Shown here: in pieces, positions 1-64,000 of the stretch
How positions within the stretch are numbered: the first letter of the stretch is position 1
Layout: each line of letters begins with the position of its first letter
Notes under the pieces: model-generated
Database searches by the model: none
What the model was told of the DNA's origin: nothing
Seen by the model: the letters and a program-made list of their open reading frames with translations, nothing else
Assembly (NCBI RefSeq): GCF_006740685.1
Contig: NZ_CP035425.1
Location: 287,687-351,686, forward strand
DNA length: 64,000 bases
DNA from: Candidatus Nitrosopumilus sp. SW
Lineage (GTDB): Archaea; Thermoproteota; Nitrososphaeria; Nitrososphaerales; Nitrosopumilaceae
Direction: 5' to 3'
Made by a program: the position numbers and the translations under genes

Positions 1-19
1 GGAGTAATATTCTTCATAA

Positions 20-673
20 CTAGTCTTTTTCTATAGTTTTCATCTGATCGATATTCCCATAAAACTCATCAACAAATGAAGAGAATTGAAATATTGGAAC
101 AATAGGTACGTTTTCAATAAAATCTACTTTATCCTGATATAATGTAACTATAACAGGCACTGCAATTGCCCCTTCTGTTTTTGCAACATATTGCTTTGTT
201 CTTTCTATCTGTTTTTTAACAACAGATGAAAGAGACGACATACTGTAACGCTTCCAGTGTTTACAATCAATTAGTATTGCAACACCCAACCTAATTCCTA
301 CAACATCAATCTCCATTCGAGGTTTTGTGAGCATCATGTTTTTCATAACAGCAAAATTTTTTGAAGACAGTATTTCGGCAGTTAATCCCTCAAAGTCTTT
401 CCAATCTAATGCAATAGAGATTTCATCAATAGGGAGTCCTTTTTCAAGTAAAGATATTGCTATCTTTAATTTGTCACCTTCTTCAAAGTAGTAAAAATCA
501 TCTTGTTTAGTTCCAATTTGATTTTGGGTAAATTCATCTAAAATTATTTTTGATTCATCTTCAGTCATTTTAGTTACAGCAGAAAAATCTTTAGCAGATA
601 CACCGCCAGGGATAATTCCTTTTAGACCAACAATCATTTTGGGATTTGTTTTCAATTGAATTTCATGAATCAT
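20..673 (-). CDS. PD-(D/E)XK (Mrr-like) nuclease-fold protein
   Basis: This is a 217-residue soluble protein. Residues about 90-200 look like a restriction-endonuclease-like fold: an early acidic segment (DFEGLTAEIL, residues 93-102), an EIDVVGI strand with D123, and an LIDCKHW strand giving D136-x-K138, the expected D...DxK signature of PD-(D/E)XK nucleases. The first 80 residues are probably helical and could be a small winged-helix or dimerisation domain. In this family the acidic residues bind Mg2+ and the Lys completes catalysis, so DNA cleavage in repair or recombination is a reasonable guess, but no methylase or other restriction partner lies next to it. The ATG at 673 is used. The gene diverges from the downstream substrate-binding protein gene across a 74-bp spacer. 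Confidence 0.65.
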   Translation of the reverse strand: MIHEIQLKTNPKMIVGLKGIIPGGVSAKDFSAVTKMTEDESKIILDEFTQNQIGTKQDDFYYFEEGDKLKIAISLLEKGLPIDEISIALDWKDFEGLTAEILSSKNFAVMKNMMLTKPRMEIDVVGIRLGVAILIDCKHWKRYSMSSLSSVVKKQIERTKQYVAKTEGAIAVPVIVTLYQDKVDFIENVPIVPIFQFSSFVDEFYGNIDQMKTIEKD

Positions 674-747
674 GAAAGGAATTTAGGTTTTAAGAAATAA
701 AAGAACAGGGTATTATGATATAGGTTTTATTATGAGCCTCTTAAATT

Positions 748-3216
748 ATGGATATGAAAAAATTGCTAGTTATCATACTAGCTCTTTCAATTGTAATTAT
801 CGGACAGAATCAAGTGTTTGCAGAAAAAAATGTGTTTTTTGATTCTGTAAAATTTATTCAGTATCTAGATGAGAACACAGCATTAGAAGAGGTTCGAAAT
901 GGCAATCTGGACATGTATTATTACAGAATTTCATCAGACAGATTAGAAAACAATCAAGCAAGAGAGGGATTACAAGTGTTTGATTCAACTGGAGGATCAT
1001 ATAGTATTCTAGTCAATCCAGCAGAATCAGAAAATTTCAACCCATTTTCAATTAAAGAAATAAGATTTGCTTTGAATTATTTGGTAGATAGAAAATTAAT
1101 TGTAAATGAATTGATGGGAGGGTATGGGGCACCAATAATTTCTTACTATGGACCATCAGACCCAGAATACCTTACAATATTAGAAGAGTTAGAGAGATTC
1201 AATTTCAAATACAATCCTGCACTTGCAGAAGAAATTATCACAAATGCGTTAAAAGAAAGAGGAGCAGTAAAAATTGATGAGAAATGGCAAGTAGATCAAA
1301 CACCAATAGAGATTAGAATCTTCATTAGAAGTGATGATCCAGTTAGAAAATCAATTGGAGAAATTTTGGCAATTGAATTAGAGAGAATTGGGTTTTCAGT
1401 TAAGAAAGATTTTGGCGATTTGAATAAGGCATTTGTTGTTGTATATGGTTCAAACCCATCGGATTTGAAATGGAATTTGTATACAGAGGGGTGGGGACGT
1501 TCAGCATTTGTAAAATATGATTCAGTTGGATTAGGTCAAATGTATTCTCCATGGTTTTCAAATATGCCAGGATTTAATGACCCATCATATTGGAACTATG
1601 AGAATACAAAACTGGATGAAATTACACAAAAAATCTACACAGGAGATTTTGAAACTGCTAAAAACAGATCAGAGTTAATTCAAGAAGCAGTTGTTGAGGG
1701 AATTAATGAATCTGTAAGAATTTTTCTTGCAAGTAAGATTGATCAGTATGTTGTAAATGAAAAAGTAAGCGGAGTTGTGAATGATTTTGGTGCAGGAGTG
1801 CCAAGCAGATTTACTCCAATTAATGCACAAAGTCAAAATGATGAACTGGTGATTGGGGTCAAACAAATCTATCAAGGAGCATGGAATCCAATTATGGGTT
1901 TAACTGATAGTTATAGCAGGCATATTTGGGGAATATTATCTGACCCGGGAACATTCAAACATCCTTTTACTGGAGAAACATTTCCAGTCAGAACAAATTG
2001 GCAAGTTGAAACTGCAGGTCCAAATGGAAGTCTCATAGTTCCAACAAAAGCAGTGATGTGGAACCCAGAATTACAAAAATGGGAAAACATCAAACCAAAT
2101 ACAGTATCTAAAAGCAAAGTAATTTTTGATTTTAATTTTGGAAATTGGCATAACGGTCAAAAAATAGACATGAATGACATTATGCACTCGTTGTATTTTA
2201 CAATAGAATGGGGAACACAAACAGATGAAAATGATAGGACATTTGACACAGAATTCACTCCAAGAGCAGCTCAAAGTATTCAAACAATAATCGGAGTAAA
2301 TCAAATTGATGAGGATACTATCGAAGTTTATGTGGATTATTGGCATTTTGATGAGGGAGAGATTGCAGATTGGGCAGTTATTTGGAATACAATGCCTTGG
2401 GAAATTTCTGCAGCAATGGAAAAAGCAGTGCTTGATGGCAAAGTATCATTTTCTAGATCAGGTGCAACAAGTAAGAACGTAAACTGGTTATCATTAATTA
2501 TTCCAAATGATGCAAATCTAATCAGAGAGTATTTAGAAGAATTTAGAGATTCAAAATACATACCCATTTCATTAGAGAATAATAATTTAGAATCAAAATA
2601 TTTTCAAGAAAGATTTGACTCTTCCATAAAATGGATTGAAGAAAACAATCACGCCGTAATTAGCAATGGACCATTTTATCTAGAGTCATATTCACCAGAA
2701 TCACGAACAATCAAAGTCAATTCATTTGATGATGATTCATATCCATTTAAAATCGGAAGTTGGTCTGAATTTGAAAATCCAAAATTCCCAACAATTACAA
2801 AAATAGAATTAGAGAATGTAATTGAGAAAGGATCAGAATTTTCAATACAAGTTGAGGCCAAAAATACGGATTCAATTTTGTATTTTCTAACAAACAGTCA
2901 AGGAGATATGATTTCATCACAATCAATGGATGTTGTGGAAGGCAAAATTAGCATCATAATAGATTCGGTAGATTCAGAGAAGTTGCAAGTAGGTGCAGGT
3001 AATGTAAAGATTTTTGCAGTATCAGATTCAGTTCTCAAACCAGATTTTTATGAAACAAGTTTCATTGTAACTGAAATGAAAACAAAGTTACCAAGCAGCT
3101 CTGCGGATGACATAGAGTTTTTAGATAACAAATCAAGTTATGAGGTTTGGATAGTTCCAATAATAATAATTATTGGAGTTGTTATTTTTCTAAGGAAACG
3201 TTACAGTAAGCCATAA
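748..3216 (+). CDS. Membrane-anchored substrate-binding protein, SBP family 5-like, rearranged lobes
   Basis: The 822-residue product has an N-terminal signal/anchor (KKLLVIILALSIVII) and a C-terminal membrane helix followed by a basic tail (RKRYSKP), so the bulk should face the outside. It resembles peptide/solute-binding proteins of the OppA/DppA type. The order of the recognisable parts is unusual: the segment normally found in the second half of such proteins (EIRFALNYLVDR, residues 104-115) comes first, while the N-lobe signature (NWHNGQKIDMNDI, about residues 465-480) follows. No permease or ATPase gene is adjacent. Translation may begin at 748 or at the second Met (754). The 3' end overlaps the convergent tsr3 gene by 16 bp. 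Confidence 0.7.
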   Translation: MDMKKLLVIILALSIVIIGQNQVFAEKNVFFDSVKFIQYLDENTALEEVRNGNLDMYYYRISSDRLENNQAREGLQVFDSTGGSYSILVNPAESENFNPFSIKEIRFALNYLVDRKLIVNELMGGYGAPIISYYGPSDPEYLTILEELERFNFKYNPALAEEIITNALKERGAVKIDEKWQVDQTPIEIRIFIRSDDPVRKSIGEILAIELERIGFSVKKDFGDLNKAFVVVYGSNPSDLKWNLYTEGWGRSAFVKYDSVGLGQMYSPWFSNMPGFNDPSYWNYENTKLDEITQKIYTGDFETAKNRSELIQEAVVEGINESVRIFLASKIDQYVVNEKVSGVVNDFGAGVPSRFTPINAQSQNDELVIGVKQIYQGAWNPIMGLTDSYSRHIWGILSDPGTFKHPFTGETFPVRTNWQVETAGPNGSLIVPTKAVMWNPELQKWENIKPNTVSKSKVIFDFNFGNWHNGQKIDMNDIMHSLYFTIEWGTQTDENDRTFDTEFTPRAAQSIQTIIGVNQIDEDTIEVYVDYWHFDEGEIADWAVIWNTMPWEISAAMEKAVLDGKVSFSRSGATSKNVNWLSLIIPNDANLIREYLEEFRDSKYIPISLENNNLESKYFQERFDSSIKWIEENNHAVISNGPFYLESYSPESRTIKVNSFDDDSYPFKIGSWSEFENPKFPTITKIELENVIEKGSEFSIQVEAKNTDSILYFLTNSQGDMISSQSMDVVEGKISIIIDSVDSEKLQVGAGNVKIFAVSDSVLKPDFYETSFIVTEMKTKLPSSSADDIEFLDNKSSYEVWIVPIIIIIGVVIFLRKRYSKP

Positions 3217-3692
3217 TCTTTTAGAATTAATTCAATCTGTTCTTCATTTTCTAATTTCAAGTATTCATCAAATAGATTTTTATTCAATTCATAGAACGTA
3301 TGACCCCACTTGAATTTTTCAAGTAATTCTAAACCTTGTTCCTTTTGACCTAAAATGAACAGAGAGGCAGCTAAAGCTTCAACGGTTGTTAATTTATTTA
3401 ATTTTGCATAGTTTACAGGATTTCCTGCAAGTAATGGAGGAAGTTTTCGCTTTATTCCATTAAATTTTTTTGAAAATGCCTGATCAGCTAAATTCCAAGA
3501 ACAGTCAATGCCAACAATAGAGTTGATTGATGATTTGTCTTTTGGCATCAAAGTTTTATCTGAAAAAGGATCCAGGACTAGCCCCTTTGTACCAATTTTT
3601 TTAATATTTTGAGCAAGACCAAATTTTACCATTTTTGCAGCTGTGCATTTTTTGGGATCGTCTTGATAAAACATCAAAACTTGAAGTTTCAT
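3201..3692 (-). CDS. tsr3: Tsr3-type rRNA aminocarboxypropyltransferase (DUF367)
   Basis: At 163 residues this matches the compact archaeal Tsr3 family, which transfers the 3-amino-3-carboxypropyl group of S-adenosylmethionine to N1-methylpseudouridine in small-subunit rRNA. Seen directly are the family blocks DPKKCTAAK near the N terminus, VGIDCSWN in the middle, RKLPPLLAGNPVNYAKLNKL and TTVEALAASL in the conserved core, and KWGHTFYELN near the C terminus. Its last 16 bp overlap the end of the upstream convergent gene. It stands alone, which is usual for a housekeeping rRNA modification gene. Confidence 0.9.
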   Translation of the reverse strand: MKLQVLMFYQDDPKKCTAAKMVKFGLAQNIKKIGTKGLVLDPFSDKTLMPKDKSSINSIVGIDCSWNLADQAFSKKFNGIKRKLPPLLAGNPVNYAKLNKLTTVEALAASLFILGQKEQGLELLEKFKWGHTFYELNKNLFDEYLKLENEEQIELILKDYGLL

Positions 3693-3726
3693 TTCAAATA
3701 ATTTTCAAATAAATAGTATTTTGAAC

Positions 3727-6700
3727 TTACTCTAAGGCTCTGTAAGTTACCTTATAGTAGAATCTAGAAACTTGCTCATCTTTGAGTACTTCTACATTCC
3801 AATTCGAATCAGGCAAGAATAAGTCAGAGGATTCAGGTAAAATACTGAATTTTTCTAGGCGTACGTCAGGACCACTATATCTAACATTTAGGCTCATTCC
3901 ATCAACTTCAACAACATCATAGATTTGTCCAGGTTTTCTAGTGGATTCACTGACAAGGCAATCGGTATCAGGTCCAATTATACAAACACCACTTTGAGAG
4001 GAAACTTTGAGATTTACATCTGAAGCATCATCTCTAATTGGAGTTAGTAAGGAACCTGAAACAACTCTTGGAGATAATGATACATCACCTACAGTTTTTC
4101 CTTGTGTAGAAACAGAAATTGTTGTGTCAGGAATTCTATTTTCTTTTTCAATTACCGTTTCTAATTTAGGTGCAGGGAGTTCTTCAACAACTTTGAATTT
4201 AATATGCTTTGTTTCAAAATCAGCATCAATTGTTACCTCATAGGTTCCAATAGAAGTTAGTATATTTTTAATTGGAAATTCATGGATAAATGAGCCAGAA
4301 GGACTAGGACGAATAGATGTTACTTGACCAACATGGATTCCACAAATAAAAGACCCACAAGTGATTTCGGTGTCAGATTTTTTGATAATACTTACATCAT
4401 ATGCTTCCAAGTAAATCAATTTGTTTGGTTTTCCAGAAATGATAACTGTGTCACCAGGATAGTATTCAGATTTATCAGTAGATGCTAACAGGGACACAGG
4501 TTCATCAAGACCAAAAACAAAATCATTTGCAACACTAAATGTAGAAGTTGTTTGAGTAGTAGAATAAATGGCCTTTACAGTGTAAAGACCCTCACCAAAT
4601 ATAGTTGGAGGTAATTCAAACAAACTGGAAAACTCTCCACCTTGTTTTGGATAAACAGATGCTTCATGGATTTGCTCGTATGGGAATTTTCCATCTAAAA
4701 CTTTGATAGTTACACGGTCAGGAACATTTAGACCTTCATCTCCTTGTTCACGAGGGATAACATTTCCAATTACTTTGAGTTTATCTCCTGCCTGATAGAG
4801 AGATTTGTCAGTAGTTACAAAAATAGGAGTGGTTGATATGGAATCATTTTCAGGGTCAGCAGATACTTTGAACAACAGATCTTTACTATAAGAATCACCA
4901 GACACTTTGATCTTATAAATTCCAAAATTAGATTTAGTGACATCTCGTCCATCATCAATCTTCAAAGTTTGATATCGTTCAGATACAGGGGTTGTCCAAG
5001 ACCAAGAAAATCTTTGGTTATCAACAGATGTTCCATATGTGGTCTTTGTGCCATCAGGCCTAGTGACAGAAATAGTTACAGAACTTTCAGCAGTTGGGAA
5101 AATACCACTAACAGTGACTTTTTCACCTAAACCATAAACATCCTTATCAAGAGAAATACCTGCACCACTATTCAAATCATCTACAATATCAAATGAAGTA
5201 GTTGCTGAAAGGTCAAGATATTGAGCATTAATGAAATAGGTTCCTTCGGAAAATATTCCTCTACTAATATCAGCAGTAACTGAAAAGGTTCCACCAGATT
5301 CAGGAATTGCTGTAAATTCATAATTTGCAGTGACAGATCCTTCTCCACCTGCAGCCCCTTGATTAATACCACCAGGAACACCAATTATGGAAAGAGATTT
5401 TCCATCTGCATCTTTAAATGAAATTAAAACAACAGGAGTCTCAAAACTTGTTCTTTCTACAGGGTTTTTTATTTGACCACGAATTACAAGTTCATTATCT
5501 AATGTAAAATCATAAACAAGTTTGTTTGTAGTGACAATGAGAGGATCAGTTAAGGGGATATAATTTTCAGGATCTTCTACTACCACAATAGTCTTTTTGG
5601 CAGAACCAAGATCTTTTGAAACTTTGATTGTATAATCACCTAATCTAGTATCAGCGTCAGGAATAGTAAATGAATATTTGAATTTACCATCACCATCCAT
5701 TCTAACCACATCTAAAATTTTTAAAACATTACCGCCACCAAGTTGGCTACCAGTTCCCAAAGAGAGACTCTTTGTTTGAATTATTTCCAAATCAAGTGAT
5801 GCAACCCAAACATCATTTAGTCTTCCAGTAATAGTTACAACTTCACCAGTTCCATAAACATCCTTATCAGTCCACAAGGATATTGGGACTGTTTCTTTTA
5901 CATCCTTAACAACTTCAAATGTTGTAATTGCAGATTTGTCAAAGTATTCACCAATTATTTCATAAGTGCCATAAACAGGATTTACAGTAGATAGGAAAAT
6001 ACTAGTTTTGAATTGACCATTTACAGGAAACAAATTTCCATTGTAAACCGTATTTCCTGAAGAATCAGTTACAGTGAATTTCATTCCTTGAAATTCTATA
6101 ATATCAGTAGCAGTACCAGTAATAGTTACCATTTGTCCTGGAATGTATTGAGATTTATCAGTAGTCAAACGGAGAGAGCCATCTTGTTGTTGTTGTTCTT
6201 GTTCAAAGATTTCATATCCTACAGAAAACGAGGTGTTTGCAGTTGAGCCAGCATAAGATGCAGTAATGTTATAATCGCCTTCATTAATTCCCAAGACTTT
6301 TTGCAACCCCAAAGTTGTTTTGAAATTTAAATTCAAATCAGGATACAAGGTTAATGTTCTATCAAAATTTGGTCCAGTGATTTTTACAGTGATCACTTCA
6401 GGTTGAAAGAATGGTTTTTCAACAAACACCGCTTCAGAAACACTTCCTGTTATCACAGCAGTTTCTCCAAACAAATAGGATGATTTATCAGAAGAGAGAG
6501 TAACAGAGATTTCATCTTGCTGTTGTTCTTGTATTAGTTTTCCATTAGTAGAACCAGAAGTAGATGTGACAAACTTCCAATCATTAGAATTATCTAAATC
6601 ATATCCATCGTAAATTCTCTGCCAGGATGTAAAATCATTTTGAATATCTGAAAGTATCGGAGTCTTGTCAATTACAATTCCATTGGCATTACGTAATTCA

Positions 6701-7020
6701 ACTGACTCATTGATATCAGTGAACCAAACACTTTGATAAGAAAATGTTAAAAATTGTCCTGGTTCAATAGTAGTTCCAGGACCAATTGTCATAGTTTTCT
6801 TTAGAACAGTAGTTGAGGCAATCTGCCACCCACTCAAATCAATTTCAGAATCAGTAGGATTATAGAGTTCAACCCATTCAGAGATAGATTTAGAATCATC
6901 CCCAGGAGGATTAATATCAACTTCATTAATTACAACACCGTCAGATGTTTGAGCATATGCAGGTGTGATAATTCCTGCAAGTAAGAAGAGTGAAAATACT
7001 AAAGATAGTTTCTGATTCAT
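3727..7020 (-). CDS. Large secreted protein: lamin-tail domain plus multiple Ig-like (MG2-type) repeats
   Basis: The 1097-residue product begins with a clear signal peptide (KLSLVFSLFLLAGII ending PAYAQ). Residues about 28-150 form a lamin-tail-like beta domain (VVINEVDINPPGDD, EWVELYNP, DLSGWQIAS). The rest is a chain of roughly eight beta-sandwich repeats, each opening with a pattern like TDKSxYxxGExVxITG, similar to macroglobulin MG2 or bacterial Ig-like modules. No C-terminal membrane helix or sorting signal is evident. It is most likely a cell-surface or S-layer-associated protein. It is the longest gene in the window, is monocistronic, and its ATG at 7020 is followed directly by the signal sequence. 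A similar lamin-tail/Ig build occurs in other secreted proteins of ammonia-oxidising archaea, but the ligand is unknown. Confidence 0.8.
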   Translation of the reverse strand: MNQKLSLVFSLFLLAGIITPAYAQTSDGVVINEVDINPPGDDSKSISEWVELYNPTDSEIDLSGWQIASTTVLKKTMTIGPGTTIEPGQFLTFSYQSVWFTDINESVELRNANGIVIDKTPILSDIQNDFTSWQRIYDGYDLDNSNDWKFVTSTSGSTNGKLIQEQQQDEISVTLSSDKSSYLFGETAVITGSVSEAVFVEKPFFQPEVITVKITGPNFDRTLTLYPDLNLNFKTTLGLQKVLGINEGDYNITASYAGSTANTSFSVGYEIFEQEQQQQDGSLRLTTDKSQYIPGQMVTITGTATDIIEFQGMKFTVTDSSGNTVYNGNLFPVNGQFKTSIFLSTVNPVYGTYEIIGEYFDKSAITTFEVVKDVKETVPISLWTDKDVYGTGEVVTITGRLNDVWVASLDLEIIQTKSLSLGTGSQLGGGNVLKILDVVRMDGDGKFKYSFTIPDADTRLGDYTIKVSKDLGSAKKTIVVVEDPENYIPLTDPLIVTTNKLVYDFTLDNELVIRGQIKNPVERTSFETPVVLISFKDADGKSLSIIGVPGGINQGAAGGEGSVTANYEFTAIPESGGTFSVTADISRGIFSEGTYFINAQYLDLSATTSFDIVDDLNSGAGISLDKDVYGLGEKVTVSGIFPTAESSVTISVTRPDGTKTTYGTSVDNQRFSWSWTTPVSERYQTLKIDDGRDVTKSNFGIYKIKVSGDSYSKDLLFKVSADPENDSISTTPIFVTTDKSLYQAGDKLKVIGNVIPREQGDEGLNVPDRVTIKVLDGKFPYEQIHEASVYPKQGGEFSSLFELPPTIFGEGLYTVKAIYSTTQTTSTFSVANDFVFGLDEPVSLLASTDKSEYYPGDTVIISGKPNKLIYLEAYDVSIIKKSDTEITCGSFICGIHVGQVTSIRPSPSGSFIHEFPIKNILTSIGTYEVTIDADFETKHIKFKVVEELPAPKLETVIEKENRIPDTTISVSTQGKTVGDVSLSPRVVSGSLLTPIRDDASDVNLKVSSQSGVCIIGPDTDCLVSESTRKPGQIYDVVEVDGMSLNVRYSGPDVRLEKFSILPESSDLFLPDSNWNVEVLKDEQVSRFYYKVTYRALE

Positions 7021-7158
7021 TGTTATTTCCTATTTTTTCTGACTGGAAGGGTCATTTTAGAATGAAATTGAGGAAAAGTTGAGCTAGTTGTTAAAGTCAT
7101 ATATCTTAAAACCATCAAAAATTTTATCAATTTTTCAGTTTTAAGGCATACGTAGGAA

Positions 7159-7404
7159 TCATACCTTAGAATAGTCACAATTAGGACATTTTTTCTCATG
7201 GATTTTAGCCCCACATTCTAGGCATATGCCTTCACCCACATCTCGCTCGATTAATTGACGTCTCTTTGCAACATAGAACTTTATGCCAAAATACATGAGA
7301 ATTACAATTATTGCAGCATATGCAGGGCTCATGAATGGGATCAACCCAATCATGAAAAGCAATAGTCCAACAATCAAAATAATATCTCTTCTCTCAAATT
7401 TCAA
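7159..7404 (-). CDS. Small membrane protein with C-terminal zinc ribbon
   Basis: This 81-residue protein has two hydrophobic helices (about residues 9-25 and 28-45) and then a cytosolic-type tail with two CxxC knuckles (CLECG and CPNCD) separated by nine residues, forming a short zinc ribbon. The fold suggests a membrane-tethered nucleic-acid or protein-binding module, but no specific function can be assigned. It lies alone between the giant secreted protein and a tRNA gene. Confidence 0.7.
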   Translation of the reverse strand: MKFERRDIILIVGLLLFMIGLIPFMSPAYAAIIVILMYFGIKFYVAKRRQLIERDVGEGICLECGAKIHEKKCPNCDYSKV

Positions 7405-7540
7405 TAAAACAAGACCTCAGAGAATTCATAAAAACATGCCGGAGCTCAGAGCCATTAGTTTACTTCATATCAAAGTCATTACTCTAACTCTTCCTCATTG
7501 CTCGGCGATATTAGTATGAGTTAATTTGATAATAAGATAA

Positions 7541-7617
7541 TGGTGGGATCGGCGAGATTTGAACGCGCGACCTCTGCGTCCCAAACGCAGAATCATACCA
7601 AGCTAGACCACGATCCC
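7541..7617 (-). tRNA. tRNA-Pro (anticodon TGG), CCA encoded
   Basis: Read on the minus strand the segment begins GGGATCG and ends CGATCCC plus discriminator A and an encoded CCA (7541-7543). The anticodon arm CTGCG-TTTGGGA-CGCAG gives anticodon TGG, decoding proline. The T-loop is TTCAAAT. The T-stem (GCGCG with CTCGC) carries one C-T mismatch, a slight oddity. No intron is present in the anticodon loop. Confidence 0.93.
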
Positions 7618-7689
7618 AGTAAATCCTAAAAGTCGCCCAATTTAAGCTTCACAGATAATCATTTTAAAGGCACACAAGGGAGCTAAAAC

Positions 7690-8583
7690 GTGCAGATAGA
7701 AGAGTACATCAAAGCAGGAAAAATTGCATCAGAAGTAAGAGAGATGGTCAGAGTAAAAGACTGGGTAGGAAAAACAGTCTATGAAATTTGTGAATGGGTA
7801 GAAGATGAAATTAGAAAACGAGGAGCAAAGTGTGCATTTCCAGTCAATGCAAGTATCAATGAAGTTGCAGCTCACTATACTGCAGAACCAAATGATCCAA
7901 TTACAATCAAAGATACAGATTTGGTAAAAATTGATCTTGGTGCACAAATTAATGGGTACATTGCAGATACAGCAGTAACAGTATGTTATGATCCACAATA
8001 TGATGGACTAGTCCAAGCAGCTGAAGAAGGATTAGCAAATGCAATGTCAATGATAAAGGCAGGAGTCAAAGCAAGCGACATTGGCAGAACAATTGAAACC
8101 ACAATAAAACAAATGGGATACAAACCAATTGCAAATCTTAGCGGTCATTCTTTGGAACAATACACAATTCATGCAGGAAAATCAATTCCAAATATTTGGT
8201 CAATTGGAGGATTTTCATTATCCGAAAATTCAGCATATGCATGTGAACCATTTGTCACAACATCAGATGGAGGAGGATTTGTCAGAAATGGACAAATAAA
8301 AAATATTTTTGCAATAAACTCTAGAAAGAAAACAAAAGATCCAGAAGCAGATAAATTACTTGATTTTATTTGGGAGAATTTTAACATGTTACCATTTGCA
8401 TTAAGATGGATTACAAAAGAAAGAGAGGAGAAAGAAGCAAGAGAGTTATTGAATATTTTAATAAAGAAAAAAGCAGTACAGGCATATCCAGTTTTGATTG
8501 AAGTGAACGAACAAAGAGTGGCTCAAGCAGAACATACGTTTATTCCAACAGAAAATGGAGTCACAGTAACTACTAAAGCATAG
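7690..8583 (+). CDS. map: Methionine aminopeptidase, type II
   Basis: The 297-residue protein removes the initiator methionine from nascent proteins using two metal ions. It has the archaeal type II layout: the metal-binding Asp residues lie in the LVKIDLGAQINGYIADTAVT block, a metal-ligand His in NLSGHSLEQY, and the conserved ACEPFVTTSDGGG segment and the insert typical of type II follow. Start is GTG at 7690, about 23 bp after a TTTTAAAG TATA-like box (7664-7671), consistent with a leaderless message. The gene is monocistronic and runs toward a small convergent zinc-ribbon gene. Confidence 0.95.
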   Translation: MQIEEYIKAGKIASEVREMVRVKDWVGKTVYEICEWVEDEIRKRGAKCAFPVNASINEVAAHYTAEPNDPITIKDTDLVKIDLGAQINGYIADTAVTVCYDPQYDGLVQAAEEGLANAMSMIKAGVKASDIGRTIETTIKQMGYKPIANLSGHSLEQYTIHAGKSIPNIWSIGGFSLSENSAYACEPFVTTSDGGGFVRNGQIKNIFAINSRKKTKDPEADKLLDFIWENFNMLPFALRWITKEREEKEARELLNILIKKKAVQAYPVLIEVNEQRVAQAEHTFIPTENGVTVTTKA

Positions 8584-8584
8584 G

Positions 8585-8764
8585 TCACTGTTCTATAGTT
8601 TCACCAAAGATTTTATCAATTACAGTCATTCCATCACAAGAAGGACATTTTGATATTTCTGCAAACAAGACATCACCTTCAGAGAATTTTCTTTTCTTTT
8701 GCATACCACATTTTTCACATTTTTCTAAAGTGTAAGCAACAGTGATCTTTTCTTTTGAAAACAT
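8585..8764 (-). CDS. Small zinc-ribbon protein (59 aa)
   Basis: A 59-residue ORF starts with ATG at 8762-8764, overlapping by one base the TAA stop of the upstream DUF1512-like gene, so the two are translationally coupled. The sequence has two CxxC knuckles (KCEKCG at residues 15-20 and KCPSCDG at 39-45), a classic four-Cys zinc ribbon, joined by a basic stretch (QKKRKFSEGD). It probably binds nucleic acid or a protein partner, perhaps that encoded by the gene in front of it. Function is unknown. Confidence 0.75.
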   Translation of the reverse strand: MFSKEKITVAYTLEKCEKCGMQKKRKFSEGDVLFAEISKCPSCDGMTVIDKIFGETIEQ

Positions 8765-9933
8765 TATTGAGGTACCCCCACAGTATTTCCAACACCGATA
8801 ATAACTATAGATTGACCTTCCTTAGTATTTTCTTTAATCATTTCATAGACTTGTGAACGTACATTATCAGCTTGGTCTGCAATTTCTTTTGTCATTAAAG
8901 TTATGGCTTCTTTTACAGATTGCTTTATTACAATAGAAAAGATTGGAATTTGTTTTTCAGTTGCGACTGCCTCAATGTGGAATTTTTCAGTTCCAATTCC
9001 CCCAATGGCAGCACCAAATCCTCGTGCAATAGAAGCAGAATCCTCACCTTCCATTTTTAATGCAGCATCTATCATGATTACTGCATCAATTTTGTTTTCA
9101 GAAATAATTGATTCTAGTGCATCAGCAGGTCTACCAACTGTTGAGCCAGGACCCTCTGCTTTTAATAAAAACAAATTTCTGTTTTCAAATGTAGTTTTTG
9201 CGAGGGATGTTTGAAATGAAATTTCTTCTTTAGGACTATTTAACATCATTTTTCCAACAACCATAGGTCCAATTCCATCACCTACAGGCTGTCCTGTCTT
9301 AAATACAGGAATTGCTTCTTTCATTGCTTCTGCTTGCTCCATTATAAAAGGAAGAATCATTTGTAGTGGTAAAATTAAAGGGTAATTGTTTTGTTTTTTT
9401 GCAGTTAAGAACATGTGATTGATAATTTTATGAATCATTTGTAATGAAGATGCAATTTCAAGTAAAGTTTGGACTTTGGATAATTCAACGTCATCAATTT
9501 CTGAAAAAAGAGATTTTACATGTTCTCTAGTATAATCTTCTCTTGACCTTACAGTATGTTGTACTTTTTCAACAATTCCATTAGGATCCATATCAACTGG
9601 CATAATTGTAAAATAATCTAAGAATTGATCAATTCTTTTTTCAGGATTATTTTTTGGAGTCAAATGTTTGTTAATGTATGCAAGTAGTTCTGTTCTAGAT
9701 TCTTCTCTAAACTCATCTAGTTTTTTAATTCCTTTTTTGATTTCACCTGATGTTACATACAGTTGAATACGTTGTCCATAAAAAATGAAAATTATAATTG
9801 GTAAAATCCAAATTAGCATCATCAGAGGATTGGTATCGTCTTTCATCCCAAACAACTGATCAATGTCAAAATTTGTAAAATCCACTAAATTCCACGATCG
9901 CCAGATCTCAATTAAACCATTCGTCCATAACAA
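8764..9933 (-). CDS. DUF1512-like membrane-anchored archaeal protein
   Basis: This 389-residue protein has one strongly hydrophobic helix near the N terminus (LMMLIWILPIIIFIFYG, about residues 37-53) followed by a large soluble region. Conserved-looking blocks include GDGIGPMVVGKMM, AEGPGSTVGRP, IDAVIMIDAALKMEGEDS and IIGVGNTVGVPQ at the C terminus. The layout matches what I recall of the archaeal DUF1512 family, whose role is unknown. The Gly-rich nucleotide-binding-like loops suggest a ligand-binding enzyme at the membrane. The frame opens with TTG at 9933. Its stop overlaps the start of the downstream zinc-ribbon gene. Confidence 0.6.
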   Translation of the reverse strand: MLWTNGLIEIWRSWNLVDFTNFDIDQLFGMKDDTNPLMMLIWILPIIIFIFYGQRIQLYVTSGEIKKGIKKLDEFREESRTELLAYINKHLTPKNNPEKRIDQFLDYFTIMPVDMDPNGIVEKVQHTVRSREDYTREHVKSLFSEIDDVELSKVQTLLEIASSLQMIHKIINHMFLTAKKQNNYPLILPLQMILPFIMEQAEAMKEAIPVFKTGQPVGDGIGPMVVGKMMLNSPKEEISFQTSLAKTTFENRNLFLLKAEGPGSTVGRPADALESIISENKIDAVIMIDAALKMEGEDSASIARGFGAAIGGIGTEKFHIEAVATEKQIPIFSIVIKQSVKEAITLMTKEIADQADNVRSQVYEMIKENTKEGQSIVIIGVGNTVGVPQ

Positions 9934-9990
9934 AATATGTCAAAAAATTGCACAAAATGCCTACGGATGCGAAAAAATATGGCGAGTGCT

Positions 9991-9999
9991 TTTATTATA
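9991..9999 (+). promoter_or_regulatory. TATA box of tbp
   Basis: TTTATTATA is centred about 28 bp upstream of the tbp ATG, the spacing expected for a leaderless archaeal transcript. Confidence 0.55.
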
Positions 10000-10022
10000 G
10001 TTAAAATACAAAAAAATCGAAT

Positions 10023-10583
10023 ATGCCACAAACCAAACCTATTGTAAGTGTTGAAAATGTTGTAGCTTCAGCATCTGTAGACCAAAAGATGGACTTGAAT
10101 GAAATTACAAGAACATTTCCAGATGTAGAATATCATCCTGATCAATTTCCAGGATTAGTTTTCAGATTAAAGAGTCCAAAAACTGCAACATTAATTTTCA
10201 CTTCAGGTAAAATGGTGTGTACTGGTTCTAAATCAGAAGAGATGGCAAGAAAAGCTGTAAAAACAGTTGTGCAAAAACTTCGTAAAGGTGGAATCAAAGT
10301 TAAGAAAGATGCAGTTGTAGAAATTCAAAATATTGTTGCATCAATTAATCTTGGTGGAAAAATTCACTTAGAACAAGCTGCAAGAACATTGCCAAGAAGT
10401 ATGTACGAACCAGAACAATTTCCAGGACTTATTCATAGAATGCTAGATCCTAAAACAGTCATTTTGTTATTTTCCTCAGGAAAACTTGTCTGCACAGGAG
10501 CAAAGAAAGAACCAGATGTTTACAGATCTGTAAATAACTTACATGCATTACTAGAAGAAAAAGATCTAATGATTTATGACTAG
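10023..10583 (+). CDS. tbp: TATA-box-binding protein (TBP)
   Basis: The 186-residue protein consists of two imperfect direct repeats of about 90 residues. Each carries the TBP signature: PGLVFRLKSPKTATLIFTSG with MVCTG in the first half, PGLIHRMLDPKTVILLFSSG with LVCTG in the second. It binds the TATA element and recruits TFB and RNA polymerase. Length and both repeats are typical for archaea. The gene stands alone with its own TATA box, and its stop codon lies at the centre of a perfect 24-bp palindrome (10570-10593). Confidence 0.97.
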   Translation: MPQTKPIVSVENVVASASVDQKMDLNEITRTFPDVEYHPDQFPGLVFRLKSPKTATLIFTSGKMVCTGSKSEEMARKAVKTVVQKLRKGGIKVKKDAVVEIQNIVASINLGGKIHLEQAARTLPRSMYEPEQFPGLIHRMLDPKTVILLFSSGKLVCTGAKKEPDVYRSVNNLHALLEEKDLMIYD

Positions 10584-10593
10584 TCATAAATCA
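10570..10593. repeat. Perfect 24-bp palindrome across the tbp stop codon
   Basis: TGATTTATGACT at 10570-10581 is followed directly by its exact reverse complement to 10593. The tbp TAG stop (10581-10583) sits in the centre. In RNA it would fold as a 10-bp stem with a CTAG loop. T-rich tracts follow on the plus strand, so it may serve as a 3'-end or terminator hairpin; as DNA it could bind a dimeric factor. Confidence 0.7.
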
Positions 10594-10710
10594 AACATAT
10601 TTTCATTAATTTTCTAAATTTTTAGTTATAAAGACAATCAGATTTTTATACAAATTTTGTAATTATACTCATCCAATTCAGAAAAATATGGTTCCCAAAG
10701 AATCTACTTG

Positions 10711-10748
10711 AAAAAAACGGATGAAGGGGAGAAGGCTTGGCTCCCTTT
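10711..10748 (-). terminator. Terminator-like hairpin with T7 tract
   Basis: On the minus strand, just beyond the stop of the tRNA-binding protein gene, GGGAG and CTCCCC can pair around a 9-nt loop and are followed after about ten bases by seven consecutive T. This resembles a transcription terminator for the leftward gene. It may also protect tbp from read-through. Confidence 0.5.
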
Positions 10749-10754
10749 CTAAAA

Positions 10755-11084
10755 TTATTTTATAGGACTTCCAAGTGGAATGTCTTCTTCAACAGTTAAC
10801 CAAAATGGTTTATCATCAACATCTGCAGCCAAAAGCATTGCATTTGATTCGACTCCAGCCATTTTTTTTGGTTCCAAATTTGCAAGGACAATTACAATCT
10901 TTCCAACAATATCTTCAGGTTGGAAATATTGTGCACCGCCAATAATTACATCACGTTGATCATCATTTCCCAAATCAATCCTACCTTTGATAATTCGAGA
11001 TTTTCCTTCAATAGGTTCTGTTGCAATAATTTTTGCTACTCTGATATCGAGTTTTGCAAAATCATCATATGACACATGAGACAT
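10755..11084 (-). CDS. Stand-alone tRNA-binding OB-fold protein (MetG C-terminal/CsaA-like)
   Basis: At 109 residues this is a free-standing version of the EMAPII-type OB-fold found at the C terminus of methionyl-tRNA synthetase and in CsaA. The diagnostic segments are FAKLDIRVAKI at the N terminus, VIVLANLEPKKMAGVES in the core and LLAADVDD near the end. Members bind tRNA and can assist a synthetase in trans; a CsaA-like chaperone role is the alternative. Separate small subunits of this type are common in archaea. It is followed by a hairpin terminator. Confidence 0.85.
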   Translation of the reverse strand: MSHVSYDDFAKLDIRVAKIIATEPIEGKSRIIKGRIDLGNDDQRDVIIGGAQYFQPEDIVGKIVIVLANLEPKKMAGVESNAMLLAADVDDKPFWLTVEEDIPLGSPIK

Positions 11085-11122
11085 GAAATAACACCAATTT
11101 TACCTGTTAAATGAATTTCGAA

Positions 11123-11338
11123 TTACTGTAAATCTTTTTTATCAATTCCACTAGTTTCAATTTCATATCGAAGTGCAGCAGGAAGTTCCATGTACTTTTT
11201 GTTGACTAGTTCAATTATTTGATCCTCAGGTACGTTAACTTTTTTCAATAACTTTCCACGTTGATGAGCATAGGCATTTTTCCAAAAGCCTACACCATCA
11301 AAGGTTCCTATTTTTGGCATGTATTTTGAGGGTTTCAT
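11123..11338 (-). CDS. Conserved-looking small protein, function unknown (71 aa)
   Basis: This 71-residue, basic, soluble ORF has no membrane helix or Cys motif. It contains a GFWKNAYAHQRGKLLKK segment followed by a probable helix (VPEDQIIELVNKKYMELP). It lies 38 bp upstream of the tRNA-binding protein gene on the same strand and may share its transcript. I do not recognise a family. Confidence 0.55.
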   Translation of the reverse strand: MKPSKYMPKIGTFDGVGFWKNAYAHQRGKLLKKVNVPEDQIIELVNKKYMELPAALRYEIETSGIDKKDLQ

Positions 11339-11361
11339 TTTCTTTCAAAGATTAATTGACT

Positions 11362-11448
11362 GTGACGGAAGAATGGCAAATGCCATTAGAACTGGAGTTA
11401 CTGTTCTGGATTTTAGGCATGTTGCCCATCACAGTCTATTTGCAATAG
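11362..11448 (+). CDS. Possible 28-aa membrane micro-peptide
   Basis: A GTG-initiated frame encodes an acidic N terminus (MTEEWQMPLELE) followed by one hydrophobic helix (LLFWILGMLPITVYL). It fills most of the 146-bp gap before the SRPBCC-like gene. There is no clear TATA box or ribosome binding site, so coding is only a possibility. Confidence 0.25.
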   Translation: MTEEWQMPLELELLFWILGMLPITVYLQ

Positions 11449-11493
11449 AGTAGGAATCTAATATATTTAATGCGGAACAAGTAATTGCATCGC

Positions 11494-11910
11494 ATGGCTA
11501 CAATTGAAGTCAAAGTCCAGATTAACGCCCCAATTGACAAAGTTTGGGATGTAGTATCAGATATTGACAATGAGCCAAAATTTTGGAAAGGAACGAAAGA
11601 AGTGAAAAATATCTCAAAGAATGGAAATATCATTAATAGAGAAATAACAATAGCATTTCGTGATCAAAAATGCATGCAAGAAGTTACAATAGAGCCAAAA
11701 AAAAGAATTCATGCAAAATTCACCAAAGGTATTCTTAATGGTGAAAAAATAGTATCTCTAATTCCAGAAGAAAACGGAACCGTCCTTCAGACAGTATGGG
11801 ATATTAAAATGACAGGGATGATGGGAATGTTTACAGGTATGATAAAAAAGCACATCAAAAGTGGCACAGAACAAGCCATGCAAAGCATCAAAAAAGAAAT
11901 TGAGATGTAG
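11494..11910 (+). CDS. SRPBCC/START-like lipid-binding-fold protein
   Basis: The 138-residue product opens with VKVQINAPIDKVWDVVSDI, the typical first strand and helix of polyketide cyclase/START-like (SRPBCC) domains, and ends in a long amphipathic helix (about residues 110-138) that would close the hydrophobic cavity. Members bind lipids or hydrophobic ligands or catalyse cyclisation. The frame extends up to a TTG at 11485, but the ATG at 11494 lies at the start of the domain, about 28 bp after a TATA-like ATATATTTAA (11461-11470). The glycosyltransferase starts 3 bp downstream, so the two probably form an operon. Confidence 0.75.
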   Translation: MATIEVKVQINAPIDKVWDVVSDIDNEPKFWKGTKEVKNISKNGNIINREITIAFRDQKCMQEVTIEPKKRIHAKFTKGILNGEKIVSLIPEENGTVLQTVWDIKMTGMMGMFTGMIKKHIKSGTEQAMQSIKKEIEM

Positions 11911-11913
11911 AGT

Positions 11914-13122
11914 ATGGAAATAGTATTTGATGTTTTTAATTATTCATTATCAGCAATACTAATTGGTATTTGTGGTGCATGGATATTTCTCATAAAAACA
12001 ATGATTGATTCCTTTAGACTTACACCGTATCTGGACAGATTTGAAAATACTTCAAAAACATCGCCCAAAGTATCAATAATCCTTCCAGCAAGAAATGAAG
12101 AAGAGTTCTTAGGTAAATGTTTGGATTCATTAATTGATCAAGATTATGAAAATTATGAAATCGTTGTAATTGATGATTCATCAGAGGATTCTACAGGAAA
12201 AATAATTTCAGAATATGCTAAAAAAAACTCCAAAGTTATTCATGTGTCTGCAAAACCAAAACCAGAAGGATGGATGGGGAAAAATTGGGCATGTATGGAA
12301 GGATACAGAAATGCAACTGGAGAACTTTTACTATTTACAGATGCAGATACAACACACACAAAAAATGTAATATCACTTGCAGTTGCACATCTTCTTTCAT
12401 TTGACTTGGATGCATTGTCAACCATTCCAAAGATGCTAACATTTGATTTTTGGACAAAAATTACACTGCCGATGATATCAACATTTTTACATACACGGTT
12501 TTCTGCACTTAATGTTAACAATCCTTCAAAAAAAACAGGTTATTTTTTTGGAAGTTTCTTCATTTTAAAGAAAAAGACTTACGAACAAGTTGGAATGCAT
12601 GAAGGAGTAAAACATGAAATCATTGAAGATGGTGCACTTGGAAAAAAAGTAAAAGAATCAGGCCATAAAATGAAAATGGTAAGAGGGGAACATCTCATTG
12701 ATGCAGTATGGGCACGAGATAAAGTTACACTATGGAATGCTCTAAAAAGATTAATGGTTCCTTTGTATCTCCAAAGTGGAAAAATTGCAATAGGAATTTT
12801 CTTTGCAGTTTTGTTTTTGCTTTTTGTACCATTTCCAGTTTTGGCAGCATCAGTTTCATTTCCATCAGAAACAATATCTTCACAAATTCTTTGCATCACA
12901 TCATTTGCAGCATCACTTTTGATTTACATTGGTGCAATAATTGAAGCCAAAGTAGGACTAGAGTTAAGATTTGTTCACGCACTATTTGCTCCACTAGGAA
13001 GTTTTGTAGTTGTTTTAGGATTTTTGAGTGGATTACTTCAAGCAAAAAAAACATCATCAGTTACTTGGAGAGGGAGAAGTTATTCTATGAAAGATCATAC
13101 TCAAAGTTCGATTAGCGTATAG
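11914..13122 (+). CDS. Membrane glycosyltransferase, family 2
   Basis: The 402-residue protein has an N-terminal membrane helix, a GT-A catalytic domain (about residues 50-270) and a C-terminal cluster of hydrophobic helices (about 290-380). Seen motifs are VSIILPARNEEEFLGKCLDS (nucleotide binding), EIVVIDDSSEDST, the LLFTDADTTH metal-binding DxD region, EIIEDGALG (the ED general-base region) and a following VRGEHLIDAVWARD. Such enzymes transfer sugars from nucleotide or dolichol donors to lipids or polymers; the acceptor cannot be read from sequence. Architecture is similar to carotenoid or hopanoid-type glycosyltransferases. It is probably co-transcribed with the lipid-binding-fold gene in front. 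Confidence 0.85.
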   Translation: MEIVFDVFNYSLSAILIGICGAWIFLIKTMIDSFRLTPYLDRFENTSKTSPKVSIILPARNEEEFLGKCLDSLIDQDYENYEIVVIDDSSEDSTGKIISEYAKKNSKVIHVSAKPKPEGWMGKNWACMEGYRNATGELLLFTDADTTHTKNVISLAVAHLLSFDLDALSTIPKMLTFDFWTKITLPMISTFLHTRFSALNVNNPSKKTGYFFGSFFILKKKTYEQVGMHEGVKHEIIEDGALGKKVKESGHKMKMVRGEHLIDAVWARDKVTLWNALKRLMVPLYLQSGKIAIGIFFAVLFLLFVPFPVLAASVSFPSETISSQILCITSFAASLLIYIGAIIEAKVGLELRFVHALFAPLGSFVVVLGFLSGLLQAKKTSSVTWRGRSYSMKDHTQSSISV

Positions 13123-13160
13123 TAATCCTTTTAGATGCAAAATAAGAAATTAAAAATCTC

Positions 13161-14303
13161 ATGGACAAATCAGGGGTATTTGTAGGAGGAGCCATAGGAG
13201 CTGCAGTTGTAATAGTAATTTTTGCAGTATTGTTTGTATCACCCCCTGAACCAATGAAACCAGATATTATAGTCAGTAATGGTCACGGTCCAAATACAGT
13301 AGGGGAAACTACCCCAACATACACAAAAAAATTATCATTAATTGAGATATTTGAAAAATCAGAACCAGGAGTTGTGAGAGTTAATGTTCAAAGAGGAGAA
13401 ACTTCAGATTCAGTAGGAGGAGTGGGTTCAGGTTTTGTTTTTGATAAAAACGGACACATAATTACAAATGAACATGTCATTGATGATTCTCAAAAAATTA
13501 TTGTGACATTTCTTGATGGAAGATCATATAATGCAGAAATTATCGGTGCAGATGAATACACAGATCTTGCAATAATCAAAGTAAATGCAGATTTATCATT
13601 ATTACGACCATTATCAATTGGTGACTCTTCTAATCTCAAAGTGGGTGAGCAGATTGCAGCAATAGGAAACCCATTTGGATTATCAGGTTCCATGACATCA
13701 GGAATAGTTAGCCAGTTAGGAAGATTACTTCCATCAGGTTCAGGATATTCAATTCCAGATGTCATTCAGACCGATGCAGCTATTAACCCAGGGAACTCTG
13801 GAGGGCCATTATTGAATATGAGAGGAGAAGTAGTTGGGATCAACACAGCAATTCAATCAGCAACAGGAGAATTTACAGGTGTAGGATTTGCAATACCATC
13901 ACAAACAGTTGCAAAAATAATTCCAACTCTAATTGAAGATGGAGAATATAAGCATCCATGGATAGGAATTTCAGGAAGAGATATTGATCCTGATTTGGCC
14001 AAAGTATTAGAACTTACAGATGCAGTAGGATTTTTGGTAGTCACAGTAGTAGAAGATAGTCCAGCATCAAAAGCAGGATTAATTGGTTCAGATAAAACAA
14101 TCGAGGTGGAGGGGGTAAACTATCCAATGGGAGGAGACATTATTTTGTCAGTAGACGGAATTGAAGTAAGAAAAATTGATGACATCTTGATTCATCTTCA
14201 AAGAGCAAAATCAGTTGGAGATGAGATGATTTTAGAGGTTTTAAGAGATGGTAGAACTACAAACATCTCAATTATTCTTCAAGAAAGACCTAATGGAAAT
14301 TAA
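13161..14303 (+). CDS. HtrA/DegP-type serine protease with PDZ domain
   Basis: This 380-residue protein is anchored by one N-terminal helix (residues 8-27) and presents a trypsin-like domain and a PDZ domain outside the membrane. The catalytic triad is visible: H105 in TNEHVI, D135 in YTDLAIIKV and S213 in GNSGGPL. The PDZ region covers about residues 265-370, with a small insertion (VEGVNYPMGGD) before the peptide-binding strand. HtrA proteases degrade or refold damaged envelope proteins. The gene is monocistronic and lies 38 bp after the glycosyltransferase. Confidence 0.93.
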   Translation: MDKSGVFVGGAIGAAVVIVIFAVLFVSPPEPMKPDIIVSNGHGPNTVGETTPTYTKKLSLIEIFEKSEPGVVRVNVQRGETSDSVGGVGSGFVFDKNGHIITNEHVIDDSQKIIVTFLDGRSYNAEIIGADEYTDLAIIKVNADLSLLRPLSIGDSSNLKVGEQIAAIGNPFGLSGSMTSGIVSQLGRLLPSGSGYSIPDVIQTDAAINPGNSGGPLLNMRGEVVGINTAIQSATGEFTGVGFAIPSQTVAKIIPTLIEDGEYKHPWIGISGRDIDPDLAKVLELTDAVGFLVVTVVEDSPASKAGLIGSDKTIEVEGVNYPMGGDIILSVDGIEVRKIDDILIHLQRAKSVGDEMILEVLRDGRTTNISIILQERPNGN

Positions 14304-14330
14304 TTTAAAAAAAGGATAAATCACACAAGC

Positions 14331-14337
14331 ATAAATA
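14331..14337 (+). promoter_or_regulatory. TATA box of the cofG operon
   Basis: ATAAATA is centred 26 bp before the TTG start of cofG, which supports that start and a leaderless mRNA. Confidence 0.55.
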
Positions 14338-14359
14338 CTGCCCATCTTGAATTCATCTG

Positions 14360-15529
14360 TTGAACAATCTGGTCTTTGATTCTGAGAGTTTAAACCACAT
14401 TTTAGAAGGAAAAAATGTATCAAATCAAGAAATTATTGAAATTTATCAAAATGCAGTAAAAGACCCAAACGAACTTTTCTCAACTGCACAAATTCTAAGA
14501 AAAAAATACAAAGGAAATGCAGTAACATTTTCAAAAAAAGCATTTTTCAATATTGTTAATCTCTGCAAAGATAGTTGTTCATATTGCACATACAAAGCAG
14601 AGCCGGGAGAAGAAAAACTATCATTAATGTCAAAACAACAAATAACAGAATTATTAGAACTTGCAAAAAAATACAGATGTGTTGAGGCATTATTTGTAAC
14701 AGGAGAACAACCCGAACAAAGATATCAGGAAGCAAGAGATTGGTTAAAAGAAAATGGATTCACATCTACATCAGAATATTTGATTCATGCATCAGAGATT
14801 GCACTAGAGAAGGGACTTTTTCCACACACTAATGCAGGAAATTTGAGTTTTGAAGAGATGAAGGAACTGAGGAAAACAAATGTTTCAATGGGATTAATGC
14901 TTGAAAACATTAGTGAGAGATTAACAGAAAAAGGAATGCCACACTATTTGGCATCAAGTAAGAGACCAAAAGCAAGGTTAGAGATATTAGAGAATTCTGG
15001 AAAATTACATATTCCAATGACTACAGGGATTCTTGTAGGAATAGGTGAGACAATAGAAGAGGTTGTCGATTCGTTATTAGCAATCAAGGAGTTACATCAG
15101 AAATATGGAAATATTCAAGAGATAATTTTACAAAATTTCCAACCAAAACAAGACACCAGAATGAAAGATGAACCATCAGCTGATGAAAAATATTTCAAAA
15201 CAATTGTCGCATTATCTAGAATAATTATGCCAGAGATGAACATACAGATTCCTCCAAATCTTTCTCCAAGATCGTATCAGAGCTTTTTATCAGTCGGGAT
15301 TAATGATTGGGGAGGGATTTCACCTTTGACCCCGGATTTTGTAAATCCAGAATTTTCTTGGCCAGAAATAAACAAAGTTGATGAAAATTCAAAAAACGCA
15401 GGATTTAATCTGAAATGCAGATTTCCAATATATCCAGAGTTCTTTTCTTTTATTAGTAAAGAATTACAAGAGAGGATGAAAGAGATTCAAAATGAGGAAG
15501 GGCTAGTTAAAGAGGAGTATTGGAGATGA
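14360..15529 (+). CDS. cofG: FO synthase subunit 1 (7,8-didemethyl-8-hydroxy-5-deazariboflavin synthase, CofG)
   Basis: The 389-residue radical SAM enzyme works with CofH to make FO, the deazaflavin core of coenzyme F420, from a tyrosine-derived intermediate. The [4Fe-4S] ligands are in CKDSCSYCTY (CxxxCxxC). Downstream are the TGEQPEQRY segment and the NLSPRSYQSFLSVGINDWGG block typical of CofG. The start is TTG, placed by the TATA box 26 bp upstream. Its stop overlaps the ATG of cofH in an ATGA junction, so the two subunits are translationally coupled. Confidence 0.95.
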   Translation: MNNLVFDSESLNHILEGKNVSNQEIIEIYQNAVKDPNELFSTAQILRKKYKGNAVTFSKKAFFNIVNLCKDSCSYCTYKAEPGEEKLSLMSKQQITELLELAKKYRCVEALFVTGEQPEQRYQEARDWLKENGFTSTSEYLIHASEIALEKGLFPHTNAGNLSFEEMKELRKTNVSMGLMLENISERLTEKGMPHYLASSKRPKARLEILENSGKLHIPMTTGILVGIGETIEEVVDSLLAIKELHQKYGNIQEIILQNFQPKQDTRMKDEPSADEKYFKTIVALSRIIMPEMNIQIPPNLSPRSYQSFLSVGINDWGGISPLTPDFVNPEFSWPEINKVDENSKNAGFNLKCRFPIYPEFFSFISKELQERMKEIQNEEGLVKEEYWR

Positions 15530-16785
15530 CAATGAACATAGACTCACTTTTCAAAAATGCAGACCCAGTTATTTCAGAGATTCTAAACAGAGCATTATCA
15601 GAAAAAGAGATTACTGTTAAAGAAGGACTAGAATTGTACGACACATCAGGTATTGACTTTCATTTAGTAGGACTAGTTGCAGATGAACTAAGAAGGAGAA
15701 GAGTAGGAGATATCGTATCATATGTAGTAAATAGAAATATCAATTTTACAAATGTCTGCATAAAACAATGTGGATTTTGTGCATTTAGTAGAGACTTTAG
15801 AGAAGAAGAAGGGTATTTTCTTCCAACTGAGGAGATTGTTCGCAGAGCAAAAGAAGCACATCAATTAGGAGCAACAGAGGTTTGCGTTCAAGCAGGTCTT
15901 CCACCAGATATGGAAGGAGATGTGTATGAGAATATTTGTAGAGAAATCAAAAAAGAAGTTCCGGATATTCATATTCATGGTTTTTCACCAGAAGAAATTT
16001 TGTATGGAGCAACACGTTCAGGAGTAGATATTAAAGAATTTCTAAAGAGAATGAAAGAAGCAGGTGTAGATACACTACCAGGAACATCAGCGGAAATTCT
16101 TGACCAAGAACTCAGAGATAAAATTTCACCGGGAAGAATAAGTGTAAAAGATTGGGAAGAAGTCATCAAAAATGCTCACAAGATGGGAATAAACACCACA
16201 TCAACTATGATGTTTGGACATTTGGAATCAAATGAAGACAGAGTAAAACACATTGAAAAATTAAGAAGTATTCAAAAAGAAACTGGAGGATTTACAGAAT
16301 TTGTTCCACTAAACTTTATCCACACAGAAGCGCCAATGTACAAACACCAATTACATGAAGGAATCAAACAAGGAGGTAGTGGAAATGATGTTTTGCTCAC
16401 CCATGCAATTGCAAGAATAATGTTGAATAATCACATCAACAACATACAAATGTCATGGGTTAAAGAAGGACAAAAAATGTCACAGTTGTTACTAATGTGG
16501 GGAGCTAATGATTTTGGGGGAACGCTAATTAACGAAAGTATTTCTACGTCTGCAGGATCAGAGCACGGACAATTGTTAAGACCAAAAGAGATTAGAAGAA
16601 TGATAAGAGAAATTAAAAGAATTCCAGCAGAAAGAAACACAAAATACAAAATATTGAAAAAATTTGAAGGAGATAACGAACCCGAAGATAAATTAGATAA
16701 AGTTACAAATACATCACAATTTGGATCATATGTAGAATTAATTAAAATAAATAAATTCAATTATGAAAATCCAAGGAGAAAATAA
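15526..16785 (+). CDS. cofH: FO synthase subunit 2 (5-amino-6-(D-ribitylamino)uracil-tyrosine transferase, CofH)
   Basis: This radical SAM enzyme joins tyrosine-derived hydroxybenzyl to the ribitylaminouracil precursor for CofG. The cluster motif is CIKQCGFCAF. The family blocks PGTSAEIL, STMMFGH, FVPLNFIHTEAPM and DFGGTLINESISTSAG follow in order. The frame opens at a TTG (15520), but the ATG at 15526 overlaps the cofG stop (ATGA) and has an AGAGGAG ribosome binding site about 8 bp upstream, so I choose it (419 residues). The tldE-like gene begins immediately after the stop. Confidence 0.95.
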   Translation: MTMNIDSLFKNADPVISEILNRALSEKEITVKEGLELYDTSGIDFHLVGLVADELRRRRVGDIVSYVVNRNINFTNVCIKQCGFCAFSRDFREEEGYFLPTEEIVRRAKEAHQLGATEVCVQAGLPPDMEGDVYENICREIKKEVPDIHIHGFSPEEILYGATRSGVDIKEFLKRMKEAGVDTLPGTSAEILDQELRDKISPGRISVKDWEEVIKNAHKMGINTTSTMMFGHLESNEDRVKHIEKLRSIQKETGGFTEFVPLNFIHTEAPMYKHQLHEGIKQGGSGNDVLLTHAIARIMLNNHINNIQMSWVKEGQKMSQLLLMWGANDFGGTLINESISTSAGSEHGQLLRPKEIRRMIREIKRIPAERNTKYKILKKFEGDNEPEDKLDKVTNTSQFGSYVELIKINKFNYENPRRK

Positions 16786-18144
16786 TTGTCTGCCTTAGAA
16801 AAGGCATTACAGTATTCAAAGAAAAAACAAATTGATGAATGCGAAATAGTTTCTGTTAAAAAAAATATTACAACAATTAGAATTACTGATTCAGAAATTG
16901 CAGAAATCAAACAAAATTTTGATGAAAGTTTTGGGATAAGAATAATTCATCAGAAAAAAATCGCATCAATTCAGACAACAAAAAAAGATGGGATCAAGGA
17001 ATCTATTGATTCAGCATTTTCAACAATTCCAAGCCTAAAACCAAGAGAATTTTGGCAAGGGTTACCCACGACAATCTCAAACAGAAATCTAGAAGGCACA
17101 TTTGATGAAAAACTAGAGAGAATTTCAGGGTCAAAAATGATGGATATCGCACAATCCATGATAAACTCAGCAAATTCTGATAAAATTAATACGATTACAG
17201 GCTCATTAAACATTGTTTCAGAAGATTTTGAGATTGTAAATTCCAATGGACTTTGTTTTGAGGACAAATCAACATACATCTCAGGAATTATCAATGCAGA
17301 ATCCGAGCAAGGAATTGTGCCAGTTTCAGGAATAGGCCATGCAAGCGGTAGAACTTTGTCAAATTTTACAGCAGAACAAATTGGCAAAGATGCAAAGAAA
17401 ATGTGCATTGAATCAATAAATCCAAAAAAAATTGATTCGGATGTTTATGATATAATTTTTGAGCCGTATTCTGTAGGAGAATTATTGGCATTTGTTGTAT
17501 CATCAAATTTTAATTTTAAAACATTTTCAGAAAAGAAAAGTTGTTTTTCAAATAATTTTGAAGAAGAAATTTCAGTAAATGATTTGAATTTAACAGATGA
17601 TCCACATGTTGCAGAAGGGGTAGGAACAAAAGCCATTGATGATGAAGGAGTCATTACACAAAAAAATAATTTAATTGAGAAAGGAGTTTTCAAAAGTACG
17701 TTTTCAAATCTTTATGACAGTTACAAAGAAAATAAAAAATCAACAGGAAATGGTTCAAGAATCGGTTCGCCAATGGGTAGAAGTTCAGAGCCAATTACAA
17801 TTTCAGCCCCACACAATCTGAAAATTGATTCAGGCAAATCATCACAAGAAGATATGATCAAAGACACAAAACGAGGAATGTTAGTTGGAAGGTTATGGTA
17901 TACTTATGCAGTAAATCCAATCAAAGGAGACTTTTCATGTACTGCAAGAAGTGGAATTAGAATTATCGAAAATGGTGAAATTAAAAATCCCGGAAAATCA
18001 GTTAGGATTATCCATAATCTTCCAACAATGCTCAAAAATATTTCAGAAATTGGAAATAATCAACAAAATGTTATCCAGTGGGCATCACTTCCATCAATTA
18101 CCCCCTCTCTCAAAATTGAAAATATTTCAGTAAATTCCATCTAA
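16786..18144 (+). CDS. TldD/PmbA-family protein, TldE-like (no HExxxH)
   Basis: The 452-residue product has the TldD/PmbA layout: an N-terminal alpha/beta half with ITDSEIAEIKQNFDESFGIRII, and a C-terminal half with VSSNFNFKTFSEKKS, GVGTKAIDDEGVITQKN and the closing GDFSCTARSGIRIIENGEI block. The zinc-binding HExxxH of TldD is not present, so this is the TldE (PmbA) type, which in bacteria forms a heterodimeric protease with TldD. No TldD partner is adjacent; it must be elsewhere if the pair exists. Its TTG start directly abuts the cofH stop (TAATTG), placing it in the F420 operon. Confidence 0.85.
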   Translation: MSALEKALQYSKKKQIDECEIVSVKKNITTIRITDSEIAEIKQNFDESFGIRIIHQKKIASIQTTKKDGIKESIDSAFSTIPSLKPREFWQGLPTTISNRNLEGTFDEKLERISGSKMMDIAQSMINSANSDKINTITGSLNIVSEDFEIVNSNGLCFEDKSTYISGIINAESEQGIVPVSGIGHASGRTLSNFTAEQIGKDAKKMCIESINPKKIDSDVYDIIFEPYSVGELLAFVVSSNFNFKTFSEKKSCFSNNFEEEISVNDLNLTDDPHVAEGVGTKAIDDEGVITQKNNLIEKGVFKSTFSNLYDSYKENKKSTGNGSRIGSPMGRSSEPITISAPHNLKIDSGKSSQEDMIKDTKRGMLVGRLWYTYAVNPIKGDFSCTARSGIRIIENGEIKNPGKSVRIIHNLPTMLKNISEIGNNQQNVIQWASLPSITPSLKIENISVNSI

Positions 18145-18156
18145 TTTCAAGGAAAA

Positions 18157-19092
18157 TTATTGAAAAAATGCAGAAACAAGATATGCAGTGTAGCCAATAG
18201 CTAATGCAAGCCCCAAAGATTTGTTGATGATGTTTGTTTTTATGGCAATTAACAAAGATAAACTGAAAAGTATCATTATCGCATAGTCAATGTAAACATC
18301 AGATGCTATCACAACCCCTCCAAGAGTAGCACCCACACCCATAATCAACAAGATATTGTAGATGTTACTTCCAATGATATTTCCAATTCCAATGTCAGTT
18401 TCACCTTTTCTTATTGCCATGATAGATGTGATCAATTCAGGTAAAGAGGTTCCAATAGCTACAATGGTCAAGCCAATAATTTTTTCAGACAAGCCAAATT
18501 CTTTTGCCAAAATTACAGCATTATCAACAGTCAAAATTGCTCCTACATACAACAAAGCAATTCCAATTCCTATCAAACCAATTGATTTTACAAATATGTT
18601 ACCCTGACCTTGTTCAATTTCTTCCTTGTTAGCTTCTCTTTGTTTCATAGCATCTTTGAATGTATAATATCCAAAAATTCCAAATCCTACAAGTAACAAA
18701 ATCCCATCATATTGAGAAATTTCACCATCAATAGAAATGAGAACTAAAAGTATCGAGACTCCAATCATTATCGGAATCTCTTTTTTCAAAGTAGCTTTTG
18801 TAACAGCTAAAGGAACAAGAACTGCGGCAATACCAATTACCATACCAACATTTGCGATGTTACTTCCAATGATATTTCCCAAAATAATTGCGCTGTGTTC
18901 TCCAGCAGCTGCGACACTTGCAGCAAGTTCAGGAGTAGAAGTACCATAAGCTACAATGGTCATACCAATTACAAGATTACTAATACGAAATTTTCGTGCA
19001 ATAGCGACACCACCGCTAACTAACCAGTTACCACCAAAACAAAGCAATACCAATCCCACAACAGTTAGAACTGCACTAACTATGACTTCCAC
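18157..19092 (-). CDS. Sodium/calcium exchanger family membrane protein (CaCA)
   Basis: This 311-residue protein has about ten transmembrane helices arranged as two inverted repeats. Each repeat has the ion-coordinating alpha signature: YGTSTPELAASVAA with GNIIGSNIANVGMVIG in the first half, IGTSLPELITSIMA with GNIIGSNIYNILLIMG in the second. The acidic Glu in each PEL motif and the Asn/Ser residues bind Na+ and Ca2+. It resembles E. coli YrbG and the archaeal NCX_Mj exchanger. It converges on the tldE-like gene with a 12-bp spacer and has a 284-bp gap behind it in which I see no convincing gene. Confidence 0.93.
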   Translation of the reverse strand: MEVIVSAVLTVVGLVLLCFGGNWLVSGGVAIARKFRISNLVIGMTIVAYGTSTPELAASVAAAGEHSAIILGNIIGSNIANVGMVIGIAAVLVPLAVTKATLKKEIPIMIGVSILLVLISIDGEISQYDGILLLVGFGIFGYYTFKDAMKQREANKEEIEQGQGNIFVKSIGLIGIGIALLYVGAILTVDNAVILAKEFGLSEKIIGLTIVAIGTSLPELITSIMAIRKGETDIGIGNIIGSNIYNILLIMGVGATLGGVVIASDVYIDYAIMILFSLSLLIAIKTNIINKSLGLALAIGYTAYLVSAFFQ

Positions 19093-19376
19093 AAGAAAGT
19101 TTCAGTCTTTAGGGGTTTAAAGTAAGGCATTTACTATAATTTTACAATTCAAGCAATTAGAGTTAATTTCTAAACTGTAAAAATTAAATGATAATAGGCA
19201 CAAAAAGGAACAAAAAATGAGGCATGAAACGCTTTTTCAGTGCACGGTTTGGTTGCAAATTTATAATATTTTAAAAACTAATGTGTTTTTGAGATTTTGT
19301 GATTTCTTTGGCCTAAAGAGTATCAATTTTTTATTAATTCACATCAACCATAGCCACTGTAACTCTTCGTACTAAA

Positions 19377-19745
19377 TTAATTACCAGATAAATTAAGTTC
19401 GGAACGAACAGTATCAATGATTTTCAAATAATCAGCACGAGGTTCAGTGCTAATTAGGAATAGTTCATTGGAATTTATTGGAATAGTAATCATTGTAACT
19501 TTTTCATATTCAGTGATAGATGAATGTTCATTACCTATTTTGTATGCCAAATTAGTATACAGATCTCTTTTTTGTAAAGCATAGTGAATAGACATTTTGA
19601 CTTCATCTCCAACCAATAGTTTTTCGACATCATCTTTTTGCCCTCCTGCAACAAGTTCTCCTTTGTTATTTGCAACACCGGCAAATCTAACTTGAGAATC
19701 TAAATCAAGAATTTTTTTTGCTAGTTCATCATAATTGTTAGTCAA
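19377..19745 (-). CDS. Small conserved protein, possibly DUF6659
   Basis: The 122-residue soluble protein has the feel of a small alpha/beta sensor fold: an N-terminal helix, the strand pair VRFAGVANNKGELVAGG, a basic helix, and a later beta hairpin TMITIPINSNELFLISTE followed by a helix. The VANNKGELV segment resembles roadblock/profilin-like domains. I think it matches a family frequent in ammonia-oxidising archaea (DUF6659) but cannot confirm this. It lies 118 bp downstream of amt on the same strand and may be read through from it. Confidence 0.55.
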   Translation of the reverse strand: MTNNYDELAKKILDLDSQVRFAGVANNKGELVAGGQKDDVEKLLVGDEVKMSIHYALQKRDLYTNLAYKIGNEHSSITEYEKVTMITIPINSNELFLISTEPRADYLKIIDTVRSELNLSGN

Positions 19746-19863
19746 TCTTTATCTCTGTATACCTAGCACAGATTGCAATATTTCATTCTTTTGATCATTA
19801 TTTACCAAATCAGGTCCTAGTAATGACTCAAGTAATTATTAAAACAAAGGTAAGAAACGACAG

Positions 19864-21171
19864 TTATTTCTTTTTTCTAAAGATTTCGTCGTTCTCTTGT
19901 AATGCATCAGTGTAAGAATCCATATCCAACATGAATTCTTCTTCATCAGAGTACGCAGACTCAGCATGTTCACTGATGTCCAGACCGACATCTTCAACTT
20001 CAGGACTAACCCTAATTCCAATAAGATGTTTGATTATCTGCATTAAAATCCATGTTCCACCGAATCCTATTGCGGCTGCAACAGCTACACCTACGGCTTG
20101 AATCCATAATTGATCAGGATTGCCAAACAACAGTCCGTCAACACCACCAGGATTAATCATAGTACTTGCAAAGATACCAATTGCAAGAGATCCTACAATA
20201 CCGGCAACGCCGTGAACAGAGCTGACATCAAGTGCATCATCAATGTGTAATTTTTCTTTGAATAACACCACACCAGAGTAAGAGATTACACCTATTGCAA
20301 TTCCTATAACAAATGCGTGTTCAGCACTGACAAATCCAGAGGCAGGAGTGATACCAGCAAGACCAGCAATTGCACCATTAATTGTAGCAACTACAGATGG
20401 TTTTCCTGTTCTTACCCATGAAAGACCTGCCCAAATTAAAGCAGAAACAGAAGAAGCCATATGAGTTACAATTACAGTGTTACCTGCAACACCACCTGAT
20501 GCTGCAAGGGCACTACCTGCGTTAAATCCAAACCATCCAAGCCATAGCAAAGATGAACCAAGAACTGCAAGTGGAATACTGTGAGGAATCATTATGGCAG
20601 GACCGTAATTTCTTCTCTTTCCCAATACCAGTGCAGCAGCTAAAGCAGCCATACCAACACTAGTGTGAATTACAATACCACCAGCAAAGTCTACAACACC
20701 TAGTTGGGCTAACCAACCGCCACCCCATACCCAGTGGACAAGAGGGTAGTAAATCAACATAGACCATGCAGATATGAATACAATAAATGAACTAAACTTC
20801 ATTCTTTCAGCAATTGTTCCTGTAAGAAGCAATGGAGTGATACATGCAAACATCAATTGGAACTTTACAAATAATACACCAGGAATAGTTGGAGCAAATG
20901 GCAGTGCATCATCAGAAGGTACACCCTTTAGGAAAACCCAGTGCATATCTCCTATTAATCCATGTTCTGAAGGGCTAAATGATAAACTAAATCCAAATAC
21001 AAACCACATGACACTCAAAAGTGCCAATCCGAAAAAGATCTGCATGAAAATTGAAGCTGCATTTTTCTTTCTTAATAAACCAGATTCAAAAAGACCCAGT
21101 GCAGGGATCATAAGCAATACAAGACTTCCAGCTACAAGCATCCACGCTGTATCTCCAGAATCAAGTACCAT
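19864..21171 (-). CDS. amt: Ammonium transporter (Amt)
   Basis: The 435-residue protein has eleven predicted membrane helices and imports ammonium, the energy and nitrogen source if this is an ammonia oxidiser. Family features seen are the FGFSLSFSPSEHGLIGD loop, the first pore His in GGIVIHTSVGMAAL, the phenylalanine/tryptophan gate region, and the second pore His in DVSSVHGVAGIVGS. The acidic C-terminal tail (SYTDALQENDEIFRKKK) is where PII proteins act in other Amt proteins. It is divergent from glnK across 117 bp, and a perfect inverted repeat lies between the two promoters. Confidence 0.96.
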   Translation of the reverse strand: MVLDSGDTAWMLVAGSLVLLMIPALGLFESGLLRKKNAASIFMQIFFGLALLSVMWFVFGFSLSFSPSEHGLIGDMHWVFLKGVPSDDALPFAPTIPGVLFVKFQLMFACITPLLLTGTIAERMKFSSFIVFISAWSMLIYYPLVHWVWGGGWLAQLGVVDFAGGIVIHTSVGMAALAAALVLGKRRNYGPAIMIPHSIPLAVLGSSLLWLGWFGFNAGSALAASGGVAGNTVIVTHMASSVSALIWAGLSWVRTGKPSVVATINGAIAGLAGITPASGFVSAEHAFVIGIAIGVISYSGVVLFKEKLHIDDALDVSSVHGVAGIVGSLAIGIFASTMINPGGVDGLLFGNPDQLWIQAVGVAVAAAIGFGGTWILMQIIKHLIGIRVSPEVEDVGLDISEHAESAYSDEEEFMLDMDSYTDALQENDEIFRKKK

Positions 21172-21221
21172 TAGAAAAAAAAATTAGTTTTTAATTAATA
21201 ACAATATCCTAATTTGATTGT

Positions 21222-21238
21222 CAAATGATAATCATTTG
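21222..21238. promoter_or_regulatory. Palindromic candidate operator between amt and glnK
   Basis: CAAATGAT (21222-21229) and ATCATTTG (21231-21238) form a perfect 8-bp inverted repeat with a 1-nt spacer. It lies upstream of the glnK TATA box and also upstream of the likely amt TATA region (21186-21200), so one dimeric factor bound here could control both divergent genes. Confidence 0.5.
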
Positions 21239-21255
21239 GTATACAAAATCAGAAA

Positions 21256-21264
21256 TTATATTTA
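21256..21264 (+). promoter_or_regulatory. TATA box of glnK
   Basis: TTATATTTA is centred 29 bp upstream of the glnK ATG, consistent with a leaderless or nearly leaderless transcript. Confidence 0.5.
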
Positions 21265-21288
21265 TCAAGTTGAAATTACAATTATCAA

Positions 21289-21618
21289 ATGCTCAAAATA
21301 GAAGCTATTCTTGGCGAAAATGACGTCATGGCAATAAGTGAAGCACTAAAGAATATTGGAATAGGAGGTCTTACTGTCACAAAGGTAAGAGGCAGAGGAA
21401 AAAGACCAGGTCCTGAAATTCACGCATCAAAAGGAAGTGAGATTTTTGTACCCCAATTCAATGACAAATATTTCATCGAAGCCATCATACCAGATTCAAA
21501 AGAAGATGAGGTAGTAAACATCATCAAAGAAAATGGTAGAGTAGGTAAAATTTTTGTCTCACAAGTATTGCGTGCAGTAGATATCGCAACAGGTGAAGAG
21601 GGCGAATCCACAATCTAA
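21289..21618 (+). CDS. glnK: Nitrogen regulatory protein P-II (GlnK)
   Basis: The 109-residue trimeric PII protein senses ATP/ADP and 2-oxoglutarate and normally plugs Amt. It shows the family blocks LKIEAILGENDVMAISEAL, GGLTVTKVRGRG, and the B-loop/C-terminal GRVGKIFVSQVLRAVDIATGE. The T-loop (about residues 37-55) reads KRPGPEIHASKGSEIFVPQ and lacks the Tyr at the classical uridylylation position, so control by uridylylation is unlikely. It is divergent from amt, the standard genetic partner, and is followed by two micro ORFs. Confidence 0.95.
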   Translation: MLKIEAILGENDVMAISEALKNIGIGGLTVTKVRGRGKRPGPEIHASKGSEIFVPQFNDKYFIEAIIPDSKEDEVVNIIKENGRVGKIFVSQVLRAVDIATGEEGESTI

Positions 21619-21629
21619 TGTGATTTTGC

Positions 21630-21758
21630 ATGGATGTTCGTAAAAGCAAATTATTCAAAAGAGAAAAGATGCAGCCAATCAAGCCTAAAGACTATCCAAA
21701 GGTAGTTGCAATCATTGGAATAATTGTTATACCACCGATATTATTATTCTTCATATGA
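21630..21758 (+). CDS. Micro membrane protein downstream of glnK (42 aa)
   Basis: This 42-residue ORF has a basic N-terminal half (MDVRKSKLFKREKMQPIKPK) and one C-terminal hydrophobic helix (VVAIIGIIVIPPILLFFI), as expected for a membrane micro-protein with its basic end inside. It begins 11 bp after the glnK stop, and its TGA overlaps the ATG of a second micro ORF (ATGA), which argues that both are translated from the glnK transcript. Family unknown. Confidence 0.55.
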   Translation: MDVRKSKLFKREKMQPIKPKDYPKVVAIIGIIVIPPILLFFI

Positions 21759-21853
21759 ACACATCTAAGAAAATATCCATTGCAAAAGTGATAATGGCTG
21801 CAGTAGGTCTAACTTTAGTGGGGTTGTGGTTGTTTTCAGAGTATATTTTTTAA
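21755..21853 (+). CDS. Micro membrane protein (32 aa), coupled to preceding ORF
   Basis: The 32-residue ORF starts in an ATGA overlap with the previous micro ORF and encodes a basic start (MNTSKKISIAK) and a single hydrophobic helix (VIMAAVGLTLVGLWLF). Its last four bases overlap the convergent PII-like gene. The coupling and membrane character suggest a small partner for the transporter or for the other micro-protein; this is inference. Confidence 0.5.
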   Translation: MNTSKKISIAKVIMAAVGLTLVGLWLFSEYIF

Positions 21854-22431
21854 AAATCACCAAAATTGTTTTCATAAACAATTGTAGGATTCTTTAATTG
21901 TTTTTCCAATGTTGGAAGGTATTTCATAATACAGTGATTTACAAAATCACTAAATGATTTTATTCTGTAATCAGTTCGAAGAGTGTCTTTGTTTTCTTCA
22001 TAAATTACTTGGAGTTTATGTAAGGTGAATTTTTGTAATGGAACAAATCTACTGCGTTTTGGTAATGTTATGGGTTCTGGTTTTTCATCTAAAACAAGTT
22101 CAAGATCTTGTGTAGCATCGTTTGTTTCCATGTCTACAACTTCTTCCATTTCAGAGACAAAGATTTTTCCTCCATGATTTGCAGTTAATCCAGAATTTTT
22201 TGAAATCATCTCAACTACTCGTCTTGCATCTTTGTCAGGTACCACCATTTCGATTTTTGCAAGAGGAATTGATTTGAGACCAGTAGAACCTACACGAGAT
22301 CCTTTTGACTCATCATAGATGTTGTTATCTTCTAAGTTTCGTTTATCAATAATGTATGTGCCAACTAGATGTAAGTGGCTTTTGATAGTAGGAAAATTCT
22401 TTCTTTTGATTACAGCCTCTATCTTTTTCAT
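21850..22431 (-). CDS. Divergent PII-like protein with extra C-terminal domain
   Basis: Residues 1-112 of this 193-residue protein follow the PII pattern: MKKIEAVIKRKNFPTIKSHL at the start, IPLAKIEMVVPDKDARRVVE in the middle and GGKIFVSEMEEVVDMET at the end, the last closely matching the PII C-terminal signature. The T-loop region is replaced by a different sequence (IYDESKGSRVGSTGLKS), and residues 113-193 form an additional helical domain (FTLHKLQVIYEENKD, SFSDFVNHCIMKYLPTLEKQL) absent from normal PII proteins. It is 420 bp from glnK and probably senses a nucleotide or metabolite, but with a different target. Its promoter has an inverted repeat around the TATA box. Confidence 0.75.
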   Translation of the reverse strand: MKKIEAVIKRKNFPTIKSHLHLVGTYIIDKRNLEDNNIYDESKGSRVGSTGLKSIPLAKIEMVVPDKDARRVVEMISKNSGLTANHGGKIFVSEMEEVVDMETNDATQDLELVLDEKPEPITLPKRSRFVPLQKFTLHKLQVIYEENKDTLRTDYRIKSFSDFVNHCIMKYLPTLEKQLKNPTIVYENNFGDF

Positions 22432-22450
22432 AAATAATTTTCAAAAAAAG

Positions 22451-22472
22451 GGCCTATTTATGAGATTAGGCC
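22451..22472 (-). promoter_or_regulatory. TATA box of the PII-like gene enclosed in an inverted repeat
   Basis: GGCCTA (22451-22456) and TAGGCC (22467-22472) flank a 10-bp segment that on the minus strand reads ATCTCATAAA, containing the presumed TATA box about 27 bp before the ATG at 22431. A protein bound to the repeat would block TBP, so repression is the simplest reading. Confidence 0.5.
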
Positions 22473-22603
22473 ATTATCACACCCAATAGTAGATCGTGTT
22501 CAAATCATATTTGATGAGGTAGTGGTTTAGGCATTCAATAAAGGTGTAAAAAAATCAGCTAGAATGATCAACAAAGCTCAAGTTAAAGACTAATAAAGTA
22601 ATG

Positions 22604-22620
22604 TACCGTACCATACGGTA
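22604..22620 (+). promoter_or_regulatory. Inverted repeat at the start codon of the winged-helix gene
   Basis: TACCGTA and TACGGTA form a perfect 7-bp inverted repeat with a 3-nt spacer, ending on the first base of the start codon. A TATA-like TAATAAAGTA lies at 22591-22600, so the repeat covers the predicted transcription start. Autorepression by the encoded regulator is plausible. Confidence 0.5.
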
Positions 22621-22985
22621 TGATGCGAGCAAGACTAACATATGTGCCACTAGAAGTGGCAGAACAATTCGAAGATTTCATAATCAAAAGAGACGAAGAA
22701 ATCATGGGAGCAGTAAAAGCAAGAACCAGAGATTATAGTACTTTATCTTTGTTGAAATTATTGTACCAATTAAGAGGAAGTCCAATGACATTTTCTGAAT
22801 TGTATTCAAAATCAAAGATCAGAATGAAAAAATCATTCTTGAACTATCTTCACCTATGTGTGGATTACAATTTTGTCAAAAAAGAGGCAGTTGGATCAAA
22901 CATGATCTATACAATTACAGACAAAGGACATACAATGCTGAGTCTCTTTATGCAAAAAAATAACTGGATGCCAAATTTAGGATAA
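22620..22985 (+). CDS. Winged-helix-like transcriptional regulator
   Basis: The 121-residue protein has an N-terminal helical segment and, from about residue 40, a likely winged-helix: LSLLKLLYQLRGSPMTFSELYSKSKIRMKKSFLNYLHLCV followed by the wing VKKEAVGSNMIYTITDKG. This order (helix, helix-turn-helix, wing) is typical of small archaeal regulators. The ATG is at 22620, directly after a palindrome, and the mRNA is probably leaderless. It is divergent from the PII-like gene across 188 bp, so it may control that gene, itself, or both. Its end overlaps the convergent secreted-protein gene by 9 bp. Confidence 0.7.
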   Translation: MMRARLTYVPLEVAEQFEDFIIKRDEEIMGAVKARTRDYSTLSLLKLLYQLRGSPMTFSELYSKSKIRMKKSFLNYLHLCVDYNFVKKEAVGSNMIYTITDKGHTMLSLFMQKNNWMPNLG

Positions 22986-24728
22986 TTGATCTGGAGAAAC
23001 CACAGAAATCAAAATTGTTTCTGTGTGAGATACAAAATCCAAGTTAGGACCAAGGAAAACATCTGCATAAAAATTACCAGTGTTTTTTGGAATCCAAGAT
23101 AATCCCAAGTTGAGGGTTTGGTTTGAATCAAGTTGTCCCGTAATCCACTTTAATGGTTGAACGATTTGATTTTGTTCATCTCTAATTTCAACTAGATAAA
23201 CAAATTTTTTTGAAGTGTCATCATGATTTGTAATATCAGAAGCAATCTGAATTAATTGGCCGAGTTTTAGGGAATGTATTTTTTTGCCAAATGCATTTTT
23301 TAGACTTGTGTCATCTACAACAAGACCAAAAAGATCATCATCAAAACTAGTCTTAATTATTGAACTTGATTCAGATTGTGGAAAATTGTAGGCAGGTGAA
23401 TAAAATATAGGATAACTGTAATTCCATTCTATTGCAATTTCATCATCAGATTTGTAAATGTCTATAAATTCCTCTACTGAGAGTATATGCTGATTTTCTA
23501 AAATTTTTAAAACCTCATCTTTTTCAACAAGAGTATTTTTTTCTAAGTCGTTGAATTTTTCACGAATATCCATAATTTGCTGACTCATGATCTTTTTTGA
23601 ATCATAGTTAGATTTGAGAGGGTTTTCAAGAATTCGTCTTTCTTCAACATATTTATCAGATTTAATATCGGCTAGGAGAGAATCGTATTTTTTGATAATT
23701 TCCAAAAGTTGTTCTTCATAATGTGCTTGCATAGATTCAATTTTTGAGTTTAAGTTAGATACTTTTTGTAAAATCCTATCTTTATTGAATTTCTGTTCGG
23801 TTATCACAGGATTTGGTTCTTCATAGGAACTATCAACAATCTTTCCCATGTTATGGCGCATCCACATCTCAGCAGTGTATTCTGTCGTGCAAACATAATC
23901 ATCTGCATGGTTTCTGTAAACTAAAACATGACCAGGCCTACATTCAGTACTAGGATTTGTTTTACTCAGATCCTCCCAAGATGTAACATCAAAGGGATTT
24001 GCATCTAGATATTCAGGATTAGTTCTAAAATCTTGATAATATTTTCGCAATTCTTCTCCAGAGAGTTCATAGTTGAATTTACCATCAGACTCAAAGAGCA
24101 CCTGTTGGTTGTAATAGGCATTATTGTTTAGAACATTGTAAAGTGCATTTACAGATAACATTTCAGCTCTTGTTATTTTTGCAGCTTTGGTAAATGCATC
24201 TCTTGCTTGTTCAGGACTCCCTCCTTCCAAGATGATTTTTTGCAATGCCTCTCTGCCAGCATCAATCTTTGATGCAGTGAATTTCAAAGGATGATCATAT
24301 ATGCTAGATGTATCTTTTGCAGGACTATTTTCTAATGCCCTTTCAAGTACATTATCAAATGTGTAATAACTCCAAAGTTCTTCCCATTTTCTTAAATCAT
24401 CTTCTAAACTTTGGAGGACTTCGGCACGTTTTTGTTCTAATTCTAATTGTCTTTTAGAGTTTTCAAAATTTCTTTGTTCTATTTGTGCAATCCATTTTTT
24501 ACTTTGTTCGATTTTTTTAAGAATGTCTTGAGCAACAGGGTTGTTTTGTAGATCACCTGACAGAGTAATTTGGTCCTCTGGGGTTTGAGCATATACCGAA
24601 TTAAAGAAAATTGTAAAAAATATGCTCATTGCAAATATGTAACCAATGCCCCTCACGCACAAAAATTTGAGATTTTGATATTTAGCAGACACTGATGAAT
24701 TATCAGTAAAATTTTGATTTTTACGCAC
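22977..24728 (-). CDS. Secreted/anchored coiled-coil protein, unknown function
   Basis: The 583-residue product has a hydrophobic export segment (IFAMSIFFTIFFNSVYAQ) at residues 31-48, so the true start may be the internal Met near residue 34 rather than the GTG at 24728. Downstream are long charged helical stretches (residues 65-130 and 310-400) likely to form coiled coils, a Cys-containing motif CRPGHVLVYRNHADDYVC near residue 265 that resembles a motif recurrent in secreted proteins of this archaeal group, and a C-terminal beta-rich domain of about 120 residues. Surface adhesion or envelope architecture is a guess. A hairpin followed by T5 lies just upstream of the start. Confidence 0.65.
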   Translation of the reverse strand: MRKNQNFTDNSSVSAKYQNLKFLCVRGIGYIFAMSIFFTIFFNSVYAQTPEDQITLSGDLQNNPVAQDILKKIEQSKKWIAQIEQRNFENSKRQLELEQKRAEVLQSLEDDLRKWEELWSYYTFDNVLERALENSPAKDTSSIYDHPLKFTASKIDAGREALQKIILEGGSPEQARDAFTKAAKITRAEMLSVNALYNVLNNNAYYNQQVLFESDGKFNYELSGEELRKYYQDFRTNPEYLDANPFDVTSWEDLSKTNPSTECRPGHVLVYRNHADDYVCTTEYTAEMWMRHNMGKIVDSSYEEPNPVITEQKFNKDRILQKVSNLNSKIESMQAHYEEQLLEIIKKYDSLLADIKSDKYVEERRILENPLKSNYDSKKIMSQQIMDIREKFNDLEKNTLVEKDEVLKILENQHILSVEEFIDIYKSDDEIAIEWNYSYPIFYSPAYNFPQSESSSIIKTSFDDDLFGLVVDDTSLKNAFGKKIHSLKLGQLIQIASDITNHDDTSKKFVYLVEIRDEQNQIVQPLKWITGQLDSNQTLNLGLSWIPKNTGNFYADVFLGPNLDFVSHTETILISVVSPDQLS

Positions 24729-24743
24729 AAAGTAAAGGAAAAA

Positions 24744-24765
24744 GTCAGGTCAAAAATGACCTGAC
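24744..24765 (-). terminator. Terminator-like hairpin upstream of the coiled-coil gene
   Basis: GTCAGGTCA and TGACCTGAC form a perfect 9-bp stem around a 4-nt loop. On the minus strand the stem is followed at once by TTTTT. It stands 16 bp before the GTG start of the leftward gene, where it could end an RNA made in the gap or act as an attenuator. As DNA it could also be an operator. Confidence 0.5.
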
Positions 24766-24914
24766 AGAAACACTATGGTCTGGCACACGGTTGATGAATG
24801 ACTCCCATCAATTGTACAAATCAAATAGACATAATTTACATAAAAAAGACACGTAGAAATGATTCATACAAATCATCAGAATATGCTAAATACTGTTTTT
24901 ACAAAAATACATCA

Positions 24915-24967
24915 TAATTAGAACTGTCACCAAGAAACTAATTGTTTTTGGTCTTAAGTTCTAATTA
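24915..24967. ncRNA. Candidate structured RNA element (two-tier hairpin)
   Basis: An 11-bp perfect outer stem pairs TAATTAGAACT (24915-24925) with AGTTCTAATTA (24957-24967). After a small internal loop, an inner stem pairs 24929-24938 with 24944-24952 (nine pairs, one bulged G) and closes on a TAATT loop. Strand and function are unknown. The outer stem is AT-rich, so chance is not excluded. Confidence 0.35.
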
Positions 24968-25057
24968 CTACAAAAATATTACTAAATTATGTATAACAAA
25001 AAGTGTACAAAATACTTATTCAGTAAAGTAATTAGACAGAATAAATCGACGTAAACA

Positions 25058-25783
25058 GTGACAGAAGAATTTCCAGAAGCTGAAGTATTTGAGATAAAGA
25101 AAACAGAATTGAAAAGTCCCGTAATTTTTGCAGGATTTGTGGGCGCAGGTCTTGTAGGACCAGTTGCAATTAATCATATAATTGAGAAATTGAAAATGGA
25201 TGAAATTGCAGTGATGAGATCAAAATATCTTCCACCTTCAACTGTATTTATGAGAGGCAGATTACGACACCCATTCAGATTCTATGCAAACAAAGAGGGA
25301 ACAGTTTGTGCAATAATTTGTGAGATTACATTAAGAATGGAGGGTCTTTACTCATTAGTTGCGTCAATTTTGGATTGGGCAACAAAAAAAGGATCAAAAG
25401 AGATTGTGATTTTAGACGGAGTTGCAAGCACCGAACATGATGATAAAGCATATTGTGCAGCAGAAGAAGATTTGGTTAGAACCATGGCAGATAAAGACAT
25501 CAGTATGATTCCACAAGGATTCATCACAGGAATTCCAGGTGGAATACTAAACGAGTGTTTGGTAAGAGAAATTCAAGGATTAACATTATTGGCAAAGGCA
25601 AGTAGAGATACTACAGATTCAGGTGCAGCTGCCACATTAATTGAGGCTCTAAATCGATTCTATGACATGAATATAGATACAACGGATTTGCAAGAGGAAA
25701 AAGATAGAATTCACTCAGAATTTAGTGAGTTATCTCAAAAATATGTAGAACACAGAGAAGAGATAGCTGGAATGTACATGTGA
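25058..25783 (+). CDS. PAC2-family protein (proteasome assembly chaperone-like)
   Basis: The 241-residue protein has the PAC2 fold signature: IFAGFVGAGLVGPVAINHII at the N terminus, KEIVILDGVAS in the core, and a PQGFITGIPGGILNECLV block followed by a C-terminal helical tail (residues 200-235). Archaeal relatives (PbaA/PbaB-type) help assemble or cap the 20S proteasome. The last residues (GMYM) do not form the HbYX tail used to dock onto the proteasome. Start is GTG. A TATA-like element is less clear because of the structured gap upstream. Confidence 0.85.
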   Translation: MTEEFPEAEVFEIKKTELKSPVIFAGFVGAGLVGPVAINHIIEKLKMDEIAVMRSKYLPPSTVFMRGRLRHPFRFYANKEGTVCAIICEITLRMEGLYSLVASILDWATKKGSKEIVILDGVASTEHDDKAYCAAEEDLVRTMADKDISMIPQGFITGIPGGILNECLVREIQGLTLLAKASRDTTDSGAAATLIEALNRFYDMNIDTTDLQEEKDRIHSEFSELSQKYVEHREEIAGMYM

Positions 25784-25832
25784 GTAAAATAATGAGCAAA
25801 TTCTTTTATTCAGAACAAATAGGTATCAAATT

Positions 25833-26855
25833 ATGGTTCTAACATACAAGAAAGCAGGTGTAGATATTTCTAAAATTAAACAAAGCCAAATGGCAATTGG
25901 GAAACTAATTTCATCAACTCACAAACTTCAGAAAAAAGCAAAGATAGCACATGGGTTTGGACATTATGCAGGTATTGTTGAAATTCCAGGTGGAAAACTT
26001 TTAGCAACGCATACTGACGGTGTTGGAACAAAAGTGGTAATTGCAAACATGATGAAAAAATACAACACAATAGGAATTGACTGTGTTGCAATGAATGTTA
26101 ATGATATAATCTGTATTGGTGCAACACCGATATCATTTGTAGATTACATTGCGGCAAACAAAAATGATGTTCCAATTTTTAAAAAGATTGTAGAAGGATT
26201 GGTAAAAGGTGCAAAGAAATCTGCAATGCCAATTGTGGGAGGAGAAACAGCAATTATGCCAGATGTTATAGAAGGAAAAGGTTTTGCATTTGATTTAGCA
26301 GGGATGGTCGTAGGATTGGTAGAGAAAAAACAGTTGGTGCTTGGAAACAAAATAAAATCGGGAGATGTAATAATTGGTGCAAATAGTACAGGAATTCACT
26401 CAAACGGATATTCATTAGCACGAAAGGCATTATTGAAAAAATATTCAGTTAAAGACAAAGTAAAGGGAGTAGGAACCATAGGAGACGCATTACTAAAACC
26501 AACTGAAATCTATACAAAACCAGTTTTAGAGATGGTGGAGAAATGCAAAATCAACGGTCTTGCTCACATTACAGGTGGCTCATTTACCAAATTGTTACGC
26601 CTCAAGAAAATAGGTTATCAAATAGACTCTTTGCCAAAAATACCACCAATTATGGGACTAGTGGAAGAGCAAGGAGTAAAACCTGAAGAAATGTACAAGA
26701 CATTCAACATGGGTGTAGGATTCTGCGTAGTGGCACCAAAAGAACAAGCAACAAGAATCAGATCAATATTCAAAAAACATAAGATCTCAAGTCAAGAGAT
26801 AGGTCAGATTGTTTCTAAGAAAGGTGTTTTTGTTAACTCACAAAAAATTGCTTAA
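25833..26855 (+). CDS. purM: Phosphoribosylformylglycinamidine cyclo-ligase (PurM)
   Basis: This 340-residue ATP-dependent enzyme closes the imidazole ring to form AIR in purine synthesis. Family features are GHYAGIVEIPGGKLLATHTDGVG (split N-terminal domain), GIDCVAMNVNDIICIGATP, the GGETAIMPDV segment, GANSTGIHSNGYSLARK and the LAHITGGSFTKLLR loop. Length is normal. It is a stand-alone gene between the PAC2 gene and an antiporter gene, not in a pur cluster. Confidence 0.96.
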   Translation: MVLTYKKAGVDISKIKQSQMAIGKLISSTHKLQKKAKIAHGFGHYAGIVEIPGGKLLATHTDGVGTKVVIANMMKKYNTIGIDCVAMNVNDIICIGATPISFVDYIAANKNDVPIFKKIVEGLVKGAKKSAMPIVGGETAIMPDVIEGKGFAFDLAGMVVGLVEKKQLVLGNKIKSGDVIIGANSTGIHSNGYSLARKALLKKYSVKDKVKGVGTIGDALLKPTEIYTKPVLEMVEKCKINGLAHITGGSFTKLLRLKKIGYQIDSLPKIPPIMGLVEEQGVKPEEMYKTFNMGVGFCVVAPKEQATRIRSIFKKHKISSQEIGQIVSKKGVFVNSQKIA

Positions 26856-26929
26856 TTTAACAATAGCAAAATAATTTTCAACCTAGTATCGCCTTATATT
26901 ACACATTTTTCCAGAATTATAAGAGAAAG

Positions 26930-28180
26930 ATGGCTGCAGAGGCACAGTTTATTGAGACAATCATTGGTGTAGGAATACTTCTTTTTGCAGCAAAGCTCAT
27001 GGCAGAGCTTTTCTTGAGATTAAAGCTTCCAATTGTGTTGGGGGAATTATTAGCAGGTATGATTGTTGGACCATTTGCATTAGGTCAATTTTTCATCATT
27101 GATGGAAAACAATTGTTGCACATCAATGAAGAGATAAAAATTCTGGGAGAGATGGGTGCAATTGTAATTTTGTTTATGGCAGGATTAGAAATGACACCAA
27201 AAGAATTCCTAAAGGGTGGAAAGGCATCATTTACAGTTGGAACACTAGGAGTAGTTGTCCCATTCTTTGCAGGTTTTGTAATTTTTGGATTGTTTGGATT
27301 TGAAGCGCTAGAATCAATGTTAATTGCAACAGCACTTACAGCTACTAGTATTGCAATTTCTATTCAAGTGCTTAGTGAGTTTGGTAAGCTAAAGGCACCT
27401 GAAGCTAGATTGATTATTGGAGCAGCAGTAGTTGATGATATTTTAGCAATTGCAGTTTTGTCAGTTGTGATTTCAATTACAGGTTCAGATGCAGGAATTG
27501 AGAGCATAAACATTACAGATGTAGCAATTACGATTTTGCAGGTATTGGGATTCTTTGCAATTATGCTAGTTGTAGCAGTAATAGTAATCCCCAAAGTCAT
27601 CACCCCAAGACTATGGAAGGCAAAGGGTAGTGTTGAGGGAATTGCGACAGCCTCATTCTTTGGAGCAGCAGCGCTTGCAGGGTCGATTGGATTATCGCCG
27701 ATTGTAGGAGCATTTGCAGTAGGAATGGCGCTATCAACAACCAAAGTCTTTGAAAAGGTTGAAAATTACATTGGAAAGATTGGATTGATTTTTGCGCCAT
27801 TATTCTTTGCTATTATTGGTGCGCAAGTAGATCTTCGTGCAGTTGACTTGAATATTTTGATGGTCAGTGGAGTAATCATTGCAGTTGCAATAGTTACAAA
27901 GTTGTTAGGTTGTGGATTGCCTGCAATGTTCTTTTTGAAAAGCAAAGCTCAAGGAATGAGAGTGGGTATTGGAATGATTTCAAGAGGAGAAGTAGGATTG
28001 ATTGTTGCAGGAGTAGGAGTAACTGCAGGAGTATTAACGTCAGAAGTTTATTCAACAATTGTAATCATGGTCGCAGTTACAACAATAATTACACCAATAT
28101 GGCTAAAGATGGAATATAGAAAAGAGCAAAAAAGTGGAAGCGGCGAACCAGAACAAAACATAGAACAAAAACCAGAGTAA
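26930..28180 (+). CDS. Cation/proton antiporter, CPA2 (KefB/NapA-like) family
   Basis: The 416-residue protein has twelve or so membrane helices with the CPA2 blocks LPIVLGELLAGMIVGP, ILFMAGLEM, the TALTATSIAISIQVLSE region, and the core AAVVDDILAIAVLSVV, whose paired Asp residues carry the ion in electrogenic Na+/H+ antiporters of the NapA type. No RCK/TrkA-N regulatory domain follows; the protein ends in a short charged tail. It probably exchanges Na+ or K+ for protons. Confidence 0.92.
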   Translation: MAAEAQFIETIIGVGILLFAAKLMAELFLRLKLPIVLGELLAGMIVGPFALGQFFIIDGKQLLHINEEIKILGEMGAIVILFMAGLEMTPKEFLKGGKASFTVGTLGVVVPFFAGFVIFGLFGFEALESMLIATALTATSIAISIQVLSEFGKLKAPEARLIIGAAVVDDILAIAVLSVVISITGSDAGIESINITDVAITILQVLGFFAIMLVVAVIVIPKVITPRLWKAKGSVEGIATASFFGAAALAGSIGLSPIVGAFAVGMALSTTKVFEKVENYIGKIGLIFAPLFFAIIGAQVDLRAVDLNILMVSGVIIAVAIVTKLLGCGLPAMFFLKSKAQGMRVGIGMISRGEVGLIVAGVGVTAGVLTSEVYSTIVIMVAVTTIITPIWLKMEYRKEQKSGSGEPEQNIEQKPE

Positions 28181-28225
28181 AACCAGCAAGTCTTAAATTC
28201 TATAAAAATTTGGGAGAATCAGAAC

Positions 28226-28669
28226 ATGTCAGTTGATGTAAACAGTAACTCATTCAAAGAAGACATGATTGCAGAGATCAAAAGAATTCAAAGTGAGTTA
28301 ACTGAATTAAAAAACCTCAAAAACAATATCTCAAAGAATTCACCTACAAGAAAACCAGCTAAAAAGACAACAAAGAGAAAGACAGTTCCAAAGAAAAAGA
28401 CAGTGAAGAGAAAACCAGCTAAAAAGACAACAAAGAGAAAGACAGTTCCAAAGAAAAAGACAGTGAAGAGAAAACCAGCTAAAAAGACAACAAAGAGAAA
28501 GACAGTTCCAAAGAAAAAGACAGTGAAGAGAAAACCAGCTAAAAAGACAACAAAGAGAAAGACAGTTCCAAAGAAAAAGACAGTGAAGAGAAAACCAGCT
28601 AAAAAGACAACAAAGAGAAAGACTACAAGAAAAACATCCAAATCAAAAAGAAAATCTAGGCAAAGATAG
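28226..28669 (+). CDS. Lys-rich repeat protein, histone H1-tail-like
   Basis: The 147-residue protein has a short N-terminal helix (residues 8-40, EDMIAEIKRIQSELTELKN) likely to form a coiled coil. The rest is almost wholly Lys, Arg, Thr, Pro and Val in 20-residue repeats of the type KPAKKTTKRKTVPKKKTVKR, ending in KSKRKSRQR. Composition matches the C-terminal tails of histone H1 and of bacterial H1-like proteins, so non-specific DNA compaction or RNA binding is likely. The DNA repeat unit is a perfect 60 bp, present four times plus partial copies. It is followed 56 bp later by elp3. Confidence 0.75.
   Translation: MSVDVNSNSFKEDMIAEIKRIQSELTELKNLKNNISKNSPTRKPAKKTTKRKTVPKKKTVKRKPAKKTTKRKTVPKKKTVKRKPAKKTTKRKTVPKKKTVKRKPAKKTTKRKTVPKKKTVKRKPAKKTTKRKTTRKTSKSKRKSRQR
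28348..28635 (+). repeat. Perfect 60-bp tandem repeats within the Lys-rich gene
   Basis: Four copies at 28381-28440, 28441-28500, 28501-28560 and 28561-28620 are identical base for base; a partial copy of 33 bp precedes them and a short partial copy follows. Lack of any synonymous change points to recent expansion or ongoing homogenisation, so copy number probably varies between strains. Confidence 0.95.
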
Positions 28670-28725
28670 GCTCAAAATTAGCCAAATTATTTAACGAATT
28701 TATGTCCAATTCAGTGTGAGTAGCC

Positions 28726-30309
28726 ATGAGTAAGCTAGATTCAGTATTTTCCAAGGCATGTAGTGAAATCACTCAAAATTTACTAACAATTAATGAACCT
28801 AGTAAAAAGCAAGTAAAAGAAGAGATTAAGAGGATCTGTGCAAAATACTCACTAGAAAGAATTCCAAGAAATCATGAAATATTATCAATGGCAAAAGAAT
28901 CAGATTTTGATAAACTAAGAAAAGTTTTGCTAAAAAAACCTGCCAAAACTGCATCAGGTGTTGCAGTAGTGGCGCTAATGCCAAAACCATATGCATGTCC
29001 ACATGGAAGATGCACATATTGTCCAGGAGGAATTGAATTTAATTCTCCAAATAGTTACACAGGAAATGAGCCATCAACACTAAATGCAATTGAAAACGAA
29101 TATGATCCAAAATTACAAATCACAACAAAAATTGATAAACTAATTGCATTTGGACATGACCCATCAAAGATGGAAATAGTTATTGTGGGAGGAACATTTC
29201 TCTTTATGCCAAAAGATTACCAAGAAAATTTTATCAAATCATGTTATGATGCACTAAATGGAACAAACTCAAAAGATTTGCAAGAAGCAAAATCAAACAA
29301 CGAGCATGCAGTAATCAGAAATGTAGGATTTACAATTGAAACAAAACCAGACTTTTGTAAAAAGGAACATGTGGACTGGATGTTAGATTATGGAGTAACA
29401 AGAATAGAGATTGGTGTTCAGTCATTACAGGAAAGGGTTTACGACATTGTGAACAGAGGTCATAATTACAATGATGTTCTAGAATCATTCCATATTTCAA
29501 AAGATGCAGGATACAAAATTGTGGCACATATGATGCCAGGATTACCAACCATGACTCCAAAGGAAGACATTGCAGATTTCAAGAGATTGTTTTCAGATTC
29601 CAAACTACGTCCAGATATGCTCAAAATATACCCATCATTAGTAATTGAAAACACTCCAATGTACCAAGAATACAAAGACGGTAAATATACACCATATTCA
29701 GATGAAGATATGATTCAAGTGCTAACTGAAGCAAAGAAAAGCATTCCAAAGTGGGTCAGAATTATGCGGGTTCAAAGAGAAATATCCCCAAATGAAATCA
29801 TTGCAGGACCAAAATCAGGAAATCTAAGACAGATTGTACATCAGAATCTAGCAAAGCAAGGAATGAAATGTAAATGCATCAGATGTAGAGAAGCAGGACT
29901 AAACAAAAAATCAGAGCCAGAAGATGTCAAACTAACCAGAATGGATTATGATTCTTCAGGAGGTAAAGAAGTGTTCTTATCTTATGAAGACAAGAATGAG
30001 TCAATCTATGGGTTTTTGAGATTAAGAAAACCAAGCAGTGAGGCACATAGAGATGAGATTGGAAATGATTCTTGTATAGTAAGAGAACTTCATGTATATG
30101 GAAAATCATTAAAAATTGGAGAAAAAGAAGAAAGTGAAATACAACATTCAGGTTTAGGGAAAAATTTAATGAAAGAAGCAGAAAAAATTTCAAAAGAAGA
30201 ATTTGATGCAAAGAAATTATTGGTGATTAGTGCAGTTGGAACAAGAGAGTACTATCAAAAGTTAGGGTATTCGTTATATGGGCCATACATGTCCAAAAAA
30301 TTGGATTAG
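28726..30309 (+). CDS. elp3: Archaeal Elp3: tRNA U34 carboxymethyl radical SAM acetyltransferase
   Basis: The 527-residue enzyme modifies wobble uridine 34 of tRNAs using acetyl-CoA and a radical SAM cluster. The [4Fe-4S] ligands are C91, C96 and C99 in YACPHGRCTYCPGG. The MEIVIVGGTF and TRIEIGVQSLQERVYD segments belong to the radical SAM half, and CKCIRCREAG is the zinc region joining the two halves. The GNAT half is at the C terminus (SIYGFLRLRKPS, RELHVYG, QHSGLGKNLMKEAEKI, TREYYQKLGY). It is complete and in the usual domain order. The lysS gene starts 8 bp later. Confidence 0.96.
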   Translation: MSKLDSVFSKACSEITQNLLTINEPSKKQVKEEIKRICAKYSLERIPRNHEILSMAKESDFDKLRKVLLKKPAKTASGVAVVALMPKPYACPHGRCTYCPGGIEFNSPNSYTGNEPSTLNAIENEYDPKLQITTKIDKLIAFGHDPSKMEIVIVGGTFLFMPKDYQENFIKSCYDALNGTNSKDLQEAKSNNEHAVIRNVGFTIETKPDFCKKEHVDWMLDYGVTRIEIGVQSLQERVYDIVNRGHNYNDVLESFHISKDAGYKIVAHMMPGLPTMTPKEDIADFKRLFSDSKLRPDMLKIYPSLVIENTPMYQEYKDGKYTPYSDEDMIQVLTEAKKSIPKWVRIMRVQREISPNEIIAGPKSGNLRQIVHQNLAKQGMKCKCIRCREAGLNKKSEPEDVKLTRMDYDSSGGKEVFLSYEDKNESIYGFLRLRKPSSEAHRDEIGNDSCIVRELHVYGKSLKIGEKEESEIQHSGLGKNLMKEAEKISKEEFDAKKLLVISAVGTREYYQKLGYSLYGPYMSKKLD

Positions 30310-30317
30310 GGAAAAGA

Positions 30318-31907
30318 ATGTCAGAGCAAGAAATTATTGGTAAAGGAACTTGGATTGACAAGTTAGCTTCAGAATTACTTGAGCGTGAAAAATCACTTGG
30401 AAGAAATTTAGATCTTCTTAGAGTAGAAAGTGGTCTGGGTGCATCAGGAATACCACACATTGGAAGCTTAGGAGATGCAGTAAGAGCATACGGAGTAAAA
30501 TTAGCATTAGAGAATCTAGGTTACAAATCAGAACTTATTGCTTATTCAGATGATTTAGACGGATTGCGAAAAATTCCAGAAGGAATGCAAGAGTTTGGAT
30601 TAGAAGAGCATTTGGCAAAACCAGTGTCATTAATTCCAGACCCATACGGATGCCATGACTCATACGGAATGCACATGAGCAGTATTCTTTTAGACGGCCT
30701 TGACAAGGTTGGAATAAAATATGAATTTCGAAGAGCAGTTGACACTTACAAACAAGGATTACTCAAAGATAACATTCACACCATTTTGCAAAACAGTGCC
30801 AAGATTGGAGACAAAATATCAGATCTAGTAGGACAAGAAAAATATCAAAAATATCTCCCATACTTTCCAGTTTGTGCTAACTGTAATCGCCTCTACACAG
30901 CAGAGGCAACAGAATACATTGCAGACGAAAGGAAGGTCAAATACAGATGTCATGATGCAGAGATTGGCTCACAAATGATCAAGGGTTGTGGTCACGAAGG
31001 GGAGGCCGATATTGGAAAAGACCTTGGAAAGTTAGCATGGAAAGTAGAATTTGCTGCAAGATGGGCAGCATTTGACATTAGATTTGAAGCATATGGAAAA
31101 GACATCATGGATTCTGTAAAAGTAAATGATTGGGTAGCAGATGAAATTTTAGATTTCCCACACCCTCACCATGTAAAATATGAGATGTTCCTAGATAAGG
31201 GAGGAAAAAAGATTTCAAAATCATTGGGAAATGTACTAACTGCACAGAGATGGTTAGAATTTGGCAGTCCAAAATCAATTCTATTATTACTTTACAAAAG
31301 AATTACTGGCGCACGTGAACTTGGTGTAGAAGACATACCATCTTTGATGAATGAGTACAACGAATTAGAAGATATTAACTTTGGAAAAATCAAAATAGAT
31401 AATCAAGCAAAACTTGTAAAATCAAAAGGACTATACGAATACGTTAATCTCCTAAACCCTCCAAAACAAGCAAGTACTCATGTAAACTATAGACTATTAA
31501 TTGAACTAGCAAAAATATTCAAAGAAAATAGAAATGAAAGAGTAATGAAAAAACTTCTCGATTATGGGGTAATAAAAAATCCAGAGCCAGAAATAGAGAA
31601 ACTTATTGAGCTTGCAGGGAATTTTTCAGACGAATTCGATGAGCAAGAAAAAATACAAGTTGATTTAGATGAAACAACAAAAAAAGCACTAAAGATTTTA
31701 TCAGAAGCACTTGGCGCAGAAGAAGAACCAGAAGATATTCAAAATACAATCTATCAAATTGCAAAATCAAATAATATGCAACCAAAAGATTTCTTTAAGA
31801 CATTATACCAAATTATTCTTGGTACATCTAGAGGACCAAAGATAGGACCATTCATTTCAGACATAGGCAGAAAACAAGTAGCAAAAACACTATCAGAGTA
31901 TACGTAA
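30318..31907 (+). CDS. lysS: Lysyl-tRNA synthetase, class I
   Basis: This 529-residue enzyme is the class I form, typical of archaea. The HIGH-type motif is PHIGS (residues 46-50) in a GASGIPHIGSLGD context, and the KMSKS-type motif is KKISKSLGN. A zinc-binding CANCNRLY with a distal Cys/His segment lies between. The C-terminal half is all-helical for anticodon binding. It is most likely co-transcribed with elp3, which modifies the wobble base of tRNA-Lys, a functional match. Confidence 0.96.
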   Translation: MSEQEIIGKGTWIDKLASELLEREKSLGRNLDLLRVESGLGASGIPHIGSLGDAVRAYGVKLALENLGYKSELIAYSDDLDGLRKIPEGMQEFGLEEHLAKPVSLIPDPYGCHDSYGMHMSSILLDGLDKVGIKYEFRRAVDTYKQGLLKDNIHTILQNSAKIGDKISDLVGQEKYQKYLPYFPVCANCNRLYTAEATEYIADERKVKYRCHDAEIGSQMIKGCGHEGEADIGKDLGKLAWKVEFAARWAAFDIRFEAYGKDIMDSVKVNDWVADEILDFPHPHHVKYEMFLDKGGKKISKSLGNVLTAQRWLEFGSPKSILLLLYKRITGARELGVEDIPSLMNEYNELEDINFGKIKIDNQAKLVKSKGLYEYVNLLNPPKQASTHVNYRLLIELAKIFKENRNERVMKKLLDYGVIKNPEPEIEKLIELAGNFSDEFDEQEKIQVDLDETTKKALKILSEALGAEEEPEDIQNTIYQIAKSNNMQPKDFFKTLYQIILGTSRGPKIGPFISDIGRKQVAKTLSEYT

Positions 31908-31909
31908 AA

Positions 31910-32110
31910 ATGGTTCATTCTGAGCACAACAAATCAAAAAACAATGGAGGATTTGCATTAATCATTTTAGGAGCATTGTTGCTCATCGTAGGTCCACAAG
32001 AGGCAATTATTCCAAAAGGCATGAGTGTAGCAACATGGATTGCAGGTTTGTTGATTGGAGGGTTAGGATTCTACCTCAAATTCATCAGACATAGAACAAA
32101 ACAACAATAA
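31910..32110 (+). CDS. Small two-helix membrane protein (66 aa)
   Basis: This 66-residue ORF starts two bases after the lysS stop. It has a charged N terminus (VHSEHNKSKNN), two hydrophobic helices (about residues 15-33 and 43-58) and a basic tail (FIRHRTKQQ). It is probably the third gene of the elp3-lysS operon. No family is recognised. Confidence 0.65.
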   Translation: MVHSEHNKSKNNGGFALIILGALLLIVGPQEAIIPKGMSVATWIAGLLIGGLGFYLKFIRHRTKQQ

Positions 32111-32150
32111 AGAAAGATTCATCTTTTAGAGAAAGACGGTGAAAAATGAA

Positions 32151-32909
32151 ATGGGACTTTTTGGTAAAAAAGAAGACATTGTATCAGAAAATAGCGATGA
32201 GTATATTCTAAAAGAAGAATTAGAAACAGAAGTTGAAAACCTCCAAAATGAGTTTAGAGAAAAGCAAGAGGAACTAAACAACATTCAACAAAAAATTGAT
32301 TCAGTCAAAGAAGAATATGAAACGGCAGTAAGCAACTTGATGATAGTAAAAAAAGAACTTAATCAAAAAAGAATGGAACTTGATATTGTTATTAGAGAAC
32401 ACAAAGAAATTAAAGAAAAAATAAAAAATTCTGAGCAGATCAAAGATTCAAAATCATTTGAAGAGTATGGTAAAACAGAAGAGAACCTATCAAAAATAAA
32501 AGAAGAATTGGAAGAAATAACAAAAGAATACGAAGAGACAAAAGAAAAAATTTCAGCAGAACAATCCACATTATCTCAAATTAGAAAACAACAAGTTGAA
32601 GCAGAAAAAGAACTAGATGAGGCAAATTCAAGATTATATAATGCAAAAGAAGAATTAAACAAAAAAGATGAATTTCAAGATACAAGTATTCTTACTCCAA
32701 AAGAAAAAGAATTCATTCAAGGCAACAACAAGAGCGCTGCAGGAGTAATTGAGGCAGCAAGTGCTGTTGTAGGTTCATTAAAATCAAAACTAAGCATGAC
32801 ACAAAAAGAATTGGAAGCAGTTCAGTTACTTTTGGAAAAAGAAAGAGAAGCACACGAAGAGACAAAAAAAGAATTAAACAAACTCAGTTCAAAAGATCAA
32901 GAATCATAA
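32151..32909 (+). CDS. Coiled-coil protein, unknown function
   Basis: From the ATG at 32151 the protein has 252 residues and begins MGLFGKKED, a typical start; the frame could be extended to a GTG at 32139. Residues 20-180 are an almost continuous charged helix (E, K, Q, N and L heptads) and residues 210-252 form a second helix, with a small hydrophobic turn between (SAAGVIEAASAVVGS). It may be a structural or chromosome-associated protein. Its end overlaps the convergent PNPOx-like gene by 6 bp. Confidence 0.7.
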   Translation: MGLFGKKEDIVSENSDEYILKEELETEVENLQNEFREKQEELNNIQQKIDSVKEEYETAVSNLMIVKKELNQKRMELDIVIREHKEIKEKIKNSEQIKDSKSFEEYGKTEENLSKIKEELEEITKEYEETKEKISAEQSTLSQIRKQQVEAEKELDEANSRLYNAKEELNKKDEFQDTSILTPKEKEFIQGNNKSAAGVIEAASAVVGSLKSKLSMTQKELEAVQLLLEKEREAHEETKKELNKLSSKDQES

Positions 32910-33350
32910 GCTATCAAAATGTTTTTTCCATTTTGATTTAATTTCTTCTTCATTAATTCCCAGATCATACAAAGGAGATGTCACTTCAGAGATTTGAGTT
33001 ATATCAACTAGAACAATTGAGTTAATTGGACTCTTAATTCCATTTCTACGATAATGTTTCAAAATGTCATCATAGAGGGGGACGTCTTGTATGATTTTAG
33101 CTAGACCTTTGAACAAAAACCCCTTTCGCAACAAGGGATCAATTACATTAATTTCCACATTAGGGTTAGTCTTCAAATTTTTCATAGTGTCAGGAGAACG
33201 AATATCTGCAAATGCTAGTTGGTTTTTTGACCATCGCATAATGGTACCTTTGGGAGAAATATTCGGGGCACCATCAGAAGAAACTGTTGCAACATAGCCT
33301 AACTTTTGTAAATCCAAAAATTCTTTGATCTCATCAGTAATTTCAGGCAA
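32904..33350 (-). CDS. Pyridoxamine 5'-phosphate oxidase-like flavin-binding protein
   Basis: The 148-residue protein matches the split-barrel FMN-binding family: LQKLGYVATVSSDGAPNISP at the start, the strand AFADIRSPDTMKNLKTNPNV and the VNVIDPLLRKGFLFKGLAKI region. Members bind FMN, F420 or haem; with F420 synthesis genes in the same window an F420-dependent role is possible but unproved. Start is TTG at 33350. Confidence 0.85.
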   Translation of the reverse strand: MPEITDEIKEFLDLQKLGYVATVSSDGAPNISPKGTIMRWSKNQLAFADIRSPDTMKNLKTNPNVEINVIDPLLRKGFLFKGLAKIIQDVPLYDDILKHYRRNGIKSPINSIVLVDITQISEVTSPLYDLGINEEEIKSKWKKHFDSL

Positions 33351-33390
33351 TATTTCTAGAAACTATTACAACATAATTAATTTTTGATAA

Positions 33391-33489
33391 TTATCGCATA
33401 AATTCAGCAGCTTCTATAGAAAAGAAAAAGAACCCTATTCCCCCTCCTATAATTCCAATCCAGATGGCAATCTGTTTAAGTCTAGACAT
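33391..33489 (-). CDS. Micro membrane protein (32 aa)
   Basis: A 32-residue ORF (MSRLKQIAIW then a glycine-rich hydrophobic helix ending FFFF, then SIEAAEFMR) encodes a single-span peptide with a basic start. A perfect 9-bp inverted repeat stands 4 bp upstream of its ATG. Family unknown. Confidence 0.5.
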   Translation of the reverse strand: MSRLKQIAIWIGIIGGGIGFFFFSIEAAEFMR

Positions 33490-33492
33490 ATG

Positions 33493-33514
33493 AATGAGAT
33501 TGAATAATCTCATT
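33493..33514. promoter_or_regulatory. Inverted repeat between two divergent micro-protein genes
   Basis: AATGAGATT (33493-33501) and AATCTCATT (33506-33514) are exact reverse complements around GAAT. The repeat lies within 25 bp upstream of the leftward ORF at 33489 and 60 bp upstream of the rightward ORF at 33574. It is a candidate operator. The AT-rich sequence makes a chance match possible. Confidence 0.4.
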
Positions 33515-33573
33515 ATTGAATCTAATCCAATCAATTAGGCAATTATAATTAGAATGAATATGATTAAGCAACA

Positions 33574-33717
33574 TTGGCAAGCATAAAAGATGTAGGTAAA
33601 TTTTTTGTATTCATCATTGGAGGTCTAGTAGCCATCATTGTAGGCTCTTTTATGATCAGAGGAACTATGCACATGTGGGATAATCCAGAAGATGCCAATG
33701 ATGAGAAAAAGGACTAA
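33574..33717 (+). CDS. Micro membrane protein (47 aa)
   Basis: A TTG-initiated 47-residue ORF encodes a short start (ASIKDVGK), one membrane helix (FFVFIIGGLVAIIVGSFMI) and an acidic hydrophilic tail (DNPEDANDEKKD). A TATA-like ATTATAATT (about 33543-33551) is centred 27 bp upstream, supporting the start. Function unknown. Confidence 0.5.
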   Translation: MASIKDVGKFFVFIIGGLVAIIVGSFMIRGTMHMWDNPEDANDEKKD

Positions 33718-33743
33718 AGGCAAGTATTCTAAATAAATTATAA

Positions 33744-34046
33744 TTGCTTCAAGACGCTACAATAAGAAAATCACTTGATCAGTATATAAAAAATAGAATT
33801 TTAGAAATAGATTCAGAGATAAAACAGACATTTCCAAATATTAAAAAAATTTGGAAATGCAAAAACGAGGTGGATTTTCTTTATGGGTATTATGTTGGAA
33901 AAATTGAGGAAGGTGCATTACACTATTTGTTAAAAGCAACTCGGGCATCAGCAGGAGGATATGTAGATTCATTTGAGATAAGAGGAATCATTGAAGAACA
34001 CAGAAGTGAATTGATCAATACAATAGAATTTGCAATAAATCAGTGA
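33744..34046 (+). CDS. Small soluble protein, unknown function (100 aa)
   Basis: The 100-residue ORF is mixed helical, with a central conserved-looking segment FLYGYYVGKIEEGALHYLLK and a C-terminal helix EEHRSELINTIEFAI. Start is TTG at 33744. It belongs to a run of six short genes between 33.4 and 34.5 kb. No family recognised. Confidence 0.6.
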   Translation: MLQDATIRKSLDQYIKNRILEIDSEIKQTFPNIKKIWKCKNEVDFLYGYYVGKIEEGALHYLLKATRASAGGYVDSFEIRGIIEEHRSELINTIEFAINQ

Positions 34047-34077
34047 ACTAGAAATACTACATCATACATGTAAAATC

Positions 34078-34251
34078 ATGGTAGGACCACAAGACGGAGG
34101 TTTTGGATTTGACCAATCAAAAAAATACACATCTGTTGAAAATATAGATGAGATTTGTGTTCAGTGTCAAGCAGGTCAACACAAAAACTGCTTGAAAAAA
34201 GCAAAGAAACAAGATGTTTGTGAATGCGAGCATTGTATGATTTATGGATAA
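34078..34251 (+). CDS. Cys-rich small protein (57 aa), probable zinc binder
   Basis: The 57-residue ORF has an N-terminal Gly/Gln segment and a Cys-rich half with ICVQCQAGQHKNC and VCECEHC motifs (six Cys plus His), suited to bind one or two zinc ions. The start is ATG at 34078, and the message lacks an obvious ribosome binding site. Function unknown. Confidence 0.65.
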   Translation: MVGPQDGGFGFDQSKKYTSVENIDEICVQCQAGQHKNCLKKAKKQDVCECEHCMIYG

Positions 34252-34303
34252 ATTAGTCAAAAATCAGGAAATTTTTTAATAATATTATGTTCCAGAATTA
34301 TCC

Positions 34304-34411
34304 TTGTCAAATGAATACACATTTCATTGCAAGTTTTGCGGAAAAGATTTCGGCAGTAGTGTAATTGACCTTGCTACCCATATTGGCAAAGACCATGATG
34401 AATCAAGGTAA
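34304..34411 (+). CDS. Micro C2H2 zinc-finger protein (35 aa)
   Basis: A TTG-initiated 35-residue ORF is essentially a single C2H2 finger: C9-x2-C12, a hydrophobic core (F16, L23), then H26-x4-H31. Single-finger micro-proteins occur in archaea and their fold is stable alone; nucleic-acid or protein binding is likely. It sits between two other Cys-rich micro ORFs. Confidence 0.6.
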   Translation: MSNEYTFHCKFCGKDFGSSVIDLATHIGKDHDESR

Positions 34412-34432
34412 TTTCTGATTTGAGGAACTAAA

Positions 34433-34543
34433 ATGAAATGTAATAATGGAGAAGTGGGATGTTACCATGATAATTCAATCCACATGGAAGGTGATGGAAA
34501 ATGCCTAGTTCGAGGCTGCAAATGTGAAAAATACCAATCTTAA
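34433..34543 (+). CDS. Cys/His-rich micro-protein (36 aa)
   Basis: This 36-residue ORF is preceded by a GAGG ribosome binding site (34422-34425) about 7 bp before the ATG. It has five Cys (at residues 3, 10, 24, 29 and 31) and two His, compatible with metal binding. Its stop overlaps the convergent 110-aa gene by 4 bp. Function unknown. Confidence 0.6.
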   Translation: MKCNNGEVGCYHDNSIHMEGDGKCLVRGCKCEKYQS

Positions 34544-34872
34544 AGTGCAGATAGTTTGTTTTCAAGTTCTGTAATTTCTTTTTGATAAGAATCAGCAATA
34601 TTTTTCGCAAATTCTTTGTGTGCAGAAATTATTGTAATAAGTGCATTCTTGTATTCAGGATGACCATTCTTTAGAACATCACAAGACTCCAAAGAAGTTA
34701 CATGTCCAGTAACTGTCGCCATTGCATTTTTTTGATTAAATTTTACAATTCCACCAAAGGCTTCAATCAACATGTAAGCTGAATCTGCTTTACATTTGTA
34801 AGTGACACGACCATTATCAGTGTTGAACAATTGTGTTATTCCACCTGGTTTTCTTGTAACAGTTACTGTCAT
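34540..34872 (-). CDS. Small protein, unknown function (110 aa)
   Basis: The 110-residue protein has an N-terminal beta-rich half (TVTVTRKPGG, GRVTYKCKADSAYMLIEAFGG) and a C-terminal helix (HKEFAKNIADSYQKEITELENKL). No signal peptide or membrane segment is seen. It follows the ferritin gene on the same strand (42 bp away), so a role near iron storage is conceivable but not shown by sequence. Confidence 0.55.
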   Translation of the reverse strand: MTVTVTRKPGGITQLFNTDNGRVTYKCKADSAYMLIEAFGGIVKFNQKNAMATVTGHVTSLESCDVLKNGHPEYKNALITIISAHKEFAKNIADSYQKEITELENKLSAL

Positions 34873-34914
34873 GAAGGGTTTGAAAACAATGCAGTATTAA
34901 TTATTTTAGAAATT

Positions 34915-35433
34915 TTATGCTGCAGGATCTGCATCAGGAGTTGCTGCCTCGGCTGCAAGAATTTTATCAATTTCATTGATTGCAATTTTATCTCGTCCTA
35001 TAAGATCAAACTTTTGCAATACTGTTTCAAACTTTGTTTCTTCTTGTACTTGTTCATTTACAAACCATTCCAAGAATGCATAAGTTGAATGATCTTTTTC
35101 TTTGTGAGATAGTTCTACCATTTTATGAATTGCTTTAGTAACAGTTTGCTCATTTTTTAGTGCAGTTTTAACTAGTCCCTCAAGAGATTTGTAAGTTCCA
35201 GAAGGGGCTTTGATTGCAGGAATTGTTGCAGTTGCACCAATATCATTAAGATAGTGAATTATTTTGATCATGTGAGTTCTTTCCTCATCAGATTGTGCGT
35301 AAAAGTAATCAGCAGCGCCTTTGTATCCAGTTACCTCACACCAAGATGCCATTGCCAAATAACTACTTGATGCAAGTCCTTCCAGGGCAACTTGATCATT
35401 TAATGCTTTTTTCATTTTAGGGGAAATTCTCAT
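34915..35433 (-). CDS. ftn: Ferritin
   Basis: This 172-residue four-helix bundle protein stores iron as ferrihydrite. Ferroxidase ligands are visible: the Glu of VALEGLAS in helix A, the E-x-x-H of DEERTHM in helix B, a Glu in helix C (KNEQTVTKAI) and the EQVQEE stretch in helix D. The start MRISPKMKKALNDQ is typical. An Ala/Asp-rich tail extends the C terminus. It lies between a metal-transporter-like gene and a small unknown gene, all on the minus strand. Confidence 0.93.
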   Translation of the reverse strand: MRISPKMKKALNDQVALEGLASSSYLAMASWCEVTGYKGAADYFYAQSDEERTHMIKIIHYLNDIGATATIPAIKAPSGTYKSLEGLVKTALKNEQTVTKAIHKMVELSHKEKDHSTYAFLEWFVNEQVQEETKFETVLQKFDLIGRDKIAINEIDKILAAEAATPDADPAA

Positions 35434-35468
35434 AAAAATACTAATTTTTAATTAAATTTAAAGGATTA

Positions 35469-36731
35469 TCATAGGAATTTCATTACTAGGAAGAATATTG
35501 CAAATCCACTAAGGAAGATTATTCCTGCAAAACTCAAAATCTTCAACATCATGGAAGGTTGAGATTCTTTACTCAAGAATTTACCAGTAACCAATCTAAA
35601 ATTAAAGACTGCAATTATCGGGGCAATAACAAATGACAAAACAGTTGCAAAGTCAACAAGTTCTTTTAGACTATTTCCAAATTGAAATATCACGGTAAGT
35701 GAACCTATTGAAATTACAAGTAAGAAAATGACATACAAAACTCTGAATTTTGTGCGTATTTGCTCTTCTTTTTTTGTAAAAATCAATTCTATTGTTCTTT
35801 GAAGGGAGCGTGAATATCCATCAAGAACTGCAATTATTGTTCCAAACATCACAGTAAATGCAGAAGCTGCAATTATGATGTAACTCCAATCACCAATGGT
35901 GTGAGTATACAAAGAAACAATCTCATTTGCAAATAGTGCATTATTGTTTGGCAATTCATCACCAGAACCATAAAAGATGAAGGCACCCAATGTAACAAAC
36001 ATGATTGCTAAAATTCCTGTAATCAAGTATGCCAATCTAAATTCAAACAAAGTCTCTTTGAGTTTTGGTTTGTAATCGGTCTGCTTCATTCTTTCCAATG
36101 TCCACAAACTATTCCAACTAGAAAGATCAACTGCAGTGGGCATCCATCCCATTAGGGCAAGTAAGAAAAAGATTCCAGATACATCCCAAAGATCTTTTGG
36201 CTCAAATCCTGCAACAGGTTCTATTGGGCCATTATACAATGTAAACAAAAATGCAGAAACAGTAGATACTAACAAAACAATTGCAATAATCTTAATTAAA
36301 CTATCAAGAACATGATATTTTCCAATTGCCAATATTCCAACACATACTACAAACAAAATGATTATCGTCGATTCTCCAAGAAAGTCCAATCCAAACAGAT
36401 TCTCAAAAAATCCCGCAGTGACAAACCCTACTGCACCTGTGACAAAAAACATGGATGCAACTGTGATTAGAAAATACAACCATAATGCAGGAGTTCCTAG
36501 TTTCTTGTATCCATCAATAATGCTTGTTTGAGTAGAGTTTGCATAACGTGAACCATATTCAAAGAAAGGATATTTCAATAAAGTAACCACAATAACAAAA
36601 CCCAAAATCAGTAAACCATAATCTGCGCCTGCTCGAGTGGATTGTACTAGATGAGACACACCTATGGCAGTACAAGCAAATAAGATTCCAGGACCAGCTG
36701 TTTTTGAAAAATGAGAGAGTTTTGAATCCAT
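35469..36731 (-). CDS. Nramp-family transporter lacking the DPGN motif
   Basis: The protein has about eleven membrane helices and Nramp-family sequence throughout. I place the start at 36731 (MDSKLSHFSKTAGPG), which avoids the 56-bp overlap with the upstream gene that the longest frame would give. In helix 1 canonical Nramp proteins carry DPGN, whose Asp and Asn bind Mn2+/Fe2+; here the region reads AIGVSHLVQSTRAGADYG, with neither residue. In helix 6 the MPH motif is replaced by MPTAVDLSS. The substrate may therefore differ from Mn2+/Fe2+. Ferritin lies downstream and a carbonic-anhydrase-like gene upstream on the same strand. Confidence 0.85.
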   Translation of the reverse strand: MDSKLSHFSKTAGPGILFACTAIGVSHLVQSTRAGADYGLLILGFVIVVTLLKYPFFEYGSRYANSTQTSIIDGYKKLGTPALWLYFLITVASMFFVTGAVGFVTAGFFENLFGLDFLGESTIIILFVVCVGILAIGKYHVLDSLIKIIAIVLLVSTVSAFLFTLYNGPIEPVAGFEPKDLWDVSGIFFLLALMGWMPTAVDLSSWNSLWTLERMKQTDYKPKLKETLFEFRLAYLITGILAIMFVTLGAFIFYGSGDELPNNNALFANEIVSLYTHTIGDWSYIIIAASAFTVMFGTIIAVLDGYSRSLQRTIELIFTKKEEQIRTKFRVLYVIFLLVISIGSLTVIFQFGNSLKELVDFATVLSFVIAPIIAVFNFRLVTGKFLSKESQPSMMLKILSFAGIIFLSGFAIFFLVMKFL

Positions 36732-36735
36732 TATT

Positions 36736-37107
36736 CTATAATACGTTGACATTCCAAGTATCATCAACCCAAACTCCGATAACTTTAGCACCAGTGTTCC
36801 AAGATGAAATTACCTCAACACCTTTCTTGATTTGAGATTTGTGTTCTTCGTCTGAAACGGGATTTCCAGCGCAGTCATAGTGGCCGGATACTACGATTAA
36901 CTCGGATTTGTGTGCATTAATTGAAATTCCAACTTTGGTCTTAATTGATTCAAGATCAGAATTGTCTGCAACTTTTTTGTCAACACCTGGTTCTGTGATT
37001 GCATCTACATAATCAACAGAGTAGTTCTCTTTGATCCATTTTGCAAGAGGTAGTTGGATTCTACCATCCATGCAAGTTACAGATGTTGCAAATTTTCCTT
37101 CTGCCAT
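36736..37107 (-). CDS. Short beta-carbonic-anhydrase-like protein
   Basis: At 123 residues this is much shorter than a typical beta-carbonic anhydrase, but the zinc signature is there: C12-x-D14-x-R16 in TCMDGR, and H76-x2-C79 in VSGHYDCAGNP. The Asp-Arg pair is the catalytic dyad of the family. The parts that normally form the dimer interface appear shortened. It might hydrate CO2, act on another small electrophile, or only bind zinc. It ends 5 bp before the Nramp-like gene, so the two are probably co-transcribed. Confidence 0.7.
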   Translation of the reverse strand: MAEGKFATSVTCMDGRIQLPLAKWIKENYSVDYVDAITEPGVDKKVADNSDLESIKTKVGISINAHKSELIVVSGHYDCAGNPVSDEEHKSQIKKGVEVISSWNTGAKVIGVWVDDTWNVNVL

Positions 37108-37135
37108 AATTTGTCAAGATTGTGGAAGAATAAAA

Positions 37136-37687
37136 TTATTTTCCATGTAAAAAGCACTCAGAGGTGTGATCACTGACCATTCCTATTGCCTGCATTAATG
37201 CATAGCATATTGTAGGCCCTACAAAACTAAATCCACGTTTTTTGAGGTCTTTGCTTAGTTTTTCAGATATTTCAGTAGATACAGGTAAATCAGATAGTTT
37301 TTTGAATTTATTTTTGATGGGCTTGTAATTTACAAAACTCCACAGATATTTGTCAAAAGAACCAAACTCTTCTTGTATTTTGAGAAACTGTTTTGCATTA
37401 TTAATTGCAGAGTTAATTTTTAGTTTGTTTCGAATGATTGATTCGTCTTGGAGTAATTTTGATACTTGTTTTTGAGAATATTTTGAGACTTTACGGGCAT
37501 CAAAATTTGAAAATGCATTTTTGTAACCATCCCTACGCTTGAGGATAGTCACCCATGAAAGACCAGCCTGGGCACCCTCCAATATCAAAAATTCAAATAA
37601 TTTTTTATCATCATGTTGTGGTCTTCCCCATTCTTTATCATGATAAGTTATGTTTGGTTCCTCAGTTGCCCATTGACATCTTTTCAT
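37136..37687 (-). CDS. tag: DNA-3-methyladenine glycosylase I (TagA-type)
   Basis: The enzyme excises 3-methyladenine from DNA. From the ATG at 37687 it has 183 residues and starts MKRCQWATEEPN, as the family does; the frame extends further up to 37723 but without family sequence. Blocks seen are YHDKEWGRPQHDDKKLFEFL, EGAQAGLSWVTIL, the KRGFSFVGPTICYALMQAIG region and a C-terminal DHTSECFLH with the zinc-binding His/Cys. Lies alone on the minus strand beside a divergent membrane gene. Confidence 0.93.
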   Translation of the reverse strand: MKRCQWATEEPNITYHDKEWGRPQHDDKKLFEFLILEGAQAGLSWVTILKRRDGYKNAFSNFDARKVSKYSQKQVSKLLQDESIIRNKLKINSAINNAKQFLKIQEEFGSFDKYLWSFVNYKPIKNKFKKLSDLPVSTEISEKLSKDLKKRGFSFVGPTICYALMQAIGMVSDHTSECFLHGK

Positions 37688-37737
37688 ATTTTCTACTGAG
37701 TCTAACAAAATATTAGTTATCAAATTTTTAAAAATTC

Positions 37738-38163
37738 ATGAAACTAAATCAGCAATTACTAAGAATTAACAGAAGTTTTCTGATTTGTTTTGTAATTTCA
37801 GCATCGCTTTCAGCAACATTTGCACAGTTACTAGTAGATTATGACAGTTTTCTTACAACAACATTTACTATAATTTTTGGATATGGAGTATATTTTGGAA
37901 TTTTTTCGGCATTGTTCTATTGGGATAACAAGGATCGCTACAAATCAATGAGAAAAGAGTTAATCAGAAGAGAATTACTTGCACTAGTTTCATCATTTGG
38001 CATAGGAGAGATTGTGTATTTGGGAATAAGATGGCCAACTTTTTATTATTTCTTAGAAATTGGCATAGAACCATTCTTGGCATCATTGATTTCAGAAGTA
38101 ATTTCTACTGGGTGCTATATGGTATCAGTTACATTGTTTCTTAGAAAGACAAAAACGTATTAG
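37738..38163 (+). CDS. Four-helix membrane protein, unknown function (141 aa)
   Basis: The 141-residue protein has likely helices at about residues 13-33, 38-60, 78-98 and 112-133, with a basic loop (KDRYKSMRKELIRR) between the second and third, predicted to face the cytosol. No charged motif within the membrane points to a transporter type. Its stop abuts the end of the convergent CBS-domain gene. Confidence 0.6.
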   Translation: MKLNQQLLRINRSFLICFVISASLSATFAQLLVDYDSFLTTTFTIIFGYGVYFGIFSALFYWDNKDRYKSMRKELIRRELLALVSSFGIGEIVYLGIRWPTFYYFLEIGIEPFLASLISEVISTGCYMVSVTLFLRKTKTY

Positions 38164-38571
38164 TTATTTTGCTAATTGGTTAACTAAATCAGTAGAAGTA
38201 ATTATTCCAGTTATAGTACCATTATCAGAGACAGCAAGTTTTCTTATTTTTTTACTTGCCATTGTTTCTGCAGCTACAGAGAGTGGTTCACCCTGATTAA
38301 TCGTAATTAGGGGAGAAGACATTATTTTTTCAACAGTAGTATCAAATGGAAGATTGTTTGCAGCAATCTTTGTTGCATAGTCTCGGTCAGTAACAATACC
38401 AACAAGATTATTACCGTCTTTTACAATAACAGCACCTATTCCTCCCTGTTCCATCATTTTAGCAACTTGTAGTGCAGTAGTGTTAAGATTAACAGTGATT
38501 AATGCACGTGTCATGATATCTTGTACTTTGATGGATGAGTAGTTGAAATCTTTTCGACTCACCATTGTCAT
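38164..38571 (-). CDS. Two-CBS-domain protein
   Basis: The 135-residue protein is a tandem CBS pair with nothing else: the first domain has VQDIMTRALITVNLNTTALQ and GAVIVKDGNNLVGIVTDRDY, the second VEKIMSSPLITINQGEPLSV and IRKLAVSDNGTITGIITSTD. Such pairs bind adenosyl ligands and regulate a partner protein. The partner is not evident here. Confidence 0.92.
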   Translation of the reverse strand: MTMVSRKDFNYSSIKVQDIMTRALITVNLNTTALQVAKMMEQGGIGAVIVKDGNNLVGIVTDRDYATKIAANNLPFDTTVEKIMSSPLITINQGEPLSVAAETMASKKIRKLAVSDNGTITGIITSTDLVNQLAK

Positions 38572-38618
38572 ATTACGTTATAATATTTAAGATATTCATA
38601 CTGTAGGAGTCTTAAATT

Positions 38619-39254
38619 CTAAATTGCAGTCTTGGCATATAATTGACTTGTAGCATTAGAAATTTTTCTCTTAAACGAGATCCTATAGAAAATTAAAATT
38701 CCCAATAACTCCAAATATTCTACAAATCCAACAGTGTAAAAATGCATTAGCCATCCGTCAAGAGATTGATCAATAGATGCAATTGCTGCACTCATTTTAG
38801 GAAATTCTGTTAACAATGCAGATGGAACTAGTAAGAATCCAACAAACCAATCAGAGGGAGTCATGTTATTTGTCATTTCTAACACTTGCTCTGGGGAATT
38901 GATCATTTTGGTATTCTGAGAGTTTTGTAGCATGTATTCAGAATGAGTAGAACTACCCTGGTCTATAGCTACGATCATTGTACCTAAAATTAAAAGTAAA
39001 AATAGAGATTCACCAAAAATGGCGATACCTCGCTTTCCTTTCTGAAATTTGTAGATTTGTCTTTCAAGCATAGGACCAAAAAATCCCAATTTCTGTTTCT
39101 TTGCCAAAATTATTACAGATACAGAAATAGCAGTAATTATTCCAAAAGAGCCTAACCAATCATCAGAAACGAATTCCACAAATAGCAGTCTGGCTGGCAA
39201 TAGTAAACCAGTCATTATACCAAATACAATAAAGGATTCAAATATTCCTCTCAA
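38619..39254 (-). CDS. Multi-span membrane protein, unknown function (211 aa)
   Basis: The 211-residue protein has about four hydrophobic helices (roughly residues 5-25, 35-50, 80-100 and 175-192) and a soluble loop of about 70 residues between the third and the last (including DQGSSTHSEYMLQ and NMTPSDWFVGF). No known family is recognised. It stands apart from its neighbours by more than 45 bp on each side. Confidence 0.6.
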   Translation of the reverse strand: MRGIFESFIVFGIMTGLLLPARLLFVEFVSDDWLGSFGIITAISVSVIILAKKQKLGFFGPMLERQIYKFQKGKRGIAIFGESLFLLLILGTMIVAIDQGSSTHSEYMLQNSQNTKMINSPEQVLEMTNNMTPSDWFVGFLLVPSALLTEFPKMSAAIASIDQSLDGWLMHFYTVGFVEYLELLGILIFYRISFKRKISNATSQLYAKTAI

Positions 39255-39387
39255 ATGCAGGTCCCCTTCTGAAATAAGTATTCATACTGTAAAAAATGCA
39301 GAATTGCTTTTAACTAAATCAAAAAAAAAAATCTAGTGCTAACTTTTGAGAAAAAATTTGTTAAAAAGTGAAATTAATGATTAAAGA

Positions 39388-40746
39388 CTACTCGTCTTCT
39401 TCATCATCGTCATTGTCTTCTTCATCATCGTCGTCTTCTTCATCGTCGTCTTCTTCATCGTCGTCATCGTCTTCTTCGTCATCATCGTCAGTATCAATTT
39501 CAGATTCGATTTCAAATTCAATGACTTCCTCTATTTCTGCCACGGTAAGCCCAGTCATTGTTGCAATTTGTGCAATAATGTCCTGTTCATCAGTCCACTC
39601 AATCTCAAAATTAGTCTTATCACTATTGTTTTCTACCTCAATTTTGGCAATTCCATCTTCGACTTCAACTTCAATTTCTAATTCATTCTCTGTGTCATCT
39701 TCAGAATCATCCCTAGTATCATCTATGTCTTCAGCAGATTTTCCTAGATATTTCATTCTAGATTCGGATGCCAAGTCTTTTGCATCTTCAGCTAATTCTT
39801 CTGCTTCAGCAAAATCATCAGAAGCAAAGTGATCTTTTGCTAATGCCAAAAGTTCTTTTGCCTCATCTAGTTTTTCTAGCGAAACGGAAACATCTTTTCC
39901 ATCAGTTTGAGCCTCGGTTATTTTATTTTCAGCTCTTGCAATGGCTTGTGTTGCCTCACGAATTTCTTTTGCTGCATCTTCTGAATCATCAGATCCTTCT
40001 AGAGATGTTCCTAGTTCTTCACGTTCTTTCTTGTGTTTTTCTTTAAGTTCTTCACGTTCTTTCTTGTGTTTTTCTCTTAGTTCTTCACGTTCTCTTTTTT
40101 CAGCTTCACGTTGTTCTTTCTTGTCTTCTCTTGTTTCCTCATCCATCTTTTGTCTGAGTTCACGAATCTTATCTTTTCTGTCTTCTCCGTCTGAATCTGA
40201 TTCGATGTTAGCTAATGCGGCTTCTTTTTGAGCCATTCCAACTGGCAATCCCTTTGCATCTTGGATAAGTATCCTCATGCTGTCTCTAAACTCTTTGAAT
40301 GCTTTCTTGTAAGTGTCTCGAAAGTCTTTATAATCATCTTTGATTTCTTTAAGATCAGTTTTACATTGATCTCGGATTGCCTGTCTATTTTCAGGTTCTG
40401 CAGATCTCATATCATCTCTGCATTGTTTAATGACAAGTTTTGTTTCCTCTTTTTGTTTCTCAATTAACTCTCTTGATTCTCGAACAAATTCTGAAACTGC
40501 TAATCCTAGATTCTTGTAGATTTCATCAGTTTCTGTTTCATCAGTTTCTGTTTCATCAGTTTCTGTTTCATCAGTTTCTGTTTCATCAGTTTCTGTTTCA
40601 GAATCATTTAAAGTGATTGAGATAGATTCTTCTAATTCAATAACAATATCTTCCCCACTGTCATTTGTTTGAGCAAATGAGAGAGGACTAGAAATTAACC
40701 CTAAAACAAGTACAGAAATTACAAAAAGATTGAACACAAATCTCAT
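39388..40746 (-). CDS. Acidic secreted coiled-coil protein
   Basis: The 452-residue product has a signal peptide (FVFNLFVISVLVLGLIS, cleavage after SFAQ), a low-complexity segment made of TETDE repeats (about residues 50-75), a long charged helical region with KEREEL-type heptads (about 85-320) and a C-terminal stretch of nearly pure Asp/Glu (about the last 40 residues). The central helix is coiled-coil-like and resembles other secreted helical proteins of this group. The acid-rich tail may bind calcium or other cations at the surface. Function unknown. Confidence 0.7.
   Translation of the reverse strand: MRFVFNLFVISVLVLGLISSPLSFAQTNDSGEDIVIELEESISITLNDSETETDETETDETETDETETDETETDEIYKNLGLAVSEFVRESRELIEKQKEETKLVIKQCRDDMRSAEPENRQAIRDQCKTDLKEIKDDYKDFRDTYKKAFKEFRDSMRILIQDAKGLPVGMAQKEAALANIESDSDGEDRKDKIRELRQKMDEETREDKKEQREAEKREREELREKHKKEREELKEKHKKEREELGTSLEGSDDSEDAAKEIREATQAIARAENKITEAQTDGKDVSVSLEKLDEAKELLALAKDHFASDDFAEAEELAEDAKDLASESRMKYLGKSAEDIDDTRDDSEDDTENELEIEVEVEDGIAKIEVENNSDKTNFEIEWTDEQDIIAQIATMTGLTVAEIEEVIEFEIESEIDTDDDDEEDDDDDEEDDDEEDDDDEEDNDDDEEDE
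40521..40600 (-). repeat. 15-bp tandem repeat coding TETDE
   Basis: Five near-perfect copies of a 15-bp unit encode Thr-Glu-Thr-Asp-Glu within the acidic secreted protein. Such a short in-frame repeat can gain or lose copies by slippage without shifting the frame. Confidence 0.8.
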
Positions 40747-40922
40747 AACAAAAATTTGGGTTAATAGTATATAGCAATTACCATGAACTTTTACTTTTTC
40801 ACATTATTTTTTGATATTCTATAACAACATAATGACAAGTTTCTAAAATAACAAAAGAAGATTGTTTGTTCTAGTATGCACTGTCTTGCAATCATATGAA
40901 TTTCTTATAAGACAATAGTAAG

Positions 40923-40997
40923 CGGACCCGACCGGATTCGAACCGGCGACCTAACGCTCCGCAAGCGTTCGCACTATCCAAGCTATGCAACGAGTCC
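40923..40997 (-). tRNA. tRNA-Arg (anticodon GCG)
   Basis: On the minus strand the gene begins GGACTCG and ends CGGGTCC plus discriminator G. The anticodon arm AACGC-TTGCGGA-GCGTT gives anticodon GCG (arginine). The T-arm is GCCGG-TTCGAAT-CCGGT. No CCA is encoded and no intron is present. Confidence 0.93.
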
Positions 40998-41035
40998 GAA
41001 AACTTTGGTGAATTTACGCTTAATTTGGATTACGA

Positions 41036-41854
41036 TTACTGAGATTCTGCAAAAATATAGGGAGTTTCATCAGTTTCATGAAATGTCCAAACGGTTGGCA
41101 AAGAAATGGTTTCTATTTTTCGAAGTTTGTTTTCTTCAATCAAAGTACCCCAACCAGCCTCATTTTTTGGATCCGGTGCATATTTTTGAGAGTATGTGCC
41201 TGCAAAAACCCAACCAGTGTTTTTCCAAAAGTCCTGGGATCGAATTTTGTTGATTACACCAGTAGCCAAAGAAACACCACCCATTTGTGCGAGTCCTCCA
41301 ATGAAAAATATCGGTTTATCCAAATTCAAAGATGCGTAATCAAAAGTTATTGCATTAGAACAAAAAGGATGAAAATCAAGTGTAGTGATAAGTGTTTTTT
41401 GTAGATCAATTAACTGTTCATCAAGTTCTATACTATAGGATTCCATATTCAAAACTTTAGCACAAAAAGCAATTCTACCATCACCAGAACCAATATCAAT
41501 CACTTCTGAATATCCAAGATCTTTTGTCATTGATGTTGCAACATATGCAGACATTATCCAAGTGGGGGAAAAAGGTGCATTACTAGAACCATGCTGAATA
41601 CTATTCAACCAATACTTGTTGATATCACCTTCATAGACAACACATTTTGTGTCACCAACAATATCTTCGTATGAGTTGTAATAGATAGGATTTTTTGTAG
41701 CAAATTGATGTAACAATTCCAAATCTTGTTGGTCTATTGGGAATAGTTTGGAAGAAGAAATAGGAATAACTTCTTGCATCTGACTTTTTCCAGAATATGT
41801 TTTTTCAAATTCTTTTTTTAGAAAAACAAGGTTTTGTGCAAGTTGTTGAATCAT
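41036..41854 (-). CDS. SAM-dependent methyltransferase-like protein
   Basis: The 272-residue protein has a class I methyltransferase core: the SAM-binding motif VIDIGSGDGRIAFCA near residues 112-126, followed by an acidic strand end (YSIELDEQLIDL) that would bind the ribose. The N-terminal 90 residues (helical, then KYWLNSIQHGSSNAPFSPT) may form a substrate cap. Substrate unknown. Its ATG overlaps the stop of the preceding coiled-coil gene (ATGA), so the two are coupled. Confidence 0.75.
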   Translation of the reverse strand: MIQQLAQNLVFLKKEFEKTYSGKSQMQEVIPISSSKLFPIDQQDLELLHQFATKNPIYYNSYEDIVGDTKCVVYEGDINKYWLNSIQHGSSNAPFSPTWIMSAYVATSMTKDLGYSEVIDIGSGDGRIAFCAKVLNMESYSIELDEQLIDLQKTLITTLDFHPFCSNAITFDYASLNLDKPIFFIGGLAQMGGVSLATGVINKIRSQDFWKNTGWVFAGTYSQKYAPDPKNEAGWGTLIEENKLRKIETISLPTVWTFHETDETPYIFAESQ

Positions 41855-42276
41855 GCCAATCCTTTGTCATATTGTTCAACAAACTCTTTGGTACTCATTT
41901 TTTTTCTAAGTTCTTCAAATAGTTGAGATTCATGTTCAATTTGTTCTTTGGTTTTTTCGCCAGGACTTGACTGTAGTGTAGAGGTTGCTTCTTGAATTGA
42001 ATTTGAAAGATTTTCTAGTATTTTGGGATGTATGTCGTTGTTGAATTTTCCTGAAATAAGTTGTTCTGTTTTATCAATTCGTTCCAGCAGTGCCTTGTGA
42101 TTTTCAGAGTCTAATTGCTGTTTAAGCATAGAAATCATAGAAGAGACATTCATGACTTGATAGTAAGTTTCTACAATTTTATGAATTCCCATGTCATCAG
42201 ATACATTAGAAAGGAATTTTTCAAGTTTTTGAGATTCTGTATTAAACATTGAAGAAATTTCATCAGCAGAACTCAT
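41851..42276 (-). CDS. Coiled-coil protein coupled to a methyltransferase
   Basis: This 141-residue protein is helical and charged, with heptad-like stretches through most of its length (QKLEKFLSNV, SENHKALLERIDKTEQLISG, KEQIEHESQLFEELRKK). It has no membrane segment. Translation is coupled to the methyltransferase gene that follows by an ATGA overlap, so it may be a partner or regulator of that enzyme. Confidence 0.6.
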   Translation of the reverse strand: MSSADEISSMFNTESQKLEKFLSNVSDDMGIHKIVETYYQVMNVSSMISMLKQQLDSENHKALLERIDKTEQLISGKFNNDIHPKILENLSNSIQEATSTLQSSPGEKTKEQIEHESQLFEELRKKMSTKEFVEQYDKGLA

Positions 42277-42314
42277 ACTTGAGAAAAGATTTCAAATTTT
42301 TAAAAAGGTTGGGA

Positions 42315-43019
42315 TTATGCTTCTTTTTCTGCTTGTTTGACAAATACATAATTCATTATCAAACCAGCAACAATGCCACCTAAAATTGGGGCAGCCCAAT
42401 ACAACCAATGGAATTCCCAGAATCCAGAAATAAGTGCAGGACCAAATGTTCTTGCAGGGTTTACTGATGCACCTGTAAGTGGAACACCAATCAAATGTAC
42501 AAGGAAAACCATTCCACCAATTGTAAATCCATGCCATCCAGGAGATGCTTTCTTGTGAACAGCACTCATGAAAATTACTGTAACTAAGAAGAATGTCAAT
42601 ACGGCTTCAACAGCAAATCCAGAACCAATACTGTTGTTTAACAGATCACTAGGTCCACCTTGAGTTGCAAAGTTTACTTTAGCACCAATTTCAGGTAATA
42701 TTGCTTTGAGTGTTGCTGCTGCTGCAACTGCACCAATTAATTGTGAAATAATATAACCCACCCCATCTGCAATTCCAATCTTTCTTGTAATCATCATAGG
42801 AATGGTAACTGCAGGATTTATGTGAGCACCAGATACATGACCAAATGCATAGATCATTAATGCAATGGCACCACCGTGTCCAAGAGAAATAAACAGAACA
42901 GACATGGTTGTTAGTTCTTCTCCAAATGATGCAATTGCCAAAATTACTGAAAGAGGACCGAAAAATACCAATCCATATGTTGCAATTGCTTCAGCAAGGT
43001 ATGCTCTTGGATTAACCAT
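42315..43019 (-). CDS. Aquaporin / glycerol-facilitator family channel
   Basis: The 234-residue channel has six membrane helices and both half-helix NPA motifs: GAHINPAVTIPM and GASVNPARTFGPAL. The Thr after NPA in the first loop and Arg after NPA in the second are the normal selectivity residues. It would pass water or small neutral solutes, and in archaea possibly ammonia or CO2. It is divergent from the peroxiredoxin gene. Confidence 0.95.
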   Translation of the reverse strand: MVNPRAYLAEAIATYGLVFFGPLSVILAIASFGEELTTMSVLFISLGHGGAIALMIYAFGHVSGAHINPAVTIPMMITRKIGIADGVGYIISQLIGAVAAAATLKAILPEIGAKVNFATQGGPSDLLNNSIGSGFAVEAVLTFFLVTVIFMSAVHKKASPGWHGFTIGGMVFLVHLIGVPLTGASVNPARTFGPALISGFWEFHWLYWAAPILGGIVAGLIMNYVFVKQAEKEA

Positions 43020-43121
43020 TAAGCAAAAGCCCCGTCAATTTCCATATAAAAGATTCGGAACAGACTATGATCAATTCAGATCAAAAAGTAATTAATTACA
43101 GGCACATGCAGTTCTCTACAT

Positions 43122-43586
43122 ATGATTTCAGAGGGGGATTCAGTTCCAAAATTTGAGATAGAGGATGCAAATGGTAACAAAATAAAATCTTCAGATTTCA
43201 AAGGAAAAAAACATGCTATCTATTTTTATCCAAAAGATTTCACTCCAGGATGTACAACAGAAGCAGATGAATTCTCTAAAGATTATAAGAAATTTCAAAA
43301 AGAAGAAATTGAAATTATAGGAATTAGTCCTGATGATGTAGAATCACACAAAAAATTCTGTGAAAAGATGAAAATCAAATACCCACTCTTAGCAGATGTA
43401 GACAAACAAGTCTCAAAAATGTTTGGAGTTTGGGGAAAGAAAAAATTCATGGGTAGAGAATACATGGGAGTTATGAGAAGTACTTTTCTCGTAAATGAAA
43501 AAGGAAAGATTTTCAAGATATATCCAAAGGTGAAACCTGCAGGACATTCAAAACAAGTGTTTGATGATTTTAAAAATTTAGAATAA
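43122..43586 (+). CDS. bcp: Peroxiredoxin, BCP/PrxQ type
   Basis: The 154-residue thiol peroxidase removes hydroperoxides. Its peroxidatic Cys lies in DFTPGCTTEADEF, the conserved Thr/Cys loop of the PrxQ subfamily. The second Cys expected five residues later in many members is not present; a Cys at KKFCEKMKIKYP downstream may resolve instead. The C terminus lacks the long arm of typical 2-Cys enzymes. It may protect against oxidants produced in ammonia oxidation. Confidence 0.93.
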   Translation: MISEGDSVPKFEIEDANGNKIKSSDFKGKKHAIYFYPKDFTPGCTTEADEFSKDYKKFQKEEIEIIGISPDDVESHKKFCEKMKIKYPLLADVDKQVSKMFGVWGKKKFMGREYMGVMRSTFLVNEKGKIFKIYPKVKPAGHSKQVFDDFKNLE

Positions 43587-43608
43587 AATAAAGTAAAAAG
43601 GTGAAAGG

Positions 43609-44517
43609 TCAGAAACCTTTTGGAAGTGTGCCCTTTGGTTTTGCAGGTTCGGGTTCCGGTGCAGGTTCAAAACCTTTTGGTAAGCTACCACGTGTTTGTT
43701 TAGCTCTTGCTTCAACTTCTGCTTGAAGTGCTTCTTGGTAAGCTTGTTCACGTTCTGCTTTTTCTTGTTCAATTCGTTGCAAGTAATCTTTTTCATATTC
43801 TTCTAGTTGTTCTTGTCTTGATTTGCCATCTCCACTAGTACTAGTTTGAGGTGCATCACCCATTCCTTTTGGAAGAGTATCAGAATGCTTCGGTGGTTCT
43901 GGTGTTGGTGCTTGTTGTGCTTGTGCTGCAACGCCTTCAACACTCATGTTTACTCCACTAAAGGCTCCAAAGGTTTTGTCAGCAGGATGATATGCCAATC
44001 TTGCTCTAGTTGCATAGTATTGGTTTGAACATGCTGTGTAACCAGTGACTGTAGCTTTTTGTTGATTCCAATCAGATGTTGGAACTTTACCAACAGGAGC
44101 AGTCAATCTAACAAAGTATCTGTTAGGAGCTGGAGAATAACCTGTTACTTTTGCTCTGTACTGATGGAAGTCAGACATTGGAGCATCATAGTATGCGGCC
44201 TCTAAAGCATCTTGTACTGTTGCTGGAGGTTGTGCTGTTGTTTCAGCTGGTTTTGGAGCTTCCTGAGGTTTAGGAGATTCTGCTGGTTTTTCACCCATAC
44301 CTTTTGGTAATGTTGGTTTTGGTTTGGCTGTTTCAGCAGGTTTAGACTCAGATGGTTTTGTCTCAGCTGGTTTCACTTCAGCTGGTTTTGTCTCAGCAGG
44401 TTTAGTTTCTGCTGGTTTGGCATCAATCTCAGACGATAATTTTGAGAGTTTTGCTTCGAGTTCTGCGATCTTGTTTTCAAGATCTTTTTTTGTACTTGCT
44501 TTTCGTTTTGCTGCCAT
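43609..44517 (-). CDS. Repetitive Pro/Lys/Glu-rich protein, longer paralogue
   Basis: The 302-residue cytoplasmic-type protein has an N-terminal coiled coil (about residues 1-35), a low-complexity KPAET segment, a compact domain of about 100 residues with two related halves (YRAKVTGYSPAPNRYFVRLT and KATVTGYTACSNQYYATRAR), and then a charged helical stretch absent from its sister gene. It ends in a LPKGF motif repeated elsewhere in the protein. It shares 509 bp with the gene at 44902-45585 with only two base differences. Function unknown. Confidence 0.75.
   Translation of the reverse strand: MAAKRKASTKKDLENKIAELEAKLSKLSSEIDAKPAETKPAETKPAEVKPAETKPSESKPAETAKPKPTLPKGMGEKPAESPKPQEAPKPAETTAQPPATVQDALEAAYYDAPMSDFHQYRAKVTGYSPAPNRYFVRLTAPVGKVPTSDWNQQKATVTGYTACSNQYYATRARLAYHPADKTFGAFSGVNMSVEGVAAQAQQAPTPEPPKHSDTLPKGMGDAPQTSTSGDGKSRQEQLEEYEKDYLQRIEQEKAEREQAYQEALQAEVEARAKQTRGSLPKGFEPAPEPEPAKPKGTLPKGF
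43895..44403 (-). repeat. Duplicated block, copy 1
   Basis: This 509-bp stretch is identical to 44939-45447 except for two single-base changes. Both changes are non-synonymous and fall in the low-complexity region (Ser to Ala); no synonymous difference exists, so the duplication or gene conversion is very recent. Confidence 0.95.
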
Positions 44518-44641
44518 TTCTTACAATAGATAGCGCATTGTTTATTTACATTTTGTTTAACAGTCAATCTTTGATGAAAAAAATTCGTAAAATCAATAGA
44601 TAATATGTAAAAATTATAATTCCAAATAAATCAATTTAGAC

Positions 44642-44833
44642 CTAATCAGGTTCCCAAAATTGCATCACATACATACAGTTGTTGCATCTCCAAATTCTAA
44701 CATGAGTTCCATTTTCAGTGTCGGCAACATATTGTCCGTTATCCAATTTAGATACTCTTGGAAGATAACTTAGTTCTTGATTTTCTAGCCATTCATTTTG
44801 TTGGCAATTAGGACATAGAATTTTTGGAGGCAT
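44642..44833 (-). CDS. Zinc-ribbon protein (63 aa)
   Basis: The 63-residue protein has CPNCQ (residues 7-11) and RCNNCMYV near the C terminus, a classic zinc ribbon with a 40-residue insert rich in polar residues. It is encoded between the two near-identical repetitive genes on the same strand. A zinc-dependent interaction role is likely; no specific family is recognised. Confidence 0.7.
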   Translation of the reverse strand: MPPKILCPNCQQNEWLENQELSYLPRVSKLDNGQYVADTENGTHVRIWRCNNCMYVMQFWEPD

Positions 44834-44901
44834 GTAAAGTGTAGAATATGATCAAAGAAAAATATTATTATTAAAAATAGAAAATAAAAGATGTTTTTGA
44901 A

Positions 44902-45585
44902 TTAGAATCCTTTTGGAAGTGTGCCCTTTGGTTTTGCAGGTTCTGGTGTTGGTGCTTGTTGTGCTTGTGCTGCAACGCCTTCAACACTCATGTTTACTCC
45001 ACTAAAGGCTCCAAAGGTTTTGTCAGCAGGATGATATGCCAATCTTGCTCTAGTTGCATAGTATTGGTTTGAACATGCTGTGTAACCAGTGACTGTAGCT
45101 TTTTGTTGATTCCAATCAGATGTTGGAACTTTACCAACAGGAGCAGTCAATCTAACAAAGTATCTGTTAGGAGCTGGAGAATAACCTGTTACTTTTGCTC
45201 TGTACTGATGGAAGTCAGACATTGGAGCATCATAGTATGCGGCCTCTAAAGCATCTTGTACTGTTGCTGGAGGTTGTGCTGTTGTTTCAGCTGGTTTTGG
45301 AGCTTCCTGAGGTTTAGGAGCTTCTGCTGGTTTTTCACCCATACCTTTTGGTAATGTTGGTTTTGGTTTGGCTGTTTCAGCAGGTTTAGACTCAGCTGGT
45401 TTTGTCTCAGCTGGTTTCACTTCAGCTGGTTTTGTCTCAGCAGGTTTCACTTCAGCTGGTTTTGTCTCAGCTGGTTTCACTTCAGCTGGTTTTGAAAGCT
45501 GAGATGAAAGTGAGTTTAGCTTTGCTTCTAATTCGGCAATCTTGTCTTCAAGATCTTTTTTAGTTTGCTTTTTAGCAGCTGCCAT
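44902..45585 (-). CDS. Repetitive Pro/Lys/Glu-rich protein, shorter paralogue
   Basis: This 227-residue protein shares the N-terminal coiled coil, an even longer VKPAETKPAE array and the same VTGY domain with its neighbour at 43609-44517, and the same closing KPKGTLPKGF. It lacks the charged helical insert. The genes flank a zinc-ribbon gene. Because the common part is almost base-identical, the two are a recent duplicate pair or are kept alike by gene conversion. Confidence 0.75.
   Translation of the reverse strand: MAAAKKQTKKDLEDKIAELEAKLNSLSSQLSKPAEVKPAETKPAEVKPAETKPAEVKPAETKPAESKPAETAKPKPTLPKGMGEKPAEAPKPQEAPKPAETTAQPPATVQDALEAAYYDAPMSDFHQYRAKVTGYSPAPNRYFVRLTAPVGKVPTSDWNQQKATVTGYTACSNQYYATRARLAYHPADKTFGAFSGVNMSVEGVAAQAQQAPTPEPAKPKGTLPKGF
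44939..45447 (-). repeat. Duplicated block, copy 2
   Basis: Partner of 43895-44403, offset by 1044 bp, with two differences in 509 bp. A shorter shared segment of about 34 bp also covers both genes' 3' ends (around 43618-43651 and 44909-44942), so the shorter gene may have arisen by deletion after duplication. Confidence 0.95.
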
Positions 45586-45681
45586 TAAACTGGATGGATA
45601 ATCCGGGGTTTATGAGCATTTGGGTTATTACCATACACAAGTTTGATCAAGTTTTATAAGCACAAATCACTAACAGATCCC

Positions 45682-46056
45682 ATGGATGACTTTGAGAAAG
45701 AATTTCCAGAATTTGACTGGAAAAACACACCTGCATACAAACATCCAGGCGGAAAAGATTGTCCATGCCCAAAACATGAATACATTCGAGAACAGATCAA
45801 TTTCACGAAGCAAGTTAATGAGAAGGGTAAAGAGCCTGCCAAAGTTACACTCAAGTTTTGCCCCGATCACTACAGAGTCTACATGGATGAAGTGATTCCA
45901 GCAATGCCATTAAAATACAAAATTCTCACAAAAATTGCACTAAAACTTGGTGCAATCCAAGTTGAGCAATTAAAGTACATGGAATCAGAATTATGTTTCT
46001 ACTGTAAATTTGGCTCTGGTGGACATGATAAAAAAACAGAACTTCCACCAATGTAA
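45682..46056 (+). CDS. Cys-containing small protein, unknown function (124 aa)
   Basis: From the ATG at 45682 (MDDFEKEFPEFDW) the protein has 124 residues; the frame reaches back to a TTG at 45643. It has a DCPCPKH segment near residue 25, KFCPDHYRVYMDEV in the middle and ELCFYCKFGSGGHD near the C terminus, so it carries five Cys and several His that could bind zinc or another metal. No membrane helix. Monocistronic. Confidence 0.65.
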   Translation: MDDFEKEFPEFDWKNTPAYKHPGGKDCPCPKHEYIREQINFTKQVNEKGKEPAKVTLKFCPDHYRVYMDEVIPAMPLKYKILTKIALKLGAIQVEQLKYMESELCFYCKFGSGGHDKKTELPPM

Positions 46057-46130
46057 ATTTAGATTTTTCAAGTGTGAACCCATCAAACAAATCTAGTTAA
46101 GCTTATACTTGAACCAGATTCAGAATTAAT

Positions 46131-47573
46131 GTGCCAATAGAAGATATTCATGAATTCATTTCAGAACTTGAAAAAAATGGAGAGTTAAAGAGAGTCAAAA
46201 CACAAGTAGACTCGAATTTAGAGATTGCAGAAATTATGAGAAGAGAGATGTATTCAGACGGACCTGCAATTCTTTTTGAGAATGTAAAAGATTACAACAT
46301 GCCAGTATTAGGAAATGCATTTGGTTCTATGAAAAGATTAGAGATAGGACTTGAGATGAAAGACTTTACTGAAATTGGACAACGTATTGCAGATATGACA
46401 AAGATGGATGTTCCATCAGGATTATTAAATAAAATAAAAAAACTTCCAGAACTCTCAAAGATGACAGCATCATTTCCAAAATCAGAAGTTAGTGGACCAG
46501 TTACTGAAATTACATCAACGGATGCATCATTTGATGATTTACCAATTTTAAAATCATGGCCAAATGATGCAGGGCGATTTATCACATTAGGTTTAGTTGC
46601 AACAAAACATCCAGAGACAGGGATTAGAAATCTGGGAGTATACAGAATGCAGATTGTAGATAAAACACATGCATTAATGCACTGGCAAAAACACAAGAGA
46701 GGAGCACATCACGGAGATATTTCAAAAGAAAAAGGAGAAAAAATCCCAACTGCAATAATTATTGGTGGAGAACCTGCAACAGTTTTTTCATCAATTGCTC
46801 CAGTTCCAGAAGGACTTGACAAATACTTGTTTGCAGGCATTACAAGAAAAGAAGGCATCAAGACTGTAAAATGTAAGACAATTGATTTGGATGTTCCAGC
46901 AAATGCAGAAATTGTTTTAGAAGGATATGTAGATCCAGCAGATATTAGAGATGAAGGTCCATTTGGAGATCATACAGGATACTATACTCCTGTTGAACCA
47001 TATCCAACTTTTACATTAACAGGAATAATGAGAAGAAAAAATCCAATTTACGTGACAACAGTAGTTGGAAAACCAATACTTGAGGATGCATATATTGGAA
47101 AAGTAATTGAGCGTTCATTTTTACCACTAATTCAGATGTTCCATCCAGAAGTAGTGGATTTCAGTATGCCAGCAGCTGGTTGGTTCCAAGGATTTGCAAT
47201 AATTTCAATTAAAAAGAGATACCCAGGTCAAGCAAAAAAAGTGATGATGGGATTATGGGGAATGGGACAGTTATCATTAACAAAAATGTTTGTGGTGGTA
47301 GATGAGGACATCAATGTTCATGATATCAATGATGTAATTTGGGCAATTACAACAAGAGCTGATGCAGCAAGAGATACTACAATAATCAATAATGTCCCAA
47401 CAGATACACTTGATCCAGCATCACCACTTGTTAATTTAGGTTCTAAGATGGGAATTGACGCAACACAGAAAACAAAAGAGGAAGGATACGAAAGAGAAAT
47501 TCAACAACAAGTAAAAGTGGATGAAGAAACAAAGAACTTAGTTGATTCGAAATGGTCTGACTATGGGCTATGA
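46131..47573 (+). CDS. ubiD: UbiD-family decarboxylase (menaquinone-pathway candidate)
   Basis: The 480-residue protein belongs to the prenylated-FMN-dependent UbiD decarboxylases. Blocks seen are ILFENVKDYNMPVLGNAFGS, MHWQKHKRGAHH, the catalytic EGPFGDHTGYYTP region (Glu-x-x-x-x-Asp with the active-site E/D), and the GKPILEDAYIGKVIERSF segment. It would need a UbiX partner (not in the window) for its cofactor. Next to mqnC, a role in late futalosine-type menaquinone synthesis (MqnL) is the likely assignment. Start is GTG. It overlaps mqnC tail-to-tail by 6 bp. Confidence 0.88.
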   Translation: MPIEDIHEFISELEKNGELKRVKTQVDSNLEIAEIMRREMYSDGPAILFENVKDYNMPVLGNAFGSMKRLEIGLEMKDFTEIGQRIADMTKMDVPSGLLNKIKKLPELSKMTASFPKSEVSGPVTEITSTDASFDDLPILKSWPNDAGRFITLGLVATKHPETGIRNLGVYRMQIVDKTHALMHWQKHKRGAHHGDISKEKGEKIPTAIIIGGEPATVFSSIAPVPEGLDKYLFAGITRKEGIKTVKCKTIDLDVPANAEIVLEGYVDPADIRDEGPFGDHTGYYTPVEPYPTFTLTGIMRRKNPIYVTTVVGKPILEDAYIGKVIERSFLPLIQMFHPEVVDFSMPAAGWFQGFAIISIKKRYPGQAKKVMMGLWGMGQLSLTKMFVVVDEDINVHDINDVIWAITTRADAARDTTIINNVPTDTLDPASPLVNLGSKMGIDATQKTKEEGYEREIQQQVKVDEETKNLVDSKWSDYGL

Positions 47574-48686
47574 TACAGATATAGGATTATAGAAATTATC
47601 TCTCTCTTCAACTGAGTAACCAATTTGATGAATTGCATCTACAATTATTTTATCAGTAAGTTCAGTTGAGCGTGCACCAGTGCAAGAAACCACTTCTTCT
47701 CCAATCAAAGTTCCACCAAAATCATCAGCGCCATACTGTAAAGCTAATTGTGCCATACCTATACCATTTGTCAACCATGAGGATTGAATATGAGGAATAA
47801 GTCCATCAAAGATCAATCTAGATATTGCAATCATTTTCAAAAGTTGAATTCCACCAGTACCATATTCAACTAAACCTTCTTCATGCATCAAAGTATTGTT
47901 TGGCTCAAAGTTCCATGGAATAAATGCCATAAATCCTTTAGTTTTTTCTTGTAATTTTACTAGTTTGTAAAAGTGTTCAACAATATCATTTTTGTTTTCC
48001 ACATGACCATACATCATCGTTGCAGAAGATGGGATTCCAAGAGAATGAGCTTCATCCATAATTCGAATCCAAGCATCACTGGAGATTTTCTTTGGACTAA
48101 TAATTTCCTTAACTGAATCAGTTAAAATTTCAGCTCCTGCACCAGGCATTGATTGTAAGCCAGCATCTTTGAGTCTTGATAAAATTTCTTTTGTGGAGGA
48201 TTTTTCAACTCTTGCAATCATATCTATTTCGGATGTAGATAATCCATGAACCCCAACTTTAGGGAATTTTTCTCTAATCATTCTAAAGGCATCTTCATAA
48301 TATTCAATTTTCAAATTTGGGTTATGGCCACCTTGAATCAAGACTTGACGGATCTTAAACATATCCCATGCAGCTTTGACTCGAGATTCAATTTGGTCCA
48401 GGGTTAACGTATAAGAATCATCAGCGCCAGGAGATCTGTAAAAGGCGCAAAACTTGCAATCAGTAATACAGACATTAGTATAATTCAAAATAATATTATT
48501 TACAAAAGATGCTTTTTTTCCAAATTGCTTTCGTGTCAAATGGCTAGATACTAGTCCCATCAGATGAACATCATCAGATTCCAATAACCTAATACAGTCT
48601 TCAGGTCCAGGCCTTTTTCCATTAAGAGAGTTTTCTAGAATATCTTTAATGTCACTTTTTTGGAGTTGTTCAGTTGTCTGACTCAA
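47568..48686 (-). CDS. mqnC: Cyclic dehypoxanthinyl futalosine synthase (MqnC)
   Basis: The 372-residue radical SAM enzyme closes the ring of dehypoxanthinyl futalosine in the alternative menaquinone pathway. The cluster motif is CITDCKFCAFYRSPG, followed by VLIQGGHNPNLKIEYYED, SMPGAGAEILTDSV, SATMMYGHVE and DDFGGTLIGEEVVSCTGA. It is a paralogue of CofH (15526-16785), sharing the GAGAEIL and DDFGGTL blocks; the ISPKK and GIPSSATMMYG sequence and the context argue for MqnC. Menaquinone is the expected respiratory quinone in this group. Confidence 0.9.
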   Translation of the reverse strand: MSQTTEQLQKSDIKDILENSLNGKRPGPEDCIRLLESDDVHLMGLVSSHLTRKQFGKKASFVNNIILNYTNVCITDCKFCAFYRSPGADDSYTLTLDQIESRVKAAWDMFKIRQVLIQGGHNPNLKIEYYEDAFRMIREKFPKVGVHGLSTSEIDMIARVEKSSTKEILSRLKDAGLQSMPGAGAEILTDSVKEIISPKKISSDAWIRIMDEAHSLGIPSSATMMYGHVENKNDIVEHFYKLVKLQEKTKGFMAFIPWNFEPNNTLMHEEGLVEYGTGGIQLLKMIAISRLIFDGLIPHIQSSWLTNGIGMAQLALQYGADDFGGTLIGEEVVSCTGARSTELTDKIIVDAIHQIGYSVEERDNFYNPISVS

Positions 48687-48733
48687 TTGCCTTTCATCCT
48701 TTGGAATTTCTATTTAATCCTTGATAGAAAAAG

Positions 48734-48771
48734 CAATTGAGAGTTTGTGCTCAAATCTTAATGAATTTGAG
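48734..48771 (+). promoter_or_regulatory. Half-site cluster upstream of the aro operon
   Basis: Three related half-sites, TTGAG (48737-48741), CTCAAAT (48750-48756) and ATTTGAG (48765-48771), lie upstream of a TATA-like TTATTTTTAA (48786-48795) and the aroA' ATG. The last two form a 7-bp inverted repeat with an 8-bp spacer. The first lies within a 13-mer shared with the aroE promoter. A regulator of aromatic biosynthesis is a plausible binder. Confidence 0.4.
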
Positions 48772-48821
48772 ATTAGGGGTTCACGTTATTTTTAAGTAGG
48801 GCACAAAAAGCAGATCCACTC

Positions 48822-49604
48822 ATGGTATCAGGTAACCAAATTAGACTTAATCGAATTCTTAGAAAGGGAAGAATGTTATGTATTCCAATGGATCATGGGA
48901 TTTCAAATGGTCCTATTGAGGGTCTTGAAGACCCAGCATCAACAATTTACAAATGTGAAGGTCACGGCCTTACAAGTGTAATAATTAACAAAGGAATTAT
49001 CAAATCATTACCAAAACCACCTAAAGTTGGAGTTTTAGTTCATTTTTCAAGTAGCACCGCATTGTCATTATCACCTAATCGAAAAATGCTTACAGGTACT
49101 GTAAAAGAAGCAGTTGCATTAGGAGCAGATGGAGTTTCATTACATATCAACATTGGAGGAAAAGAAGAACCAGAGATGTTAGAGCAGTTAGGATTAACTG
49201 CAGATCAATGTCATAGATGGGGAATGCCACTCTTAGCAATGATGTATCCAAGAGGAGAGAACGTCAAAGATCCACATGATCCGGAAATTGTTGCACATGT
49301 TGCAAGAATTGGAGCAGAATGCGGAGCAGATATTGTTAAGACATTATACACAGGAGATATTGATTCATTTTCAAAAGTCGTAAAGAGTACACCGGTTCCA
49401 ATTGTAATTGCAGGTGGGCCAAAAGCAAAAACAGATTTAGATATTCTTCAAATGACTGAAGATGCCATGACAGCAGGAGCAAAAGGTGTCACATATGGTA
49501 GAAACATCTTTGCACATAAAGCACCTGAAAAAATGGTAGAAGCATTAGCTGAAATAATTTTCAGAAAAGGCACAGCAAAGGAAGCAATGAAGAAAATTGA
49601 GTAA
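48822..49604 (+). CDS. aroA': 2-amino-3,7-dideoxy-D-threo-hept-6-ulosonate synthase (AroA')
   Basis: The 260-residue aldolase-type enzyme makes the C7 precursor of dehydroquinate in archaea that lack DAHP synthase. It is an FBA/DhnA-type barrel: [20 protein letters not shown] at the start, [19 protein letters not shown], the [11 protein letters not shown] strand with the Schiff-base Lys, and PIVIAGGPK. It is the first gene of the aro block. The next gene (aroB') starts inside its last 8 bp. Confidence 0.94.
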
Positions 49605-50658
49605 AAGTAGAGAATTAATTATTTCACCTAAAGGTTCACAGGCACAATTATCCAAGCTTTTGCCACAATTAGAAGAAGAAGGTATCAAAATGATATACCT
49701 TGATCCAAAAAAAATAGGTAAGAAAAAAACAAAATTGCAAACAGTCTATCCATCAAACAATGCCAATTATGTAATTCTTGAAAAAGAAAATGCAACAAAA
49801 CCAAAGGGCAAAAAAGTTGGAAGAAAATTCCAAGTATTATCAAATACAGATATTGAAGATATCTTAACTATTGCAAAAAAAGGATTAGATTTTGTAGTTG
49901 TTGAAGTTAAAGACTGGAAGATAATTCCATTAGAAAATATAATTGCAAAACTACACAAGATACATACCAAAATTTTTGCAATTGCAAGAACACCTGAAGA
50001 AGTTCGAAAAATGTTTTCAATCCTAGAAGTAGGAGTGGATGGGGTTATTTTCAGCACATCATCAATTAATGAAGTTAGAGAAGCAATGGTTTACTTGGGA
50101 ACTAGAAGTTTCGATATGAAACCTGCAAAAATTATCGATATTAAAGAAGTGGGAGATGGAGAAAGAGTCTGCGTAGATACTGCATCAATGCTTCACAAAG
50201 GAGAAGGAATGTTAATTGGAAGCAGATCAAACTTTTTGTTTTTAGTTCATAATGAATCAGTGGGTTCATCATTTACATCACCAAGACCATTTAGAGTAAA
50301 TGCAGGAGCAGTACATTGTTACACATTATCTCCAGATGGAACAACCAACTATTTGTCAGAAGTAGAAACAGGTTCAGAGGTATTAATTCTAAATTCCAAA
50401 GGAAAAGCAAGAAGAGCAACTGTAGGAAGATCAAAGATTGAAAGAAGACCAATGTTAATGATTAAAGCAAAAGCCGGAGGAGAAATCGGAGGAATAATTG
50501 CACAAGATGCAGAGACAATTCGTTTTGTGAAACCAAACGGACAACTAGTATCAGTTACACATCTCAAGAAAGGGGATACAGTAATGGTTCACTCAAAACC
50601 AGCAACGGGCAGACATTTTGGTATGGAAGTTTCAGATGAGTATATTCTAGAAAAATAA
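49597..50658 (+). CDS. aroB': 3-dehydroquinate synthase II (AroB')
   Basis: The 353-residue enzyme oxidatively deaminates and cyclises the AroA' product to 3-dehydroquinate. It matches the archaeal AroB' family, for example in GERVCVDTASMLHKGEGMLI, GSRSNFLFLVHNES, PRPFRVNAGAVHCYTLSPDG and GRHFGMEVSDEYILEK at the C terminus. Start is TTG at 49597, overlapping the aroA' end by 8 bp, so the two are translationally coupled as their sequential reactions suggest. Confidence 0.94.
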   Translation: MSKSRELIISPKGSQAQLSKLLPQLEEEGIKMIYLDPKKIGKKKTKLQTVYPSNNANYVILEKENATKPKGKKVGRKFQVLSNTDIEDILTIAKKGLDFVVVEVKDWKIIPLENIIAKLHKIHTKIFAIARTPEEVRKMFSILEVGVDGVIFSTSSINEVREAMVYLGTRSFDMKPAKIIDIKEVGDGERVCVDTASMLHKGEGMLIGSRSNFLFLVHNESVGSSFTSPRPFRVNAGAVHCYTLSPDGTTNYLSEVETGSEVLILNSKGKARRATVGRSKIERRPMLMIKAKAGGEIGGIIAQDAETIRFVKPNGQLVSVTHLKKGDTVMVHSKPATGRHFGMEVSDEYILEK

Positions 50659-50659
50659 A

Positions 50660-51331
50660 ATGAAATACAAAACTTGTGTATCCATTGCAGAAAAGACACC
50701 TAACAAAGTAAAACAGACATTAAAAATTGCTTTAAAGAAATCAGATTTTGTCGAGATAAGATTTGATTTTCTAAAAATCGAACAAATTCCAGAGACATTA
50801 GAACTAGTCAAAAAAGATTTGAAAAAATCGGTTTGCACATTAAGACCAAAAACAGAGGGAGGACAATTTCCAGGAAATGAGAAAGAGAGAATTGCAATAA
50901 TTAAATTGATTGCAGAATACAACCCATTCTTACTAGACGTGGAGTTTAACACCCTGAAAAAAAATGCATTATTAGCAAAGTACCTAAAATCAACAAAAAC
51001 AAAATTACTTGTGTCTTGGCATGATTTTAAAAAAACTCCAAGTTCTGTGGAATTAAAAAAGAAAATGAGTCAAATGAGTAAATTCTCAAACTTTGTGAAA
51101 ATTGTCAGCAGTGCAAAATCAACTGATGATTCAACAAGAATGCTCGAATTATACAGTAAAAGGGGGAAGAATAATCTAATTTCATTTGCCATGGGAGATC
51201 TTGGTAGAATTTCAAGAATTTTGTGCCTGTATTTAGGCAGTCCATACACTTACGTCTCCCTAGGAAAACCAGTTGCACCAGGTCAGTTCAGTGTTGATGA
51301 GGCAAATAAAATCATCAACTTAAAAAAATAA
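50660..51331 (+). CDS. aroD: 3-dehydroquinate dehydratase, type I (AroD)
   Basis: The 223-residue class I enzyme forms a Schiff base through Lys and dehydrates dehydroquinate. Seen are FVEIRFDFLKIEQIPETLE, TLRPKTEGGQFPG, LLVSWHDFKKTPS (active-site His), the FVKIVSSAKSTDDSTRML strand with the Schiff-base Lys, and the GQFSVDEANKII end. It follows aroB' by one base. Confidence 0.93.
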   Translation: MKYKTCVSIAEKTPNKVKQTLKIALKKSDFVEIRFDFLKIEQIPETLELVKKDLKKSVCTLRPKTEGGQFPGNEKERIAIIKLIAEYNPFLLDVEFNTLKKNALLAKYLKSTKTKLLVSWHDFKKTPSSVELKKKMSQMSKFSNFVKIVSSAKSTDDSTRMLELYSKRGKNNLISFAMGDLGRISRILCLYLGSPYTYVSLGKPVAPGQFSVDEANKIINLKK

Positions 51332-51340
51332 TCATCACAT

Positions 51341-51357
51341 CAATTGAGAGTTTAAAT
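51341..51357 (+). promoter_or_regulatory. Probable aroE promoter with shared 13-mer
   Basis: CAATTGAGAGTTT at 51341-51353 is identical to 48734-48746 in front of aroA'. It is fused to a TATA-like TTTAAAT (51351-51357) centred about 27 bp before the aroE ATG, which predicts a leaderless aroE mRNA separate from or additional to the upstream transcript. Confidence 0.45.
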
Positions 51358-51380
51358 CAATCATATTACGCGGAGATGTT

Positions 51381-52202
51381 ATGGGAAAAACATTTGCAGT
51401 GATTGGAGATCCAATTAACCACTCTTTATCTCCAAATATCCACAGCGCAGCATTCAGGGAATTGAATCTTGATTGTTCATACATTGCATATAGAATTCCA
51501 AAAGATGAATTAGAAGAGGGAATAGAAGGTTTGAAAAAAATCAAAATTGATGGATTTAATGTTACCATTCCTCATAAAGTTGAGATGATGAAATATTTGG
51601 ATAAAATTGACGAATCATGCAGTCTAATTGGGGCAGTAAATACTGTTGTGAATAATGACGGGGTGTTAAAAGGATACAATACTGACATGGATGGTTTTCT
51701 AGAACCATTAAAGAAAAGAAACATAGACATTGCAAATTCAAATGTTCTTTTACTAGGTGCAGGAGGAGCTGCAAGAGCTATCATTGCAGGTTTTGCAAAA
51801 GAAAAAGCAAAAAGCATTACAATTGCAAATAGAACAATAGAAAAGGCAAATAATCTAGCAGAATTTGCAAAAAAGATCAGCCTTAATGCAAATACCATAA
51901 CGATTGATGAGGTAAATGAATCAGCAAAAAATTACAATATCATTGTCAATGCAACGTCAATAGGATTACAAAATGAATCGAGCCCAATATCACTTGAAGG
52001 GATTAACGAAAACACAGTTGTCTACGATATTGTATACATGCCAATGAATACAGATTTTCTAAAAAAAGCAAAAGAAAAAAACGCCATTATTATTTTTGGA
52101 TATGAGATGTTACTAGGTCAAGCAGTAAGAGCGTTTGAGATTTGGCACAATATGGAAGCACCTTATAATGCCATGAAAAAAGCACTTTTAGGAGGATTTT
52201 GA
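51381..52202 (+). CDS. aroE: Shikimate dehydrogenase (AroE)
   Basis: This 273-residue NADP-dependent enzyme reduces dehydroshikimate. Its substrate-binding segments NHSLSPNIHSAAF and FNVTIPHKVEMM, the catalytic IGAVNTV, the nucleotide-binding LLGAGGAARAI and the C-terminal MLLGQAVRAFEIW block are all present. A 49-bp gap separates it from aroD and holds its own promoter-like sequence. Its TGA overlaps the shikimate kinase ATG by one base. Confidence 0.95.
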   Translation: MGKTFAVIGDPINHSLSPNIHSAAFRELNLDCSYIAYRIPKDELEEGIEGLKKIKIDGFNVTIPHKVEMMKYLDKIDESCSLIGAVNTVVNNDGVLKGYNTDMDGFLEPLKKRNIDIANSNVLLLGAGGAARAIIAGFAKEKAKSITIANRTIEKANNLAEFAKKISLNANTITIDEVNESAKNYNIIVNATSIGLQNESSPISLEGINENTVVYDIVYMPMNTDFLKKAKEKNAIIIFGYEMLLGQAVRAFEIWHNMEAPYNAMKKALLGGF

Positions 52203-53056
52203 TGGCAAAAGCAAAGGCTACCGTTCATGGAGCAGTTTCAATAGTAAATGCGATTGCAAACCAAAAAGGAGCAACATTAGGAATAGATCTAAAGGTTGAA
52301 GCAATTGTTGAAACATCTCCTGGAAAAGGCATAATCATTCAATCAGAAAATAAAACTCTTAGTTCGCGCCTAATTAACAAGACAGTTGAAAAAATTGTTT
52401 CAAAAAAAGATCTTGATGAAAACAAGATTACAATTACATTAGAATCAGAAATTCCTACAGGATACGGATTGAAAAGTTCTAGTGCAATATCATCAGCAGT
52501 TGCACTAGGATGTGCAAAAATTTTCAAATCAAAATTTACTGATCAACAAATTTTACTTGCAGGTGTTGAGGCATCAATTGAATCAAAAGTAAGCATCACA
52601 GGGGCGTATGACGATGCATGTTCATGTTACTACGGAGGGTTTAACGTTACAGATAATGCAAAGAAGAAAAGAATGAGTTTTGAAAAAGGGCCATCGAATT
52701 TAATTGCAGTAATTTTTATTCCAAAAAACAGAAAACGAGGAAATCTAAAAAAACTCAAAGTACTATCGTCAGTTTTTGATCATGCTTGGAATTTAGCAAA
52801 AAAATCTAACTATTGGGAAGCGATGATAATTAACGGATTAGCTACAGCATCAATTCTCAGTTCAAGTCCAGAAATAATTACAGGATTAATTGAAAAAGGA
52901 GCTTTAGGAGCATCGGTTTCAGGAAATGGTCCAGCAATTGCAGCAATTACAAAAAAAGAAAATGAATCTAACATCAAAAAAGTATTTTCAACATTAGAGG
53001 GAAACATCATAGTTTCAAAAATCAGTAACAAAAAGGCTGAAGTTCATGAAGTGTAA
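52202..53056 (+). CDS. aroK: Shikimate kinase, archaeal GHMP type
   Basis: The 284-residue kinase belongs to the GHMP superfamily and not to the bacterial P-loop AroK family. Its ATP-binding motif is PTGYGLKSSSAISSAVAL, with KATVHGAVSIVNAIANQKGA at the N terminus and GALGASVSGNGPAIAAI near the end. It phosphorylates the 3-hydroxyl of shikimate. The start ATG at 52202 shares one base with the aroE stop; the frame includes a TTG just upstream. Confidence 0.94.
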   Translation: MAKAKATVHGAVSIVNAIANQKGATLGIDLKVEAIVETSPGKGIIIQSENKTLSSRLINKTVEKIVSKKDLDENKITITLESEIPTGYGLKSSSAISSAVALGCAKIFKSKFTDQQILLAGVEASIESKVSITGAYDDACSCYYGGFNVTDNAKKKRMSFEKGPSNLIAVIFIPKNRKRGNLKKLKVLSSVFDHAWNLAKKSNYWEAMIINGLATASILSSSPEIITGLIEKGALGASVSGNGPAIAAITKKENESNIKKVFSTLEGNIIVSKISNKKAEVHEV

Positions 53057-54314
53057 AATAGAAAAATCTACAATTTCAGGACAAATAGTTTGTCCCCCAA
53101 ACAAAAGCTATACACATAGAGCAATATTTCTTGCATCACTTGCAGGAGATAATAGTAAGGTGGAAAACGTATTGTTATCAGCAGACACTCTTGCAACAAT
53201 TGAAGCATGTAAGAAATTTGGTGCAGTTATAGAGATAGAGAATTCATCAATAATTGTCAAAAATCCCATAAATTTTGATAAAATCGTGCCTGAAATCAAT
53301 ACCGAGAATTCAGGAACAACAATTAGAATTGCCTCAGGAATTGCAGGTTTATTTTCTGAAGAGATTACTTTGACAGGGGATGAGAGTTTACAAAAAAGAC
53401 CCATGCAGCCCCTATTAGATGCATTATCAAGCATAGGAGCACAATGTCAATCAACAAATGGTAAACCACCAATCAAAATCAAGGGGAAGATTTCAGGAGG
53501 AGATGTAACAATTCCAGGGAATTTCTCCAGTCAGTTTATTTCTGCATTATTAATTACTGCACCACTGACTGAAAAAGGAATCAATCTTTCGATAAAAGAT
53601 AATCTAGTATCAAAACCATATCTGGATGCAACAATTGCAACAATGAGAAAATTTGGAGTTAGCGTACAAACACTAATCCCATACAAAAGATACAATATTT
53701 CACCACAGATTTACAATCCAACAACTTTTACAGTTCCAATTGATTTTTCTAGTCTTGCATTATTATTATCTGCAGCAGTTCTTAACGGAGATGAAACAAC
53801 AATCAAAGGAAATATTGGGAATTTACCTCAAGGAGACGAGGTCTTTATCGACATACTAGAGCAGTTAGGAGTTACAGTAAGTATTGATGAAGATGAAATT
53901 AAAATTAAATCACCTGAAACACTAAAGGGAGGAAGATTCGATTTGAGTAACTCTCCAGATCTTTTGCCACCATTGGCAATACTTGCATTAAATTCAGAGA
54001 GTCCAATTGAAATTGTCAATGTAAAACATGCAAGATTAAAAGAAACAGATAGAATTGCAATAACATCAAGAGAATTAGTGAAACTTGGAATTAAAGTTCA
54101 GGAGAAAGAAGATGGTTTAGTTTTAGAATCAACTGGAAATCCTAATGGTGCAGAATTAAATTCCGAGAATGATCACAGACTTTTCATGGCATTTTGTATT
54201 GCAGGAATGTATGTTGGAGACTGTATTGTAACAGATCCAGAATCAGTTCAAGTTTCGTATCCAAACTTCATCGAAGAGATGAACAAAATTGGAGCAAAAA
54301 TTCAATCAGAATAA
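53046..54314 (+). CDS. aroA: EPSP synthase (AroA)
   Basis: The 422-residue enzyme condenses shikimate-3-phosphate with PEP. Family blocks are CPPNKSYTHRAIFLASLA at the start, ENSGTTIRIASGIAGLF, GDESLQKRPMQPLLDAL, SSQFISALLITAPL, KETDRIAITSRELVKLG and NDHRLFMAFCIAG at the end. Length and order are normal. Its first 11 bp overlap the shikimate kinase end. The 326-bp gap after it holds a candidate RNA. Confidence 0.96.
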   Translation: MKCKIEKSTISGQIVCPPNKSYTHRAIFLASLAGDNSKVENVLLSADTLATIEACKKFGAVIEIENSSIIVKNPINFDKIVPEINTENSGTTIRIASGIAGLFSEEITLTGDESLQKRPMQPLLDALSSIGAQCQSTNGKPPIKIKGKISGGDVTIPGNFSSQFISALLITAPLTEKGINLSIKDNLVSKPYLDATIATMRKFGVSVQTLIPYKRYNISPQIYNPTTFTVPIDFSSLALLLSAAVLNGDETTIKGNIGNLPQGDEVFIDILEQLGVTVSIDEDEIKIKSPETLKGGRFDLSNSPDLLPPLAILALNSESPIEIVNVKHARLKETDRIAITSRELVKLGIKVQEKEDGLVLESTGNPNGAELNSENDHRLFMAFCIAGMYVGDCIVTDPESVQVSYPNFIEEMNKIGAKIQSE

Positions 54315-54347
54315 GTTTTCAAAAAAAATCAACTAAAAGGGATAAAG

Positions 54348-54431
54348 GCGCGACCTTGTATAGGGTGAAAAGCATTCTCCACACCCTCAACGCTTTTGCG
54401 TAGATAACATGTATTTTTCGCAAGGCCGCGC
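54348..54431. ncRNA. Candidate structured non-coding RNA between aroA and aroC
   Basis: An 11-bp closing stem pairs GCGCGACCTTG (54348-54358) with CAAGGCCGCGC (54421-54431), with one A-C mismatch. Inside, AGGGTG (54362-54367) pairs perfectly with CACCCT (54382-54387), and ACGC-TTTT-GCGT (54390-54401) forms a third hairpin, giving a three-way junction. AAAAGC (54368-54373) could instead pair with GCTTTT (54392-54397). A T-rich GTTTTTCC about 25 bp downstream on the plus strand could end it. The strand is not certain. It may be a free RNA or a leader of aroC. Confidence 0.5.
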
Positions 54432-54611
54432 AAATTATGCAGTAAAAATTGCACGTTTTTCCATGTATTCTATATGTTATTATTATATTTAAGAATATAT
54501 TAAAATAATTTCATAAAAATAGGCTATATTTTATAAATTATAATCATACCAGAATTAATTGTAAAAAAGAATCCAAAACAGTAGGAATTTTTCTAAAGAA
54601 TCCGAATGAGG

Positions 54612-54620
54612 AATTATAAG
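54612..54620 (+). promoter_or_regulatory. TATA box of aroC
   Basis: AATTATAAG is centred about 25 bp before the aroC ATG. It implies that aroC has its own start site and that the structured element 180 bp upstream is not necessarily in its leader. Confidence 0.5.
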
Positions 54621-54640
54621 CATCATTTAGCTTTGATATT

Positions 54641-55738
54641 ATGTTGCCGGGAAGTTCTATTGGTCAGCGTCTTGTGTTGACAAGTTTTGGGGAGAGTCAT
54701 GGAAAATCTATTGGAGCCGTTTTAGATGGTTGTCCTGCAGGATTAGAAATTGATGAAAAAGATATTCAAAAAATGTTAGATCAAAGAAAACCAGGGCAAA
54801 ATATAATTTCAACTCAAAGAAAAGAAGGAGACATAGTAGAGATCATCTCAGGAATTTTCAGGGGGTACACAACAGGTGCACCAATAACAATGGTAATTTG
54901 GAACAGTGATCAAAAATCAAAAGATTATGAAAATTTGAAAACAAAACTCAGACCAGGGCATTCGGATTATCCAGCCATGATGAAATACAATCAATATAAT
55001 GATCACAGAGGAGGAGGAAGATTTTCAGGAAGATTAACTGCAACACATGTGATGGGAGGTGCAATTGCAAGGAAACTTCTAAAAGTAACTTTAGGAATTG
55101 AAACAAATTCTTTCACATCACAAATTGGAAAAATAAAGATGGAAAGAGAATTTAATGAAAAAATGATTAATTCAATTTATAAAAACGAAGTAAGATGTCC
55201 TGAAGATAAAACAGCAAAAATAATGAGAGCGAGTATTTTGGATGCAAGAAAGAGAGGAGATTCACTAGGAGGAATAATTGAATCAGTTACGACAAACGTT
55301 CCAGTCGGATTAGGGGAACCAATTTTTAGTTCATTAGAATCAGATTTGAGTAAAGCAATGTTTTCTATTCCATCAGTTAAAGGAGTAGAATTTGGGTCAG
55401 GATTCAAAGGGTCGGAACTTTTCGGTTCTGAAAATAATGACCTGTATACTGTAAAAAGAGGTAAAATTGTAACCAAGACAAATAATTCAGGAGGAATTCT
55501 AGGAGGAATTTCAAATGGTATGCCAATTACAATGAGAATTGCATTCAAACCAGCATCATCAATTTCACAAAAACAAAGTACAGTAGACATCAAGACCAAA
55601 AAAGAGACCACACTCCAAGTGAAGGGAAGACATGACCCATGTGTTGTTCCAAGAGCCCCACCTGTAGTAGATTCTCTTGTAGCATTAACAATTGCAGATC
55701 ATGCACTAATTTCAGGTCAAATCAAGCCTGTTTTGTAA
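54641..55738 (+). CDS. aroC: Chorismate synthase (AroC)
   Basis: The 365-residue flavin-dependent enzyme removes phosphate from EPSP to give chorismate. Seen motifs are TSFGESHGKSIGAVLDGCPAG at the N terminus, RPGHSDYPAMMKY, DHRGGGRFSGRLTATHVM, NSGGILGGISNGMPI and GRHDPCVVPRAPPV near the end. Length is typical. It is followed 4 bp later by the chorismate mutase-aminotransferase fusion. Confidence 0.97.
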   Translation: MLPGSSIGQRLVLTSFGESHGKSIGAVLDGCPAGLEIDEKDIQKMLDQRKPGQNIISTQRKEGDIVEIISGIFRGYTTGAPITMVIWNSDQKSKDYENLKTKLRPGHSDYPAMMKYNQYNDHRGGGRFSGRLTATHVMGGAIARKLLKVTLGIETNSFTSQIGKIKMEREFNEKMINSIYKNEVRCPEDKTAKIMRASILDARKRGDSLGGIIESVTTNVPVGLGEPIFSSLESDLSKAMFSIPSVKGVEFGSGFKGSELFGSENNDLYTVKRGKIVTKTNNSGGILGGISNGMPITMRIAFKPASSISQKQSTVDIKTKKETTLQVKGRHDPCVVPRAPPVVDSLVALTIADHALISGQIKPVL

Positions 55739-55742
55739 GAAA

Positions 55743-57113
55743 ATGTCAGATATTAACGATTTACGGAATAAGATGGACGAAGTAACTCTTCAGATGGTAA
55801 AGTTACTAAAAACTAGAACAGATATCGCAAAGGAGATTGGTGAAGTAAAGAAAAACATCGGCAAGGGGGTCACTGATGAAACACGTGAAGACAATCTTCG
55901 CGGAAAAGTGATTTCAGTATGTCAAGAGATAGGATTGGATGAAGAAATCGCTACAAAGTTTTTGAATTTTCTATTAAACGAATCAATCAAGGTTCAATCA
56001 TCAAATAAACAAACTCATCTTTCAATATTTCTTAAAGCAAAGGAATTGGAACAACAAGGAAAACACATTATCCATATGGAAGTAGGAGAACCAGACTTTT
56101 TGCCACCAACAATTGTAAAAGATGCATTAGAAGAAGTGTTTGAGAAAGGATTTCTAAAATACGGACAAGCAAAAGGAATGCCAATATTTAGAGAAGCATT
56201 AGCAAAGCATGCAAATAAAAAATTTAATGCAAATGTAACTCTAGAAAACATCATAGTTAGTCCAGGTGCAAGATTCTCCATATTTACTGCAATAACAACT
56301 CTACTAAATCCAGGAGACGAGATGATTGTAATTGAACCCGCATGGCCCGCATACAAAGATTGTGCATTAAATTCAGGAATCAAAGTCAGAACGATAAACA
56401 CATCTTTTGAAAACAAGTGGGAGCCATCCACAGAACAAATAGAAAATACAATTAATTCAAATACAAAAATGATAGTCTTGAACTATCCTAACAATCCAAC
56501 AGGAAAAATTCTTCCAGAAAAATTACAAGATCAAATTATTGAAATTGCAAAGAAAAATAATCTGTATGTATTAAGTGATGAGATTTATTCTGAATATGTA
56601 AAATCAGAATGGAAAAGTGTTTTGAGTTATAATTATGAAAAAAGTATTGTAACACAATCATTTTCGAAATCCCATGCCATGACAGGTTTTAGAATAGGAT
56701 ATGCAATTGCAGATACAGAGATTATTGAAAAAATGGCAAAATTAGAAGCATTATGTCTAACTAATGTATCAGAACCAATTCAATACATTGCCATGAAAGC
56801 ATTGGAAGCAGATACGTCCAACAATAATAAAACAGTCCAAAGTAGACTAGATGTGTTGATTCAAAAAGCAAATGAGATGAATCTAGATATTGTTGTTCCA
56901 GAGGGGGCAATGTACATCTTTGCTCGAGTCAATAAAGAAGGGTTTGATGGAGTACAATTTGCAAATAATACACTTGAAAGAGGTTTAGCAGTAGCTCCAG
57001 GAGAAGGATTTGGAGATTACAAAAATTTCATAAGAATTTCAGCATGTCAGGACGAGAAGACACTAATTGAGGGAATGAATATACTAAAGGATATCATGAG
57101 TGAAGATCAATGA
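55743..57113 (+). CDS. Chorismate mutase-aromatic aminotransferase fusion
   Basis: The 456-residue protein joins two enzymes. Residues 1-88 are an AroQ-type chorismate mutase helix bundle, with conserved basic positions (R8 in DLRNKMDEV, R25 and K36 in LLKTRTDIAKEIGEVK) and an acidic residue near E49. Residues 91-456 are a class I PLP aminotransferase with VGEPDF, NYPNNPTG (residues 247-254), D279 (LSDEIYSEY) and the PLP Lys K309 in SFSKSHAMTGFRIGYA. The fusion would convert chorismate to prephenate and transaminate an aromatic ketoacid or prephenate. Its end overlaps prephenate dehydrogenase (ATGA). Confidence 0.92.
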   Translation: MSDINDLRNKMDEVTLQMVKLLKTRTDIAKEIGEVKKNIGKGVTDETREDNLRGKVISVCQEIGLDEEIATKFLNFLLNESIKVQSSNKQTHLSIFLKAKELEQQGKHIIHMEVGEPDFLPPTIVKDALEEVFEKGFLKYGQAKGMPIFREALAKHANKKFNANVTLENIIVSPGARFSIFTAITTLLNPGDEMIVIEPAWPAYKDCALNSGIKVRTINTSFENKWEPSTEQIENTINSNTKMIVLNYPNNPTGKILPEKLQDQIIEIAKKNNLYVLSDEIYSEYVKSEWKSVLSYNYEKSIVTQSFSKSHAMTGFRIGYAIADTEIIEKMAKLEALCLTNVSEPIQYIAMKALEADTSNNNKTVQSRLDVLIQKANEMNLDIVVPEGAMYIFARVNKEGFDGVQFANNTLERGLAVAPGEGFGDYKNFIRISACQDEKTLIEGMNILKDIMSEDQ

Positions 57114-57961
57114 AGAAAGTTACAGTTATTGGAGCAGGAGGGCAAATGGGTCAATGGTTTGCCAAATATTTTGCAGACAAAGGATTTGAGGTAACAGGTT
57201 TTGATTCAGAAAACAAAATTCCCGGCAAGGGAATAATACCATCAGATTCTCTAGTAGGAGCAATTCTCAAGGCAGATTATGTAGTCTTATGTACTCCAAC
57301 AAGAAGAACACCAGAAATCATTAGACTAATTGCAAAAGAAATGAAAAGAGGAACATACCTTATTGAGATTTCATCTGAGAAATCCAAAGTTGTTTCATCA
57401 TTATCAAAAATGCCTGCAAAGATCAATCCAATTTGCATTCACCCAATGTTTGGACCAGGAGTAAAAACAATAAAAGGTCAAAACATAATTTCAGTCCCAA
57501 TCAAAGATGCAAAAAAAGAATTAACCGTAGCAAAATCATTGTTTGAAGGAGCTAATTTTGTTACAATTGATGCAGTTGAACATGACAAAAAGATTGCAGT
57601 CATTTTAGGATTAACTCATTTAATGAATTTGGTTTTTGCAAACATTGTTTCAAAAGATGAAAAAATGTTACTTACAGAAAAAATGTCAGGTACAACTTTC
57701 AGAGTTCAGAAAACATTAGCAGAAAGCATCATGACGGAATCCCCGGAATTAATTGAAACTATAATTGCAAATCCTGAAATCCGTAGAGTTGCAGAAGAGC
57801 TTTGGAAAGACATTGGAAGGTTACTAACAGCAGTTCAAGAATCTAAAACGGAAGAAGTTGTAAATTACATTAAAGATTGCCAAGATAGATTAGCAAAACA
57901 TACAGACATCAATGAGTCTTACAAGAAACTAACAAAGATGGTCAAAGCCGTTGAAAAATAA
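57110..57961 (+). CDS. tyrA: Prephenate/arogenate dehydrogenase (TyrA)
   Basis: The 283-residue NAD(P)-dependent enzyme has a Rossmann motif VIGAGGQMGQWFAKYF at the N terminus, the VVLCTPTRRTPEII strand, the active-site IHPMFGPGVKTIKGQN region and the all-helical C-terminal dimerisation domain. It oxidatively decarboxylates prephenate or arogenate toward tyrosine. It is translationally coupled to the fused mutase-aminotransferase gene (ATGA). Confidence 0.93.
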   Translation: MKKVTVIGAGGQMGQWFAKYFADKGFEVTGFDSENKIPGKGIIPSDSLVGAILKADYVVLCTPTRRTPEIIRLIAKEMKRGTYLIEISSEKSKVVSSLSKMPAKINPICIHPMFGPGVKTIKGQNIISVPIKDAKKELTVAKSLFEGANFVTIDAVEHDKKIAVILGLTHLMNLVFANIVSKDEKMLLTEKMSGTTFRVQKTLAESIMTESPELIETIIANPEIRRVAEELWKDIGRLLTAVQESKTEEVVNYIKDCQDRLAKHTDINESYKKLTKMVKAVEK

Positions 57962-57966
57962 CGGGC

Positions 57967-58371
57967 ATGCGCTCAACAAAGATAGTTACTTCTTTCATCA
58001 GAGACAATGAGAAATTATTAATTCTAAAACGAAGTCAAGAAGTCAAAACTATGAAGGGATTGTGGGCAGGGATAAGTGGAATTATAGAAAAAAATGAAGA
58101 GCCACTCAATAGAGCAAAAATTGAAATTTTCGAAGAGGTCGGAATTACAGAAAATCAAATAACTTTAGTAAAATCTGCTGAAGAGATGAGAATTAACTCA
58201 CCACAATATCAAAATCATGAGTGGGAAATTTTTCCGTTTTTATTTGAAGCAAAAAACCCAACCATCAAACTCAATTGGGAAAATTCGGATTTTAAATGGA
58301 TTAAGGTTGAGGAATTGAAAGATTATGAAACAGTTCCCAGTCTTGAAAAAGTATTATTCAATTTGTTGTAG
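57967..58371 (+). CDS. Nudix hydrolase with an altered Nudix box
   Basis: The 134-residue protein has the Nudix segment GIIEKNEEPLNRAKIEIFEEVGI. Compared with the consensus GX5EX7REUXEEXGU, the Arg is replaced by Ile, while the three catalytic Glu positions are kept. Nudix enzymes hydrolyse nucleoside diphosphates linked to another moiety. It starts 6 bp after tyrA and might belong to its operon. Its end overlaps the convergent thiC by 18 bp. Confidence 0.85.
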   Translation: MRSTKIVTSFIRDNEKLLILKRSQEVKTMKGLWAGISGIIEKNEEPLNRAKIEIFEEVGITENQITLVKSAEEMRINSPQYQNHEWEIFPFLFEAKNPTIKLNWENSDFKWIKVEELKDYETVPSLEKVLFNLL

Positions 58372-59682
58372 ATTTTCGTTTTCTTTTTCATATTTTTTTT
58401 GTTGAGGCAGCATCATGTAAACACATGCACCTCCGCACATAGTACAAGGAACATTATTACCAGGATGTTGTCCGGTTCTGCTGTGAATTTTTGCAGCTTC
58501 CTCAGGGTCAATAGATAATGCAAGTTGTTTTTCCCAGTCCAAAGTACGACGAGCTTCAGTCATCTCCATATCCCATTTAATCGCTTTATCACGAATTTTC
58601 ACAAGATCACCTGCATGTGCTGCAATCCTATATGCAATTAATCCAGCCTTTACTTCATCAGCATTAGGTAATGCAAGATGTTCTGAAGGAGTAAGATAAC
58701 ATAGAAGATCAACACCTTCGCTTGCAGATACAGCTGCACCAATTGCACTTGCAATGTGATCATGTCCAGATGCAACATCAGTTACTAATGGACCAAGAAC
58801 ATAGTATGGGACATCTCCAATCAAAGATTTTGCAAGTCTGACATTTGCTGCAACTTCATTTAGAGGAACATGTCCTGGACCTTCAACCATCACTTGAACA
58901 TCTTGTTCATGTGCACGCTTAGTCAATTGTGAAATATTGATCATTTCTTGAACTTGTAATTCATCATGGGAATCCAAGATAGAGCCAGGTCGAAGTGCAT
59001 CGCCAAGGCTAAAAGTAACATCATATTTCTTAGCCATTTCTACAAGATAATCATAATGAGTCAAGTATGGGTTTTCTTTGTCGTGTTTTAGCATCCATGC
59101 AGCAGTAATAGTACCACCTTTGCTGACAACACCACCATATCTTTGAACTTTTAGAATTCTTTTTGCGATGTCTTTAGTAATGCCACAATGTATAGTCGTA
59201 TAATCAACACCGTCCTTTGCATTATTTTCAAATGCATTTAGATAATCATCTTCAGTAAGGTTCAAAGGATTTTTGTGTACTTCAACACCATAATTGTATG
59301 CTTCATAAATTGGAACAGTACCAAAAGTTATTGGTGCAGTTTCTAACAAAGTTTTTCTAATATGCTTTACATCACCACCATCACTAAGATCCATCATAGT
59401 ATCTGCGTGATATTTTACTGCAACCTTTGCTTTTTCAATCTCTTCTTCAAGATTAACATTTAATGTAGAAGTCCCAATGTTTACATTAACTTTAGTTTTC
59501 AAGCCTTTGCCAATTCCAACATTATGAATTTTTTGAGGTCGGCAATTATTACTTGGAATAATAATAGAACCCTTTGCAATTTTTGGAATTAGCCAGTCAA
59601 GAGTGACATCTTCATCTTTTGCAACTTGTTTCATTTCATCAGTTGCAACACCGCGTCGTGCGGCAGTCATTTGAGTTGCCAT
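58354..59682 (-). CDS. thiC: Phosphomethylpyrimidine synthase (ThiC)
   Basis: This radical SAM-like enzyme turns aminoimidazole ribotide into HMP phosphate for thiamine synthesis. It has SIIIPSNNCRPQKIHNVGIG, VNIGTS, the MDLSDGG segment, EGPGHVPLN and DVASGHDHIASAIG. The C-terminal cluster motif is CTMCGGAC (CxxCxxxC). The longest frame begins at TTG 59715, but a TTTAAAT box at 59706-59712 is 27 bp before the ATG at 59682 (MATQMTAARRG), giving 442 residues, so I use that start. No TPP-riboswitch-like leader is seen. Confidence 0.95.
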   Translation of the reverse strand: MATQMTAARRGVATDEMKQVAKDEDVTLDWLIPKIAKGSIIIPSNNCRPQKIHNVGIGKGLKTKVNVNIGTSTLNVNLEEEIEKAKVAVKYHADTMMDLSDGGDVKHIRKTLLETAPITFGTVPIYEAYNYGVEVHKNPLNLTEDDYLNAFENNAKDGVDYTTIHCGITKDIAKRILKVQRYGGVVSKGGTITAAWMLKHDKENPYLTHYDYLVEMAKKYDVTFSLGDALRPGSILDSHDELQVQEMINISQLTKRAHEQDVQVMVEGPGHVPLNEVAANVRLAKSLIGDVPYYVLGPLVTDVASGHDHIASAIGAAVSASEGVDLLCYLTPSEHLALPNADEVKAGLIAYRIAAHAGDLVKIRDKAIKWDMEMTEARRTLDWEKQLALSIDPEEAAKIHSRTGQHPGNNVPCTMCGGACVYMMLPQQKKYEKENENLQQIE

Positions 59683-59705
59683 AGAATAATCTATACTTTT
59701 GCCTG

Positions 59706-59712
59706 ATTTAAA
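59706..59712 (-). promoter_or_regulatory. TATA box of thiC
   Basis: TTTAAAT on the minus strand is centred 27 bp before the ATG at 59682, which supports that start over the upstream TTG and implies a leaderless message. Confidence 0.5.
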
Positions 59713-59813
59713 CAATCATAAAGTTACAGAACTTTATTAATCGCTTGAGATTTTATTTACAATATATTAAAAAACAGATCGACTTTAAATGGAATAATAC
59801 GACATTATATCTT

Positions 59814-59912
59814 GTGAGAACTATCAGAGAATGCAGGCATTGTGGGAGAGAATTTTACAGTATAAAAGATGAATTTTGCTCATTTGATTGTGTGACCCAA
59901 TCATCAGCATGA
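59814..59912 (+). CDS. Micro zinc-ribbon protein (32 aa)
   Basis: A GTG-initiated 32-residue ORF carries ECRHCGREF and EFCSFDC motifs (CxxC and CxxxC), a compact zinc-binding pattern also seen at the N terminus of some larger archaeal proteins. A TATTATA-like sequence lies just upstream. It ends 2 bp before the end of a convergent ORF. Function unknown. Confidence 0.55.
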   Translation: MRTIRECRHCGREFYSIKDEFCSFDCVTQSSA

Positions 59913-59914
59913 AT

Positions 59915-60133
59915 TCAGTTCAGATTTAGTTCTTTTTGAAGTAAAGATTTCTCAGATCGGATTTTTGAAATTCTATCTAAAATAGGCTTGATTATACGCT
60001 CAGAATCAGGAGAATTTACAAAATTTTGTTTTATATCATAAACTCTTTGTGATAATTCCAGTTCAGCATTTATCAACGAAATGTATTCTCGTAGTTTTTG
60101 ATTTTCAGATTTTAAAGAATTTATTTCAACCAT
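59915..60133 (-). CDS. Small coiled-coil protein (72 aa)
   Basis: The 72-residue ORF is nearly all helix with heptad-like leucines (NSLKSENQKLREYISLINAE, then RIIKPILDRISKIRSEKSLL). It begins 1 bp after the stop of the zinc-ribbon gene at 60135, on the same strand, so both are likely made together. No family recognised. Confidence 0.6.
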   Translation of the reverse strand: MVEINSLKSENQKLREYISLINAELELSQRVYDIKQNFVNSPDSERIIKPILDRISKIRSEKSLLQKELNLN

Positions 60134-60134
60134 A

Positions 60135-60326
60135 TCATCTCGGAGGACTCCAGCTTTCCTCTACAGAATCAGCAGTGTTTCCAGTAACAAGATATTGTTT
60201 TCCACATTTGAAACATTGCCACAAAAATTTTCCTTCTTTTTTTGTTTGATATTGCATGGGCAATAAACATACAGTACAACGTAATTCTTCTGGAGGAGAA
60301 TCATCAATCATTGGAATTTCAGTCAT
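60135..60326 (-). CDS. Zinc-ribbon protein (63 aa)
   Basis: The 63-residue protein has RCTVCLLPMQY (CxxC) and QCFKCGKQYLV (CxxC) 21 residues apart, a typical zinc ribbon, after an acidic start. It is a probable nucleic-acid or protein-binding module. It heads a small two-gene unit with the coiled-coil gene. Confidence 0.65.
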   Translation of the reverse strand: MTEIPMIDDSPPEELRCTVCLLPMQYQTKKEGKFLWQCFKCGKQYLVTGNTADSVEESWSPPR

Positions 60327-60429
60327 CAGTACAAAATAAACTTCAGACTATAAAACACATATGATAAAAATTGAAGAGTAAAACAAATCAAAAAGAAAAA
60401 TAGATTAGTGTTCGAAATAAGAAAACAGT

Positions 60430-61731
60430 GTGAACATACTTTCTATTGGAGGATCTGATCCATCATCAGGGGCAGGAATTCAAAGTGACATTAGAGTATT
60501 TTCAAAATTAGGAGTACATCCGTTAACTGCAATAACTGCAATTACAAGTCAGAATACGTCAAAATTTGGAATTGTTGAACCAGTATCACCCAACATGTTA
60601 AAAAAACAACTAGATTCAATATTTTCAGATTTTAAAATTGATGGAATAAAAATTGGAATGGTGTATAACTCAAAAATTATTAAAATAATATATCATCAAT
60701 TAAAAAAATTAAAAATTCCCATTGTAGTGGATCCAGTGATAAGATCAACAACAGGAGGATACCTAATAGAAAACAATGCAACAAAAGATTTTCAAAAATA
60801 CATCATACCTCTTGCTACAATAATCACGCCAAACAAATCAGAAGCAGAATTTCTTACAAAAATAAAAATTTCAACAAAAAATACGCCTGAAAAAGTAGCA
60901 AAAATAATCCAAGGTATGGGAGCAAAAAATGTTGTAATTACAGGATTTGAAGAAAAGAAAAACAAGGTTTCAGATTTTGTGCTAGAGAAAAATAGAAAAT
61001 ATATCATTTCAGGAGAGAAAATTCCAAAAACCAACCATGGAAGTGGATGCATTCATTCAGCAGTGATAATACATTCACTTGCAAAAAAGAAAAGTGTCAA
61101 AGAATCACTATATTTTGCAAAGAAATTTACACAAAATTCAATAAAAAATGCAAAAAAAATTGGAAAAGGAATTGTAATTACAGATATACAAAGTAAGAAA
61201 GGGATTGAAGAAGATCTATCATCAGCAATTAACAAATTTACAGCCATGAAAGAAATTTACAAAAATATTCCAGAGTGTCAAACAAACTTTGTATTCTCAA
61301 AACAAAAACCAAGATCTACAAAAGATGTTTTGGGCATTTCAGGTAGAATTGTAAAAGCAGGAAAAAACGTGCTTGTTGCAGGAGATTTGAAATATGGAGG
61401 TTCAAAACATGTTGCAACTGCGTTATTATCAATGAATAAAAAATATCCAGAGATTTGTTCTGCAATTAATTTAAAATATCAAAATACAACGCTATCAAAA
61501 ATTAAAAAATTAAAACTAACAGTTAGTAGTTACGATCGTAGTAAAGAACCCAAGAATGTAAAAATTCAAGGCTCTACAATTAGATGGGGAATAAATTCTG
61601 CAATCAAAAATTCAAAAACAATTCCAGATGTTATTTATCATAAAGGAGATTTTGGAAAAGAACCGATGATCATTGTTTTTGGAAAAACACCAAAGGATGT
61701 TTTAGAAAAAATATCAAAAATTAAAGGATGA
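60430..61731 (+). CDS. thiD: HMP/HMP-P kinase-thiamine phosphate synthase fusion (ThiD-ThiN)
   Basis: The 433-residue protein joins two thiamine enzymes. Residues 1-250 are a ThiD kinase: ILSIGGSDPSSGAGIQSD, ALTAITAITSQNT-type segment, DPVIRSTTGG and the TNHGSGCIHSAVI anion hole. Residues about 265-433 are a ThiN domain (VLGISGRIVKAGKNV, AGDLKYGGSKHVATALLS, the YDRSKEPKNV region), which in archaea replaces ThiE and joins HMP-PP to the thiazole phosphate. Start is GTG. With ThiC it gives a route from AIR to thiamine phosphate. Confidence 0.94.
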   Translation: MNILSIGGSDPSSGAGIQSDIRVFSKLGVHPLTAITAITSQNTSKFGIVEPVSPNMLKKQLDSIFSDFKIDGIKIGMVYNSKIIKIIYHQLKKLKIPIVVDPVIRSTTGGYLIENNATKDFQKYIIPLATIITPNKSEAEFLTKIKISTKNTPEKVAKIIQGMGAKNVVITGFEEKKNKVSDFVLEKNRKYIISGEKIPKTNHGSGCIHSAVIIHSLAKKKSVKESLYFAKKFTQNSIKNAKKIGKGIVITDIQSKKGIEEDLSSAINKFTAMKEIYKNIPECQTNFVFSKQKPRSTKDVLGISGRIVKAGKNVLVAGDLKYGGSKHVATALLSMNKKYPEICSAINLKYQNTTLSKIKKLKLTVSSYDRSKEPKNVKIQGSTIRWGINSAIKNSKTIPDVIYHKGDFGKEPMIIVFGKTPKDVLEKISKIKG

Positions 61732-61758
61732 AATTCCAGTATCAAATCATCCTTGAAC

Positions 61759-61765
61759 ATAAATA
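61759..61765 (+). promoter_or_regulatory. TATA box of the sugar nucleotidyltransferase gene
   Basis: ATAAATA is centred 25 bp before GTG 61787, which supports that codon as the start of a leaderless mRNA over the ATG 9 bp earlier. Confidence 0.5.
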
Positions 61766-61786
61766 CTCAAATACGAAATGATACTT

Positions 61787-62488
61787 GTGAAGGCAGTAAT
61801 TTTAGCAGGAGGTTTAGGTACAAGATTACGTCCACTAACACTTAAAACTCCAAAACCTATGTTGCCATTAGGGAAAAAACCAATTCTAGAGCATCTAATT
61901 GACTGGAATAAAAAAAATGGTGTAAAGTCAATAGTGCTGTGTGTAAGTTATCGTAAAGAAAAAATTCAAGATTATTTCAAAGATGGAAAAAAATTTGGGG
62001 TCAATATAGAATATGCAGTTTCAAAAAAACCACTAGCAACTGCAGGTCAACTCAAAACAGCTGAAGAATTTATCGATGATACTTTTGTTTGTGTGTATGG
62101 GGATTCAATTTTTGATTTTAGTCTTAGAAACATGATAAAACAACACAAAGCAAAGAAAGCATTTACAACTATGAGCCTATATGAATACAAAACCAATTTG
62201 GAATATGGAGTAATCAATACTTCAAAGACAGGTAAAGTAACAAGTTGGGAAGAAAAACCAGAGATTAAAGCAAATATCAACATGGGATGTTATGTCATGG
62301 AACCAGGCATTTTGAAATACATTCCAAAAAACAAACCATACGGAATGGATGATGTAATCAAAAAAGCAATGAAGAATAAAAAATTAGTTAGTAGTTTTGT
62401 TACAAAAAAAGGATTTATGGATATTGGAAATAAAGAATCATACAAACAGGCAAATGAAGAATTTGCAAAGAAATCTAAAAAGAGGTAA
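61787..62488 (+). CDS. Sugar nucleotidyltransferase
   Basis: The enzyme belongs to the NDP-sugar pyrophosphorylase family: KAVILAGGLGTRLRPLT binds the NTP, KPMLPLGKKPILEHLID follows, and VCVYGDSIF and the NMGCYVMEPGI block are present. The frame begins at ATG 61778, but an ATAAATA box (61759-61765) is centred 25 bp before the GTG at 61787, and MKAVILAG is the usual start, so GTG 61787 is preferred (233 residues). The next gene is a GNA1-like acetyltransferase, so a GlcNAc-1-phosphate or related sugar is the probable substrate. Confidence 0.9.
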   Translation: MKAVILAGGLGTRLRPLTLKTPKPMLPLGKKPILEHLIDWNKKNGVKSIVLCVSYRKEKIQDYFKDGKKFGVNIEYAVSKKPLATAGQLKTAEEFIDDTFVCVYGDSIFDFSLRNMIKQHKAKKAFTTMSLYEYKTNLEYGVINTSKTGKVTSWEEKPEIKANINMGCYVMEPGILKYIPKNKPYGMDDVIKKAMKNKKLVSSFVTKKGFMDIGNKESYKQANEEFAKKSKKR

Positions 62489-62491
62489 AAA

Positions 62492-62929
62492 ATGAGTGAA
62501 CCAATAATAAGAAAATTAGGAATTGATGATTTGCAAAATGGATTTCTCACTACATTGGATTCATTAAGAAAGGCAAGTCATATTGACAAAGATAAGGCAG
62601 AAAAAATTTTCAAGAAAATTGATTCAAATCCAGATTATACAATAGCAGTTGCAGAGATAGATGGAAAGATAGTTGGATCTACCACACTATTGATTGAACA
62701 GAAATTCATTCACAATGGAGGATTAGTAGGTCATATCGAGGATGTAGTTGTGGACAAAAATTTCCAAGGGCAAAAAATTGGAGAGAAAATTATGAAATAT
62801 CTTCTTGAAATTGCCAAAAACCAAGGCTGCTACAAGACAATTTTAGATTGCACTGAGGATGTCAAACCATTTTATGAAAAATTAGGATTTAAACAAGTTG
62901 CAAATGAATTAAGATTTGATCACGTTTAG
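62492..62929 (+). CDS. GNA1-like glucosamine-phosphate N-acetyltransferase
   Basis: The 145-residue GNAT protein resembles eukaryotic GNA1. It has GLVGHIEDVVVDKNFQGQKI, where QGQKIG is the acetyl-CoA pyrophosphate loop, and GCYKTILDCTEDVKPFYEKL, in which the CYK and FYEKLGF residues are characteristic of GNA1 active sites. The reaction would acetylate glucosamine-6-phosphate on the way to UDP-GlcNAc. It follows the nucleotidyltransferase gene by 3 bp. Its stop overlaps the convergent membrane gene by 4 bp. Confidence 0.85.
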   Translation: MSEPIIRKLGIDDLQNGFLTTLDSLRKASHIDKDKAEKIFKKIDSNPDYTIAVAEIDGKIVGSTTLLIEQKFIHNGGLVGHIEDVVVDKNFQGQKIGEKIMKYLLEIAKNQGCYKTILDCTEDVKPFYEKLGFKQVANELRFDHV

Positions 62930-63372
62930 AAATATTCTTTTTTTGGACGAGGTTTTCTGACTTTCATCAAACGTATTCCAAAATAAATTACAGGTGCAGA
63001 TAATGCCATAAACAAAGGCGGCATAATCAAAACAGTATCTGTAATGTATGGTTCAGCAATTTTATCAATTAGAGTTTGAGAAAATGCCATTCCAGTAAGT
63101 AAGATAAGTCCATCTGCAATAAGCATGGCACCTATTTTTTTAGAACCATAATACTTTGACAAAATGAATGCAACTGCAGCTAAAATTCCTCCAGGTGCAA
63201 TGGTTATTGAAATGAATTGAAGAAGTTTTGGATTTGCAAAATTATCAGGATCAATTGGAAGATCAGAAGTGTTAGGATCATCAAACATGAACATGTAAAG
63301 TGAACTAACTACTAGAACAAATAGTACAAAAAACGCAATACTTCCAAGTCCTAACCATTTTTCAAGTTGCAT
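62926..63372 (-). CDS. Four-helix membrane protein, unknown function (148 aa)
   Basis: The 148-residue protein has likely helices at about residues 10-30, 48-68, 80-98 and 110-132, a short acidic loop between the first two (DDPNTSDLPIDPDNF) and a basic C-terminal tail (KVRKPRPKKEY). No specific transporter motif is seen. It lies between the acetyltransferase gene and the GalT-like gene. Confidence 0.6.
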   Translation of the reverse strand: MQLEKWLGLGSIAFFVLFVLVVSSLYMFMFDDPNTSDLPIDPDNFANPKLLQFISITIAPGGILAAVAFILSKYYGSKKIGAMLIADGLILLTGMAFSQTLIDKIAEPYITDTVLIMPPLFMALSAPVIYFGIRLMKVRKPRPKKEYF

Positions 63373-63412
63373 AATACATCAGATATTTAGTTGAATAATA
63401 AACTATTCAGAA

Positions 63413-64000
63413 TCATACAATTCCAACTAGATTAGCTAGTTCTTTTCTACAGGCAGCACCAAGTTTTTCTGCAGCCTCTTCAGGAGAAACATCATTTAAG
63501 AAAATTCCATATCCACGTTCTAAGCCAGACCAGGATTTTGTGATTGGGTAAATTTCAATATGCCAATGAATCTGTCTACTATTTTTCTTCTCAGGAGAAA
63601 GGTGAAAGACTAGGTTGTATGATACATTTTTGATAGTTTGAGATAATCCCCCAAGAGTTGCCCTTAGAATTAGGGATAAATCATTGATTTCTTTTTGAGT
63701 GATTTTTGAGAAACTTGTTGTGTGTTTCTTTGGTGCAATCCAAAACTCATAAGGATAGGATGGAGACCAAGGGCAAAATGCGATAAAGCCTTCAGTTTGA
63801 AGAACCTGTCTAGGACCACTAATTTCCTCATTAACAGTCTGACACATTGGGCACACACCCTTTTCATTTAGAATTTTGTGGGATGCCTCTGCCTCCTCTT
63901 CAATGATTGGAGGTATTGTAGAGAATGTCAATATGTTAAGATGAGGATGAGGTGTGGTGCTACCAGAGAGTTCTCCTTGATCAGCATAAATTGAAACGTA
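63413..64000 (-). CDS. galT: GalT-like nucleotidyltransferase, partial (5' end beyond the window)
   Basis: Only the 3' part of the gene is present. In-frame codons continue without a stop to the right edge (63932-64000), including a GSTTPHPHLN segment. The visible part has the HIT-like HPH segment of the GalT family, a CPMC zinc-binding-like pair (GVCPMCQ), FCPWSPSYPYEFWIAPKKH and the second catalytic-region HWHIEIYP. The HPH is followed by LN in place of the usual GQ. It is likely a sugar-1-phosphate nucleotidyltransferase, but the nucleotide and sugar cannot be told. Confidence 0.85.
   Translation of the reverse strand, partial: YVSIYADQGELSGSTTPHPHLNILTFSTIPPIIEEEAEASHKILNEKGVCPMCQTVNEEISGPRQVLQTEGFIAFCPWSPSYPYEFWIAPKKHTTSFSKITQKEINDLSLILRATLGGLSQTIKNVSYNLVFHLSPEKKNSRQIHWHIEIYPITKSWSGLERGYGIFLNDVSPEEAAEKLGAACRKELANLVGIV

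Follow-up and report, generated by a model that had tools for sequence, protein, structure and literature searches.

NikR, the nickel regulator, pairs a ribbon-helix-helix (RHH) domain with a ferredoxin-like ACT domain. The nitrogen genes of methanogens, glnK and amt included, are regulated by the nitrogen repressor NrpR, a winged-helix protein. For a haloarchaeon, a novel mechanism of nitrogen control over glnK-amtB transcription has been inferred (PMC3831643). Here we describe a gene in which a PII domain is fused to a predicted RHH domain, a good candidate for a regulator of ammonium-uptake genes in ammonia-oxidising archaea. We found no published PII-RHH protein in the open-access literature; as most subscription papers lay outside this search, the priority of such a protein is not certain.

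The gene lies in a window of 64,000 nucleotides, the whole stretch of DNA that was analysed, from a genome that is a single 1.5-Mb contig and whose nearest relatives are titled Nitrosopumilus or Marine Group I. The first-pass annotation had proposed a divergent PII-like protein beside glnK, and this was borne out by the open reading frame (ORF), the Pfam P-II match, the alignment to GlnK structures and synteny. The features of the locus are as follows.

19864..21171, minus strand: amt, ammonium transporter of 'type A', retained along with the fusion (Pfam Ammonium_transp, E 2.7e-114; synteny; distribution)
21215..21245, no strand assigned: candidate operator, three TGATNATCA-type boxes with an 11-bp period (TGATTGTCA, TGATAATCA, TGGTATACA; the third degenerate here) (conservation)
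21289..21618, plus strand: glnK, 109 aa, adjacent to the fusion gene and convergent with it (Pfam P-II, E 2.7e-16; synteny)
21850..22431, minus strand: PII-RHH fusion gene, 193 aa, with a predicted RHH part (ORF; Pfam P-II, E 2.9e-10; orthologues in 81 genomes; monophyletic clade, 98/94)
22117..22431, minus strand: PII domain, residues 1-105, in which the T-loop motif and the ATP/2-oxoglutarate residues (Q39, K58, R101, R103, GxGD) are lost (Pfam, GlnK structures, model, Foldseek, residue mapping)
22063..22116, minus strand: variable linker, residues 106-123 (low model confidence; 11-41% identity to relatives)
21907..22062, minus strand: predicted ribbon-helix-helix DNA-binding domain, residues 124-175 (model; PDB matches; standalone relatives; identities)
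21853..21906, minus strand: C-terminal tail, residues 176-193, kept only in closer relatives (low model confidence; identities)
22455..22462, minus strand: putative TATA box of the fusion gene (CATAAATA), kept in most close relatives
22471..22479, minus strand: lone, weak operator-like box (TGATAATGG) that precedes the fusion gene's TATA box; its counterpart in relatives reads TGATAATGA or TGATAATCA
22620-22985, plus strand: HTH gene, flanking the fusion gene on the side opposite glnK

The amt and glnK genes are divergently oriented, and the fusion gene is located between glnK and the HTH gene. Within the host's own family, synteny showed that the fusion gene nearly always adjoins glnK and amt and stands tail-to-tail with glnK. 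In family f2 (genus g22) its neighbours are amt and a second PII gene, and in genus g2 it lies beside a different PII gene, with amt located elsewhere. Two tiny plus-strand ORFs lie between glnK and the fusion gene (21630-21758, 42 aa; 21755-21853, 32 aa); each contains a hydrophobic stretch and is matched in about 45 related loci. Further along the window, positions 28226-28669 of the plus strand hold a lysine-rich ORF of 147 aa built of KPAKKTTKRKTVPKKKTVKR repeats.

Across our sample of the class, the fusion was found in 81 genomes, 75 from the host's own family and six from another family of the same order. A phylogeny placed the PII domains of the fusion proteins in one clade (support 98/94), with some long branches flagged. 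In genome G110 the amt-adjacent fusion gene is broken up into two ORFs, one for the PII part and one for the predicted RHH part (L120, 415-792 and 794-991), and the same genome has a second, divergent copy of the fusion (L121).

By sequence and predicted fold, the fusion protein is a member of the PII superfamily. Its match to Pfam P-II (PF00543) scores 40.8 bits against a cut-off of 25, with the strongest stretch at residues 44-103 (E 2.9e-10), and its first 105 residues align to solved GlnK proteins, best to 3ncp (E 1.3e-7). The AlphaFold model has the ferredoxin-like beta-alpha-beta-beta-alpha-beta order of PII proteins, at high confidence except in the T-loop, and the top Foldseek matches of this model are all PII/GlnK structures (E 1.6e-7). 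The PII fold that had been proposed for residues 1-112 is thus upheld by model and Foldseek, but it ends near residue 105. The T-loop had been described as replaced; its sequence motif is indeed gone, but its length is about canonical.

Comparison of seven fusion proteins (E. coli numbering) indicated that Q39, K58, Y51, R101, R103, G37, R38 and the B-loop GxGD are lost, one distant member retaining R at 103, and that K90, F92 and E62 are mostly retained. The uridylylation site Tyr51 is absent, with T, F, S, G or P in its place among the proteins compared. Given that the ligand residues are replaced, we do not class the fusion protein as a canonical GlnB/GlnK, and classical binding of ATP and 2-oxoglutarate by its PII half is, judged from these residues, probably lost. 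The host genome encodes five PII homologues. R101 and R103 are also absent from the other four, the phosphate-binding arginines of the E. coli type being missing in all PII proteins of this genome (window glnK, L001, L002, L004), and its amt-linked GlnK has a shortened B-loop.

The first-pass annotation had further described an added helical domain of 80 residues and called it novel. An extra C-terminal region is present and conserved in about 80 genomes, but its folded part comprises only residues 124-175 or so, after a variable linker. Among the relatives compared, residues 124-175 are strongly conserved, the linker is not, and the domain equals or, more usually, exceeds the PII half in conservation; in family f2 the putative DNA-binding half is 65% identical as against 38% for the PII half, and it is the former that is better kept in distant relatives. 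When modelled alone, the domain has a helical core with pLDDT 94-97, and this monomer model shows no formed strand. We compared this model with 350,542 PDB chains using Foldseek (E up to 10) and obtained 18 matches, many of them chains of the same proteins. RHH or TCP proteins account for 16 of these, including plasmid ParB (3no7), the ParD2 antitoxin and TCP domains (5zkt and entries beginning 7vp), every one with E >1. The TCP domain folds as an RHH (PMC10049435).

The sequence of the domain is in keeping with this class of matches. Helix B, SFSDFVNHCIMKYL, fits the pattern S-x-S-E/D-x-I-R/N-x-A/C-I-x-x-Y-L of RHH_1 proteins from the same order, and the combination of a V-x-L strand with this helix parallels those proteins; related small standalone ORFs start with TVTL/SITV-type strands. 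The domain had no match in Pfam, PHROGs or a PDB sequence search, and a profile search gave no named RHH family above its cut-off. One standalone relative produced a sub-threshold match to RHH_5 (E 0.04), and when hhalign was used to align the domain with the RHH_1 matches of related genomes, the probability was 9-12%. Because the Foldseek E-values exceed 1 and the chains are redundant, the RHH assignment rests on the class of the matches together with the sequence pattern; from these, the C-terminal domain is likely an RHH DNA-binding domain. The description as novel holds in that no library names the domain, but its model is RHH-like and its relatives are widespread in the order.

Relatives of the domain occur as standalone ORFs of 57-70 aa, and also at the N-terminus of a family of about 130 aa across many genomes of the order. 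This widespread family (L165, 60-446, and others) has no name and joins an RHH-like N-terminus (MPKxGFKSITI...) to a second, cysteine-containing part. A 57-aa relative is found at L123, a 70-aa relative in genome G271 (L122, 6109-6321, minus strand) stands beside portal-like and capsid-like phage genes, and a 60-aa relative (L233, 3001-3183) lies on a viral contig that also carries an integrase-like gene. The relatives near phage-type genes (L122, L233) are possibly viral regulators. In viral contigs, the domain alignment A2 and one standalone query gave no standalone copies; wider queries returned the 60-aa relative at L233 along with a single member of the family of about 130 aa (L234).

In the divergent amt-glnK promoter, TGATNATCA palindromes recur at an exact spacing of 11 bp. 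The first-pass annotation had overlooked these boxes, which provide the module with a concrete candidate function. They span 31 bp in the window, where they lie just upstream of both putative TATA boxes. Among genomes with the fusion, a perfect palindrome is present upstream of 47 of 54 glnK loci and 50 of 53 amt loci (some genomes counted twice); 2.9% of random 150-mers from the same loci contain one. We compared 42 distinct intergenic sequences, excluding four g2 loci with a different glnK, and the central box was found in all 42 with an invariant TG..CA; conservation extends to the outer half-sites of the boxes on either side. As a stand-alone motif, AAATGATNATCATTT showed no overall enrichment within the window, and its meaning derives from position and conservation. 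In genome G245, 11 exact consecutive copies of TTTGATAATCA with an 11-bp period lie upstream of amt (L314, 1339-1459), either an expansion of the operator or an assembly effect.

Many fusion genes carry a box of their own: at 22 of 61 loci (some genomes twice), a copy with no more than one mismatch directly precedes the TATA box. In many genes it sits about 47 bp before the start of the fusion; the copy in the window is degenerate (TGATAATGG). We considered a regulon extending further across the host genome and rejected it, since the three weaker single boxes that we inspected there all lie inside ORFs. At the fusion promoter, the first-pass annotation had singled out a GGCCTA/TAGGCC repeat. 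The repeat exists in the host genome (22451-22456 and 22467-22472), but it is absent from all relatives checked, even at 97% identity. Being found in no relative, it does not count as functional for the family, and we rejected the inverted repeat (22451..22472) as an operator.

Fusion and operator are inherited together at the ammonium-transporter promoter of ammonia-oxidising archaea. When up to one mismatch is allowed, TGATNATCANNTGATNATCA is found in 60 of the 81 fusion genomes and, among the roughly 220 genomes that do not have the fusion, in 21, as against two genomes for a reversed control pattern; these counts share ancestry and are not phylogenetically independent, so that the independent contrasts are few (g8, G193 and f3). 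The other 21 fusion genomes have no tandem match at one mismatch. The tandem sites inspected in two genomes that do not have the fusion (G299, G172), and extra sites in two that do (G011, G085), lie inside ORFs and are therefore probably due to chance. Type-A amt genes have a perfect palindrome at 50 of 53 loci in fusion genomes versus 1 of 35 homologous amt loci without the fusion, and amt genes of the second type have none at 34 loci, with or without the fusion in the genome. The palindrome is present at amt even though amt lies far from the fusion in G003, G028 and G136, and the type-A amt found without the fusion in genus g8 and family f3 has no operator. Clear contrasts within the family are provided by g8 and by genome G193. 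G140, without the fusion, has kept one palindrome, and G082, with the fusion, has only one, which is displaced.

Boxes of this type were also seen at other genes. In genome G136, an additional PII gene that is unlinked to both fusion and amt is preceded by a perfect tandem operator (L373, 1690-1709). Tandem boxes precede a gene for a KefB-like cation antiporter in G149, G116, G214, G031 and G148 (L370, L371, L374, L375, L389), all with the fusion; single palindromes precede it in G125 and G130, without the fusion, and the host genome has no such boxes there.

The fusion had been grouped with the neighbouring regulator into a nitrogen or energy sensing module. The link to nitrogen stands, but membership of the HTH gene is not supported. 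This gene is near-universal in the family, is often located elsewhere and also occurs in genomes that have neither fusion nor operator; in f2 genomes, G066 among them, it was not found. Given this distribution, independent of fusion and operator, the HTH protein is unlikely to be what binds the boxes.

We consider a one-component PII-RHH transcription regulator of ammonium uptake to be the best explanation of the locus and, from its sequence and models, a probable one. What the data show is the PII match in sequence and fold, a conserved added domain, synteny, an operator and its joint occurrence with the fusion; we infer an RHH fold, binding of the operator by the fusion protein and a signal, arranged as follows. 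An N-terminal PII-type sensor would be joined by a flexible linker to a C-terminal RHH DNA-binding domain. The RHH domains would dimerise and bind the 11-bp-spaced TGATNATCA array between the divergent amt and glnK promoters; the weaker single box at the regulator's own promoter would also be bound, and its own transcription probably adjusted. The PII domain would sense nitrogen or energy status, either by contacting GlnK or by binding some ligand that is not the classical ATP/2-oxoglutarate, and would thereby alter DNA binding. As the boxes lie upstream of both putative TATA boxes, repression and activation are both allowed. The conserved amt-glnK-fusion cluster (synteny) counts in favour of a PII-RHH regulator, and the different symmetries of RHH dimers and PII trimers count against it. 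A hexamer would suit the combination of three boxes with a trimeric PII; we tentatively suggest, as a possibility on the doubtful side, that two PII trimers are joined by three RHH dimers on three palindromes, passing nitrogen status to the promoter without a separate transcription factor.

Expression of the low-affinity transporter Amt1 is reported to be depressed under ammonia starvation (PMC7490402). Type-A amt is missing in many genomes and the second type is near-universal; because of this distribution, type-A amt should be the low-affinity Amt1 of that study.

An alternative is that the fusion protein is a PII protein whose helical C-terminal domain serves protein contacts, with GlnK, Amt or an enzyme, and that the operator is bound by another regulator lost in the same lineages. 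PII proteins classically work via protein contacts, and the fusion occupies the same neighbourhood in most genomes, where gain or loss of the whole cluster could couple unrelated parts. We nevertheless regard this account as unlikely: nearly all matches of the domain model are RHH or TCP DNA-binding proteins, the operator accompanies amt also at loci that are not linked to the fusion, the HTH regulator next door is distributed without regard to the operator, and in g8 and f3 type-A amt without the fusion is also without the operator.

The clear PII fold and the amt neighbourhood would equally suit an ordinary ATP/2-oxoglutarate-sensing PII paralogue that gates Amt like GlnK, its extension being lineage-specific and of no regulatory importance. 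This is very improbable, given that the family no longer has the T-loop motif, Q39, K58, R101, R103 or the residues of the B-loop, that the extension is conserved at least as well as the PII half in the relatives compared, and that glnK is already adjacent. We give slightly less credence still to an RHH domain that binds DNA but controls only its own promoter or another target, with the amt-glnK boxes belonging to a separate system. The box near the TATA box of the fusion, at just over a third of the loci scored, speaks for such autoregulation, but at amt-glnK the box occurs in several copies and shows much stronger conservation, and its sequence is common to both sites.

The one-component PII-RHH regulator would, if true, extend PII proteins from protein-contact signalling to direct DNA binding, and ammonia-oxidising archaea gain from it a candidate regulator, together with an operator of defined extent, 31 bp, and a candidate regulon of few genes. 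The fusion shares with GlnK/GlnB (PF00543) the PII fold, the MKKIEA start, the GGKIF motif and a gene beside amt and glnK; unlike them, it lacks the ligand residues and the T-loop motif, has a C-terminal domain and is predicted to act on DNA and not on proteins alone. With the CopG/Arc/MetJ-type RHH proteins, plasmid ParB (3no7) and ParD2 it has in common a putative strand-helix-helix pattern, the small size of the domain and the repeated palindromic boxes, whereas its helix A is longer, it has no significant sequence match to named RHH families and a PII domain is attached. NrpR is unrelated to the fusion, and its operator is different. NikR joins an RHH domain to a ferredoxin-like sensor in a one-component regulator, as the fusion is predicted to do; in the fusion this sensor is a PII domain, is N-terminal and is expected to form a trimer, in contrast to the tetrameric core of NikR.

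Follow-up and report, generated by a model that had tools for sequence, protein, structure and literature searches.

Comparative sequence evidence for a family of folded RNAs with a nine-codon mini-ORF in Nitrosopumilaceae

The Nitrosopumilaceae are ammonia oxidisers and count among the most abundant on Earth. Small RNAs that join structure to a short reading frame are represented elsewhere by tmRNA, which combines structured domains with a tag-sized ORF in one stable RNA, and by SgrS/SgrT of enterobacteria, a dual-function small RNA whose peptide is functional and has been conserved. Guide RNAs of the C/D and H/ACA types in archaea are recognised by their box features, which we used as criteria. 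Dual-function small RNAs have been proposed in archaea, and Haloferax volcanii contains sRNAs with ribosome occupancy, most of them without evidence of coding potential (PMC12482152, in part). In bacterial minigenes, which are very short ORFs, translation rather than the product affects the transcript, and ribosomes have been proposed to protect the RNA (PMC8708949, in part). In some archaea many mRNAs are leaderless, and AUG, GUG and UUG are used as start codons (PMC7531240, in part).

Strand and fold of the flagged segment

The window (the whole 64,000-nucleotide stretch of DNA that was analysed) is part of a 1.5-Mb archaeal genome (G000). An 84-nt segment at 54348–54431, between aroA (53046–54314) and aroC (54641–55738), both on the plus strand, had been singled out by a first-pass annotation as a GC-rich candidate RNA with a three-way junction. 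The 11-bp closing stem (with a single mismatch when read on the plus strand) and the two internal hairpins that it described are present. The GC content of the segment is 0.50, compared with 0.339 for the window. Among 84-mers sampled from the window, no more than 0.3% are equally GC-rich. The fold energy of its minus strand was reached by 0 of 1500 random 84-mers from both strands of the window (shuffle z: minus strand −4.35, plus strand −2.28).

A BLASTN search of 95 genomes from the genus returned matches at E ≤1 in 77 of them; in 49 of these, counting the window genome, the match is strong (E <1e-7). In 46 of the 48 homologues extracted, the minus strand folds better than the plus strand. 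Among 43 distinct sequences, standard pairs fill 1099 of 1156 helix cells (95.1%) when read on the minus strand and 931 (80.5%) on the plus strand, and G-U pairs occupy 172 helix cells on the minus strand versus 4 on the plus strand. Because the G-U and pairing counts both favour the minus strand, the mismatch in the closing stem is a G-U pair of a minus-strand RNA; it is an A-C mismatch on the plus strand alone.

Double changes were found in nine pairs among the 43 genus sequences (0/500 shuffles). With 62 sequences from several genera, 19 of 27 pairs carry double changes; the 163 double-change cells compare with 44 in shuffles and at most 32 with partners slid (0/500 shuffles), these pair counts being taken from a model alignment (A4) that is biased towards structure, since MAFFT failed to align P3 of Nitrosotalea correctly with that of the other sequences. 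One sequence cut by a contig end (L049) was left out of the counts, and duplicates had been removed beforehand. P3 shifts in length, from 10 bp elsewhere to 8 bp in Nitrosotalea, and keeps its pairing. The proposal of a structured RNA with a three-way junction is therefore supported, decisively by covariation and also by better-than-chance folding. A proposed pseudoknot (AAAAGC with GCTTTT) was rejected: it has 0 pairs with double changes and does no better than shuffles, and both halves are already taken up by P2 and P3. We also rejected a peptide read by eye from the AUG in the P3 loop of the minus strand, since the 8- versus 10-bp difference in P3 breaks its frame.

The comparison of homologues demonstrates both the strand and the fold, and the identification of the flagged DNA as the gene of a conserved folded RNA on the minus strand is well supported by these alignments. 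The 84 nt are structured as described, but the RNA is longer, with a promoter, a mini-ORF and a weakly supported hairpin (P0) lying beyond them (Table 1). A search of the whole window with Rfam 15 returned two tRNAs only, and the RNA region gave only sub-threshold, chance-like matches at E up to 10, in keeping with the earlier impression that it resembles no recognised RNA.

Table 1. Elements of the predicted RNA gene, in window coordinates
Element	Position	Strand	Support
Promoter: TATA-like TTAAATA and second conserved element (AACATATA) at fixed spacing	54471..54492	-	TTAAATATAATAATAACATATA
Mini-ORF MEKRAIFTA, nine codons plus stop, starting at the predicted transcription start	54435..54464	-	ORF in 82/84 unique homologues
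P0 hairpin: ORF codons 5-7 (54446-54452) with stop region and UUUGC (54430-54436)	54430..54452	-	Modest
P1 5' strand GCGCGGCCTTG, partner 54348-54358	54421..54431	-	7/11 pairs double-changed, 98.5% of cells paired
J1/2, conserved single-stranded stretch CGAAAAAUACAUGUUAU	54404..54420	-	Alignment A1
P2 hairpin CUACGC-AAAA-GCGUUG, variable in sequence	54388..54403	-	6/6 pairs double-changed (62 sequences)
P3 hairpin GGGUGUGGAG-AAUG-CUUUUCACCC, conserved tip	54363..54386	-	6/10 pairs double-changed
P1 3' strand CAAGGTCGCGC	54348..54358	-	Covariation with P1 5' strand
U-rich 3' flank with T8 run, probable termination region (predicted)	54321..54347	-	Sequence

A degenerate form of the promoter, TTAAATATNATNNTNACRTAYA, was matched in 73 of 245 loci, each time, judging by position, at a copy of the minus-strand RNA or of a second RNA described below. 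P0 overlaps the foot of P1; 96.6% of its cells are paired and three of its seven pairs show double changes, which lends it modest support, and the window copy forms six of the seven pairs by eye. The DNA downstream of the homologues is T-rich, as in the window. Part of J1/2 (54404–54413) is complementary at 9 of 10 positions to the RNA's own promoter element (54471–54480); this match is absent in Nitrosotalea by eye and is probably due to chance.

The mini-ORF in window-type RNAs and paralogues

A TTAAATA box lies about 55–60 nt upstream of P1 in every group, too distant, at the usual archaeal promoter-start spacing, for a start at P1. An ORF that begins about 28–29 nt past TTAAATA and stops 0–1 nt ahead of the structured part is present in 82 of 84 unique window-type sequences. 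It has nine codons in 79 of these 82 and eight in the other three; the start codon is ATG in 78 and GTG in 4, and the stop codon is TAA in 46, TGA in 33 and TAG in 3. L015, L087 and L088 have lost the usual start and carry ATG as the following in-frame codon. The ORF is missing from two of the 84 (L048 and L050), in both of which the structure is weakened.

Among unique 30-mers of the Nitrosopumilus type, 50 of 52 ORFs are intact, compared with a mean of 43.0 and a maximum of 48 in 2000 column shuffles; such shuffles ignore relatedness, and this and the other ORF statistics are not true probabilities. Of the same 52 sequences, one has an internal stop in frame 0, as against 45 in frame 1 and 42 in frame 2. 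All 12 Nitrosotalea 30-mers are intact, yet so are all of their shuffles, and they carry no statistical weight. Start, length and stop are conserved while the peptides drift.

The window genome holds three copies of the RNA: that in the window (E 3e-25) and those at C1:804749-804917 (5e-6) and C1:143362-143526 (5e-4). A covariance model (R1) matched 108 of 250 genomes of the family, in 5 of 22 genera, once in each save for two matches in G196. A model of promoter, ORF, P0 and P1 (R3) matched 188 of 400 genomes sampled from the order, in 17 of 66 genera, and all 188 belong to Nitrosopumilaceae (f1). Thirty chosen genomes gave matches in 29, at 54 places in total, nine of them window-type; the other 45, with 10 from the search of 400 genomes, constitute the 55 paralogue places considered here.

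The mini-ORF recurs in 55 of 55 paralogues, with some tolerance in start offset and length. It has exactly nine codons in 51 and starts exactly 29 nt past TTAAATA in 52; one paralogue, L289, has a 12-codon ORF that extends into P1. With the frame fixed, 39 of the 44 unique 30-mers keep an intact ORF; 2000 shuffles gave a mean of 24.4 and at most 31. The paralogues fold into a long two-part closing stem, a variable hairpin and a GAGAGG-AAAU-CUCUC hairpin, and this fold also covaries, ten of the 17 pairs counted having double changes (0/500 shuffles; 44 sequences). The underlying alignment (A6) includes 44 of the 55; L255, L264, L284, L289, L295, L300, L305, L309, L310, L315 and L317 were excluded as near-duplicates or as among the most divergent, and the ORF count retains all 55. 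Searches of eight paralogue loci returned no Rfam family.

Comparison thus reveals both a conserved ORF and paralogues, and from these alignments the window RNA is one branch of a multi-copy family across Nitrosopumilaceae. Members such as L122, L254–L256, L277 and L317 appear by eye to be intermediate between the window-type and paralogue forms. Weak matches to model R2 in G281 and G295 were set aside as lacking promoter and ORF by eye, and G171, which has both, was kept. Pattern matches outside archaea (Flavobacterium, Enterococcus, Arthrobacter and Campylobacteraceae) were rejected for want of a model match. A link to phages or viruses was likewise rejected; there was no phage match, and the single viral pattern match had no model match. 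One contig titled KSB1 bacterium (JAJDAE010000327.1; L191) carries a strong RNA copy (107 bits) with a Nitrosopumilus-like mini-ORF and is probably a mis-binned archaeal contig.

That almost every copy keeps an intact short ORF could point to a gene for a small peptide, with the nonapeptide as product and the RNA fold merely stabilising the message. The 55 paralogues encode 40 different peptides, however, and the second codon position is the most variable in Nitrosopumilus-type ORFs, which makes this reading very improbable. Short ORFs near the start are not rare by themselves, because 11 of 30 sequences of a control, a second family of RNAs that shares the promoter, carry one of 8–10 codons. 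This figure warns against reading much into any single ORF, but not into 82 of 84 and 55 of 55. It nevertheless counts towards the main rival to the model proposed below, a conventional trans-acting structured sRNA in which the mini-ORF is an idle by-product of the start-site AUG and of P0, with no purposeful translation. The lack of peptide conservation and the constraint that P0 places on part of the ORF also fit such an RNA. Harder to reconcile with it are a frame and a nine-codon length retained across unlike sequences, with in-frame replacement of the start and three interchanging stops, and P0 cannot account for the ORF in paralogues whose hairpin sits elsewhere. We consider the idle ORF unlikely, though a serious contender.

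Genomic setting

The RNA is antiparallel to both aroA and aroC in the window. In genomes of the Nitrosopumilus and Nitrosarchaeum types it follows aroA, again antiparallel, usually with aroC on its other side; aroC is absent from the examined flank in several Nitrosopumilus loci (L008, L010, L013). None of the 24 Nitrosotalea-type loci has an aro gene nearby, and most adjoin a Sir2 gene. Among loci with enough flank, the nearest downstream ORF converges on the RNA in 76 of 78 loci of the window type and in 29 of 35 paralogue loci; it lies on the RNA's own strand in 1 of 78 and 5 of 35.

The window-type copy is missing from many Nitrosopumilus genomes and is therefore dispensable. Thirteen genomes of the genus that gave no model match do have aroA, and no credible RNA copy was found beside it. 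Two places after aroA in genomes without a model match (L125 and L126) may by eye be decayed remnants at the expected position. The RNA gene has apparently been lost or has decayed in some lineages. Given the non-aro loci of Nitrosotalea and the genomes with aroA but without the RNA, the gene is independent of aromatic metabolism.

These loci bear on two ways in which the RNA might control a neighbour. The first-pass annotation had pictured a plus-strand RNA, perhaps a riboswitch, and the segment does lie upstream of aroC in the window genome. We rejected this idea, to which we give almost no credence, on the G-U and pairing evidence for the minus strand, the antiparallel orientation and the loci; the supposed tie to aroC and the aromatic block falls with it. 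Alternatively, translation of the mini-ORF could decide termination at P1 and its U-run, and hence readthrough into the next gene (here antisense to aroA), as in a leader-peptide attenuator. The mini-ORF, P0 over the foot of P1 and the U-rich tract after P1 all resemble attenuator parts, but the downstream gene is mostly convergent and varies between genera, and a run of regulatory codons is absent from window-type and paralogue mini-ORFs alike, so that we regard attenuation as improbable. A same-strand gene downstream, such as a riboswitch or attenuator would regulate, is not a feature of the 78 window-type and 35 paralogue loci. With the nearest downstream ORF mostly on the opposite strand, a cis-regulated gene is unlikely and action in trans is simpler.

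Several paralogues (L247, L299 and L308 among them) are directly convergent to an ORF of about 143–146 codons that lies 0–3 nt from the RNA end. In one Nitrosotalea genome the C-terminal part of a TnpB/OrfB-like protein was seen by eye about 2 kb from the RNA (L094, 152-508). A second RNA gene lies outside the window at C1:210131-210270 (+) of G000 (L215/L216). It has the same type of promoter and is structured (fold z −5.25, 0/200 shuffles), contains invariant CAUGUUA and CGUCCU-like segments and has no Rfam match; matches to it occur in 65 of the 95 genus genomes, at up to five places per genome.

A possible role for the ribosome, and comparison with known systems

The model that we tentatively favour is a leaderless, trans-acting RNA in which about one ribosome would occupy the mini-ORF, against the closing helix, and in which the state of translation would control folding or stability. 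From the conserved arrangement we infer a stand-alone minus-strand gene transcribed from a start about 28 nt past TTAAATA, at the A of the AUG, as well as translation of the ORF and a function for the RNA. The leaderless transcript would measure about 125–145 nt and comprise the nine-codon ORF, a few nucleotides, the closed three-way junction and a U-rich tail. Nine codons plus stop span 30 nt, about one ribosome footprint. A ribosome loading at the 5' AUG would thus fit ahead of P1 on initiation, and on terminating at the stop it would reach into the 5' strand of P1, so that ribosome occupancy may control folding or decay of the three-way junction. Since the peptide changes freely between a fixed start and stop and at a fixed length, it would be the act or position of the ribosome that is selected, and not the product. 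The three-way-junction RNA would then act in trans, as the lack of a same-direction gene following it suggests, and may report on or respond to the state of translation.

Weak matches to J1/2 that resembled mRNA start codons were considered as targets and rejected, as the 20 places fall in unrelated genes or intergenic DNA; four of them are in what is apparently one orthologous coding region. No target or partner emerged from these weak J1/2 matches.

The RNA may, more speculatively, represent a new class of ribosome-gated RNA, in which an arbitrary nine-codon frame, about one ribosome long and abutting the closing helix, serves as a sensor or dock. It might sequester, pause or report on ribosomes, as an archaeal counterpart, in role and not in descent, of ribosome-policing RNAs; we think this unlikely. 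A multi-copy family with strong covariation and no Rfam entry in any case raises the question of why exactly nine codons are kept and the peptide is not. If translation of the mini-ORF does gate the RNA, this would be a new means by which archaea couple the state of ribosomes to the function of an RNA, and the idea lends itself to in-vitro tests on leaderless transcripts with purified ribosomes. Our searches of open-licence papers found no description of such an RNA in Nitrosopumilaceae, and we know of no precedent for a fixed-length, peptide-free leaderless ORF joined to a three-way-junction RNA that recurs several times per genome.

Like C/D and H/ACA guide RNAs, the RNA would be a small stable archaeal RNA. 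The C box (RUGAUGA) and D box (CUGA) occur together in 0 of 82 unique members, and an ANA-like triplet near the 3' end of P1 (loose pattern) occurs in only 26 of 82 and is not conserved. With tmRNA it would share a stable RNA with a short ORF and structure, but its predicted start is a leaderless AUG, and ARAGORN finds no tmRNA in the window. Dual-function sRNAs such as SgrS/SgrT likewise carry a short ORF on a small transcript that also functions as RNA; here the ORF is predicted to be leaderless and is fixed in length while its peptide drifts, and a conserved functional peptide was seen neither in the paralogues nor in the window-type members. For the ribosome-associated sRNAs of Haloferax volcanii, the part of the source drawn on here describes no fixed nine-codon ORF (PMC12482152). 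Bacterial minigenes, as presented in part of PMC8708949, sit in gene leaders and act in cis, whereas no gene follows the window RNA. The orphan structured RNA classes obtained from comparative genomics are likewise covarying RNAs to which a function is not assigned; the terms 'Nitrosopumilus', 'thaumarch' and 'crenarch' are absent from the text of that paper (PMC2864571). Parts of this RNA have precedents in dual-function sRNAs, in minigenes and in ribosome-associated sRNAs.
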